A stretch of DNA of 43,508 nt, taken from contig CAJYWD010000002.1 of the NCBI GenBank assembly GCA_913778505.1, forward strand, positions 1-43,508, written 5' to 3'. The stretch's first letter is position 1. Each line of letters opens with the position of its first letter. The DNA comes from an uncultured Chryseobacterium sp. (GTDB taxonomy: Bacteria; Bacteroidota; Bacteroidia; Flavobacteriales; Weeksellaceae). This document shows, one piece after another, positions 1-43,508 of the stretch. The translations under genes and the position numbers were made by a program. The notes beneath the pieces are model-generated. The model saw only the letters and a list, made by a program, of their open reading frames with translations, searched no databases and had not been told where the DNA came from.

Positions 1-2882
1 GTTCGCCCATGATTCTGGCCGGCGGCATTGACGGCGATTTCAGGAGTCTGGATCCCGATAATCTCAATGGCTATCTCAATCTTCATAATTTTGCGATTTC
101 GGATACCAAAGAGGTTTATCCAATTCAGGACATCAGCCTCAATGCAGTTTCTACCGCAGATTCTACCAAGATTCAGTTTAACTCGCAGATCGCTGATGCA
201 GAGCTGAACGGGAAATATAAACTGACGCAGATCTTCGGTGCATTATCGCAGACGATTAACCAGTATTATCAATTCCAGAAGCCTGCTAAAGCTCAGAAAA
301 TTGATCCGGGGCAATATTTTGCGCTCATTGCGACCCTTAAAAATGACGATCTGATCCGGAAATTCGTACCTGAGCTTAAAAGTTTTGAAACCATTACCAT
401 AACAGGAAATTATAACGCCGACTCGCAATTGATAGAACTGGATGCAAAAATTCCACAGGTTTTATACGGTACCAATTCACTTGAAAATACCGGTTTGAAA
501 ATCACCAATCAGAATCAGGCGCTGCAATATAATTTGGATGTTGCATCACTCAAAAGCGAAAGTTTCGCACTTAATAAGGTGAATCTGAATGGTGATGTAG
601 CTCATAATATCATCAATTATAACATCACGACGAAGGATGACAAGGATCAGACACAGTTCCTGATTGCCGGAAATGCCAAATCAATGAACGATATCACGGA
701 AATTTCGCTAAAACCTGATGGCCTCAAGCTTAATTATATGGACTGGAACGTGGCCGATAATAATAAGATCCAGATTTTCAGTCAGGGAATTGTGGCAGAT
801 AATTTCAGGCTGAGTAATTCCGGAGCAGAAATTTCGCTTCAATCCGAAAGTAGCTCGCCCAGCAGTCCGCTGAATGTTTCACTGAAGGATTTTAAAATTG
901 AGACGATTACGGAGATCATTAAAAAAGATTCGCTTCTGGCAAAAGGAACCATTAACGGAACGGCTCAACTCAGGAACCTTTCCAAAAATATGACCTTTAC
1001 ATCGGACATTGATGTCACCGATCTGTTCGTATTTGGCAGTCCTGTGGGAAATCTGGATATTAAGGTGAATAACCAAGCCGCAAATCTTCTGAACGCCGAC
1101 ATAGCGTTAACAGGGAATAATAATGATGTAAAAATTGTGGGGAATTACAACACGGCCGCCAGTAGTTTTGATATGAATCTGATGATGAATCAACTTCAAA
1201 TGAAAACACTGCAAGGCTTCACGATGAACGCCATTACGAATACCGAGGGCTATCTCTCCGGTGATCTCAAAATAACAGGAACCACAGCGGCGCCGAAGAT
1301 TCTGGGCGATGTGAGAATGAATAATGTCGGATTGATGATTGCAAAAACGGGCAGTGACTTCCGGAACATCAATGATAAAATCGGGTTTACCAACCGCGGT
1401 ATTGAATTCGATAATTTCAAAATCAATGACAAAGACGGTAATTCACTCAACATAGATGGTCAGGTATTGACGCAGACTTACAGGGATTTTGTCTTCAATC
1501 TGGATATTGATGCCAAGGATTTTAAAGCGGTCAATTCGGAGAAATCCAATGATGCGATGATGTACGGTATTCTCGCAATTGATGCCGCACTGAAGGTGCG
1601 CGGGAACCTGGATCTTCCGAAAGTAGATGGTAGACTTGCAGTGGCAGATAATACGGATTTTACTTTCGTGCTGCCTCAGTCTGCGCCGTCGTTGCAGGAG
1701 AGAGACGGCATTGTGGAATTTGTAGACCAGGATCAGATCGCCTTGAATAAAACCATAAAGACCGATTCTCTCAACGCACAGACCAACTTCAAAGGTATGG
1801 ATGTGAGTGTGAATATCGAAGTGAGTAAAGAAGCCAAAATGTCGATTGTCATTGATAAGGCCAATGGTGATTTTGTCAATCTTCAGGGCGAAGCAGACCT
1901 TACCGGCGGTATTGACCCATCAGGAAAGACGACGCTCGTAGGTGTTTATCAGGTTGAAAAAGGTAGCTACGAAATGTCCGTGAGTGTGCTGAAACGTAAG
2001 TTTGATATCCAGAAAGGCAGCACTATTACCTGGACAGGCGAACCTACCACGGCCAATCTTGATATTACAGCCATTTATAAAAGTAACGTGGCGCCGATAG
2101 ACCTTGTGGAACAGCAGATGAACGATGCAGAACTTAACCAGTTCAAACAGAGAATCCCTTTCAATACGCTGCTGATTCTGAAAGGTGAATTGCTGAAGCC
2201 GGAGATCAGCTTTGATATTACTACCGATGAGAAGAATAATGCCGTCTCATCCCTGGTGACAGAAACGGTGGAAGGTAAACTCGCTCAATTGCGCGAGGAT
2301 GAAAACGAAATGAACAAGCAGGTTTTCGCAATGCTGTTACTGAACAGATTCGTGGGCGAAAATCCATTCCAGAGCAATTCGGGTGTCTCTGCAGAAACCA
2401 TGGCGCGACAAAGTGTGAGTAAAATATTGTCTCAGCAGATCAACAATCTGGCGTCCGATCTTATCAAAGGTGTAGACCTGAACTTCGATCTGGAGTCTAC
2501 GGAAGATTATTCCACAGGAAAACAAAACACCAGAACCGATCTCAATGTGGATGTGAGCAAACGTCTGCTGAACGACCGCTTAAAAGTCTCCGTGGGCAGC
2601 AACTTCGGGCTGGAAGGCGATGCCAGACAGAATGAGAATACCACCAATATTGCAGGTGATGTCACGGTGGATTACAGTCTTTCCAGGGACGGCCGCTATA
2701 TGCTGAGAGCTTACCGTAAAAATGATTACCAAGTGGCGTTGCAAGGTCAGATCGTGGAAACTGGCGTAGGGTTTATCATCACTTTGGATTATGACAAGTT
2801 CCGTGATATCTTCCGAAAATCCAGAAGACCGAACCGTGAGAGTAAAAGAAAAACAGATAACCAAGCCGTAGAATTTAAGTAA
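1..2882 (+). CDS. tamB: TamB-like translocation/assembly protein, 3' part
   Basis: This is the C-terminal part of TamB, the long inner-membrane-anchored, periplasm-spanning protein that works with an Omp85 partner in outer-membrane biogenesis. The frame is open to the left edge (codons for S-P precede the first Met), so the gene starts outside the window and the ATG at 9 is not its start. The 957 visible residues are an almost unbroken series of short beta-strand segments, as expected for the beta-taco groove. The conserved C-terminal TamB (DUF490) region covers roughly residues 590-940 and includes the segments GGIDPSGKTTLVGVYQVEKG and LILKGELLKPEISFDI. The stop codon overlaps the start of the next gene by one base (TAATG), so the two are translationally coupled. 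The following gene encodes the expected partner, which supports the call. Confidence 0.9.
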   Translation, partial: SPMILAGGIDGDFRSLDPDNLNGYLNLHNFAISDTKEVYPIQDISLNAVSTADSTKIQFNSQIADAELNGKYKLTQIFGALSQTINQYYQFQKPAKAQKIDPGQYFALIATLKNDDLIRKFVPELKSFETITITGNYNADSQLIELDAKIPQVLYGTNSLENTGLKITNQNQALQYNLDVASLKSESFALNKVNLNGDVAHNIINYNITTKDDKDQTQFLIAGNAKSMNDITEISLKPDGLKLNYMDWNVADNNKIQIFSQGIVADNFRLSNSGAEISLQSESSSPSSPLNVSLKDFKIETITEIIKKDSLLAKGTINGTAQLRNLSKNMTFTSDIDVTDLFVFGSPVGNLDIKVNNQAANLLNADIALTGNNNDVKIVGNYNTAASSFDMNLMMNQLQMKTLQGFTMNAITNTEGYLSGDLKITGTTAAPKILGDVRMNNVGLMIAKTGSDFRNINDKIGFTNRGIEFDNFKINDKDGNSLNIDGQVLTQTYRDFVFNLDIDAKDFKAVNSEKSNDAMMYGILAIDAALKVRGNLDLPKVDGRLAVADNTDFTFVLPQSAPSLQERDGIVEFVDQDQIALNKTIKTDSLNAQTNFKGMDVSVNIEVSKEAKMSIVIDKANGDFVNLQGEADLTGGIDPSGKTTLVGVYQVEKGSYEMSVSVLKRKFDIQKGSTITWTGEPTTANLDITAIYKSNVAPIDLVEQQMNDAELNQFKQRIPFNTLLILKGELLKPEISFDITTDEKNNAVSSLVTETVEGKLAQLREDENEMNKQVFAMLLLNRFVGENPFQSNSGVSAETMARQSVSKILSQQINNLASDLIKGVDLNFDLESTEDYSTGKQNTRTDLNVDVSKRLLNDRLKVSVGSNFGLEGDARQNENTTNIAGDVTVDYSLSRDGRYMLRAYRKNDYQVALQGQIVETGVGFIITLDYDKFRDIFRKSRRPNRESKRKTDNQAVEFK

Positions 2883-5230
2883 TGAAGCGTAATCTAAACA
2901 CTATTTATAAAATTGTACTAACTTCAGGAATCTCTGCATTCATCATGTCCTGCAGCAATACAAAATTCCTGAAGGAAGGCGAGATGCTGTACGTGGGAGG
3001 AGAAGTGAAGGTTAAAAACGACAGCCTCACCAAAAAAGAGCGTAAAGAATTACAAACCGCTCTGGAGGGAAATCTGACGCCTAAGCCTAACTCCTCTTTC
3101 TTAGGTTTAAGACCAAAACTATATGCGTACAACGTGACCAAGGAGCCTAAAAAAGAGAAAGGTTTGCGGTATTGGCTCAAATACAAATTCGGGGAAGAAC
3201 CAGTTTTGCTGGGCGATGTCGATCGAGAGTTCAATAAAGATATCATTGTTAATTATTCTGAGAACAAAGGTTATTTTAATGCACAGGCGACTTACGATAC
3301 TGTCTCAAAAAATAAAAAGGCCAAGGTCATCTATACGCTTAAGCCAGGATTCCGTTACACGATTAATCAGGTCAAGTTTCAGCAGGATTCTACCCTGATT
3401 AACCGTGAGATTCAGTCTTCAAAAGACAAAACACTTTTGAAAGTGGGCAATCCATTTGACCTGGATGTCATTAAAGCCGAGCGCAAGAGAATCGATGATG
3501 ACTTGAAAGATAAAGGTTTTTACTATTTCAGTCCAGATAACATCATTGTGCAGGCAGACAGTACCGTGACCAAAGATCATAAAGTGGAACTCAATGTGAA
3601 ACTCAAGGATAATACGCCTGCGCTTGCCACAGAGCAATATACCATTGATAAGGTGGTTGTATTTCCAAACTATAATCTCCGGGATGCCAAGCGTGGTCTC
3701 TACAATATCCCGATGAGCGCCGACTCGCTGAAAGGCTATGAGTACAATAATATTTATGTGGTAGATCCTGATAAAAAATTTAAACCAAAAATTTTCGATC
3801 GCGCGCTTTATTTTGAGACGGGAGATGTGTACAACCGCAAAGATCATAATCTGTCTCTGAACCGGCTGATAAGCCTGGGCGTATTTAAATTTGTGAAAAA
3901 TGAGTTCATTGTATCGGACTCTATTAATCATAAATTTGATGCTTATTACGTGCTGACGCCAAGAGAATTACAATCGCTTAGACTCGAAGCGTTGGGAAGA
4001 ACCAATTCTGCAAATTATGCCGGCAGTGAGCTTAACCTCAACTGGACGCAGCGGAATTTTTTCCGTGGTGCGGAGCAGTTCAAAGCGTCGGTTTATGGTG
4101 CTTTCGACGTCCAGATAGGCGGGCCGTCTGATGCCGAAAATATCTTCAGGGCTGGTGCTAATGCGCAGCTGTCTATTCCGAGGATTGTGGCACCGTTCAG
4201 GTTCCGTTCTGCCAGTGCATTTGTGCCTAGAACCAATGTTCAGATCGGATACGAATTCCAGAACAGAACCACATTGTACACCTTAAATACTTTCAATGCA
4301 TCTTTCGGATATGCGTGGAAAGAGAATGTGCGGAAGGAACACGAGCTGAAGCTGATTGATGTCTCCTTCATCAATCCTGCGAAAGAAACACCGAAATTCG
4401 ACACGCTGAAAATGAGTAATCCTTATCTGCAGAGAGTTACCGAACAGCAATTGATCTTCGGTCCTACATATTCATTTACCTATTCTACCACGATGCTTCC
4501 GCGCAAGAATACCATTTATTATAAAGGAATGCTGGATCTGGCGGGCAATCTGACCGGTCTTATCAGTGGTGCCAATTACAAGAATGGCGATGTAAAAACC
4601 GTTTTCGGAGTACCGTTCAGCCAGTATGCCAAGATTGAAAATGATTTCAGATTTTATCACAAATTCGGAGAGAAAACATCCTTTGCTTCCCGTTTTATTG
4701 CAGGCGTAGCTGTGCCTTATGGCAATTCGGAGCATATTCCTTTTTCAAGACAGTTTTTTGTGGGAGGAAGTAACAGTATCCGGGCTTTCCGTGCAAGGAC
4801 GCTTGGTCCGGGCAGCTACGATCCGCGTGGTGCGAACAATACCAGAGCCATCTTCGACCAGGCTGGTGATATCAAGCTGGAACTGAACGCAGAATACAGA
4901 CTCAATGTTTACAAATTCCTGAATCTTGCTTTCTTCGCCGATGCCGGAAATATCTGGCTCATCAATGATGATATTAATGCCAATGGAGTGAATGTGAGAC
5001 CTGGCGCCAAATTTACCAGCGATTTTATGAGCGAAGTTGCAATGGGCGCTGGACTGGGATTACGATTAGACTTTTCGATTCTCGTCCTGCGTCTGGACTT
5101 GGCGATGCCGCTTAGGGTACCATATAATGCTAAAGATGAGCGCTGGGTTCTGGATATGATCAATTTTGGAGATTCATCCTGGAGAAAGGATAATCTCATC
5201 CTAAACATTGCCATCGGTTATCCGTTCTAA
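2882..5230 (+). CDS. tamL: TamL-like lipoprotein Omp85 (BamA/TamA family)
   Basis: This 782-residue outer-membrane assembly factor of the Omp85 family is the Bacteroidota lipoprotein version of TamA. The N-terminus is a lipoprotein signal with lipobox I-M-S-C and lipidated Cys24. POTRA-like segments follow (about residues 100-280; for example YTLKPGFRYTINQVKF and KVGNPFDLDVIKAERKRID). From about residue 370 the sequence is a 16-strand-type barrel with alternating aromatic residues. It contains the family loop motif SIRAFRARTLGPG (the VRGF equivalent) and ends in the terminal aromatic G-Y-P-F. It overlaps tamB by one base, and TamB is its known partner. It is probably essential or important for envelope integrity in this group, but that is knowledge of relatives and not visible here. 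Confidence 0.9.
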   Translation: MKRNLNTIYKIVLTSGISAFIMSCSNTKFLKEGEMLYVGGEVKVKNDSLTKKERKELQTALEGNLTPKPNSSFLGLRPKLYAYNVTKEPKKEKGLRYWLKYKFGEEPVLLGDVDREFNKDIIVNYSENKGYFNAQATYDTVSKNKKAKVIYTLKPGFRYTINQVKFQQDSTLINREIQSSKDKTLLKVGNPFDLDVIKAERKRIDDDLKDKGFYYFSPDNIIVQADSTVTKDHKVELNVKLKDNTPALATEQYTIDKVVVFPNYNLRDAKRGLYNIPMSADSLKGYEYNNIYVVDPDKKFKPKIFDRALYFETGDVYNRKDHNLSLNRLISLGVFKFVKNEFIVSDSINHKFDAYYVLTPRELQSLRLEALGRTNSANYAGSELNLNWTQRNFFRGAEQFKASVYGAFDVQIGGPSDAENIFRAGANAQLSIPRIVAPFRFRSASAFVPRTNVQIGYEFQNRTTLYTLNTFNASFGYAWKENVRKEHELKLIDVSFINPAKETPKFDTLKMSNPYLQRVTEQQLIFGPTYSFTYSTTMLPRKNTIYYKGMLDLAGNLTGLISGANYKNGDVKTVFGVPFSQYAKIENDFRFYHKFGEKTSFASRFIAGVAVPYGNSEHIPFSRQFFVGGSNSIRAFRARTLGPGSYDPRGANNTRAIFDQAGDIKLELNAEYRLNVYKFLNLAFFADAGNIWLINDDINANGVNVRPGAKFTSDFMSEVAMGAGLGLRLDFSILVLRLDLAMPLRVPYNAKDERWVLDMINFGDSSWRKDNLILNIAIGYPF

Positions 5231-5250
5231 TCCAAATACATCACAATTAG

Positions 5251-5289
5251 AAAAAGCACTTCAACTGTCAGTTCGGGGTGCTTTTTTTT
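5251..5289 (+). terminator. Intrinsic terminator after tamL
   Basis: Left arm AAAAAGCACTTC pairs with right arm GGGGTGCTTTTT, followed by more T. It closes the tamB-tamL unit 20 bases after the stop codon. Confidence 0.8.
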
Positions 5290-5566
5290 GTGTCCAGCAA
5301 GATCATTGCTAATTTCTTTGTCTCAATATAAAAATAAATTAAATAAAATATTATTTTTGAAAAATCTTTAAAGATATATATGAATGTCTGTAATTAGTAA
5401 TAAATCAATTTTTAAGGATCGTCTATTTCCGAAGAAATCTCGATAATCTGAAATAAAACATTTTAGATTCTTTCAGACTGTCAAAATGACTGCTGATTGA
5501 AGCGTTATGATCAAAAAACAGACATTCATAAACATATAACTTTCTCATCTTAATATTATTAGATAT
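5290..5566. other. Intergenic region upstream of the kinase operon
   Basis: This AT-rich stretch has no credible ORF. Two partial promoter elements are visible. TATTTTTG at 5352-5359 fits the -7 consensus but has no TTTG at the right distance. TATAACTTTC at 5535-5544 contains TAACTTTC, a seven-of-eight match about 22 bases before the kinase ATG. An inverted repeat TCTGAAA (5447-5453) / TTTCAGA (5471-5477) could be an operator. None of these is decisive. Confidence 0.35.
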
Positions 5567-8500
5567 ATGAGTGATTTTCCGCTCCCTGGCAATGAAGAGG
5601 CTCGTCTGGAAAAGCTGGCTCTCCAGGACCTCCTCAATCTCCCGAAGGATCCCGAACTGGATATTTTTGCAGAAACTATCTGCATTATCACAGATTCCCC
5701 GGCCTCGTTAATTTCGGTTATGGAAAGCAAAACCCAACGGATGCAAAGCTGTGTAGGTATGGCCATAGACAGTGTGGAACGTGAGAATACACTCTGCCAA
5801 TATGCCATCGCTGACGGCGAAGTGGTGGTCATCAATGATACACTTCTGGATGACCGTTCCAGTAATAATCCGTTGATTGTTGCCGGAGGAATTCGGTTTT
5901 ACGCCGGTGTTCCTCTGCTGGATGAAGAAGGTTTTGCGCTCGGAACCATCTGCGCAATAGACTACAGGCCCAAAATGATTTCTGAGAAACAGGTGGAAGG
6001 TCTCAAAAAGCTGGCTTCTGCAGTCACCAGAATGCTGTTATCACGCCGGAAAACAATTGACGCCGATTATTTTCAGCAGACTTTTGACATATCCAATAAC
6101 CTGATCTGTGTACTGGACAGTCAGTATCGTTTTAAAGATCTCAATCCTGCCTTCGAAAAAACTTTCAGAATCGGAAAAGCAGAAGCCGTCGGAAAAGATT
6201 TTGTGGAAATACTTGGTAAAAATGACCAGTTTTCCTGTTCTATCAATGATTTTAAGGAAAAGAAGGATTCATCCTTCACCACATCCACTTTACATAATGA
6301 TGGGTCACAGACTTTGGTAGAATGGACCCTGAAGCAGAATGAAAAATTTTCTGAAATTTTCTGTTTCGGAATCAATGTCACGTCACATTCCGAAGAAAAA
6401 AGACAGTTGGAAAGTTCGGAAAGGCGCTTCCGCAGCTTTTTCGAAAATGCAATCGGGCTGATGAGCATGCACGATATGCAGGGTAATATTATTGCCGTTA
6501 ATGAAAAAGGAAGAGAGATGCTCAATTATTCCGCAGAGGAAGTCAAAAGTCTCAACCTGCGTGATTTGGTGCCGAGGAAAAATCATCAGGGTATGGAGGA
6601 TTATCTCCGGCGTATCAGCAAAAATAAGGAGGATTTCGGAAATATGATTCTCTGCACAAAGGACGGAGCAGAACTCATCTGGATGTATCATAATCTGGTA
6701 GAACTGGATGATGAGGGACAACCTTACGTTATCAGCACGGCGCTGAACGTTACTGAAAGGGTGACTCTGGAAAAAGACCTGCTGTCTACCAAAAAATTCC
6801 TGGAGCAGACCAGTTCCGTGGCTCAGGTAGGAGGCTGGGAAGTGAATCTTAAAACCAATAAGATCTTCTGGTCAGACAGCACGCGCGAAATCCATAGGAT
6901 GGAAGGCGATTATCAGCCGGATCTGGAAAACGCCATCGGATTCTATCAGAAAGATAATCAGGAACGGGTCAAGTTTTTATTCAATCGTGCGATTCAGGAA
7001 GGCATTCCGTATGACGAGGAATTTCAGCTGGTGCGCAACGACGGTGTTACCATCTGGGTTCGCGTAAAAGCCATCCCGGAATTTGAGAATGGCGAATGTG
7101 TAAGGGTCTTTGGCATCATTCAGGACATTGACGCGTTCAAAAAAATGTATCTGGACATCACCAAGAAAGAAGCCATGATGCAGTCTTTCGTCACTTATGT
7201 ACCGGACGCTATTGCGATGTTTGATAAGGATCTGAATTACCTTTCAGTAAGTACCAGCTGGAAAGAGGAATTTGATATGAAAAATATAGACCTTATCGGT
7301 CACAATCTTTTTACCATTTCACCGAACGTTCCGGAGGCGCGTAAGATGATCTACCGCGCCGCATTGCAAGGCCACGTTTACGTAAATGATGATTTTGAAG
7401 TAAGCCTCAACGAATCCGAAGAGACACAGCATTACAGTTTAAAAGTCGGGCCGTGGTACGTTTCCGAAAACGAGATCGGCGGAATTATTGTCTCGGTCAA
7501 AAATACCACCAATGCCGTTTTAGTCAACCGGGAACTCAAGGAAGCTAAAAGAATGGCGGATATTGCCAGCAAAACCAAGTCTGAGTTTCTGGCCAATATG
7601 AGCCACGAAATCAGAACGCCGCTTAATGGTGTGATCGGATTTTCCGATTTATTGCTAAGAACACCACTGAACGACATCCAGACTCAATATCTGAATTATA
7701 TCAATGAATCCGGAGAAAATCTTCTCAACATCATCAATGACATTCTTGATTTTTCTAAAATCGAATCAGGGAAAATGGAATTGGTCGTAGAGCCGAGCGA
7801 TGTCTACGATATGGTGAGTCAGGTAATTAACGTGATTCTCTACCAGTCTCAGAAAAAAAATATCGAACTTCTTCTGAATATTGAACAGGGACTTCCAAGG
7901 ACTCTGATGGTAGATTCCGCAAGGCTAAAACAGATTCTTATCAATCTGCTTGGCAATGCGGTTAAATTTACGGAAAAAGGAGAGATCGAACTTAAAGTTG
8001 AGAAGCTTAACATCGATGAAAAAAATATAAAGCTTCGGTTTTCTGTGCGAGATACAGGCATCGGGATTCCGGAAGATAAGCAGAAGTATATCTTCGATGC
8101 CTTTACGCAGGAAAACAGTTCCATCAGCAAACGCTATGGCGGGACAGGTCTTGGATTGACCATTTCCAATAACATTTTGGGATACATGGGAAGTCATCTT
8201 TCGCTGGAAAGTGAGCTGGAAAAAGGCTCCGTATTTTTCTTCGAGATCGAAATGCCTTACGAAATGTCGGAAATCAAAGATGATAACGATGATCTTTCTA
8301 TCAGCCGGGTTCTGATCGTAGATGACAATGAAGCGAACAGGATTATTCTCCAGCACATGTTAGCCTACAAAAATGTTGATTCTGTTTTGGCAGCCAATGG
8401 GATGGAGGCTTTGCAATTGCTTCTGAAAGGCGAACGGTTTGATGTTATTCTGATGGATTATCACATGCCTATCATTTCTGGGCTGGAAACAATTGATAAA

Positions 8501-9469
8501 ATCCGCGAACTGTTTAGCCAGCGTAACGAAACTTCTCCGTTGGTGATTCTACACACGTCATCCGAGGAACATGATGTGATCAATTCTTTCAAAAAGGAAG
8601 AAAATTCCTACTTCCTCATGAAGCCTATCAAGTCCGAGGAACTTTACAAAACATTGAGACGTGTTGAGAAAAATACGCAGATCCAGGTCGGCGAAGTGAA
8701 AGTAGAAAACACAAAAACATTGTCTGTCCTGGATGATATTGATGTTCTTTTGGTGGATGATAATCCTGTCAATATGGTTCTGAATAACAGAATGATGAAA
8801 GTTTTGATCCCTAATGCGAAACTTACCGAAGCTGTGAACGGACTGGAAGCGCTGGAAGCTTGTAAGAAAAAATCTTTTTCAATCATCCTGATGGATGTTC
8901 AGATGCCAATAATGGATGGAATAGAAGCTACCAAGCAGATTCGTGAGATTGCGGGCTACGAGAATGTTCCGATTATCGGTGTTACAGCGGGAAATGTCCT
9001 TGGCGAAAGAGAAAAATGCATCGCGTGTGGAATGGACGATTTTCTCCCAAAACCGCTGCGCCAGTCTCAGTTGGAAGAAATGCTGAGCAAACATCTTGAT
9101 GTTCAGGATCATCAGCAACAGGATAAACAATTGGTAATAGAAGATCACCTTAATACGGAAATGCTTAACGAGCAAGTTGGCGATGATGTTGAGTTCCGAA
9201 ATATGTTTCTGAATCTGGTTGTAAAGCAACTTCATCAGGCTGACGAAGATATTGCGCTGGCAATTAGCGAAAAGAACAGGTCAGATGTTGAGGCTATTCT
9301 GCATAAACTCCGTGGTACAGCGGGAATTGCTGGTCTTTTTAAATTATCCGAAATCTCGGTAAAATGGGAGAAAGATGCCAGTGAAATGATAGATTTCCAA
9401 AAGCTGAATGATGAAATAAGGGAAGAAATCTCAGTTGGTCTTGATATTATAAAAAGTTTAATAAAATAA
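5567..9469 (+). CDS. Hybrid sensor histidine kinase: GAF-PAS(x4)-HisKA-HATPase-REC-REC-HPt
   Basis: This 1300-residue cytoplasmic hybrid kinase has no obvious membrane segment. Domains in order are: GAF (about 25-165); four PAS modules (about 170-275, 288-400, 410-525, 535-650); HisKA with phosphoacceptor His680 in NMSHEIRTPLNGVIGF; HATPase (about 780-895) with N box ILINLLGNAVKF, G1 DTGIGI and G2 GGTGLGL; receiver 1 with Asp964 in ILMDYHMP; receiver 2 with Asp1110 in ILMDVQMP; and an HPt domain with His1246 in LHKLRGTAG. A complete phosphorelay is therefore present in one chain. The stop lies 15 bases before a stand-alone receiver gene, followed by a HEAT protein and a GT2-sulfatase fusion with a 7-base overlap, so the four genes look like one operon. 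GAF and PAS ligands cannot be told from sequence; the lack of a transmembrane sensor suggests an intracellular signal. Confidence 0.93.
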   Translation: MSDFPLPGNEEARLEKLALQDLLNLPKDPELDIFAETICIITDSPASLISVMESKTQRMQSCVGMAIDSVERENTLCQYAIADGEVVVINDTLLDDRSSNNPLIVAGGIRFYAGVPLLDEEGFALGTICAIDYRPKMISEKQVEGLKKLASAVTRMLLSRRKTIDADYFQQTFDISNNLICVLDSQYRFKDLNPAFEKTFRIGKAEAVGKDFVEILGKNDQFSCSINDFKEKKDSSFTTSTLHNDGSQTLVEWTLKQNEKFSEIFCFGINVTSHSEEKRQLESSERRFRSFFENAIGLMSMHDMQGNIIAVNEKGREMLNYSAEEVKSLNLRDLVPRKNHQGMEDYLRRISKNKEDFGNMILCTKDGAELIWMYHNLVELDDEGQPYVISTALNVTERVTLEKDLLSTKKFLEQTSSVAQVGGWEVNLKTNKIFWSDSTREIHRMEGDYQPDLENAIGFYQKDNQERVKFLFNRAIQEGIPYDEEFQLVRNDGVTIWVRVKAIPEFENGECVRVFGIIQDIDAFKKMYLDITKKEAMMQSFVTYVPDAIAMFDKDLNYLSVSTSWKEEFDMKNIDLIGHNLFTISPNVPEARKMIYRAALQGHVYVNDDFEVSLNESEETQHYSLKVGPWYVSENEIGGIIVSVKNTTNAVLVNRELKEAKRMADIASKTKSEFLANMSHEIRTPLNGVIGFSDLLLRTPLNDIQTQYLNYINESGENLLNIINDILDFSKIESGKMELVVEPSDVYDMVSQVINVILYQSQKKNIELLLNIEQGLPRTLMVDSARLKQILINLLGNAVKFTEKGEIELKVEKLNIDEKNIKLRFSVRDTGIGIPEDKQKYIFDAFTQENSSISKRYGGTGLGLTISNNILGYMGSHLSLESELEKGSVFFFEIEMPYEMSEIKDDNDDLSISRVLIVDDNEANRIILQHMLAYKNVDSVLAANGMEALQLLLKGERFDVILMDYHMPIISGLETIDKIRELFSQRNETSPLVILHTSSEEHDVINSFKKEENSYFLMKPIKSEELYKTLRRVEKNTQIQVGEVKVENTKTLSVLDDIDVLLVDDNPVNMVLNNRMMKVLIPNAKLTEAVNGLEALEACKKKSFSIILMDVQMPIMDGIEATKQIREIAGYENVPIIGVTAGNVLGEREKCIACGMDDFLPKPLRQSQLEEMLSKHLDVQDHQQQDKQLVIEDHLNTEMLNEQVGDDVEFRNMFLNLVVKQLHQADEDIALAISEKNRSDVEAILHKLRGTAGIAGLFKLSEISVKWEKDASEMIDFQKLNDEIREEISVGLDIIKSLIK

Positions 9470-9484
9470 AAAGTCTGAAACGTT

Positions 9485-9841
9485 ATGTTAATTTTGATTG
9501 CCGAAGATGATGAGTTGATTCTCAAAACAATCGAACACAAATTACTGAAAGAAGGTCACGAAGTTATCCTTACCAGAAACGGAAAGGAAGCCATCGAAAC
9601 CTTAAAGGAAAAAGATGTGGATGTGGCCATTACCGATATAATGATGCCATTTGCTTCCGGCATTGAGATTTTGTCTGCACTGAAAACGATGAAAAAACAG
9701 ACACCGGTCATTATGCTCTCCAGTATGGGACAGGAAGAAGTGGTTTTGAATGCCTTTGACCTCGGCGCTTCCGACTTTATTGTCAAGCCTTTCAGTCCTA
9801 ATGAATTGATGCTCAGGATTAAACGTTTTATGCCCAAATAG
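9485..9841 (+). CDS. Single-domain response regulator (CheY-like)
   Basis: This 118-residue stand-alone receiver has the acidic pair Asp8/Asp9, phosphoacceptor Asp51 in ITDIMMPFASG, the conserved Ser in IMLSSMG and the conserved Lys in FIVKPFSPNE. No output domain follows, so it must act by protein contact or as a phosphate shuttle. It starts 15 bases after the hybrid kinase, whose HPt domain is a natural phosphodonor, and ends 12 bases before the HEAT protein gene. The arrangement suggests that it relays the kinase state to the membrane proteins encoded downstream; that link is inference. Confidence 0.93.
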   Translation: MLILIAEDDELILKTIEHKLLKEGHEVILTRNGKEAIETLKEKDVDVAITDIMMPFASGIEILSALKTMKKQTPVIMLSSMGQEEVVLNAFDLGASDFIVKPFSPNELMLRIKRFMPK

Positions 9842-9853
9842 AATGTATTTCTG

Positions 9854-10918
9854 ATGCTGATTACTTCCGTCCATTTTCTTTTCCTTGTTTTCATCGTGAT
9901 GTTATCATTGGTAATGCTGCTGATTATTGCCGTGCTGATTTATAATATTTTTGAATACAATCAGTCGCTGCGCATGGCTTCCTGGACCGATGTCATTAAC
10001 AAAAAAATCTCGGAGGTCATTGTCTATTGGGACGAGAAAGTGTCCGATGATTCGCAGTTTATGGCGTTGAGTGGCAATATTTCGTTCAGGAATCTTTTTC
10101 TGCAGAAATTAGTAGAATCGGAAAAGAAATTTTCTGGCGTGGCAAAGGATAAACTCAAAGATCTATTTAATGAATACAATCTGAAAAAAGAAGCTTTAAA
10201 GAAATTAAACCAAAAAAAGCCACATCTCATTGCAGGCGGAATTACGGAACTCACAGTGATGGAAGACAGTGATTCTGAGGAGAGAATTGCGTCATTCCTT
10301 ACACATCCTTCGGTTCAGGTTTACCAGGAAGCACAATATGCAATGGTGAGGTTCAAAGGTTTTGAAGGACTTCATTTCCTGGATTCTTTTACTTCCAGAA
10401 TTTCCGAATGGCAACAGCTCCGACTTTTGCTTTCTATTCCCTCCGTTCCCGAAAATTCCGAATCTGCCATTGAAAATTGGCTTAATAACTACAATGATTC
10501 CGTGGCGATTTTTACGCTGAAATTGATCAGGAAATTTCAAATTCTTTCGCTTTATCCTCAGGTTATTCAACTCCTTCGCCACGATTCGGTGAGTATCAGG
10601 ATCAAAGCTGTAAAAGTCCTGATGTCATTGGAAAATCCAGATACGGTAGCCTACCTCGGTTCCATTTATGATGAGCAACCGGAAGATGTGAAAATTGAAA
10701 TCCTGCTTGTGACCAAAGTTTCCAAAGACCAATGTTGTATCGATTTACTGAAACGTGAATTGTCAGCCGAGGTTTCTTCCGGAATCAAGGTCAATGCTGC
10801 ACAGGCACTTTACGAACTTGGTCATCAGCAATATCTTTCGGAATTGTCCCAGAATGAACATGCTTCCGAAGAATTAATTCAAATTGTCAAATACGCTTTG
10901 CAGGAAAAAGTATGTTAG
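9854..10918 (+). CDS. Membrane-anchored HEAT-repeat protein
   Basis: This 354-residue protein has one strongly hydrophobic N-terminal helix (about residues 8-31), then a charged helical region and, from about residue 140, repeated paired helices of the HEAT type. Examples are ERIASFLTHPSVQVYQEAQY, then SVSIRIKAVKVLMSLENPDT and VSSGIKVNAAQALYELGHQQ. HEAT arrays are protein-protein scaffolds. No enzyme motif is visible. The gene lies between the stand-alone receiver and the GT2 synthase and overlaps the latter by 7 bases, so the two products are probably made together. It may be the adaptor by which the receiver controls the synthase. Orientation of the HEAT part, cytoplasmic or periplasmic, is not settled by sequence alone; a short N-terminus before the helix favours a cytoplasmic C-terminal domain only if the positive-inside rule holds. 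Confidence 0.8.
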   Translation: MLITSVHFLFLVFIVMLSLVMLLIIAVLIYNIFEYNQSLRMASWTDVINKKISEVIVYWDEKVSDDSQFMALSGNISFRNLFLQKLVESEKKFSGVAKDKLKDLFNEYNLKKEALKKLNQKKPHLIAGGITELTVMEDSDSEERIASFLTHPSVQVYQEAQYAMVRFKGFEGLHFLDSFTSRISEWQQLRLLLSIPSVPENSESAIENWLNNYNDSVAIFTLKLIRKFQILSLYPQVIQLLRHDSVSIRIKAVKVLMSLENPDTVAYLGSIYDEQPEDVKIEILLVTKVSKDQCCIDLLKRELSAEVSSGIKVNAAQALYELGHQQYLSELSQNEHASEELIQIVKYALQEKVC

Positions 10919-13900
10919 AGTTTTCACACATCATCTACGAAATCGTTATCTGGCTTTATCTCCTTTACGGAGCGGCTATTGCCATCATTTACGGCTGGGT
11001 CGGCATCTATGCATTCGGAGCGGTTTTGCGATACAAAAAGGAAAATGTTTTTACGGATTACAGCATCATCGCTGCCAATCCCAATGCGCCGGTTTTCAGT
11101 GTTCTGGCGCCTGCTTACAATGAAGGAATGACCATTGTGGAAAATGTCCGCTCCTTGTTATCTTTATTTTATCACAATCTTGAGATTATCATCATCAACG
11201 ATGGCAGCAAGGACGACTCTATGCAGAAGCTGATAGAGGCTTATGATTTGGAATGTGTTTCCTTTTTTGTCCAGGGAAAAATCGAAACCAATAAAATCCG
11301 AGGTATTTACAAGAGTAAGAATCAGGCCTTTAAAAAACTGATTGTCGTTGACAAGGAAAATGGCGGCAAAGCCGATGCGCTGAATGTCGGAATCAATGTA
11401 TCATCCGGTCAATATCTCGTCTGTATCGATGTAGATTGTATTCTGGAGCAGGATTCTATTCTGAAATTAGCAAAACCTTTCCTGGAAGAGACCGACAAGA
11501 AAATCATTGCCTGTGGCGGTGTCATCCGTCTGGCCAACAATTGTGTGGTAGAAGACGGGAAAGTGGTGAGCGTGAATATGCCGAAAACATTGTTAGGAAG
11601 GACACAAGCATTAGAATATGTTCGCGCTTTCGTTTTGGGAAGAATGGCCTGGTCGCGCGCTTCCGGATTGATTCTGATTTCCGGCGCGTTCGGTGTCTTC
11701 GACCGTAAAATTGTTCTGGAATGTGGCGGCTACGACCGTAAAACCGTAGGTGAAGATATGGAACTCGTGGTCAGGATGCGGAAATATATGGAAGAGCGAA
11801 AAGAGCCTTATGAAGTGCTTACGATTCCGGATCCGCTGTGCTGGACAGAAGTTCCCGAAACCAAAGATATCCTCAAAAAACAACGAAACCGCTGGATGCG
11901 CGGCACCATCGAAACGCTTTGGAAACACCGCGGCATGATGTTCAATCCGAAATACAAGAAACTAGGAATGGTAAGTCTGCCGTACTGGTTTTTCTTCGAG
12001 TTCCTTGGTCCTTTGGTCGAGTTTTCCGGCTACATCGTATTCATCATCTTTCTGCTTCTAGGCATTATCAACTGGCCATTTTTCTTCGTGCTGTTTGCGC
12101 TGGTTTTATCGATGGGATTTCTCTATTCAGTGTACGCCATGCTGGTGGATATGATGAGTCACCAGGTTTACAGCAAGCGGAAAGACTTTTTTGCATTGAT
12201 TGTTACGGCGTTTACAGAACCGTTTTACTTTCACCCGATTACCGTCCGTGCCGGTGTGAATGGTTTTATCGATTATTTCAAAAAATCGCACGGCTGGGGC
12301 GAAATGACAAGGCAAGGTTTCAGCCAGAACACCCAAAATCTGCCAATAGGTAAAAGGATTTGGGCGATGCTGAAATTTGGGCTTGGGCAATATGGCGCAA
12401 TTGCGGCAACTTTTGCCGTACTTTACATGCTTGGCGTAGTCGCCGAGTGGCTTTGGTACCATTATTCATTTACCGGTGTCGATACTTCTCCTGTGGTCAG
12501 ATCGTTAGTTTTGGATAATGTCAGATTTCTTCTGGAATTGATTTTTGGCGTTGGAATCGTTTATCTCATCATCAATTTTATCAAGGAAAGCTGGGCACGG
12601 AAACTGGCGGTTCTGGTTTTCGGATTCGTGGTGGTCATCCAGTATATTCTGTTTCTTTATTTTTCTGAAACCGGTAATATGCTCGGCGCAGATTTGGTCT
12701 ATTACAGTAAAGCGGAAATTAAACAAATCCTGGATGCCAGCGGAATGCTTAATTTTAAAAACTATGCATTGATAGGCATTTTGCTGGCCGTCGCCTTCAT
12801 TCCTCTGTGGCTCTCGGGAAGATTTAATTTTCGTTCGGTTTATCTGGGTTCAGGTTTGATTCTTTTAGGTTTGCTGGCTTATTTTCTACCCACTGAAATG
12901 ATTAGTGCCAAGGAACTTAGTGTTGCTACGGACTTTAACCAGAATGCTGCGAAAAGTAAATGGGCGTATTTTTTCAGAGCCAATGAGGAAAACTTCATCA
13001 GTGACCATCCGGAAATCACGGAATTTCTAAATGAAGATGAAGCTTTGGACAACAGCAAAACAATGCTGAATCCGGATTTTCCATTTTGGAAAAAAGAAGA
13101 CACGCAGGATTTTCTCGGCAATTATCTGAAACCATCCGACGAAATCCCGAATCTCGTGTTTGTAGTGTTGGAAGGCTTTGGTCATGCTTACACTTCGCCG
13201 AAAGGCTATATGGGAAATTTCACACCGTTCCTGGATTCGTTGTCCCAAAAAAGTCTGTATTGGGAAAATGGTCTGAGTTCTGCGGGAAGGACTTTTGCAG
13301 CTTTGCCATCATTAACCGGTTCATTGCCTTTTGGCAAAAATGGATTTTTGGAAATCAAGGAAACGCCGGATCATTTTAATTTGTTCAATATTCTTAAGAC
13401 CAACGGCTTCGATACCGGATTTTATTACGGCGGAAATCTGGATTTTGATGGTTACAGAAACTATCTTGAGTATAGCAAGGTCAATCAAATTGTAGATATT
13501 AAATCCTATGATAAGTCTTACCAAAAACTGCCTTCCAATCCAGGTGGCGAGAGTTGGGGTTTTGATGATCAGTCGGTTTTCCGAAAAGTGCTGGATGCGC
13601 AAAAAGTAGAATCGAAGCCTTATTTTAATATGATTCTCACGCTTTCCACGCATAATCCGTTTGCCATCAACAGAAAGGATTATTACGAAAAATTATACAA
13701 CCAGAGGATGAGTTCTAATGTCCTTTCACCTTCGCAAAAACAATGGAGCAGAGAATACAAAACGCAACTCATTTCTGTCCTGAATGCCGATGATGCGCTG
13801 AGACATTTCTTTGATAACTACAGCAAACGTGCGGACTTTAAAAAGACGATTTTTGTCATCACGGGCGACCACGCAATGCCGGAGATTCTGTTGCAATCCA

Positions 13901-14343
13901 AGATTGACCGTTTCCACGTCCCAATGATGATTTATTCGCCATTGTTGAAGGAAGCCAAACGTTTTCAGAAAACCATCAGCCATTTTGATGTCGCACCATC
14001 GATTCTGGCCTATTACCGGAAAAATTATAATCTAAAAACGCCTTCCACCGTAACCTGGACAGGAAAAGGTCTCGCATCGGATTCGGAAATCAGCAAGAGT
14101 GATGTTCCGATGATGCAGAGTAAAACGTTACTGACGGATTTTGTCTCAGAAAAATATTATCTGCATGACAGAAATTTGTTTATTCTGAAAAATTCGGAAG
14201 AAGGCCAACTGGATAATCCGCAGATTTATCAAAAGATTAACGGAAAATTCAGCCAATTCAAAAAAATGAATTCCAAATTTTATCAGACAAAAAAGTTGAT
14301 GCCGGATTCAGTTTATGTTAATTTTATGAAACAATCAAAATAA
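10912..14343 (+). CDS. Fusion of GT2 polysaccharide synthase and LtaS-like phospho-transferase/sulfatase domain
   Basis: This 1143-residue inner-membrane protein has two enzymes in one chain. After an N-terminal membrane helix (about 10-38) comes a processive GT2 domain: Asp173 and Asp175 of the DxD motif in CIDVDCIL, Glu281-Asp282 of GEDMEL (the TED equivalent), and Q324-R-N-R-W328, the QxxRW motif of PgaC/BcsA-like synthases. Several further membrane segments follow between about 355 and 710. From about residue 745 a periplasmic alkaline-phosphatase-superfamily domain resembles LTA synthase and phosphoethanolamine transferases: metal ligand Glu754 in VVLEGFGHA, nucleophile Thr794 in AGRTFAALPSLTG, His914 in LTLSTHNPF, and Asp986-His987 in ITGDHAMPE. 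A synthase that also decorates its product with phosphoglycerol or phosphoethanolamine is a reasonable reading; the actual sugar and donor are unknown. It is the last gene of the kinase operon and faces a YaiO-type exporter gene. Confidence 0.88.
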   Translation: MLEFSHIIYEIVIWLYLLYGAAIAIIYGWVGIYAFGAVLRYKKENVFTDYSIIAANPNAPVFSVLAPAYNEGMTIVENVRSLLSLFYHNLEIIIINDGSKDDSMQKLIEAYDLECVSFFVQGKIETNKIRGIYKSKNQAFKKLIVVDKENGGKADALNVGINVSSGQYLVCIDVDCILEQDSILKLAKPFLEETDKKIIACGGVIRLANNCVVEDGKVVSVNMPKTLLGRTQALEYVRAFVLGRMAWSRASGLILISGAFGVFDRKIVLECGGYDRKTVGEDMELVVRMRKYMEERKEPYEVLTIPDPLCWTEVPETKDILKKQRNRWMRGTIETLWKHRGMMFNPKYKKLGMVSLPYWFFFEFLGPLVEFSGYIVFIIFLLLGIINWPFFFVLFALVLSMGFLYSVYAMLVDMMSHQVYSKRKDFFALIVTAFTEPFYFHPITVRAGVNGFIDYFKKSHGWGEMTRQGFSQNTQNLPIGKRIWAMLKFGLGQYGAIAATFAVLYMLGVVAEWLWYHYSFTGVDTSPVVRSLVLDNVRFLLELIFGVGIVYLIINFIKESWARKLAVLVFGFVVVIQYILFLYFSETGNMLGADLVYYSKAEIKQILDASGMLNFKNYALIGILLAVAFIPLWLSGRFNFRSVYLGSGLILLGLLAYFLPTEMISAKELSVATDFNQNAAKSKWAYFFRANEENFISDHPEITEFLNEDEALDNSKTMLNPDFPFWKKEDTQDFLGNYLKPSDEIPNLVFVVLEGFGHAYTSPKGYMGNFTPFLDSLSQKSLYWENGLSSAGRTFAALPSLTGSLPFGKNGFLEIKETPDHFNLFNILKTNGFDTGFYYGGNLDFDGYRNYLEYSKVNQIVDIKSYDKSYQKLPSNPGGESWGFDDQSVFRKVLDAQKVESKPYFNMILTLSTHNPFAINRKDYYEKLYNQRMSSNVLSPSQKQWSREYKTQLISVLNADDALRHFFDNYSKRADFKKTIFVITGDHAMPEILLQSKIDRFHVPMMIYSPLLKEAKRFQKTISHFDVAPSILAYYRKNYNLKTPSTVTWTGKGLASDSEISKSDVPMMQSKTLLTDFVSEKYYLHDRNLFILKNSEEGQLDNPQIYQKINGKFSQFKKMNSKFYQTKKLMPDSVYVNFMKQSK

Positions 14344-14344
14344 A

Positions 14345-14372
14345 AAAAGGAGCTTTATTTGGAGCTCCTTTT
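14345..14372. terminator. Bidirectional terminator between GT2 fusion and YaiO genes
   Basis: Ten-base arms AAAAGGAGCT (14345-14354) and AGCTCCTTTT (14363-14372) enclose an 8-base loop. The A-rich left flank and T-rich right flank suit both converging transcripts. Confidence 0.8.
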
Positions 14373-14384
14373 CTGTATTTAAAA

Positions 14385-15617
14385 TTAAAATTTCCTGGTG
14401 TAGCCTAATGTGACGTCAAACTGATTGCCTTTTGTATTCGGTCGATATTCCTGATTGTAATACATGGTACCGACTGAAAAGAGATTTCTACTGATGGAAA
14501 AATTATATTCCGCACCGATTTTAAAAGTTTTGAGCTTATAGACTTCATTCTGCAACAGGTTGTTAATCGATTCTTCCGGACTGATTCCCGTCCCGATTTG
14601 GAAAGCAAAATAGTCCTGAGCACTTTTGGTATAATAACGTACGGTTCCGGTGTAGGAGTGAGAAATGTTTTTGTTATCCGGCGTGAGATAAGTTCTCAGA
14701 TTGAACCAGAAGTTTTTGTAATATTTTCCAACCGATGCCGTGTACATGCAGATATTGCTGCTAAAATACAGTTGGCGATAACCCAATTCCGCTTCAAAAC
14801 TATGCGGAAGATTTGCATTCACGGAAACTCCGGTTCTGTATTTTGGGAAAATACCTACATCGTTAGAATAAGCTGCACCAACATATAGATAAAACATATC
14901 CGACAATCTTGGATACGCCTCAAGCTCCAGCTGGGTGCCGTTTTCCGCAAATTTGTTGGCATAGTTCGCCCGCAGAATCACCGAGCCAATCGGCGTAACT
15001 CGTTTATATCCTACACTCACGATGTGCCAGTCATCTGCAAACTGTTTATCGAAATGTGAGTAATTATAAGTAATACTTATAGCGTTTTTCGCTGCCACAT
15101 CGTTGATTCTCACGGCAAGACCCGTCGCTTCGGTGTTTTTTGGATTTATTTTAAGGACCTGATCTACAGCGATTTGAGCGGCTTCATAATTTTTCGCCGA
15201 ATTGTAAGTTTTTGCTTTTAAGAGAAGAAGTTGCTCGGACTGCGGATGATAGGAGAGACCTTTGTTAAGGATTTCTATCGCCTTGTCATTGTTGTCATTC
15301 CAATATTCCAGAGATGCGTAAGCGAGAAAAAAATCCTCATCCTGAACATTTCGTTGATTTAAATCTTCAAAAATACTTCTGGCGGCAGCTAAATCTTTGT
15401 CCCAAGTGTAAAGCCTTCCTAGGAATACAGAAATATCCGTGTAATTGGGCGAAATTTCCAGCGCCTGTTTGGCCAGCGCAATAGATTTGGGATAATCCTT
15501 TTCCTCGAAGGCTGCCGTTCTGGCATTGGCAAATAGTTCATCCGAAGATAAGGTTTGCTGGCTGTAGGCCTGAAAAGGAATCATCAACAATAATAAAAAT
15601 CCGGCGTGTTTTCTCAT
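14385..15617 (-). CDS. YaiO-family outer-membrane protein (TPR + beta-barrel)
   Basis: This 410-residue secreted protein has a Sec signal (residues 1-19, ending A-Y-S-Q-Q), TPR-type helical repeats (about 22-165, e.g. DISVFLGRLYTWDKDLAAA and KAIEILNKGLSYHPQSEQ) and a C-terminal barrel of alternating strands ending in R-K-F, as in the YaiO outer-membrane barrel family. TPR plus barrel is also the plan of PgaA-type exporters, so the protein is a good candidate to carry the polymer made by the convergent GT2 fusion through the outer membrane; this is inference from architecture and position. The ATG at 15617 is chosen because the signal peptide starts there and a -7 element (TATCTTTG) lies at 15648-15641; a longer reading would begin at the transcription start. 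Confidence 0.85.
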   Translation of the reverse strand: MRKHAGFLLLLMIPFQAYSQQTLSSDELFANARTAAFEEKDYPKSIALAKQALEISPNYTDISVFLGRLYTWDKDLAAARSIFEDLNQRNVQDEDFFLAYASLEYWNDNNDKAIEILNKGLSYHPQSEQLLLLKAKTYNSAKNYEAAQIAVDQVLKINPKNTEATGLAVRINDVAAKNAISITYNYSHFDKQFADDWHIVSVGYKRVTPIGSVILRANYANKFAENGTQLELEAYPRLSDMFYLYVGAAYSNDVGIFPKYRTGVSVNANLPHSFEAELGYRQLYFSSNICMYTASVGKYYKNFWFNLRTYLTPDNKNISHSYTGTVRYYTKSAQDYFAFQIGTGISPEESINNLLQNEVYKLKTFKIGAEYNFSISRNLFSVGTMYYNQEYRPNTKGNQFDVTLGYTRKF

Positions 15618-15640
15618 GGAGATTATTGAAATCAAAAAAA

Positions 15641-15667
15641 CAAAGATATTGAACTTTTGTTTTCAAA
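15641..15667 (-). promoter_or_regulatory. Putative promoter of the YaiO-type gene
   Basis: Read on the minus strand, TTTG (15667-15664), a 15-base spacer and TATCTTTG (15648-15641). The -7 box fits TAnnTTTG exactly; the spacer is shorter than the usual 17-23. It implies a leader of about 20 bases. Confidence 0.5.
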
Positions 15668-15891
15668 ATAATAGCATTGATGGAAATATAAAATTATTGT
15701 TATTGATTTTTGAAAATTACCTTGCAGATTGTTCTTTCTATCTGGCTTAATGGTAATAATCATTAAAACAGACAATAAATTCGTATGTAACATTACGGAA
15801 CTTACGATTAGCGTAAAAATACTGAATTATAGATCAGGATTTCTTGTTTAATTTGCATTATCAAAATCATTACATAATTATTTATCACTCT

Positions 15892-17565
15892 ATGAGAAAA
15901 CTTTTACCTTACGCTGCAGCCTTCGCAACACTCGCTGTTTTGTCTTGTAACAATGACGGCGATGACTTTTCCAATGCGCAGCAAAACGAAATTATATTAA
16001 ACTCCGATGCACAAAGCCTCAGCAGAAGGATTGAATTCGACAACTCCGGTGTTCTGAATATGAGATCCGCAGATGGCGGCAAAACCACTACAGCCGGTGA
16101 TCTTCCTCTGGTTTTGGTAGCAGAAGTTGCGCCGCCGGTTTATAACGGAAAAACTTTGCGGGCAACGCATGTGACAGTGGAGGGTAACTACGCTTACGTG
16201 TCATACAATACGGAAGGCGAGACTTACCTTGGTGCTATAGAAGTGCTGGACGTCACTAATCCTAATGCTCCGAAGCTGCTGATGCAGGCGATTCTTCCGG
16301 ATACGGACGTCAGCTCGGTGAGATATGATGATGGTAAACTATACATCGCCGGCGCAAGAGATATGGATATTTTCAAAGCGACATCACCGGCTTTCGTCGG
16401 AAGTATGAATCTGAGCGGTGGCATGCTGACAAACGCTCTTCAGCAGACTGCCATCAGCGGAAAAGTGGCGACAGATGTTACGTCCAACGGCTCCAAATAT
16501 TACGCAGTGTCCGGTGCTACCGGAGTTCTGGCCCAGCTCAGCAAGAGCAGTCAGCAGGTAGAGATTTCAATTCCTTTAAGCGATCTGAGAGCTCTAGGCT
16601 ACAACAGCAATAAAATTGTCGTGCTGAGCGGTGCACAGGGCGTTAAAATCTATGACGCAAACGGACTGTCTCCGGTGACTTCTTTCGCAACATCCGTGGA
16701 CGTGGCGGAAGCTAAAAGAACCATTGATTTCATCGACGGAAAATTACTGGTTTCCGAAGGATACAATGGTGTGGGCGTTTACAATCTTACTTCGGGTACT
16801 AAGCTTCAGAAACTGGATCTGCCAACGCAAATTTCGGGCGTAGATCCTGCCGATGTGGTGAGCAATGCAGTTTCCGTCAATTCGGGAAGAGTGTTTGTGG
16901 CCAACGGCGGTGCCGGATTGTACGTTTATGCCTCGGATAATAATGCGTTGAAGCTTTTAGGTTCCCTCGATCTTCAAGGTTCATCTAACTTTGTGATGAG
17001 TAAAGGTGAATATATCTTCGTGGCGACAGGAAAAGGCGGTCTCAAGATCATCAAGACTGTGGCTCCGGCAAGCGGAAGCGTCAACTGCTCGTCGTTCCCG
17101 GCTTACACCGGCGGCGAATGGCTCAATGTGAATTCTGGTCAGACATTGGAATATTCCGGAACTAAAAGTCTGCAGGGCATCAATGTTAATCAATCTCTAA
17201 CATGGTGTGGTGCGCTCACAGCTTCTCAGGCGGTAAATATTAACAGCAATGCAACCTTCAATATGTACGGACAATTATTCCAGGGCACGAAAGCCAATCC
17301 GTGGAATTCCCTGAATATCAACAGTGGAGCGCTTCTTAACCTGAAAGGAGATCTTACAACCTACGGACACATGATTCTGAACAGCAATGCGAACTGGAAA
17401 ATAGAAGGAAACGTGACCATCTTCGGAAATCTTACGATTAACCAGGGTTCTAAGATCGAGTTTATTGGCAGTAATTCTTCCATCACCATTCATGGTACTG
17501 TTACGAAAAACGGAACGTCTACCATTACAGGAACATTTAAAGATGTCAGTGGGAAGTTAAAATAG
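15892..17565 (+). CDS. Lipoprotein with LVIVD-type propeller and beta-helix-like tail
   Basis: This 558-residue lipoprotein has signal MRKLLPYAAAFATLAVLSC with lipidated Cys19; the ATG at 15892 is chosen because the signal begins there. Residues about 70-390 contain LVIVD-type repeats (for example IEVLDVTNPNAPKLLMQA, then YDDGKLYIAG), which form a beta-propeller. From about residue 405 to the end the composition changes to short strands rich in N, G, S and T with a recurring N-I-N-S-N/S-G-A pattern (VNINSNATFNMYG, LNINSGALLNLKG), as in parallel beta-helix or polymer-forming surface proteins. No catalytic motif is visible. It is probably exposed at the cell surface. A strong terminator separates it from the TonB-dependent receptor 115 bases downstream, so they are probably not one transcript. 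Confidence 0.75.
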   Translation: MRKLLPYAAAFATLAVLSCNNDGDDFSNAQQNEIILNSDAQSLSRRIEFDNSGVLNMRSADGGKTTTAGDLPLVLVAEVAPPVYNGKTLRATHVTVEGNYAYVSYNTEGETYLGAIEVLDVTNPNAPKLLMQAILPDTDVSSVRYDDGKLYIAGARDMDIFKATSPAFVGSMNLSGGMLTNALQQTAISGKVATDVTSNGSKYYAVSGATGVLAQLSKSSQQVEISIPLSDLRALGYNSNKIVVLSGAQGVKIYDANGLSPVTSFATSVDVAEAKRTIDFIDGKLLVSEGYNGVGVYNLTSGTKLQKLDLPTQISGVDPADVVSNAVSVNSGRVFVANGGAGLYVYASDNNALKLLGSLDLQGSSNFVMSKGEYIFVATGKGGLKIIKTVAPASGSVNCSSFPAYTGGEWLNVNSGQTLEYSGTKSLQGINVNQSLTWCGALTASQAVNINSNATFNMYGQLFQGTKANPWNSLNINSGALLNLKGDLTTYGHMILNSNANWKIEGNVTIFGNLTINQGSKIEFIGSNSSITIHGTVTKNGTSTITGTFKDVSGKLK

Positions 17566-17582
17566 TAAATCAAAATTAATTG

Positions 17583-17617
17583 AATCCGGATGATAGCTTG
17601 TCCGGATTTGTTATTTT
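17583..17617 (+). terminator. Intrinsic terminator after the LVIVD lipoprotein
   Basis: Arms AATCCGGA (17583-17590) and TCCGGATT (17601-17608) with a 10-base loop, then a T-rich tail (TGTTATTTTTAT). Confidence 0.75.
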
Positions 17618-17680
17618 TATAAGATTAGAAAATTATCAGGATTTAACATAATAAGTACAGTTTTTGCTGATGAGGCGATA

Positions 17681-19711
17681 ATGATAAAATTCTATTTCTT
17701 ATCTTCACTTATAACGGCCTCATTGTTATGGTCTCAGCAGAAAGATTCTGTACAACTCATTTCCAAGGTTGAAATTGATTCTTATAAAAAACCTTCAACT
17801 TTCATTTCATCCACCAAGTCAGTAGCTTTAGTATCTAAAAATCTGATGAATCAGTCCACACCGGAAAGGATGCTGGAAGCTGTGAATCAGATTCCTGGCG
17901 CAAGGATGGAGGAACGATCTCCGGGAAGCTACAGGATTTCCCTGCGCGGCAGTACGCTAAGATCGCCGTTTGGTGTTCGGAATGTCAAAGTTTACCTGGA
18001 TGATTTTATTTTGTCTGATGCGTCGGGTAATACTTATTTTAACGTGATTTCTCCCAGGCTGATAGACCGGATGGAAATTTACAAAGGTCCGGAAAGTGGT
18101 GATTACGGTGCAATGACCGGAGGTACGATTCTGCTCAAAACAAGGGATTATGAAACATCTTCTATGGGAATTTCGGTTGGGAGCTACGGCACATTTGACC
18201 AGAATTTGATTTTAACTAAAAGATCAGGAAGGCATTTTCTAGAACTCTTTCAAAATTACTATCAGACCGATTCGTACCGTGAACAATCCAGGATGAATCG
18301 AACACAAATTTTCATCAAGGATCATTATAACTATTCGGAAAAGGCAGTTCTGAAAACGATATTGATGTATTCTGATCTGGATTACCAAACACCAGGCGGC
18401 CTGACTCTGGAACAGATGAAGATGAACCCCAGACAGGCGCGTGCGAAAACCGCGACAACGCCAGGTACAAAAGAGCAGCAGGCCGGAATCCGGAACAAAA
18501 TGCTTTTGGCAGGCATTTCTAATGATTTTAAAATAGATAAAAATTTATCTCACTTTATATTGTTTCAAGGCGCTTACGTCGATTTTGAAAATCCATTTAT
18601 CACCAATTATGAACATCGGTATGAGAATAATCTGGCGATGAGAACGCATATCAGCTATGAGAAGAATTGGGAAGGGATATCTTTCGCTTACAGACTAGGA
18701 TTTGAAGGCGGACGAAATCAGATAATCATCCGTAACTTTGATAATAACCGTGGAAGCGAAGGCAATCCCCAAAATTTTGACCAACTTAAAAATACATCCG
18801 GTTTCTACTTTCTATCTCAAAGATTGAACGTTGGAAAACAACTGTTTACAGATATTTCCATCAGTCTTAATTCTAATGATTATACTTGGCGAAGGTCATT
18901 TCCTAATATTGAAAATGGTAAAAAGGCTTTTGGAAATCAATGGCTTCCGAGTTTTGGTGTGAGCTATATTTTATCCGAAGGATTTTCAGTGCGTGGAAAA
19001 TTAGGAAAAGGAAATTCTGCGCCGACTAATGAAGAGGTCAGATCTTCTGATCAGCAATTCAATTCACAATTACAGCCGGAATATGGCTGGAACAAGGAAT
19101 TGGGTCTGAGAAAACAATTCGGGAAATCTGTTTTTCTGGAAGCAGGATACTTCGATTTCAGAATGAAAGATGCCATTATCAGAAGACAAAATGATGCAGG
19201 TCAGGAATATTTTGTCAATGCCGGAGAGACAGTTCAGAAAGGTCTGGAAGTACTCCTTGAAACCGAATATTTTGATCTCAAAAATCAATTTCTTAATCAG
19301 TTGAGATTCCGGATTTCTGGAAGTTTCTACGATTTCAAATTCCAAAATTACCGGCAAAACAATAGCGACTTTTCCGGCAATCAATTAACGGGTGTTCCCA
19401 AAACTACAGTCAGTTCACTGATCAGCCTCATGTTCTTCAGGATTCTGACTTTAGATTATGCACACGTTTACACGGGAAAACTACCATTGAACGATGCCAA
19501 TTCGGTATGGGCAGATCCGTCGCTGGTCGGGAATGCGCAATTCAGATTGCCGTTGGTTTTGGACAATACCAAAATCAGACTGAACCTCCAGATCCAAAAT
19601 TTATACAACACGGAGTATGTTTCAGGATTTGATACAAATGCTTTTGGCAACCGCTTTTACAATCCGGCTGCCGGAAGGAATTTTATTTTTGGAGTAGAAG
19701 CCGTCTTTTAA
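17681..19711 (+). CDS. TonB-dependent receptor
   Basis: This 676-residue outer-membrane active transporter has a Sec signal (about residues 1-19, ending L-L-W-S-Q), a plug domain (about 45-165) with typical pieces MLEAVNQIPGARMEERSPGS, RISLRGSTLRSPFG and MEIYKGPESGDYG followed by GGTILLKTR, and then a 22-strand-type barrel ending in V-E-A-V-F with the terminal Phe. There is no N-terminal carboxypeptidase-D-like extension, so it is not a typical SusC-type receptor; size and layout suit siderophore, cofactor or metal-complex uptake. The substrate cannot be read from sequence. Its stop overlaps the stop of the convergent HD-domain gene by four bases (19708-19711). No clear promoter box was found in the 115-base upstream gap. 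Confidence 0.88.
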   Translation: MIKFYFLSSLITASLLWSQQKDSVQLISKVEIDSYKKPSTFISSTKSVALVSKNLMNQSTPERMLEAVNQIPGARMEERSPGSYRISLRGSTLRSPFGVRNVKVYLDDFILSDASGNTYFNVISPRLIDRMEIYKGPESGDYGAMTGGTILLKTRDYETSSMGISVGSYGTFDQNLILTKRSGRHFLELFQNYYQTDSYREQSRMNRTQIFIKDHYNYSEKAVLKTILMYSDLDYQTPGGLTLEQMKMNPRQARAKTATTPGTKEQQAGIRNKMLLAGISNDFKIDKNLSHFILFQGAYVDFENPFITNYEHRYENNLAMRTHISYEKNWEGISFAYRLGFEGGRNQIIIRNFDNNRGSEGNPQNFDQLKNTSGFYFLSQRLNVGKQLFTDISISLNSNDYTWRRSFPNIENGKKAFGNQWLPSFGVSYILSEGFSVRGKLGKGNSAPTNEEVRSSDQQFNSQLQPEYGWNKELGLRKQFGKSVFLEAGYFDFRMKDAIIRRQNDAGQEYFVNAGETVQKGLEVLLETEYFDLKNQFLNQLRFRISGSFYDFKFQNYRQNNSDFSGNQLTGVPKTTVSSLISLMFFRILTLDYAHVYTGKLPLNDANSVWADPSLVGNAQFRLPLVLDNTKIRLNLQIQNLYNTEYVSGFDTNAFGNRFYNPAAGRNFIFGVEAVF

Positions 19712-20910
19712 ACCATCACATTGCGGAATGCCACCACAAATGCCACTACGGAAGCGATGATACCAACCGTAAAAACCGTGTAGGTAAGCCTCAGTAATTT
19801 ATATTTTCTGTTGAGAACCACGCCCAGATAATAGAGATCCTTGATCATCGTATCGTAGAGATACTGGCGGTCATTCATCATTTCCTTCATCGCCCACAGG
19901 TATTCAGCCATCGGCATTTTGTAGAAATTTCCGAAGAAAAGAAGATTGACTTTCTTCTCTTCAATTTCTTTTCTTGTAAAAGTCCCGCTGGACACCTTCG
20001 GCCTTGTGGACATGATCGCAAGAATGATACAGATCACACTGAAAATCACCATTACGAAGGTGGGAATAATGAGGTGCGCGTTGCTTGGTGCATCCAGTTT
20101 AGGGATTAAAGATGAAAGCGCAATAGAGATGATGATGGCATTCACGGAAAGCAGTATGTTCGCCTTGCTGTCGGCTATCTGGCTCAGTTTTGTGTGATTG
20201 TTCAGCGTCACACGGAACATCGTCTCAATACCACGCTCCGGAGATTCCAGCTTCTCCAGTTTTTTCTTGTTAAGCAGCGCTTTATCACGATCTTCAGCGG
20301 ACTTCCGTTTCTTTTCATCCTTCAGATTCTGGATATGGGACAGGATCTTATCCACGTTTTTCTCCTTTACAGGCTGCCAGTGTTCTTTTGCATACTTGGT
20401 GTAAAACTGATGCTTGGAAAAGAAGACGATATTAAGCTCGGACCATTGCTGCTTGCTGAATTTCTGATTATGCACATCTTTGATTTCCTGCCTTAGATTT
20501 TCACAAATCCTGAAATAATCGTCGGAGCCCAGATGGTAAAGATCAGCATCTTTTATGATTTCCTCCAGATGATTTTTAGGCTTATAAAACTTGTCTGTGG
20601 CAAGAATCAGTTCGCCGATTTTTCCGATTCGATCCTTTGGTAAGCCATTTTTACTGAGAAAATCAGCTGCTATTTTGCGGCTTTCCTCCTCATGATCATC
20701 AGCATTATCCACATGTCCTGCATCATGAAACCAGCCTGCCAGAAGCAGATTTTCAGTATTCTCGGGATCGATGTTTTCCTCTTTTGCCAGGATTTTGATC
20801 TTGTCCACTACCTGGATAGTGTGATCCAGATTATGATAAGAGTAGGCAGAAGGTAATCTGTCCTTCAATAAATTCTTCACATAATCCTCCGAAACCGTCA
20901 AAATATCCAT
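19708..20910 (-). CDS. HD domain fused to Pycsar-effector-like transmembrane domain
   Basis: This 400-residue protein has an HD phosphohydrolase-like domain (about residues 1-200): His26 and His30 in YHNLDHT, His62-Asp63 in GWFHDAGH, and a later Asp in IIKDADLYHLG. A charged, Lys/Glu-rich linker (about 195-220) leads to a C-terminal membrane domain containing the ADSKANILLSVNAIIISI segment (near residue 245), typical of the Pycsar effector (PycTM, DUF5706) family. Hydrophobic stretches occur near 250-270, 277-298 and 372-395. PycTM proteins respond to cyclic pyrimidines in anti-phage defence; an HD domain could bind or hydrolyse a nucleotide. No nucleotide cyclase is encoded in this window, so a defence role here is not shown. 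The ATG at 20910 is preferred because a -7 box (20933-20926) lies just before it and overlaps the longer TTG-start reading. Confidence 0.8.
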   Translation of the reverse strand: MDILTVSEDYVKNLLKDRLPSAYSYHNLDHTIQVVDKIKILAKEENIDPENTENLLLAGWFHDAGHVDNADDHEEESRKIAADFLSKNGLPKDRIGKIGELILATDKFYKPKNHLEEIIKDADLYHLGSDDYFRICENLRQEIKDVHNQKFSKQQWSELNIVFFSKHQFYTKYAKEHWQPVKEKNVDKILSHIQNLKDEKKRKSAEDRDKALLNKKKLEKLESPERGIETMFRVTLNNHTKLSQIADSKANILLSVNAIIISIALSSLIPKLDAPSNAHLIIPTFVMVIFSVICIILAIMSTRPKVSSGTFTRKEIEEKKVNLLFFGNFYKMPMAEYLWAMKEMMNDRQYLYDTMIKDLYYLGVVLNRKYKLLRLTYTVFTVGIIASVVAFVVAFRNVMV

Positions 20911-20925
20911 AGATGCAATTTGAAA

Positions 20926-20933
20926 CAAATTTA
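20926..20933 (-). promoter_or_regulatory. -7 element of the HD-PycTM gene
   Basis: TAAATTTG on the minus strand, an exact TAnnTTTG match 15 bases before the ATG. No TTTG was found at the -33 distance, so only half of the promoter is supported. It rules against a start at 20928. Confidence 0.5.
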
Positions 20934-21034
20934 AGAAAGTATTGACAGCTTATTAATTTTAATTTGTTAAATATTGTTATAGTTTGATTAATTTCGTGGT
21001 GGCAGAAAGTTTTGTGTAGATACGGATAGAAAAA

Positions 21035-21171
21035 AGCCGGACTGGAGGAGATTTGTTTTTTTATGGCAGCTTTTCCGTCCTCCGTTCCCGCTGCCCGCCG
21101 CGGCGGGCGAGCTCCACTCAGGCCAGGCTGCAAGGGGCGGCCTGTAACGGAACGAGGTGAAAAAATCGGCT
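21035..21171. repeat. GC-rich inverted-repeat-ended element
   Basis: This 137-base island begins AGCCG (21035-21039) and ends CGGCT (21167-21171). Inside lie a perfect 16-base palindrome GCCCGCCGCGGCGGGC near 21092-21108 and an inner pair CCTCCGTTCC / GGAACGAGG. Base composition is far from the AT-rich flanks. It lies in the 303-base gap before the metallophosphoesterase gene and shows no ORF with a credible start. It looks like one copy of a small interspersed repeat (REP- or MITE-like); no second copy is present in this window. Confidence 0.5.
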
Positions 21172-21213
21172 AGTTCACAAAACGATCTTGCTCTGCATAT
21201 AATTAAACTGAAT

Positions 21214-24200
21214 ATGAAAAGACGACATCCATTTTTTCTCACTTTGATAGCTGCTGCTTTCGCCATATCCTGCGCAGTTCAGAATGCGGATTATGGCAAA
21301 AATGCCCGCTATTTTGAGAAAAATCCAATGTTGAATGACAGCATTATCCATACGTTTTATCTGGTGGGCGATGCCGGAAATCTGGATCATGAAGAAGCCT
21401 ACAAAAACATCAGCAGCCTGAAAGATTCTCTGAAAAAAGCTGCTTCTAACAGCACATTAATTTTTCTTGGAGATAATATTTATCCGGCGGGAATGCCGAA
21501 AAAAGACGACGAAGGCAGGGTTTTGGCAGAGAAAAAAATGGATAATCAGATTTCATTGTCCCAGGACTTCCGTGGAAAGACCATCTTTATTCCAGGCAAT
21601 CATGACTGGTATAACAATGGCATCAAAGGGCTGAGCCGGGAGGAAGATTACGTGATCGAAAAAACAGGCGATAAATCGACATTCGCACCCAGAAATGGCT
21701 GTCCGATAGAGACACGAAAACTTAATAAAAAACTTACACTTCTCCTGATAGACACCGAATGGGTTCTGGCTAACTGGAATCGAAATCCGGGTATCAATGA
21801 AAAATGTGACATCAAAACGAGAGAAGATTTCTACACGGAGTTTGAAGATCAGCTTAATAAAAATCAGAACAAAACCATCGTGGTGGCTACGCATCACCCC
21901 TTGATTACGCACGGTTCCCACGGCGGTTTCTACTCCTGGGAAAAGCAGATTTTTCCACTGGAAAATAAATTTCCACTGCCCATCCTGGCAACCGGCATTA
22001 ATCTGATGCGCGCTACCGGAGGCATCACGCATCAGGACATCAGCAACCAGAATTATAAAAATATGGCGGACCGGCTGAAAACGCTGATTGGCGGAAGGAA
22101 AAACGTGGTGGTGATCTCTGGTCATGATCACAATCTGCAGTATGTTGAAGAGGGTGATATTCGCCAGATCGTAAGTGGTGCAGGATCCAAGACCGAATCC
22201 GCAAAAGCCGTTGGGAACGATGATTTTTCGTATGGAAAAAACGGCTATGCGACGCTTGCCGTTTCCGATAATGGCAATGCCGAAGTTCGCTATTACAGCC
22301 TGGATCAATCCAACTCGAAATTACTTTTCAGAAAAACGGTGCTTGGGAAAGAGGAGCAGATCGTGAGGGACTTTACCGCCCGGTTTCCGGCTTTTACGGA
22401 AGCTTCAATTTATGACTCCGCAATGACCAGAAAGAGCAAACTCTACGAATTCCTGTGGGGAAAACATTACCGCAAGTATTACTCGAAAAAAATCAATGTC
22501 AGGAATCTGGATCTTGATACACTGTTTGGCGGCGTGAAAGCAGATAGAGCAGGTGGCGGACATCAGACCAAATCCTTGCGTCTGGAAACCAAATCCGGCG
22601 ATCAGTATGTGATCCGTGCACTTAAGAAAAGCGGCGTCAGATTTCTGCAGTCCGTGGCGTTTAAAAATCAATACGTGGAAGATGATTTTCGGGGTAGCTA
22701 TGCCGATAAATTTATACTTGATTTTTATACCACATCGCATCCATATACGCCGCTGGTAATCGGTCCCATGTCCGATAAATTAGGAATCCGGCACACCACA
22801 CCTTTTCTTTACAATGTGCCAAAACAGCCAGTTTTAAAAAATTTCAACGACCAGTTTGGTGATGAGATGTATTATCTGGAAGAACGTCCCACAGAGACCG
22901 AAGAAAATCCGAACAAAGTCATCAGCACCGACGAAGTTATCCTGAATCTGGCCAAGGACGAGAAATATAAAATCGACGAAAAGGCGTGGATCAAGGCACG
23001 TCTCTTCGACATGCTGATCGGCGACTGGGACAGGCATCATGATCAATGGAAATTTGAAGCTCAGAAAGTAAACGGCCAGATTTTGTACAGTCCTATTCCA
23101 AAAGACCGCGATCAGGCTTTTTCTAAGTACGACGGCTTTGTAACAGGCATTATCATGGCATTCCCGGAACTGAAACACATGCAGACTTTTGATTATAAAA
23201 TCTCAAATCTGAAATGGTTCAACCGCGAAGCGTATCCTTTGGATCTGGTTTTCACCAGAAATTCCATGCAGCAGGACTGGACCGACGTTGCAGTCGATAT
23301 TCAAAATAATTTAAGCGAATCTGATATCCGGGAAGCCTTTCAATATCTGCCTAAAGAAATTCAGGATCATACTTCGGAAGATCTCATTCAGAAACTGCTT
23401 GCAAGGAAAGCCGATCTTCCGCAGTATGCTTTACAATATTTCAAAATACTTCAGGAAAAAGTAATGCTTGCCGGCACAGACAAAAAAGATAAGTTCGTTA
23501 TCACAAGACTGCCAAATGATGAAACAGAAGTCAGTATTTACCGTCTCAAAAAATCTGGTGAAGAACTGCAGTCGTCGAAAAAATATTCCGGTACGCTCAC
23601 GAAGGAAATTCTCCTTTATGGTCTGGATGATGATGATGAATATATTGTTCAGGGAACACCAGGATCCAGTATCCGGATCAAACTTCTGGGCGGCCTGGAT
23701 AATGACCGCTATACCATTGCCAACTCAAAAAAAGTAACGATTTACGATTACGAAAGTAAAAAAAATGATTTTACCAATAAAGGCCATGCAAAGCTCCAGC
23801 TGACCGATGATTATGACATTAACCAATATAATTACCGTAATGCCGGATATAATGTTTTTACAACGTTCATGAATTTTGGATTTAATCCCGATGACGAAAT
23901 TGCCGTAGGTGCCAATGCCGTTTACACAGTCACTGATGTGCTGAAAAATCCATTTACGCAGCGTCATCATTTCACAGCCAATTATTTCACAGGCACACAA
24001 GGTTATGAACTGGCTTATCAGGGTGCTTTTCCTTTGTTGGACAGCAATTGGTTCTATGCATTGGACACGCGGGTAACAAGTTCGCACTACATCCGGAATT
24101 TTTTTGGAATCGGTAACGAAACGGTCAACCCAAAGGAACGATTCGGTGAAAATTTCAACAGTGTGCGTGCCAAGGAATTTGCATTTTCACCATCTATTAA

Positions 24201-24891
24201 CTGGAACAAAAATGCTACAACATTTTCGGCCAAACTAAAATATGAAATCCTGAAGGTTGCAAGAACAGCCGGCAGATTTGTGTCTATTCCCGGCGTGGTG
24301 AATGAGGATGTTTTCGATTCCAAACATTTTGGTGGTGCGGACGTCTCCTTCGACTATCAGAATTATGATAACAGAGCCAATCCGAAGCTGGGGATGAAAT
24401 TTGATGCTAGAATGGTTTATAATATGAACCTTCGCCAGACGGCACATAATTACACTTCCCTGGAAACCGGACTCGGATTTTTGCACTATCTTACCAATAA
24501 TCAGAAGTTGGTCTGGTCTTCTTATGCGAAGGCAAAATGGCTTCTGGGAAGCGGTTACGAATTCTATCAGATGGCCACTTTGGGAGGTAACTATGATTTG
24601 CGAGGCTTTCGTTTTAATCGGTTTTATGGTAAAAATTCTTTCTTTCAGACGTCTGATCTGCGTTACGAAATGGGGAAAATCAAAAACTCAGTTCTGCCTT
24701 TAAGCTACGGATTGTTTGGTGGCTTCGACATTGGACGTGTATGGAATCCTGGGGAACATTCGGACAAATGGCATAACTCGTATGGCGGCGGTTTCTGGCT
24801 TAGTGCTGTCAACGCTATTTCTGCGAACGTTTCTTACTTCGGATCTGCCGATGGCGGAAGGTTGGTTTTCGGAATTGGCGGCACTTTTTAA
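21214..24891 (+). CDS. Large metallophosphoesterase lipoprotein with outer-membrane barrel
   Basis: This 1225-residue protein has a lipoprotein signal (MKRRHPFFLTLIAAAFAISC, Cys20). Residues about 45-320 are a calcineurin-like phosphoesterase with all ligand blocks: Asp53 in VGDAGN, Asp87-Asn88 in FLGDNIYP, Asn129-His130-Asp131 in PGNHDWY, His227-His228 in ATHHPL, and His304/His306 in SGHDHN. The middle part (about 430-760) is not a phosphatase; it contains GDWDRHHDQW (603-612) and PKDRDQAF (629-636), reminiscent of the catalytic and metal loops of atypical kinases. The last ~350 residues are alternating beta-strands ending F-G-I-G-G-T-F, an Omp85-like surface-antigen barrel. The ATG at 21214 is used since the signal starts there; a longer GTG reading would run into the repeat element. 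It may act on phosphorylated compounds at the outer membrane; the substrate is unknown. Confidence 0.85.
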   Translation: MKRRHPFFLTLIAAAFAISCAVQNADYGKNARYFEKNPMLNDSIIHTFYLVGDAGNLDHEEAYKNISSLKDSLKKAASNSTLIFLGDNIYPAGMPKKDDEGRVLAEKKMDNQISLSQDFRGKTIFIPGNHDWYNNGIKGLSREEDYVIEKTGDKSTFAPRNGCPIETRKLNKKLTLLLIDTEWVLANWNRNPGINEKCDIKTREDFYTEFEDQLNKNQNKTIVVATHHPLITHGSHGGFYSWEKQIFPLENKFPLPILATGINLMRATGGITHQDISNQNYKNMADRLKTLIGGRKNVVVISGHDHNLQYVEEGDIRQIVSGAGSKTESAKAVGNDDFSYGKNGYATLAVSDNGNAEVRYYSLDQSNSKLLFRKTVLGKEEQIVRDFTARFPAFTEASIYDSAMTRKSKLYEFLWGKHYRKYYSKKINVRNLDLDTLFGGVKADRAGGGHQTKSLRLETKSGDQYVIRALKKSGVRFLQSVAFKNQYVEDDFRGSYADKFILDFYTTSHPYTPLVIGPMSDKLGIRHTTPFLYNVPKQPVLKNFNDQFGDEMYYLEERPTETEENPNKVISTDEVILNLAKDEKYKIDEKAWIKARLFDMLIGDWDRHHDQWKFEAQKVNGQILYSPIPKDRDQAFSKYDGFVTGIIMAFPELKHMQTFDYKISNLKWFNREAYPLDLVFTRNSMQQDWTDVAVDIQNNLSESDIREAFQYLPKEIQDHTSEDLIQKLLARKADLPQYALQYFKILQEKVMLAGTDKKDKFVITRLPNDETEVSIYRLKKSGEELQSSKKYSGTLTKEILLYGLDDDDEYIVQGTPGSSIRIKLLGGLDNDRYTIANSKKVTIYDYESKKNDFTNKGHAKLQLTDDYDINQYNYRNAGYNVFTTFMNFGFNPDDEIAVGANAVYTVTDVLKNPFTQRHHFTANYFTGTQGYELAYQGAFPLLDSNWFYALDTRVTSSHYIRNFFGIGNETVNPKERFGENFNSVRAKEFAFSPSINWNKNATTFSAKLKYEILKVARTAGRFVSIPGVVNEDVFDSKHFGGADVSFDYQNYDNRANPKLGMKFDARMVYNMNLRQTAHNYTSLETGLGFLHYLTNNQKLVWSSYAKAKWLLGSGYEFYQMATLGGNYDLRGFRFNRFYGKNSFFQTSDLRYEMGKIKNSVLPLSYGLFGGFDIGRVWNPGEHSDKWHNSYGGGFWLSAVNAISANVSYFGSADGGRLVFGIGGTF

Positions 24892-24901
24892 GTTTGGATT
24901 G

Positions 24902-25441
24902 ATGATAGAGACAGAGCGGCTTATCTTGAAACCTTACGCACACGATTTTGCCGAGGAATTTTTCGCTAGATTTCAAAATGACAGAGCACATCTTCAGGAC
25001 TACTTTTCGAAAACTCTTAATGTCACCAAAACGCTACGGGAAACTCAAACATATTTCCATAGCAAAATCGAAGATTTTTATAATAATAAAAATTTCTATT
25101 TTGGGATTTTTCTTAAGAATTCAGATGAATTGATAGGTCATATTTCCATCAGAGATATCGATTGGGATGTTCCGAAAGGTGAATTGGCCTATTTTATTTT
25201 CAGCAATTTTTCAGGTCAACGATATGCTTACGAAGCTTTGAGTGCGTTACGGGATTGGTGTATTACTGATAAAGGTTTTAGTCGGATTTTCATGAAGATT
25301 TCGCCGGACAATATCGCCAGTAAAAAAGTGGCAGAATTTTGTAATTTCGAATTTGAAGGTCTTCTCAAAAATGACTATCGAAAAGGTCAGAAATTTCTCA
25401 CGGATATGTTGCTATATGCCTTTACAGCAGAATTAGTTTAA
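24902..25441 (+). CDS. GNAT-family acetyltransferase (RimJ/RimL-like)
   Basis: This 179-residue GCN5-related acetyltransferase starts with the family's usual METERLILKP-like segment (here IETERLILKPY) and carries the acetyl-CoA-binding region around GELAYFIFSNFSGQRYAYEA, then DKGFSRIFMKISPDNIASKK and the C-terminal FEFEGLLKNDYRKG typical of RimJ/RimL-type N-acetyltransferases. The ATG at 24902 is 10 bases after the metallophosphoesterase stop, so co-transcription is likely, but no functional link is evident. The 3' end overlaps the convergent lipoprotein gene by 9 bases. The substrate, a protein N-terminus or a small amine, cannot be told. Confidence 0.88.
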   Translation: MIETERLILKPYAHDFAEEFFARFQNDRAHLQDYFSKTLNVTKTLRETQTYFHSKIEDFYNNKNFYFGIFLKNSDELIGHISIRDIDWDVPKGELAYFIFSNFSGQRYAYEALSALRDWCITDKGFSRIFMKISPDNIASKKVAEFCNFEFEGLLKNDYRKGQKFLTDMLLYAFTAELV

Positions 25442-26293
25442 CTTCAATTGATATAGATTTCCTGTGTGCGTTTTGTTACCTTCATCGGTAATGAGAATCG
25501 TGTTTTCGTCTTTGAAACAAAGTCCTTCTTTCTGCGTGTGATGATTGAGTTCGATGGTGCGCACAGTTCCGGAAAGAAAATTTTCGCCTTTCCAACCGGT
25601 AAAGATCCAGACCTTATCCGAACTTAAAATCGCGACCTGATCATGATTGGGGCTGATGGCTGCGCTCGTCACTGCGCAATGATTGAACTGGCCACAAGTC
25701 ACAAAACTTCCGATTTTTTTGGCCGGCAGTTTCTGCTTCTCATTATTGTCCACTTCGTACAAAACTGTTGTACCGTCAAATTTTGAGCTTCGGTTTTTCG
25801 TGAAGAGATAGAATTTGTTCTGATAGATAAAAAATGATTCCACATCAAAGATTCGATCTTTCTTTTTCGGTGGAAAATCCTTTTGCTCGGGATAATAAAA
25901 CTGAATAACGGAAACCGCTCCCGCATGATCTTTGTCCAGATCCGACGCTTTGATTTTATAGATGGCTAAATTCTGGCGGTCATTATCATTATTACCAAAA
26001 TCACCGATGTAGATATTGCCTTCCTCATCAGAAGTGAGATCTTCCCAGTCATTATTCTCAACATTAGTAATTTTGATCTGTTTTTTGAGGCTTCCCTTGT
26101 CATCAAACCCGAAAAGTATATTGTCATTATGCTGGTCCTCAATCGTCCAGATCAGCGGTGATGCTTTAGAAATCTCGCAGGCAGAAGCCTCTTTCAGTTT
26201 TTTGGGTAGCGGAGCCAAAATGGAAAAATGATCGTTGGTCTGAGAGCAGGACAGCGTAATGCTGAGGAGTGCGAAAAAAGATAATAGTTTCAT
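25433..26293 (-). CDS. Predicted lipoprotein with propeller-like repeats, function unknown
   Basis: This 286-residue protein has a lipoprotein signal (MKLLSFFALLSITLSC, Cys16). The rest is made of repeated beta-strand units of the kind D-E-E-G-N-I-Y-I-G-D-F-G-N-N-D-N, FDVESFFIYQNKFYLFTK, VAILSSDKVWIFTGW and ILITDEGNKTHTGNLYQL, which suggest a beta-propeller. It has no catalytic motif that I recognise. The 3' end overlaps that of the GNAT gene by 9 bases; upstream a strong terminator isolates it from queA, so it has its own promoter, which I could not locate with confidence. Confidence 0.7.
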   Translation of the reverse strand: MKLLSFFALLSITLSCSQTNDHFSILAPLPKKLKEASACEISKASPLIWTIEDQHNDNILFGFDDKGSLKKQIKITNVENNDWEDLTSDEEGNIYIGDFGNNDNDRQNLAIYKIKASDLDKDHAGAVSVIQFYYPEQKDFPPKKKDRIFDVESFFIYQNKFYLFTKNRSSKFDGTTVLYEVDNNEKQKLPAKKIGSFVTCGQFNHCAVTSAAISPNHDQVAILSSDKVWIFTGWKGENFLSGTVRTIELNHHTQKEGLCFKDENTILITDEGNKTHTGNLYQLKLN

Positions 26294-26414
26294 AAAAGAT
26301 AAATCAGGCGTTTGGATGTTACGAAGGTCATTTTCAATGATTTAAATTTAATTAAATTATGGCTGATGGCATCATCTTTTTAAATTAAAATATTGATCGG
26401 CTTCTGCTGAGCAA

Positions 26415-26448
26415 AAAAAATGCACAACTGAAAAGTTGCGCATTTTTT
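26415..26448 (-). terminator. Intrinsic terminator after queA
   Basis: Fifteen-base arms AAAAAATGCACAACT (26415-26429) and AGTTGCGCATTTTTT (26434-26448), one mismatch, with a GAAA tetraloop. On the minus strand it is followed by a T-run and lies 17 bases after the queA stop. Confidence 0.85.
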
Positions 26449-26464
26449 AAATGTTATTTTAATC

Positions 26465-27514
26465 TTACAGGATCAACATGGCATCTCCATAGGAATAGAA
26501 TTTGTACTGTTCTTTGATCGCTTCCTCATAAGCATGCATCACGAAATCTTTTCCTGCAAACGCAGCAATCATCATGATTAACGTAGATTTCGGCGTGTGA
26601 AAGTTGGTAATCATTGCGTTGGCAACACCAAAGTCGTGCGGTGGATAGATGAACTTATTGGTCCAGCCTCTGTACGGCCCGATTTTCTTGTTGGACGAAA
26701 CAGAGGTTTCCAGAGCTCTCATGGAAGTTGTTCCCACGGCGCAAACTCTGCGGTTTTCTTCAACAGCTTTGTTAATGATGGCTGCATTTTTTTCGTCTAT
26801 GATCACTTCTTCGGATTCCATCTTGTGCTTGGAAAGATCTTCTACCTCAATTGGATTAAACGTTCCCAAGCCTACGTGAAGCGTGATCTCCGCAAAGTCG
26901 ATGCCTTTGATTTCCATACGCTTCATCAGATGTTTTGAGAAGTGAAGACCTGCGGTAGGCGCGGCAACTGCACCTTCTACTTTGGCATAGATGGTCTGGT
27001 AACGCTCTGCATCTTCCGGCTCTACTTCTCTTTTGATGTATTTTGGAAGCGGTGTTTCCCCAAGTTCTGTCAATTTTGCTCGGAACTCTTCGTAAGAGCC
27101 GTCGAAAAGGAATCTCAGAGTTCTTCCTCTGGACGTGGTGTTATCAATAACTTCGGCCACCAGAGATTCATCTTCTGTGAAAAATAATTTATTCCCGATT
27201 CTGATTTTTCTGGCCGGGTCTACCAGTACGTCCCAAACACGCGTCTCGGCGTCCAGCTCTCTCAAAAGGAAAACTTCAATTTTAGCTCCGGTCTTTTCCT
27301 TGTTACCAAATAATCTGGCTGGAAAAACCTTGGTGTTATTAAAGATGAAAAGGTCTTTTTCATCGAAATAATCGATGACATCTTTGAATAATTTATGCTC
27401 AATAGTCTGGTCTTTTCTGTTAAGAACCATTAATCTAGCTTCGTCTCGGTTTGCTGATGGATGCTCTGCCAGTAATTCTGCTGGCAAATCAAAATTAAAA
27501 TCAGATGTTTTCAT
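26465..27514 (-). CDS. queA: S-adenosylmethionine:tRNA ribosyltransferase-isomerase QueA
   Basis: This 349-residue enzyme of the queuosine pathway transfers the ribosyl part of S-adenosylmethionine to preQ1 at the wobble base of tRNA and forms epoxyqueuosine. Family segments are clear: [20 protein letters not shown] at the N-terminus, [34 protein letters not shown] and [20 protein letters not shown] near the C-terminus. Length is normal. The ATG at 27514 is chosen over a possible upstream TTG at 27589 because the protein family starts at [12 protein letters not shown] sequence and the promoter boxes (27604-27573) lie downstream of that TTG. No other queuosine gene is next to it. Confidence 0.96.
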
Positions 27515-27572
27515 AAAATTTACGGATTTTACTTTAGAACAGACAATTGCCTGTGTTAAAATTTGCGAGGTA

Positions 27573-27604
27573 CAAAGATACGATATCAAAATCCCTTTGT
27601 CAAG
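27573..27604 (-). promoter_or_regulatory. Putative promoter of queA
   Basis: On the minus strand CTTG (27604-27601, part of CTTGACA), a 20-base spacer and TATCTTTG (27580-27573). The -7 box is an exact match and the -33 box has one mismatch. Predicted leader is about 50 bases. Confidence 0.6.
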
Positions 27605-27753
27605 TAGTTATGTTAATTTGAGATAAAGTTTGGTAATGTACTCTGTTAATTAAGATTTTTTCGGAAATTTCATACTGATATTTGGTGATTTCTGGAAAAA
27701 ACATTTAATTTAGTGCAATTAAAAGTTGTTATCGTCTACTAAATGCCTTTGTT

Positions 27754-29571
27754 ATGAGTATTGAAAACGAAAATCCTGAGAATGAAAATCTAAATCCAGC
27801 TACAGAAGTTTCTGAAAATCAAATTGCGGAGCAGTCTCCAGAACCTGAGGAAGCTCCAGGTCGGGAACCTGAAAATGAGCATAGAGAAACCGATGCGCCG
27901 GATGATAATTTTTCTCACCTCTCACTTCAGGAAACGCTGGACGAGATGGAGAAAATCGTTAATAAAGCCGACGCAGCAACGGCGTACAGGACTTTCAACA
28001 GCTTGAAAGAGCACGCCAGTCATAAGATTGCGGACGATGTGGAAGACAAGAAGCACGAATATCTGGAGCAGGGCAATCCTGAAGAGCATTTTGCGTATCA
28101 TCATCCGTCAGCATCCAGACTGTCTGGTCTGGTGCATACTTACAAAGAAAAACAAGACGATTTCCATAAGCATCAGGAAGCAGAACACCAGAAAAATCTG
28201 GAAGAGCGCCTCCAGATCATTGACCGGCTGAAGCATCTCTATACCAATTCTGAGCCTGGAACTAATCTGTTCCGAGCCATCAGGGAAATTAAGGAAGCCT
28301 GGGGCAGTGCCGGCCAGGTAGCCAAAGCGGAGTTCAAAAATCTTAACAATAATTATTTCCATCATCTCAAAATGTTCAACGAGATGCTGGATCTTAACAA
28401 AGAATATCTTGAGCAGGAGTTTGCGCATAATCTTGAAAAAAGGCAGCATATTATTCAGCGGGCCACGGAATTATTGGACGAGCCTGTGGTACAGAAGGCG
28501 CTGAATGAACTTCAATATCTGCATAAACTCTGGAAGGAAGAAGCAGAACCTGTGGCAGAAGAGTTCCGTGAAAAAACCTGGGAAGAATTCAAAGAGGTTT
28601 CCAATAAGATTCATGAACGGAAATCTGAGTTGATGGCGGTCATTGATGCAGAACAGCAGGAGAATCTGGAAAAGAAAAGTAAGATCATAGAAGAGCTCCA
28701 AGGCTATTCCAAAGCAGAAAATGCTAATCATAATTTCTGGCAGCAGGCCATCAAAAAAGTAGAAGAACTGCGTTCCGATTTTCTGAAATTAGGTCCTGTT
28801 CCAAAGAAATTATCGAACCAGAACTGGACAGACTTCAAGCAGGCGCTGAGGGATTTTAACACTTCTAAAAATGATTTTTACAAAAATCTGAAAGGTTCAC
28901 AGATTCATAATCTGGAGCAGAAACTTTCTCTGATCAAGACAGCACAGGATAATATGAATTCCGAAGATTGGGATTCGGTAGTGCCATTGTTTAAAAAATT
29001 ACAGGAAGACTGGAAGAAGATTGGCCATGTGCCAAGAAGCCAGGCCAATAAAGTCTGGGACGATTTCCGAGATGCCTGCAACACTTTTTTTAAGAATTAC
29101 AGAGATAAAAATAATGCTGCCGGAGACAACTGGAAAGATAATTATAAGAATAAGAAAGCACTTCTGGAAGAATTGAAAGCCCTGACCGATGAGGAAGGTT
29201 CTGTGGAGAAAATTGAAAATATCAAAAACTCCTGGAATGCCATCGGGAAAGTGCCGAAGGATAAATTGTCAATCAATACAGAATTCAACAAAACGCTGCG
29301 CGAAAAATTGAAGCTCAATAAAATTAATGAGTTTGATCTCAAAGAGGAAAACCTTTCTGAAAGCCAGCTGACGGACAAGGCGAGAAAAATCAAAAATCAA
29401 ATCGCCGATCTGGAAGCAGAAGTGGTGCAGCTGGAAAATAATCTTTCCTTCTTCAGCTCACCAGGCAGGGAAAATCCGCTCCTGAGAGATACCTATGAAA
29501 AACTCGACAATAAAAAAGAGCAGCTTGAAAGTCTTAAACAGACGCTGCATCAGATCATTGCCGGAGAATAA
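27754..29571 (+). CDS. DUF349 repeat protein
   Basis: This 605-residue, highly charged, almost entirely helical protein has an acidic, low-complexity N-terminus (about 1-50, rich in E, N and P) and then about five DUF349 repeats of 70-75 residues. Each shows the W-x(n)-G-x-V/x-P-x(n)-W/F pattern, e.g. IKEAWGSAGQVAKAEF, KLWKEEAEPVAEEF, FLKLGPVPKKLSNQNWTDFK, EDWKKIGHVPRSQANKVWDD and NSWNAIGKVPKDKLS. The C-terminus (about 545-605) is a coiled coil. DUF349 proteins are common in Bacteroidota but their role is not well established. There is no signal peptide, so it is cytoplasmic. It is monocistronic, ended by a strong terminator. Confidence 0.9.
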   Translation: MSIENENPENENLNPATEVSENQIAEQSPEPEEAPGREPENEHRETDAPDDNFSHLSLQETLDEMEKIVNKADAATAYRTFNSLKEHASHKIADDVEDKKHEYLEQGNPEEHFAYHHPSASRLSGLVHTYKEKQDDFHKHQEAEHQKNLEERLQIIDRLKHLYTNSEPGTNLFRAIREIKEAWGSAGQVAKAEFKNLNNNYFHHLKMFNEMLDLNKEYLEQEFAHNLEKRQHIIQRATELLDEPVVQKALNELQYLHKLWKEEAEPVAEEFREKTWEEFKEVSNKIHERKSELMAVIDAEQQENLEKKSKIIEELQGYSKAENANHNFWQQAIKKVEELRSDFLKLGPVPKKLSNQNWTDFKQALRDFNTSKNDFYKNLKGSQIHNLEQKLSLIKTAQDNMNSEDWDSVVPLFKKLQEDWKKIGHVPRSQANKVWDDFRDACNTFFKNYRDKNNAAGDNWKDNYKNKKALLEELKALTDEEGSVEKIENIKNSWNAIGKVPKDKLSINTEFNKTLREKLKLNKINEFDLKEENLSESQLTDKARKIKNQIADLEAEVVQLENNLSFFSSPGRENPLLRDTYEKLDNKKEQLESLKQTLHQIIAGE

Positions 29572-29588
29572 ACAGAATCAGTCAATTC

Positions 29589-29617
29589 AATCCTCTAATT
29601 TTTTTAGAGGATTTTTT
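29589..29617 (+). terminator. Intrinsic terminator after the DUF349 gene
   Basis: Ten-base perfect arms AATCCTCTAA (29589-29598) and TTAGAGGATT (29604-29613) with a T5 loop, followed by a T-run. Confidence 0.85.
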
Positions 29618-29719
29618 TGTTATTTGATAAGTAATACATTATTAATATTGAATTTTAAATTTCTGATCTTTATGTGATTAAAATTTGATATTTTTATGCT
29701 CCACTTTTTAAATAGAAAT

Positions 29720-31585
29720 ATGGTAAAAAATTACCTGCTGGCTCTGGCCATTGTTCCGATGATTGCACACGCTCAGGCACCCGATGGTTATTACGCCGGT
29801 ACGGAAAATCTTTCCGGATATGCGCTGAAGACCAGACTTCATAACATTATTTCGGCGAAAAATTACAACTGGCATTACGATGACCTGAAGAGCCTCTACG
29901 GCCAGACAGATATTGACCGCTATTATGATTACGATGCCAGCAACAATACTTATCTCCTGGATATTTACTCAAACAATCCATCCGGAACCACAGCCTATCA
30001 TTACACGCTCAATAGCATTATCAGCAGTGCCAGTGCGGAGGGACTTGGATGGAACCGGGAACATATGATGCCGCAAAGTTCTTTCAACAGTGCTTATCCG
30101 ATGTATTCTGATTTATTCTTCGTAGTGCCTACTGATGCCCGAATTAATCAGTTGAGAAGCAATTATCCGTACGGAAAAGCTGGTTCTACGGTTTATTACA
30201 ATTTCACAAACGGCTCTAAGCAGGCTTTAAACGGAACGCCGAACGCCACATACACCGGCAGAGTGTACGAACCGATTGATGAATTCAAGGGCGATGTAGC
30301 CCGTGCGCTCCTGTATTTTGCCGTGCGATATGAAGGAAAACTGAACAGCTTCAATTACTCCACCAATGCCAATGATCCTACCAAAGATCAGAATCCGCTG
30401 AACGGAACCGAAGAAAAAGCGTATGAAGACTGGTATGTGGCCATGCTGCTGAACTGGCATCAGCAAGATCCTGTTTCGCAGCGCGAGATCGATCGTAACA
30501 ATGCGGTTTTCAGCATTCAGAAAAACAGAAATCCGTTCATCGATCATCCTGAGTGGGTGTCACAGATCTGGAGTCAGACGCCGGATAACATAGCGCCCGG
30601 CGCTCCTTCTCAGTTGCTGATAGAAAAAAATTCTGCATACTTTATCAGTTTAAAATGGCAGCTCAGTCCGGAAGCAGACGTTCTTGGCTACCGGATCTAT
30701 CAGGATAATGTTCTGATAGGAACCTCCAAAACAAACACTTTTACCGCAGATCATCTGCTTCCCAATACCAATTACAATTTTACGGTCAAGGCTTATGATA
30801 CATCCTATCTGGAAAGCCCGCAGAGCAATACGACTAATGGGACAACGCTGGAGAATGATGTTTTTGCAAAAGATCTGCAGATCGTTAAGTATCTGGAAGG
30901 CAGCAATAAAAATAAAGCTTTTGAAATTGCAAACAGAACGGGACATAAAATTAATCTGCAAGGCTATAAATTATACATCCAGTACAAAGGTCAGACTGGC
31001 GTGTATTATTATGGCGAGCCCTTCGAACTGGAAGGCGAGATAGACAATAATCAAAGTTTTGTGGTCATTAATCCTAATGCTGCTTTCAGTTGCTATTCCA
31101 ATCCAGATGCGAAATTTGTGACAGCCGGGCCATCTTTATCCTTTGAAGGCAATAATTATGTTGATCTATCGTACATATCTGCAACAGTGGACGCAGTAGG
31201 AATCAAAGGTCAGGATAATTCCAATGGCAATAAATCGCTTTATCGCAAAACAGCTTTTAACAATCCTACAGCTGCTTTTGATTTAAATGAGTGGGAAAGT
31301 TATCCTTCAGACTATTGCCAGGGATTAGGAGTTCTGGCTGTAAACGATGTTGCAGGAGCCAAGCAGAATTTTGAAGTTTATCCCAATCCGGTTGATGTCA
31401 ATTTAAATCTTGCAGGTGATGTCAGCAAAGTTAAATCAGTTAAAATATATGATCTTTCAGGAAAGCTGATAAAAGAAGTTGCTTATCCATTCGTTACTCA
31501 AAAATCATTGAACATCCAAGATCTCTCGCCTAATATTTATATTCTTGACTTGGATGGACACGCAATTAAATTTATTAAAAAATAG
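29720..31585 (+). CDS. Secreted endonuclease I with Fn3, lamin-tail-like and T9SS C-terminal domains
   Basis: This 621-residue extracellular nuclease has a Sec signal (about residues 1-19, ending A-H-A-Q-A). The endonuclease I domain (about 25-285) has the beta-beta-alpha-metal motif around His115 in GLGWNREHMMPQSSF and later VVPTDARINQLRSNYPYG. A fibronectin III domain follows (about 290-380; SLKWQLSPEADVLGYRIYQD), then a lamin-tail-like beta domain (about 385-540; FEIANRTGHKINLQGYKLYI), then a type A C-terminal sorting signal (about 550-621; FEVYPNPVDVNLNL, IYDLSGKLIKE) that directs export by the type IX system. The ATG at 29720 gives a clean signal peptide; the ATG at 29696 adds eight residues. 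Likely roles are use of extracellular DNA or biofilm turnover. Confidence 0.92.
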   Translation: MVKNYLLALAIVPMIAHAQAPDGYYAGTENLSGYALKTRLHNIISAKNYNWHYDDLKSLYGQTDIDRYYDYDASNNTYLLDIYSNNPSGTTAYHYTLNSIISSASAEGLGWNREHMMPQSSFNSAYPMYSDLFFVVPTDARINQLRSNYPYGKAGSTVYYNFTNGSKQALNGTPNATYTGRVYEPIDEFKGDVARALLYFAVRYEGKLNSFNYSTNANDPTKDQNPLNGTEEKAYEDWYVAMLLNWHQQDPVSQREIDRNNAVFSIQKNRNPFIDHPEWVSQIWSQTPDNIAPGAPSQLLIEKNSAYFISLKWQLSPEADVLGYRIYQDNVLIGTSKTNTFTADHLLPNTNYNFTVKAYDTSYLESPQSNTTNGTTLENDVFAKDLQIVKYLEGSNKNKAFEIANRTGHKINLQGYKLYIQYKGQTGVYYYGEPFELEGEIDNNQSFVVINPNAAFSCYSNPDAKFVTAGPSLSFEGNNYVDLSYISATVDAVGIKGQDNSNGNKSLYRKTAFNNPTAAFDLNEWESYPSDYCQGLGVLAVNDVAGAKQNFEVYPNPVDVNLNLAGDVSKVKSVKIYDLSGKLIKEVAYPFVTQKSLNIQDLSPNIYILDLDGHAIKFIKK

Positions 31586-31611
31586 GTAGTCGTTATTTTG
31601 TACCATTTACA

Positions 31612-31640
31612 GGCATTTCATATTCTGGAATGCCATTTCT
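31612..31640 (+). terminator. Possible weak terminator after the endonuclease gene
   Basis: Arms GGCATTTC (31612-31619) and GGAATGCC (31627-31634) with one wobble pair, then ATTTCTTTG, a poor T-run. Confidence 0.4.
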
Positions 31641-31714
31641 TTGTCTAAATCTTCCGATTGTGCGGTTAGTCAGTGACAATATTATAAATTTTATGTATTG
31701 CGATATAAAATTCG

Positions 31715-31722
31715 TAAATTTG
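31715..31722 (+). promoter_or_regulatory. -7 element of the purC-purF operon
   Basis: TAAATTTG fits TAnnTTTG exactly; the -33 region (TTTA near 31690) is degenerate. Predicted leader is about 75 bases, long enough for regulation, but I see no purine riboswitch core in it. Confidence 0.5.
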
Positions 31723-31804
31723 TGCATCAATCTAATAATAAAAAGTTCAGGAATAATCATTGCGAGCAGGCAATGAAGTTTTCCCGGATAAAATGAAAGT
31801 AATT

Positions 31805-32527
31805 ATGAGTCAAAAGAAAGAAATGCTTTACGAAGGTAAGGCTAAACAGGTTTTTGCTACTGACAAGCCTGATGAAGTGGTGGTGCGTTATAAAGACGAT
31901 GCAACCGCTTTCAACGCCCAGAAGCGCGGTCAGTTCGACAGAAAAGGAGAATTGAACAATGCGATTTCCACGTTGATATTCGGTTATCTTATCGAAAACG
32001 GGATCCCGACACACTTTATTGAAAAGCTGGACGACAGAGAGCAGCTTGTAAAAAAAGTAGATATTATTCCTTTGGAAATGGTAGTCCGTAATTATGCAGC
32101 CGGCAGTATGGCTCAACGATTGGGCGTGGAAGAAGGCACTAAATCTCCTGTAACAATTTTCGATATCTGCTACAAAAAAGATGAACTGGGCGACCCGCTG
32201 ATTAACGACTATCATGCGGTTTTTTTGGGCGCTGCAACGTTTGAAGAATTAAAAGAAATGTACGCTCTCACCGGTAAAATCAATGACCTTTTGATTGCGT
32301 TGTTTGATAAGATGAATGTCATTCTCGTGGATTTCAAAATCGAGCTTGGAAAAACTTCCGACGGTAAAATCGTTTTGGCAGATGAAATTTCTCCGGACAC
32401 CTGCAGACTGTGGGACAAGGATACGATGAAAAAGCTTGATAAAGACCGGTTCCGAAGAGATCTGGGCGAAATCACGGAAGCGTATGTCGAGATTTACAAC
32501 AGATTACAAACCGCTTTAGAAAAATAA
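31805..32527 (+). CDS. purC: Phosphoribosylaminoimidazole-succinocarboxamide synthase PurC
   Basis: This 240-residue SAICAR synthase joins CAIR and aspartate with ATP in purine synthesis. Recognised segments are [20 protein letters not shown] at the N-terminus, [20 protein letters not shown], the CAIR/aspartate region [40 protein letters not shown], and [12 protein letters not shown]. The ATG at 31805 gives the usual [16 protein letters not shown] start; the in-frame ATG at 31793 would add only four residues. The stop lies 20 bases before purF, forming a two-gene operon. Confidence 0.96.
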
Positions 32528-32547
32528 AATCCGAGATTAAAATTATA

Positions 32548-34068
32548 ATGGATTTAGAATTTCAAAATTACAGTACGCTGCCAAAATACGCTTTCCAAAA
32601 CCGTTACGACGAGTTTGAGGAAGCCAAGGATCTTTCCAAAGAAGAACTTGGCAATTATCCCTTTGATAAGATGGAAGAGGAGTGCGGCGTTTTCGGACTG
32701 CATTCTACAGAAACTCTGGATACGTTTTCGCTGGCACAGTTCGGCCTATTTGCTTTGCAGCACCGTGGTCAGGAAGCTTGCGGTATTGCTGTGGGCAACA
32801 AAGGGAAGATATTTTCCGTGAAGGATGAAGGTCTCGTTCTGGATGTTTTTAAAACCATCGAAGATCCGGAGCAGTTCATGGGAAGCACCGTGATCGGGCA
32901 TACGCGCTACACTACTGCTGGCGACAAGAAGAAGTATAACTTTCAGCCGTTCTTTGCGAAAAATGAATATGACCAGATTATTCTGTCCATAGCACATAAT
33001 GGTAATCTTACCAACGCAAAACAGCTCCGGAAAGAACTGGAAGATGAAGGCGTGGTTTTCCGGGCGACATCAGATACGGAGGTCATTCTCAGATTGATTC
33101 AGAAAAATCTGGACCTCGGACTTCGTGGTGCGATCAAGGCAACAATGGAGAAAATCGAAGGTGCTTATTCCGTGGTGGGCATCACCCGAAACAAGTTTTT
33201 TGCATTCCGGGATTTCAACGGAATCCGGCCTTTGGTTTTGGGAGCTATTGATGAGAGTACCTTTGTAGTGGCATCTGAAAGTTGCGCACTGGATGGGGTT
33301 GGAGCGCAATATGTACGGGATATTTTGCCTGGCGAAATCGTTTACACCAGCGATAACGAAAAAGGTTTGCAATCCTACTTGGTTAAGGATGATTGTGTCA
33401 ATAAGATCTGCGCATTTGAATACATTTATTTTGCACGGCCAGATTCCACTCTAGAAGGCATAAACGTGCATGAAGTTCGGGAAAAATCCGGCATGAAAAT
33501 CTGGGAACAGGCGCCTGTTGATGCGGATATTGTGATTGGCGTACCAGATTCCGGTGTGCCAGCGGCCATTGGTTTTTCCAAAGCCTCCGGAATTCCTTTC
33601 AGACCTGTACTGATCAAGAACCGATACATTGGACGATCATTTATTATTCCTTCGCAGGAAATGCGAGAGCATTTTGTGAACCTAAAACTGAATCCGATCA
33701 TCTCCGAAATGAAAGACAAACGTGTGGTGATCATCGATGACTCCATTGTGCGGGGAACTACATCTAAACGCTTAGTGAAAATTCTGAAAAACGCAGGCGT
33801 AAAGGAAATACATTTCAGAAGTGTTTCGCCGCCCATCGTGGCGCCGTGTTTTCTGGGAATCGATACACCTACGAAAGACGATCTGATATCGGCTAATATG
33901 ACCAAAGATGAACTGAAAGACTATCTGGCTGTTGACAGTCTCGAGTTTCTGAGTGTTGATAATCTCATCAACATACTCGGATCACCCAACCATTGTTTTG
34001 GTTGTTTCACGGAAAAATATCCGGTTAAGAATCCGGACGAATTGGCTTTTGTAGATCAAGGCGATTAG
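32548..34068 (+). CDS. purF: Amidophosphoribosyltransferase PurF (iron-sulfur type)
   Basis: This 506-residue enzyme catalyses the first committed step of purine synthesis, PRPP plus glutamine to phosphoribosylamine. The N-terminal glutaminase nucleophile is Cys46 in MEEECGVFGL, so the chain has a 45-residue leader that must be removed to free the cysteine, longer than the ~11 residues of Bacillus-type PurF. Other signatures are GHTRYTTAGDKKKYNFQPF, AHNGNLTNA, the PRPP loop RVVIIDDSIVRGTTSKRLV, and cysteines in KICAFEYIYFARPDS, VAPCFLGID and NHCFGCF that match the 4Fe-4S ligands of the Bacillus-type enzyme. It is co-transcribed with purC. Confidence 0.96.
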   Translation: MDLEFQNYSTLPKYAFQNRYDEFEEAKDLSKEELGNYPFDKMEEECGVFGLHSTETLDTFSLAQFGLFALQHRGQEACGIAVGNKGKIFSVKDEGLVLDVFKTIEDPEQFMGSTVIGHTRYTTAGDKKKYNFQPFFAKNEYDQIILSIAHNGNLTNAKQLRKELEDEGVVFRATSDTEVILRLIQKNLDLGLRGAIKATMEKIEGAYSVVGITRNKFFAFRDFNGIRPLVLGAIDESTFVVASESCALDGVGAQYVRDILPGEIVYTSDNEKGLQSYLVKDDCVNKICAFEYIYFARPDSTLEGINVHEVREKSGMKIWEQAPVDADIVIGVPDSGVPAAIGFSKASGIPFRPVLIKNRYIGRSFIIPSQEMREHFVNLKLNPIISEMKDKRVVIIDDSIVRGTTSKRLVKILKNAGVKEIHFRSVSPPIVAPCFLGIDTPTKDDLISANMTKDELKDYLAVDSLEFLSVDNLINILGSPNHCFGCFTEKYPVKNPDELAFVDQGD

Positions 34069-34090
34069 CTAATTACATTTAAATAAATTC

Positions 34091-34126
34091 AAACCGTTCT
34101 GCACTTTCTGTAGAGCGGTTTTATTT
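34091..34126 (+). terminator. Intrinsic terminator after purF
   Basis: Arms AAACCGTTCT (34091-34100) and AGAGCGGTTT (34112-34121), one G-T wobble, 11-base loop, followed by TATTTT. Confidence 0.7.
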
Positions 34127-34136
34127 TATCATAAAC

Positions 34137-34261
34137 AAAAAAACCCCAACCGAGGTTGGGGTAAAAACTAATAACCATGAAAACTCAAATTAAACATGAG
34201 AATCGAAAATAAAGTAACAAATAGTGTGCCACTAAAATCGACTCTTTGAAAAAGAATTTCC
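34137..34261 (-). ncRNA. Candidate minus-strand small RNA between purF and ndk
   Basis: On the minus strand there is a complete transcription unit without a normal gene. A promoter GTTG (34300-34297), 22-base spacer, TAAGTTTG (34274-34267) predicts a start near 34261. About 100 bases later is a perfect hairpin ACCCCAACC/GGTTGGGGT (34162-34143) followed on this strand by a run of T to 34137, a classical terminator. On the plus strand the same hairpin is followed by A, not T, so it belongs to the minus transcript. The only ATG-started reading frame inside encodes nine residues (34197-34168, MFNLSFHGY). Nothing is encoded downstream on this strand except antisense to purF. Both ends are predictions; no transcription data are available. 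Confidence 0.5.
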
Positions 34262-34262
34262 G

Positions 34263-34296
34263 TTTGCAAACTTAATAAAAAATTATCGTAAGTTTG
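34263..34296 (+). promoter_or_regulatory. Promoter of ndk, within an 11-bp inverted repeat
   Basis: TTTG (34263-34266), 22-base spacer, TAAGTTTG (34289-34296): a full match to the Bacteroidota consensus with about a 20-base leader. Arms TTGCAAACTTA (34264-34274) and TAAGTTTGCAA (34289-34299) form a perfect 11-base inverted repeat, so a mirror-image promoter faces the other way. Confidence 0.7.
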
Positions 34297-34321
34297 CAAC
34301 TCTTTAAAAAAAAATATAAGA

Positions 34322-34741
34322 ATGTCAGGAAAAATCACTTTCACCATGATTAAGCCGGATGCTGTAGCAGACGGTCACATCGGTGCGATTCTAAGAAAAA
34401 TCAGCGAAGCTGGTTTCAAAATTAAAGCATTAAAGCTTACACAACTTACCGTAGCAGATGCTAAAAAATTCTATGAAGTTCATGCAGAACGACCTTTTTA
34501 CGGAGAGTTGGTAGATTTTATGTCTTCCGGCCCAATCGTAGCAGCGGTCTTGGAAAAAGATAACGCAGTAGAGGATTTCAGAACAGTGATTGGAGCTACC
34601 AATCCTGCTGAAGCGGCTGAAGGTACTATCAGAAAAATGTTTGCGAGAAGCATTGGTGAAAATGCTGTTCACGGATCTGATTCGGATGAAAATGCCTTGA
34701 TTGAAGCTCAATTTCACTTTTCTGGAAGAGAAATTTTCTAA
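34322..34741 (+). CDS. ndk: Nucleoside diphosphate kinase
   Basis: This 139-residue enzyme transfers the terminal phosphate between nucleoside triphosphates and diphosphates through a phosphohistidine. The N-terminus [18 protein letters not shown] and the active-site block with His117 in [13 protein letters not shown] are diagnostic, and the length is normal. It has its own promoter and terminator. Codon choice (AGA, GGT, GAA) is like that of typA and suggests strong expression. Confidence 0.97.
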
Positions 34742-34766
34742 TCTTCACTCCTGAGATGAATAATAG

Positions 34767-34791
34767 AAGCTGTCCATTGGGCAGCTTTTTT
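34767..34791 (+). terminator. Intrinsic terminator after ndk
   Basis: Arms AAGCTGTCC (34767-34775) and GGGCAGCTT (34779-34787), one wobble pair, three-base loop, then a T-run. Confidence 0.8.
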
Positions 34792-34897
34792 AATATAATA
34801 TAAAAGTTTGATTGACAGTTCTTTAATTAAATGTTAAATAAAGTCCGCTATTTTTAAAAATAATTAAATCTTGGCATAAGTTACCATAAAAATTCAC

Positions 34898-34905
34898 TAC
34901 ATTTG
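34898..34905 (+). promoter_or_regulatory. -7 element of typA
   Basis: TACATTTG fits TAnnTTTG exactly; CTTG at 34870-34873 is a one-mismatch -33 box with a 24-base spacer. The predicted start lies only a few bases before the ATG, so the leader is very short. Confidence 0.55.
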
Positions 34906-34917
34906 CACGCGTAAAAA

Positions 34918-36732
34918 ATGGATATGCAAAACATTAGAAATATAGCGATTATCGCACACGTTGACCACGGAAAAACGACTTTGGTTGATAAGATTATTCA
35001 CGCAACCAACATCTTCAGAGAGAATCAGGAGAGTGGTGAGTTGATTATGGATAACAATGATTTGGAAAGGGAAAGAGGAATTACGATTCTTTCAAAAAAC
35101 ATCTCTGTCAATTACAAAGACACAAAAATCAACGTTATCGATACACCAGGTCACGCCGATTTTGGTGGTGAGGTAGAAAGAGTTCTTAAAATGGCTGATG
35201 GTGTGATCTTGTTGGTAGATGCCTTCGAAGGACCGATGCCACAAACGAGATTCGTGCTTCAAAAAGCTTTGGAACTGGGTCTTAGACCTTTGGTTGTAAT
35301 TAACAAAGTTGACAAACCAAACTGCCGTCCGGACGAAGTTCACGACCAAGTTTTTGACTTGTTCTTTAACCTTGATGCTACGGAAGAGCAGTTGGATTTT
35401 CCAACATTCTACGGTTCATCTAAACAAGGTTGGTTCAACACTTCATTAGAAGAAACTGATAATATTTTCCCATTATTAGACGGGATTTTACAATATGTTC
35501 CGGAACCGAAAGTAACTGAAGGTAACTTGCAAATGCAGATTACTTCATTGGATTTTTCTTCTTTCCTGGGAAGAATTGCGATTGGAAAAGTAACAAGAGG
35601 TGAAATAAAAGAAGCTCAATGGATTGGTCTGGCGCAGGCAGACGGAAAAATTGTGAAAGGAAAAGTAAAAGAACTTTACGTTTTCGAAGGTCTTGGAAAG
35701 AAAAAAGTAACCGAAGTACAAGCTGGAGATATCTGTGCTGTTGTAGGTTTTGATGCGTTCCAGATTGGAGATTCTTTCGTGGACTTGGAAAATCCTGAGC
35801 CATTGGAAAGAACTGCGATTGATGAGCCAACGCTCAATATGACATTCTCTATCAACAATTCACCTTTCTTCGGTAAAGATGGTAAATATGTTACTTCTAA
35901 TCACCTTAAAGAAAGATTAACTAAAGAATTAGAGAAAAACCTGGCATTGAGAGTTCAGCAGACTGATGATGCTAACACATTCCTGGTTTTTGGTAGAGGT
36001 ATTCTTCACTTGTCTGTTTTGATTGAAACAATGAGAAGAGAAGGTTACGAGATGACAATTGGTCAGCCACAAGTAATCCTGAAAGAAGATGAAAACGGTC
36101 AAAAACTGGAGCCTTACGAATCATTGGTGGTGGATGTTCCGGAAGAATATGCCTCCAGAGTTATCGATTTGGCCACTCAGAGAAAAGGTGACCTTCACAT
36201 TATGGAAACCAAAGGTGAAATGCAACATATGGAATTCGAGATTCCTTCCAGAGGTCTTATCGGATTGCGTTCTCAAATGTTGACTGCAACTGCCGGTGAA
36301 GCTATTATGGCGCACCGTTTTACAGAGTACAAACCTTTCAAAGGTGCAATTCCTGGAAGAAACAATGGTGTGTTGGTAAGTAAAGGAACTGGTCCGGCTA
36401 CAGAATATTCTATCAACAAACTGCAAGACAGAGGTAAGTTCTTCGTAGATCCGGGTGAGGAAATCTACACAGGTATGATTATCGGTGAGCAAAACAAGCC
36501 TGGAGATTTGGTTGTAAATATTGTAGAAGCTAAACAGTTGAACAATATGCGTGCAGCCGGAAAAGATAAAGATACCGGAGTTGCTCCGAAAATCTTGTTC
36601 TCTTTGGAAGAATGTATGGAATATATCCAGGCTGATGAAGCCATCGAGGTGACGCCGAACTTCATCCGTATGAGAAAGAAAATCCTTTCCGAAGAAGAAA
36701 GAAAAAGATTGGAAAGACAAGCGAAAGCTTAA
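34918..36732 (+). CDS. typA: Translational GTPase TypA/BipA
   Basis: This 604-residue ribosome-associated GTPase of the EF-G family is involved in 50S assembly and stress adaptation. The G motifs are clear: AHVDHGKTTLVDKI (P loop), RGITILSKN (switch I), DTPGHADFGGEVERVL (G3), NKVDKPNCRPDE (G4) and the G5 region FYGSSKQGW. The EF-Tu-like domain 2 is followed by EF-G-like domains and the TypA-specific C-terminal domain (SRGLIGLRSQMLTATAGEAI, NGVLVSKGTGPATEYSI). Length is typical. An alternative start two codons later (Met3) is possible. It stands alone between two terminators. Confidence 0.97.
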   Translation: MDMQNIRNIAIIAHVDHGKTTLVDKIIHATNIFRENQESGELIMDNNDLERERGITILSKNISVNYKDTKINVIDTPGHADFGGEVERVLKMADGVILLVDAFEGPMPQTRFVLQKALELGLRPLVVINKVDKPNCRPDEVHDQVFDLFFNLDATEEQLDFPTFYGSSKQGWFNTSLEETDNIFPLLDGILQYVPEPKVTEGNLQMQITSLDFSSFLGRIAIGKVTRGEIKEAQWIGLAQADGKIVKGKVKELYVFEGLGKKKVTEVQAGDICAVVGFDAFQIGDSFVDLENPEPLERTAIDEPTLNMTFSINNSPFFGKDGKYVTSNHLKERLTKELEKNLALRVQQTDDANTFLVFGRGILHLSVLIETMRREGYEMTIGQPQVILKEDENGQKLEPYESLVVDVPEEYASRVIDLATQRKGDLHIMETKGEMQHMEFEIPSRGLIGLRSQMLTATAGEAIMAHRFTEYKPFKGAIPGRNNGVLVSKGTGPATEYSINKLQDRGKFFVDPGEEIYTGMIIGEQNKPGDLVVNIVEAKQLNNMRAAGKDKDTGVAPKILFSLEECMEYIQADEAIEVTPNFIRMRKKILSEEERKRLERQAKA

Positions 36733-36753
36733 TCTCTTCGAAATAAACTATAC

Positions 36754-36783
36754 AAAAGCATCCGAAAATGGATGCTTTTTTTG
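36754..36783 (+). terminator. Intrinsic terminator after typA
   Basis: Perfect ten-base arms AAAAGCATCC (36754-36763) and GGATGCTTTT (36770-36779), then a T-run whose last bases also form the TTTG box of the next promoter. Confidence 0.85.
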
Positions 36784-36810
36784 TTATTAACATAATATCA
36801 TTTAGTTTTG
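36780..36810 (+). promoter_or_regulatory. Promoter of the GHL10-type hydrolase gene
   Basis: TTTG (36780-36783), 19-base spacer, TAGTTTTG (36803-36810): full consensus. The -7 box ends six bases before the ATG at 36817, so the mRNA is predicted to have almost no leader. Confidence 0.65.
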
Positions 36811-36816
36811 CAGGCT

Positions 36817-38382
36817 ATGAAATCGAAATTATCATTGCTATATAGTCTTATCGTATTGTTGATAGTCGCATCCTGTGCCACTAAAACCAAAAAAACAACA
36901 GCTCCGTCCGGTACCAAAAAACCGGTAACCAAAACTGAAATTAAACTGCCGCCAAGACAGGTTACTAAATTAGAAAATATCCAGTTACCGGAGATCAAAA
37001 GGGAATTCCGCGCAGTTTGGATCGCTTCGGTTGCTAATATCAATTGGCCTTCGAGAAATAATCTTTCTGTTGACCAGCAAAAACAAGAAGCGATACAATT
37101 ACTGAATCTTCTCGTTGACCTCAATTTCAATGCTGTAATTTTACAGGTTCGTCCGTCTGCAGATGCCTTATACAAAAGTCCGCACGAGCCTTGGTCTTAT
37201 TTTTTAACAGGACAAATTGGTCAGGCACCTTATCCTGAATATGACCCTTTGCAATTTTGGATAGAGGAATGTCACAAGCGCGGTCTGGAATTTCACGCCT
37301 GGCTCAACCCTTTTCGTGCGCACCATTCCAATGGCGGACCTATCGCATCAGAGTCGATGGTGAAAAAATCTCCTGAAAATGTCATTAAACTGAAAAACGG
37401 AATGTACTGGTTTGATCCTGCCGATGACCGAACACAAGACCAGGCTTCGAAAGTTATCAGAGATATTGTTTCAAGATACGATGTCGATGGAATTCATCTG
37501 GATGATTATTTCTATCCGTACGCTGAATACAACGGTGGTAAGGATTTTCCCGATTACAAAACCTGGTCGCTTTATCAGCAGTCCGGCGGAACATTGTCCA
37601 GAGCAGATTGGAGACGTGGAAATGTCAACAAATTTGTGAAGCGAATCTATGACGAAATCAAGGCTCAGAAAAATGATGTCAAATTCGGAATCAGTCCTTT
37701 CGGGATTTGGAAACCAGGTTTTCCGGCCGGAATCAAAGGTTCTTCACAATATGACGAATTGTATGCGGATGCAAAACTTTGGCTGAATCATGGCTGGGTC
37801 GATTATTTTACACCGCAGCTGTACTGGCCTGTAGATTCGCCGGGACAAAGTTTTCCACTTCTTTTGCAGTGGTGGAGTGATGAGAATATCAAAGGTCGCC
37901 ATCTCTGGCCGGGACTAAATACCGTGGCCGTGAAAGCTGCTAACAAAGCCGTCGAAATCGGACGTGAAATAGAAGTCAGCAGACAGATTCTTAAAAAGGA
38001 TGCAGGCCAGGTGCATTACAGCATTGCTGGAATCAGCAAGAATTTCGAGATGCAGCAGGAACTCAAAAATAGTTTTTACAAAGATAAAGTTCTCACGCCG
38101 GAAACATCTTGGCTTACTTCGAAAGACTTACCTGAATTAAATGTAACTTGGAAAAAACAATCTAATAATGTTTCAATCAATTGGAACAAACAAACCGAAG
38201 CATTGTCTTATGTCATCTATCTGAAATACGGCAATAATTGGCAAACTGAAATTCTCTCTCCTGAAATCATCAGTAAAATTGTAGCATCAGAATCTAATGG
38301 AAAAAAGCTTTCAACAGTTGTTGTAAGGTCTGTTAATAGATTAGGAAAGCTGAATGGTTACAAAGTTGTTTTGGTGGATTGA
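36817..38382 (+). CDS. GHL10/DUF187-family glycoside hydrolase-like lipoprotein
   Basis: This 521-residue protein has a lipoprotein signal (lipobox V-A-S-C, Cys20) and a Lys/Thr-rich tether. Residues about 60-380 form the family-10-like glycosyl hydrolase (DUF187) domain: EFRAVWIASVANINWPSR, LNFNAVILQVRPSADALY, GLEFHAWLNPFRAHHSN, VDGIHLDDYFYPYAEYNGGK, KFGISPFGIWKPGFPAG and GWVDYFTPQLYWPVDSPGQS. About 425-515 is a fibronectin-III-like domain. Related proteins are linked to peptidoglycan glycan cleavage in E. coli (DigH), so a cell-wall role is possible. The ATG at 36817 is chosen for the signal peptide and because a TTG three codons earlier lies inside the promoter. Confidence 0.88.
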   Translation: MKSKLSLLYSLIVLLIVASCATKTKKTTAPSGTKKPVTKTEIKLPPRQVTKLENIQLPEIKREFRAVWIASVANINWPSRNNLSVDQQKQEAIQLLNLLVDLNFNAVILQVRPSADALYKSPHEPWSYFLTGQIGQAPYPEYDPLQFWIEECHKRGLEFHAWLNPFRAHHSNGGPIASESMVKKSPENVIKLKNGMYWFDPADDRTQDQASKVIRDIVSRYDVDGIHLDDYFYPYAEYNGGKDFPDYKTWSLYQQSGGTLSRADWRRGNVNKFVKRIYDEIKAQKNDVKFGISPFGIWKPGFPAGIKGSSQYDELYADAKLWLNHGWVDYFTPQLYWPVDSPGQSFPLLLQWWSDENIKGRHLWPGLNTVAVKAANKAVEIGREIEVSRQILKKDAGQVHYSIAGISKNFEMQQELKNSFYKDKVLTPETSWLTSKDLPELNVTWKKQSNNVSINWNKQTEALSYVIYLKYGNNWQTEILSPEIISKIVASESNGKKLSTVVVRSVNRLGKLNGYKVVLVD

Positions 38383-38390
38383 TTTTGTTT

Positions 38391-39125
38391 TTAAAAATTT
38401 AAATAATCAATAGTATTGGTTAGTTCAGACCATCTAGCAGATAAAAATTTTGCATAATTTTGAGAAGAGATTCCATAGCTTCCTAATGAATGCCCATCAT
38501 TTACTTCTACTAATAAAGTTTTGTTATTATCTGTAATTCCAAAATCTAAGGCGTAGGAATTGGGTTGTGATTCAAAGTCTGAAATTGCATTTTCAACAAT
38601 ATCTAAATTTATTGATTTGTCCCAATCTCCTTTATATCTTCTTATGTCCAAAATTTGTTTATAACGAATAAAACATCTAAATTCTGTTTTGAAATTTACA
38701 ATTTCAGAGCATAAAATTTTTGTTGGACTTTCTTCATCAATTAATCCTATAAAATCAAGTTCATTTTTAAAAACTCTTCCTGCAAATTTTTTGGTATCAA
38801 TGTCAGGTTTTATAAAAATATTGAATTGTTTTTGTCTCAACACTTCTTCTAAAGTAGATTTCCAAATTTTTCGATTCAAATATTTTTTTAATTCGTTAGG
38901 ATAATCTATTTCTTGTTGATTTCTTTTGATACCAAGCAACTCAATTCTTTTTCTAACGTTTCCAATTCCACCTACGATTATATCTTGAGGATTTTTATCT
39001 AGTATATTTTTTACATCAATATATTTTTCAATTTCAAATCCAAAATGTTTGAATCCTTCATAAGCAACAAATGCATTAACATTATAGAATTCTCCATTTT
39101 TATCTGCCTGAATATATGTTTTCAA
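38391..39125 (-). CDS. ATP-grasp fold protein, TTG start
   Basis: This 244-residue protein resembles the R2K-type ATP-grasp families. Visible landmarks are NIFIKPDIDTKKFAGRVF (nucleotide-binding Lys region), EFRCFIRYKQILDIRRYKGD, and the metal-binding end ALDFGIT...LLVEVNDGHSLGSYG with Glu207 and Asn209. Such enzymes ligate a carboxylate to an amine or thiol; the substrate is unknown. No ATG is available near the N-terminus, and a stop (TAA) lies three codons upstream, so the start is TTG at 39125; a matching promoter just upstream supports it. The gene is AT-richer than its neighbours (31 G or C in the 120 bases 38821-38940), a sign of acquisition. It converges on the GHL10 gene, 8 bases apart. 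Confidence 0.72.
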   Translation of the reverse strand: MKTYIQADKNGEFYNVNAFVAYEGFKHFGFEIEKYIDVKNILDKNPQDIIVGGIGNVRKRIELLGIKRNQQEIDYPNELKKYLNRKIWKSTLEEVLRQKQFNIFIKPDIDTKKFAGRVFKNELDFIGLIDEESPTKILCSEIVNFKTEFRCFIRYKQILDIRRYKGDWDKSINLDIVENAISDFESQPNSYALDFGITDNNKTLLVEVNDGHSLGSYGISSQNYAKFLSARWSELTNTIDYLNF

Positions 39126-39142
39126 TTTTATTTAGCTTTTTG

Positions 39143-39174
39143 TAAACCTACCAAAAAATTATCTTATCTCCAAA
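39143..39174 (-). promoter_or_regulatory. Promoter of the ATP-grasp gene
   Basis: On the minus strand TTTG (39174-39171), 20-base spacer, TAGGTTTA (39150-39143; seven of eight to TAnnTTTG). The predicted start is about 12 bases before the TTG codon at 39125, which supports that unusual start. Confidence 0.5.
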
Positions 39175-39362
39175 ACCTGATACAATTCCTCCTTCTTGTT
39201 CGAAGCTATTGAAATGTTTGTTCAATTGGTTACCAAATATATTTCAGCTCAAACATTTGGTATACTTTATCAGATTTAATCCAATAAAACTAAAATTAAT
39301 TCCGGATTAAATATCAAGATTTTCACAAAAAAAATTAATTTTATTCAAAATTTGAAATAACT

Positions 39363-40466
39363 ATGTCCATCAACAGAAGAGACTGGCTGAAAACAGCTTT
39401 CTTGGGAAGTGCAGCGCTCACACTTTCGCCATTGGAATTTTTTGCCAGAGAAACACCAAATTTCGCTGAACTAAAAAAGGATGATGCTACAATTCGCCTT
39501 TGTTTCAACGAAAATCCGTTTGGAACTTCGCCTAAAGCTTTGGAAGCAATGCAGAAAAGTCTGAATTTTTCCTCGATGTATGATTTCAAATTTGCAGATG
39601 TTTTGTGTGAGAAACTGGCGGAGAAAAATCAATTGAAGAAAGACAATATTCTGGTGTCCGCAGGATCGTCTTTTCTTCTGGAACTGATTACCAAATACGT
39701 CTCAATAAACAAAGGTCACATCATCATTCCAAATCCATCGTTTACGATTTTTGAGCCCATCGCTGAGTTCCTCGGAATGTCAAAATCGGTGATTCCATTG
39801 ACTGAACATAAGGAAATCGATTTGGAGAAGATGAAAAGTTCTATCCGAAAAGATACGAAACTGATTTACATTTGCAATCCGAATAATCCAACCGGAGATT
39901 TGCTTTCCAGACAGGAAATGGACACTTTTATACAATCAGTTCCGGACAATATCACGATTTTGGTAGATGAAGCCTACATTGAATTCACCAGTCAAAAATC
40001 CTTGGGCGATTTGGTCAATCAGCATAAAAATCTGATAGTTACGAGAACATTTTCCAAATTGTATGGATTTGCCGGCGCAAGATTAGGCTATGCGATCGGA
40101 TATCCGAAAATGATTGAAAATCTGAAGAAACTTCAAAGCTGGAGTGGTGCGGAAATCAGTGTAGTGACGATGGCTGGTGCCATTGCGGCGATGGATGACC
40201 AGGAATTTATTACCAAAGTTTTCGATAATAATCAGAAAGTAAAAGATTTCACGAACTCCGAATTCCAGAAACGAGGCATCAAAACCATTCCGTCTTCTGC
40301 CAATTTTGTTTATTTCTCGTTAGAAAATTACAAAGGTGATTATTTCAAAAAACTGAAAGAAGCGAAAATCCTCGGCGGAAAAACTTATGAAGAAAAAGGT
40401 AAGTGGACGAGGATCAGTTTGGGGACGATGGAGGACATGAAGCGGTACTTTGAGGTGATTTCTTGA
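39363..40466 (+). CDS. Tat-exported PLP-dependent aminotransferase (HisC-like)
   Basis: This 367-residue class I/II aminotransferase has the same fold as histidinol-phosphate aminotransferase. The N-terminus carries a twin-arginine signal, RRDWLKTAFLGSAALTLSPL, so the folded, PLP-loaded enzyme is probably sent to the periplasm. Core motifs are CFNENPFGTSPKALEAM, ICNPNNPTGDLLS, VDEAYIEF, and the PLP lysine Lys232 in TRTFSKLYGFAGARLGYAIG. A cytoplasmic HisC would not have the Tat leader, and no his genes are near. The substrate is unknown. The next gene starts 30 bases after the stop but differs strongly in base composition, so a functional operon is doubtful. Confidence 0.88.
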   Translation: MSINRRDWLKTAFLGSAALTLSPLEFFARETPNFAELKKDDATIRLCFNENPFGTSPKALEAMQKSLNFSSMYDFKFADVLCEKLAEKNQLKKDNILVSAGSSFLLELITKYVSINKGHIIIPNPSFTIFEPIAEFLGMSKSVIPLTEHKEIDLEKMKSSIRKDTKLIYICNPNNPTGDLLSRQEMDTFIQSVPDNITILVDEAYIEFTSQKSLGDLVNQHKNLIVTRTFSKLYGFAGARLGYAIGYPKMIENLKKLQSWSGAEISVVTMAGAIAAMDDQEFITKVFDNNQKVKDFTNSEFQKRGIKTIPSSANFVYFSLENYKGDYFKKLKEAKILGGKTYEEKGKWTRISLGTMEDMKRYFEVIS

Positions 40467-40496
40467 ATATGATTTTAAAATATAAACCTGTATATT

Positions 40497-40994
40497 ATGA
40501 CAATTGAAGAATTAGCAAAAAAAGAAATTGAACTTTATTATAAAGTTATTGAGATTTATAAGAATAATTTAAAAGTTGGTTTAGATAATATTTATAATTT
40601 ATATAAAGATATTCATTGGCATTATTCTGTATTAGCTAAATATGATGATGAAGCATTGAAAAGAGGTTTATTTATTCAATGGTACTCATTAACAGAACCA
40701 GGCTATGCAACTGGTATCGGTTTACTTGACGAAATAGCAGAAATTAAAATAATTGATATAATTGAAAGTAAAATTCAAAAAAATGATATTGATTCTGAGC
40801 TAAACTGGATGTTGAATTATTATGCTAATTGGGATTTTGTATTTGAAAAATTTGAAAGTTTTCCAGCTTTAACCGAATTCATTTCAAATAGAATGGATAC
40901 AACATTCAAATTTAATAAAGTTGAAATGAGTCAGCGTGGTCAAATGGGAGAATACTTTAATTCATTAGAATTTATCACGCCAAAATATGACTAA
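40497..40994 (+). CDS. Unknown AT-rich gene, hypothetical 165-residue protein
   Basis: I do not recognise this protein. It is 165 residues, without signal peptide or membrane helix, mostly helical and acidic, with clusters of aromatic residues (KDIHWHYSVLAKYDD, LNWMLNYYANWDFVFEKF). The base composition is extreme: the 120 bases 40501-40620 contain only 21 G or C, much lower than the aminotransferase and AraC genes beside it. This suggests recent acquisition. Size, charge and orphan position would fit an immunity-type or cargo protein, but no toxin gene is adjacent. Its last 20 bases overlap the end of the convergent araC-type gene. Confidence 0.65.
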   Translation: MTIEELAKKEIELYYKVIEIYKNNLKVGLDNIYNLYKDIHWHYSVLAKYDDEALKRGLFIQWYSLTEPGYATGIGLLDEIAEIKIIDIIESKIQKNDIDSELNWMLNYYANWDFVFEKFESFPALTEFISNRMDTTFKFNKVEMSQRGQMGEYFNSLEFITPKYD

Positions 40995-41847
40995 ACTCCT
41001 TCCGATACTGCGACGGACTTTTTTTGGTATGTTCTTTAAACGTTTTATTGAAATAGCTGAAATTATTAAATCCGCTGTCAAAGCAAACCTCGGTAATGCT
41101 CATCGGCTGTTCTGCCAGGAGTTTCAGAGAATGCGTGATTCTGTATTCATTCACAAACTGCGTGAACGTTTTGTTCGTAATTTTCTTGAAATACCGGCAA
41201 AAAGACGGCACTGTCATATTGGATAATTCTGCCACCGTTTCCAAAGTGATCTGCTCTTTAAAATGATCTTTCACATAGTTGAAAATCACACTGATCCGGT
41301 CATTGTCCTCTTTTTGAGTCTGAAGATAATATTTGGAGGCATTCAGAATTTTGTAATCCTGAGTCTGAGAAAGTTGATCCAGAATCTCAACCAGAATCAT
41401 CAGCTTGCCGAGAGAAGACGCTTCTGTCAACGCATCAATCTTGGTCTTCAATGTTTTTTTGACTGCATCGCCAAATACAATTCCACTTTTTGCTTTTTCC
41501 ACCAACGCAGAGATCCGCATCATTTCCGGCGCTTTCCACAGCTGCGAGCCCAGGAAATCTCTCGAAAACTGGACTACGACTTCGTATTCATTTTTGGTAT
41601 TTTCATTCGTCATTCCACAGTGCGGAAGATCGCTGCCAATCAGGATCAGATCACCGTCGGTAAAGTAAGAAATATTGCTTCCGATCTGTCTTTTCCCCGA
41701 ACCTTTGTGCACATAAATCAGCTCGATCTCCGGGTGATAATGCCAGAAATTACTTTTTATATTCTCGTTGCGGCTATATTTAAGACAGGTAAAACTGCTG
41801 CCCACATCGGGCCGTACGGATTCTAAAACAGGACTGTAGTGCTTCAT
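40975..41847 (-). CDS. AraC-family transcriptional regulator with cupin sensor domain
   Basis: This 290-residue regulator has an N-terminal cupin-type sensing domain (about 20-150; FWHYHPEIELIYVHKGSGKR and DGDLILIGSDLPHCGMT) and a C-terminal double helix-turn-helix (about 185-285), with TVAELSNMTVPSFCRYFKKI in the first helix pair and ITEVCFDSGFNNFSYFNKTF followed by KKSPSQYRKEF in the second. Such regulators usually respond to a sugar or sugar derivative. An exact -7 box (TATATTTG, 41907-41900) lies upstream and a 26-base imperfect palindrome lies just after the predicted start of transcription, which suggests autoregulation. The target genes are not evident; the neighbours are convergent or divergent. 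Confidence 0.93.
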   Translation of the reverse strand: MKHYSPVLESVRPDVGSSFTCLKYSRNENIKSNFWHYHPEIELIYVHKGSGKRQIGSNISYFTDGDLILIGSDLPHCGMTNENTKNEYEVVVQFSRDFLGSQLWKAPEMMRISALVEKAKSGIVFGDAVKKTLKTKIDALTEASSLGKLMILVEILDQLSQTQDYKILNASKYYLQTQKEDNDRISVIFNYVKDHFKEQITLETVAELSNMTVPSFCRYFKKITNKTFTQFVNEYRITHSLKLLAEQPMSITEVCFDSGFNNFSYFNKTFKEHTKKSPSQYRKEFSHILA

Positions 41848-41866
41848 ATTAATGTTCTTTTTATTT

Positions 41867-41892
41867 GAAATGGCTTGTACAACAAGTATTTC
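41867..41892. promoter_or_regulatory. Imperfect palindrome at the araC-type gene start of transcription
   Basis: GAAATGGCTTGT (41867-41878), ACA, then ACAAGTATTTC (41882-41892). The two arms match except for one extra base and one mismatch. It lies between the -7 box (41907-41900) and the ATG (41847), so it could be an operator or an mRNA hairpin. Confidence 0.45.
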
Positions 41893-41899
41893 AAGAGAA

Positions 41900-41907
41900 C
41901 AAATATA
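41900..41907 (-). promoter_or_regulatory. -7 element of the AraC-family gene
   Basis: TATATTTG on the minus strand, exact TAnnTTTG match; no TTTG at the -33 distance, as is common for activated or regulated promoters. Confidence 0.45.
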
Positions 41908-42024
41908 CTCAAAAAATTAAAAATATGTTTTATATTGTCAGATTTGTGTAGTTAATAATTGATTAATGTTAATATAGGACATATTGTAGAAAATTATACT
42001 GTATCATAAAATTATTATCCACGC

Positions 42025-42032
42025 TAAATTTG
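42025..42032 (+). promoter_or_regulatory. -7 element of the small secreted protein gene
   Basis: TAAATTTG, exact match, predicts a start near 42038 and a leader of about 24 bases to the ATG at 42062. The -33 region is poor. Confidence 0.5.
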
Positions 42033-42061
42033 CTTCATTGTTAATCGGTAAAATCAATATT

Positions 42062-42658
42062 ATGAAATCTATACTAAAATTAAGCCTTGCAGCAGTTGCA
42101 TTATTTTTGTCAGTGTCAATGTCTGCTAAAGATAAATTGTTCTCAATGGCGCTCACAGAAGCCAATTCCAATACGCTGAAGTTCGAAATTTTTAATGCCG
42201 AGAATGTTTCCATCTATTTCTACAACGACAGAAAAGACGAGATTTATTCCGAGAATACAGGCAATACTGAAACCATCACCAAGTCTTACGACCTTTCCAC
42301 GTTAGCCGAGGGCGATTATTATCTGGTAGCAGAATCTGAGTTCAAAATTGAAAAATACAAAGTGACCATTGGCAAAAATGGTTCGGTGAATGCTTCCAAA
42401 ACGCCAGTGGCAGCATTTAATAAACCGGAATACACCATAGAAAATAACATTGTAAAACTTCACATGGATCAGCTGGATAATGGTGTAAATGTCACTATAT
42501 CCGATCTCTCCAACACAGAATATTACAACAGAACTGTGAATGCGGTCAACGGTGAAATCAATCTTAAATTTGATCTTAATCCAAATAACTCTCCGGCTTA
42601 CGTCATCAGCGTAGAAAGAGACGGCGATGTGTTCAACCGCATGATTACTTTGAAATAG
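42062..42658 (+). CDS. Small secreted beta-sandwich protein, function unknown
   Basis: This 198-residue exported protein has a Sec signal (about residues 1-22, MKSILKLSLAAVALFLSVSM then SAKD). The mature part holds two similar beta-sandwich units (about 30-100 and 115-198) that resemble the fold of T9SS-type C-terminal domains, e.g. VSIYFYNDRKDEIYSENTGN...LSTLAEGDYYLVAES and VNVTISDLSNTEYYNRTVN...PAYVISVERDGD. It lacks the usual PNP motif of sorting signals and is a whole protein rather than a tag, so it is not itself a clear T9SS cargo. Similar small proteins are common in Flavobacteriia without known role. It has its own promoter and terminator. A TTG start at 42038 is possible but would lie at the predicted transcription start. 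Confidence 0.7.
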   Translation: MKSILKLSLAAVALFLSVSMSAKDKLFSMALTEANSNTLKFEIFNAENVSIYFYNDRKDEIYSENTGNTETITKSYDLSTLAEGDYYLVAESEFKIEKYKVTIGKNGSVNASKTPVAAFNKPEYTIENNIVKLHMDQLDNGVNVTISDLSNTEYYNRTVNAVNGEINLKFDLNPNNSPAYVISVERDGDVFNRMITLK

Positions 42659-42690
42659 TTTCTCAAAACTAAGGTTATATATTATTTTCG

Positions 42691-42723
42691 AAAAGCTTCA
42701 TATTTGCTTATGAAGCTTTTTTT
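42691..42723. terminator. Terminator after the small secreted protein gene
   Basis: Perfect 12-base arms AAAAGCTTCATA (42691-42702) and TATGAAGCTTTT (42709-42720), 6-base loop, then TTT. It may also stop the convergent glycosyltransferase transcript. Confidence 0.85.
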
Positions 42724-42732
42724 ATAGTCCCT

Positions 42733-43508
42733 TTAGTGGAAATGCGTGGGAAAAGCTTCGCGCGGAGTCTGCTTCATGATGTTAAGCTTAAACCATGATT
42801 TCAGAAATCCGTAACCGTAGGAGAACATCTGAATATAAGTGGAAATTATCGCCATGGAAGCAATGCTGATATTGCGCGTCACAAGGAGTGCGTGAATAAA
42901 AACCATCAGCGTATAAAGTCCGAAGAGCGCCATGATTAAGCCATTGTCCCAGACAAAATAATGGATGATCCCGATCACGTAGCCCATCAGGAAAATGCTT
43001 GGAAACCAGAATGTCGGCTTCACATATTTCGGATGTCGTTGATTGAGGATGGGGCGTGCACAGCCGAATTGATAGACTTGTTTTGAAAATTTGCCGAAGT
43101 CGGTCCTTCTTTTGTGATATACGCCAATATCGTCGTAGAACTTCGTGGTATAGCCATTTTCCCACAATGTCATGGACAGATCCGGATCTTCACCAATGCG
43201 CATCTCGGAAAAACCGCCGACTTTCAGAAAGATTTCTTTATTGACACCCATATTGAAGCTTCTGGGCTGGAATCTGGTCACCGCCTTTTTGCTGCCGCGG
43301 ATGCCGCCCGTTGTGAAGACCGAGGTCATAGAGTAGGAGATGGCTTTCTGCATCAGGTTAAAACCTTTGTGCGCCTTGTCAGCGCCGCCAAAAGCATCGG
43401 AAGGATCATTAATCAGATTTTTTTTGATATTTTCAATGTAATCGGTTTCCACAATAACGTCGGAATCTACGAAAACCAGCCAATCGTTTTTGGCTCTTCT
43501 GGCACCAT
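42733..43508 (-). CDS. GT2 family glycosyltransferase, 3' part
   Basis: This is the C-terminal part (258 codons) of a GT-A fold glycosyltransferase whose 5' end is outside the window; the frame stays open to the right edge and a GTG at 43452 is not its start. The visible part contains the metal-binding DxD region VFVDSDVIVETDYIENI, the acceptor-binding MGVNKEIFLKVGGFSEMRIG with GEDPDLSMTLWENG (ED motif), and at the C-terminus at least two membrane segments (PSIFLMGYVIGIIHYFVW and LIMALFGLYTLMVFIHALLV). Membrane-bound GT2 enzymes of this kind act in surface polysaccharide or glycolipid synthesis. No neighbour in the window indicates the product. Confidence 0.88.
   Translation of the reverse strand, partial: GARRAKNDWLVFVDSDVIVETDYIENIKKNLINDPSDAFGGADKAHKGFNLMQKAISYSMTSVFTTGGIRGSKKAVTRFQPRSFNMGVNKEIFLKVGGFSEMRIGEDPDLSMTLWENGYTTKFYDDIGVYHKRRTDFGKFSKQVYQFGCARPILNQRHPKYVKPTFWFPSIFLMGYVIGIIHYFVWDNGLIMALFGLYTLMVFIHALLVTRNISIASMAIISTYIQMFSYGYGFLKSWFKLNIMKQTPREAFPTHFH

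Follow-up and report, generated by a model that had tools for sequence, protein, structure and literature searches.

A putative phosphorelay-controlled module for surface glycan synthesis, decoration and export in an uncultured Chryseobacterium sp.

The control of synthase-dependent polysaccharides is usually explained by c-di-GMP. In the Pga system, the synthase PgaC is accompanied by PgaB, PgaD and c-di-GMP, with PgaD serving as a constitutive subunit in the structure of PgaC or as a factor in its assembly. The Bcs system has a synthase, the phosphoethanolamine transferase BcsG and TPR-barrel export among its parts. The QxxRW motif is regarded as the mark of processive synthases. The class features of synthase-dependent secretion set out in PMC9601211 include a TPR protein and an outer-membrane beta-barrel.

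The DNA analysed here, a stretch of 43,508 nucleotides from an uncultured Chryseobacterium sp. (the window), encodes a block of five genes for which a preliminary description had listed a hybrid kinase, a receiver, a membrane HEAT protein, a GT2-LtaS fusion and a convergent YaiO gene. The open reading frames and Pfam domains agreed with this list. The gaps of 15 bases between the kinase and receiver genes and of 12 bases between the receiver and HEAT genes, as well as the 7-base overlap of the HEAT and fusion genes, were reproduced in the list of open reading frames. The domain content also agreed with the proposed combination of a synthase-dependent polymer system and a phosphorelay.

The hybrid histidine kinase (5567..9469, plus strand, 1300 aa) has GAF, several PAS, HisKA (aa 671-735), HATPase_c (aa 783-896), two Response_reg (one of them at aa 1060-1173) and Hpt (aa 1213-1288) domains by Pfam, the Hpt match being barely over its cut-off (25.1 versus 24.6 bits). 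A search of its sequence for a transmembrane segment found none. Among 34 related kinases scanned, a receiver domain was identified in 33 and an HPt domain in 24. The stand-alone receiver (9485..9841, plus strand, 118 aa) was matched by Response_reg at 103.4 bits (cut-off 30.2) and is without an output domain. Among 84 receivers the commonest residues were D51 (96%), D8 (95%) and K101 (97%), and D51, accompanied by D8 and K101, is likely the phospho-acceptor. The domain search thus found each feature of a multistep phosphorelay, namely HisKA, receiver, HPt and separate receiver, and the gene set appears to have the make-up of such a relay.

The next gene (9854..10918, plus strand, 354 aa) encodes a HEAT protein (HEAT_2, 34.3 bits versus a cut-off of 27.7) with a hydrophobic segment at aa 11-29 followed by an alpha-solenoid, for which the AlphaFold2 model had a pLDDT of 95.8 and a pTM of 0.87. 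Lys and Arg are richer after the membrane segment than before it in 86 of 89 HEAT proteins, and the solenoid is predicted to lie on the cytoplasmic side.

The fusion gene (10912..14343, plus strand, 1143 aa) starts with the GT2 synthase half (10912..12351, aa 1-480; PF00535/PF13641), in which D97, D173, D175, E281, D282, Q324, R327 and W328 were identical in all 92 sequences. With its GT2 domains, invariant DxD and QxxRW residues and predicted membrane segments, this half has the features expected of a processive inner-membrane synthase of synthase-dependent secretion. The LtaS-like half (12352..14343) consists of membrane segments and then an alkaline-phosphatase-superfamily domain (Sulfatase PF00884, aa 746-1033, 106.4 bits versus a cut-off of 25). 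Its conserved residues, which we take to be equivalents of those of LtaS, were E754 (40/43), T794 (37/43, with S in four), H914 (39/43), D986 (39/43), H987 (42/43) and H1024 (43/43). The LtaS-like gene was fused to GT2 in 22 of 92 loci and separate within 8 kb in another 20; the full fusion was found in only 2 of 23 genomes of the window's genus.

On the opposite strand lies the gene of a YaiO-family outer-membrane protein (14385..15635, minus strand, 416 aa from a TTG). The likely start is an alternative ATG at 15617, which opens a signal-peptide-like sequence and agrees with the boundary in the preliminary description. The protein has TPRs at about aa 40-170 and a YaiO barrel at aa 183-416, and it exceeded the cut-offs of both family models (PF19413, 229.5 versus 23.9 bits; TIGR04390, 201.7 versus 32). 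It is the sole YaiO match in the window's genome and would supply the TPR and outer-membrane barrel parts of the secretion class. A hairpin with a 12-pair stem (14343..14374, read on both strands) between the facing genes fits two convergent transcripts; terminator-like hairpins as a class were not above chance (12 versus 9.5 +/- 3.0 in shuffles). The suggestion that the YaiO gene has its own promoter was not borne out: a strict Bacteroidota-type motif was not matched in the vicinity of the gene, and the number of sigma-70-like sites across the region was no higher than by chance (27 versus 23.0 +/- 4.5 in shuffles).

The five genes are a real unit. Among 395 Bacteroidota genomes, the GT2 clade was present in 94 and a full-length HEAT protein in 92, 91 of which also had the GT2, while YaiO was present in 85. 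Of those 85, 84 also had the GT2 clade, and the module suggests a job for the YaiO family. In 90 of 92 loci the gene just upstream of GT2 was that of HEAT; the remaining two loci are contig ends, so that HEAT was present wherever the flank allowed looking. A stand-alone receiver was within 4 kb in 84 of the 92. Three of the other eight were contig ends (L064, L065 and L110), in two (L060 and L121) the gene just upstream of HEAT encodes a longer protein that carries a receiver, and three had no stand-alone receiver within 4 kb (L059, L063 and L077). YaiO genes were within 6 kb of GT2 in 77 of 88 cases. Not every GT2 locus had a YaiO gene close by: 32 of the 92 showed none within 5 kb, among them some from Bacillota (no outer membrane), some on short contigs and one (L107) whose YaiO is longer than the length filter. 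In a related GT2 family used as a control, neither HEAT nor a stand-alone receiver was found in any of 20 loci, and a quick FastTree analysis separated this family from the GT2 clade by one branch with support of 100. The block occurred in about ten different flanking contexts among 16 loci. Synteny, the control family, co-occurrence and portability therefore all agree with the idea that the five genes belong together, and the scattering in relatives that would have spoken against it was not seen in the Bacteroidota sample. Beyond Bacteroidota, the HEAT-GT2 pair was found in three further bacterial phyla (Bacillota, Deinococcota and Pseudomonadota). It was also present on all three haloarchaeal plasmids whose GT2 match was strong, and on these the receiver gene lies together with the HEAT and GT2 genes.

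We consider it fairly probable that the block is a self-contained, portable module for the synthesis, decoration and export of a surface glycan under phosphorelay control. In this scheme, the processive GT2 synthase would polymerise the glycan across the inner membrane, the fused LtaS-like domain, outside that membrane, would attach a phospho-group (probably phosphoglycerol or phosphoethanolamine), and the polymer would leave through the YaiO TPR-barrel. The kinase, which has no membrane segment, would read a signal via its GAF/PAS domains and pass phosphate from HisKA to its receiver, then to HPt and on to the stand-alone receiver. Since the latter is without an output domain, it would have to work through protein contact, its most likely target being the membrane-anchored HEAT protein, a putative obligate partner that may gate the synthase. 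On this reading, the stand-alone receiver is the inferred end point of the relay and would work through HEAT on the synthase. HEAT being more constant than the receiver, it may belong to the core of the synthase as a subunit, with the receiver as a frequent, non-obligatory regulator.

HEAT might instead play for this synthase the part that PgaD plays for PgaC, being either a constitutive structural subunit or a factor for assembly, with the receiver acting on GT2 or elsewhere. HEAT was more constant than the receiver, also in the plasmid loci (12 of 12 versus 7 of 12, with no receiver found nearby in the other five), and no receiver was found in the 6-kb flanks of HEAT-GT2 loci in Bacteroides, Paenibacillus, Deinococcus, Planococcus and Legionella adelaidensis. 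However, HEAT was the next same-strand gene after the receiver in 51 of 71 cases, the receiver and HEAT reading frames overlap in two haloarchaea, and HEAT proteins are far more divergent than the GT2 proteins (median distance 0.82 versus 0.55), which would not be expected of a rigid core subunit. We regard a HEAT protein that is not an adaptor as rather unlikely.

A teichoic-acid-like phosphoglycerol polymer, which the LtaS-like half would make while GT2 supplied its anchor or side sugars, is improbable as the main product. The conserved LtaS-type residues are consistent with such a product, as is a glycerophosphodiester phosphodiesterase-type gene right behind GT2 in four Gillisia loci (one member scanned), but in 50 of 92 loci (some of them short) GT2-HEAT persists although the LtaS-like gene was found neither fused nor within 8 kb, and the invariant QxxRW motif points to a processive GT2. 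It seems barely credible that the block is a standard Pga- or Bcs-type system under c-di-GMP control to which the kinase is incidental. The GT2 is distantly PgaC-like (TIGR03937, 131 bits), and GGDEF-bearing proteins are located in the same locus in some relatives, so c-di-GMP may be relevant in other lineages. In contrast, the GT2 did not reach the cut-offs of the PgaC and CelA models, and linkage of the synthase to phosphorelay genes is frequent in several phyla. A genome-wide search of the window's genome (95.45% complete) for GGDEF enzymes and PilZ receptors gave no match to either family, while the same searches gave matches in 8 and 5, respectively, of 14 control genomes. Control by c-di-GMP, which the organism appears to lack, is thus unlikely here, in keeping with the preliminary description.

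It is almost as likely as not that the receiver-HEAT-GT2 set is an ancient switch shared across domains. In such a switch, the glycan synthase would be gated directly by a two-component relay through contact with a membrane-anchored HEAT subunit, a mode of control parallel to c-di-GMP/PilZ. Each lineage would have equipped this core with outer parts of its own, namely YaiO where there is an outer membrane, or an LtaS-like decorator; in archaea there would be neither. If this kinase-linked alternative is widespread, it would show how the production of surface polymers is switched in many Bacteroidota and perhaps in haloarchaea.

No paper describing this gene set was found in a search of the open-library literature. 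In E. coli yaiP-yaiX-yaiO, yaiX separates a YaiO gene from a nearby GT2 gene, but no HEAT, receiver or kinase is annotated in that 11-kb stretch. YaiP has only 24% identity to the window's GT2 over 229 aligned positions, and, at 257 aa, the YaiO protein of E. coli is shorter than that of the window and gave a non-significant BLASTP match (E 0.038). In K-12, yaiX is interrupted by IS2. The LtaS family shares the PF00884 domain and the presumed equivalent residues (best PDB sequence match, 3lxq), although the window's domain is fused to GT2; the LtaS equivalog NF053595 was not reached (31 versus a cut-off of 970 bits). The PNAG (Pga) system likewise pairs an inner-membrane GT2 synthase with an outer-membrane TPR-barrel exporter, whereas the window has a HEAT partner, a phosphorelay and an LtaS-like fusion. 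Both Pga equivalogs were under cut-off (PgaC, 131 versus 422 bits; PgaA, 22 versus 367), as was the CelA model for Bcs (22 versus 699), and the lack of a PilZ match also argued against Bcs identity. Bcs with BcsG resembles the block in its synthase, alkaline-phosphatase-superfamily phospho-group transferase and TPR-barrel export, but in the window the transferase is fused to the synthase. Judged by its genes, the block appears to be a new variant form of synthase-dependent polymer secretion.

Open reading frame calls and domain searches of the window identified a hybrid histidine kinase (5567-9469), a stand-alone receiver of 118 aa (9485-9841), a membrane HEAT protein of 354 aa (9854-10918) and a GT2 synthase-LtaS-like fusion of 1143 aa (10912-14343), all on the plus strand and faced by a YaiO TPR-barrel gene on the minus strand (14385-15635). 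The gaps of 15 and 12 bases and the overlap of 7 bases given for the four plus strand genes in the preliminary description were the same in the ORF calls. Adjoining the YaiO gene was a gene for a 573-aa protein (15844-17565) whose only match, to the LVIVD repeat, was weak (18.3 bits against a cut-off of 20.2); a search of four relatives did not find this protein beside their copies of the block. An HD domain protein with a PycTM (Pycsar effector-like membrane) domain was encoded at 19708-20928 (minus), adjoining a TonB-dependent receptor gene.

Synteny was compared across 92 GT2 loci, comprising 32 on named genome contigs, the window, and 59 Bacteroidota genome stretches (60 were chosen among the stronger GT2 matches; L114, without GT2, was dropped). 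The loci are partly non-independent. Of the 32 named-contig loci, 14, including the short contigs L064 and L065, are from close Chryseobacterium kin. A HEAT gene, located with a profile iterated on these same loci, was directly upstream of GT2 on the same strand in 90 loci (79 passing the script filter and 11 in which the HEAT and GT2 frames overlap by 13-145 bases); the two loci with no HEAT call, L064 and L065, had just 154 and 67 bases available upstream. A stand-alone receiver was present within 4 kb in 84 loci and YaiO within 5 kb in 60; 47 had a kinase on the same strand within 4 kb. The LtaS-like part was fused to GT2 in 22 loci and encoded by a gene of its own within 8 kb in 20. Of the eight loci with no stand-alone receiver in that range, three (L064, L065 and L110) are contig ends, two (L060 and L121) encode a longer protein with a receiver domain immediately upstream of HEAT, and L059, L063 and L077 had no stand-alone receiver within 4 kb. 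Gene order was variable, with YaiO between receiver and HEAT, 3' of GT2, or convergent. The gene following the receiver, countable in 71 of the 84 receiver loci (in 13 the receiver was missing from the simplified gene list), was HEAT in 51, YaiO in 11, unlabelled in 7 and a kinase in 2.

Neither HEAT nor a stand-alone receiver was found at any of 20 control loci of a weaker-matching GT2 family, taken from the tails of two GT2 match lists; four encoded receiver proteins of greater length (216-244 aa), and at one locus a protein of 1071 aa matched the YaiO query (E 2e-6). FastTree, a quick method which gave long-branch warnings, placed one branch with support of 100 between the HEAT-linked GT2s (80 rows, 12 Chryseobacterium rows being omitted) and the 20 control GT2s. 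The same separation, also with support of 100, was obtained with plasmid loci included (87 vs 22 rows, omitting 13 Chryseobacterium rows and L064, L065, L128, L145, L146 and L165). Residues D97, D173, D175, E281, D282, Q324, R327 and W328 were invariant in the 92 GT2 sequences compared, and the LtaS-type residues were kept in most of 43 sequences (E754 in 40, T794 in 37, H914 in 39, D986 in 39, H987 in 42 and H1024 in 43); both sets are taken to be catalytic, as in the known families.

The preliminary description had treated these genes as a single machine, and co-occurrence of GT2, HEAT and YaiO was borne out in a single sample of 395 Bacteroidota genomes. Cut at E up to about 1e-70 (next match 3e-41), the GT2 clade comprised 106 genes from 94 genomes; the counts for full-length HEAT were 105 genes and 92 genomes, and those for YaiO 88 genes and 85 genomes. 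HEAT matches were kept if they began by profile position 15 and spanned at least about 200 positions; 25 other rows, mostly partial matches to apparently different HEAT proteins, were dropped (raw tally, 111 genomes). GT2 and HEAT were common to 91 genomes, with neither in 300, and GT2 and YaiO to 84, with neither in 300 (Fisher p 6.6e-85 and 2.6e-73, ignoring relatedness and with cuts chosen after viewing the lists). A kept HEAT match lay within 500 bases of 97 of the 106 GT2 genes. Five of the nine exceptions had long HEAT genes in fact adjoining GT2; genome G201 had the two genes on separate contigs, in G081 one of the dropped partial matches to HEAT lay 362 bases from GT2, and G135 and G183 had no kept match within 500 bases. 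In addition, 77 of the 88 YaiO genes were within 6 kb of GT2. Based on the linkage evidence as a whole, it is close to certain that the linked genes function together.

All five genes were present at 16 loci (the window, 14 of Chryseobacterium type, and L069 from another family of the class), whose flanks (4.5 kb upstream and 5 kb downstream) were compared by blastn for matches over 300 bases. Because matches were confined to two groups (L038, L040 and L041; L042-L045 and L050) and the other eight loci, including the window, matched none of the others, the block occupies about ten contexts. For this count L040 lacked sequence upstream, and remote similarity between flanks could go undetected, but a tblastn search of four such loci did not find the window's flanking proteins there either. 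The full fusion occurred in 2 of 23 genomes of the window's genus; in the relative G411, with a fusion 88% identical, the block was on contig C25 and TamA on C17.

The HEAT-GT2 pair extended to Bacillota named contigs (Pontibacillus, Lysinibacillus, Halobacillus and two Alkalicoccus) and to plasmids. Plasmid records gave 88 GT2 matches, 14 of them above 200 bits (next best 167), of which 12 were fetched, two further Mesorhizobium being left out. By profile, HEAT was directly upstream of GT2 in all 12 (weakest E 9e-5, Halosolutus), from Bacteroidota, Bacillota, Deinococcus, Alphaproteobacteria, Legionella adelaidensis and the haloarchaea Haloarcula, Salinirubellus and Halosolutus; HEAT was in none of four weaker matches fetched (of 74), two of them haloarchaeal. 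A receiver was near the pair in seven of the 12, including all three archaea, and was not found in five. In the archaeal plasmids (L159, L162 and L163) receiver, HEAT and GT2 were ordered as in the window, the receiver and HEAT frames overlapping in two and one small gene intervening in Halosolutus (L163). Next after the Halosolutus GT2 came genes for a sugar-phosphate nucleotidyltransferase and GlmS, a hint at an amino-sugar substrate and polymer. The 34 kb Emticicia oligotrophica plasmid pEMTOL05 (L155) carried receiver, HEAT, GT2, YaiO and LtaS-like genes together, its HEAT protein being annotated as hypothetical and recognised by profile. DUF4838 proteins were near HEAT-GT2 in a Bacteroides finegoldii stretch (L156), where no receiver was found, and in other Bacteroidota, at L112:5661-7892 (minus).

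The structure model of the HEAT protein (pLDDT 95.8) had a single long N-terminal helix followed by a solenoid, and in 86 of 89 HEAT proteins Lys/Arg were more frequent C-terminal to the membrane segment than ahead of it (in one further protein no segment reached threshold, and for L108 and L110 the one selected lay within the repeats). Based on this confident model and the Lys/Arg excess, the HEAT domain is most likely cytoplasmic. The HEAT proteins of L103 and L104 had an apparent signal sequence and outer domain ahead of the membrane segment. The receiver had no output domain, and its D8, D51 and K101 were kept in 95-97% of 84 receivers. Among 34 linked kinases scanned (47 minus 13 close Chryseobacterium), 33 had a receiver and 24 an HPt domain, which is by sequence the domain composition of a multistep relay. 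Some Gillisia loci had a separate gene 5' of the receiver, one scanned member matching receiver and HPt just below Pfam cut-offs.

The preliminary description proposed control by protein contact, having seen no PilZ or GGDEF domain, and this absence held genome-wide: neither was matched in the window's genome (95.45% complete), while among 14 control genomes the same searches were positive for GGDEF in 8 and for PilZ in 5. Given the output-less receiver, the synthase-tied cytoplasmic scaffold and the apparent lack of c-di-GMP machinery, the simplest reading is that the relay would act through the receiver on HEAT and thence on the synthase, by putative contacts. The greater constancy of HEAT relative to the receiver favours a reading in which HEAT is a core subunit of the synthase and, in many lineages, the target of the receiver. 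Just 5' of HEAT-GT2 in two Alkalicoccus loci was a GGDEF protein with two receivers and a weak, sub-cut-off HPt match (L061:134-1708 and L067:7312-8958), and GGDEF and EAL each matched one of the 34 kinases. With these domains in related loci and kinases, c-di-GMP may be an added input in other lineages, which counts against a pure relay everywhere.

A family of ~390 aa recurred near YaiO, LtaS-like and HEAT genes, at L113:11773-12960 (minus) and 13 other loci; the scanned member had no Pfam or NCBIfam match. A longer Bacillota protein (L059:11616-14813, minus) had, by eye, a similar N-terminal motif. Directly 3' of GT2 in four Gillisia loci was a glycerophosphodiester phosphodiesterase-type gene (e.g., L054:11437-13290), a hint of glycerophosphate chemistry.

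No paper describing the five-gene set came up in searches of the open literature, PMC9601211 and PMC12419801 included; the novelty of the set is provisional, since most subscription papers and bioRxiv were outside the search. In E. coli K-12, unlike the window, the yaiO stretch has no HEAT or relay gene annotated, and the likeness lies in the proximity of yaiO to the GT2 gene yaiP.
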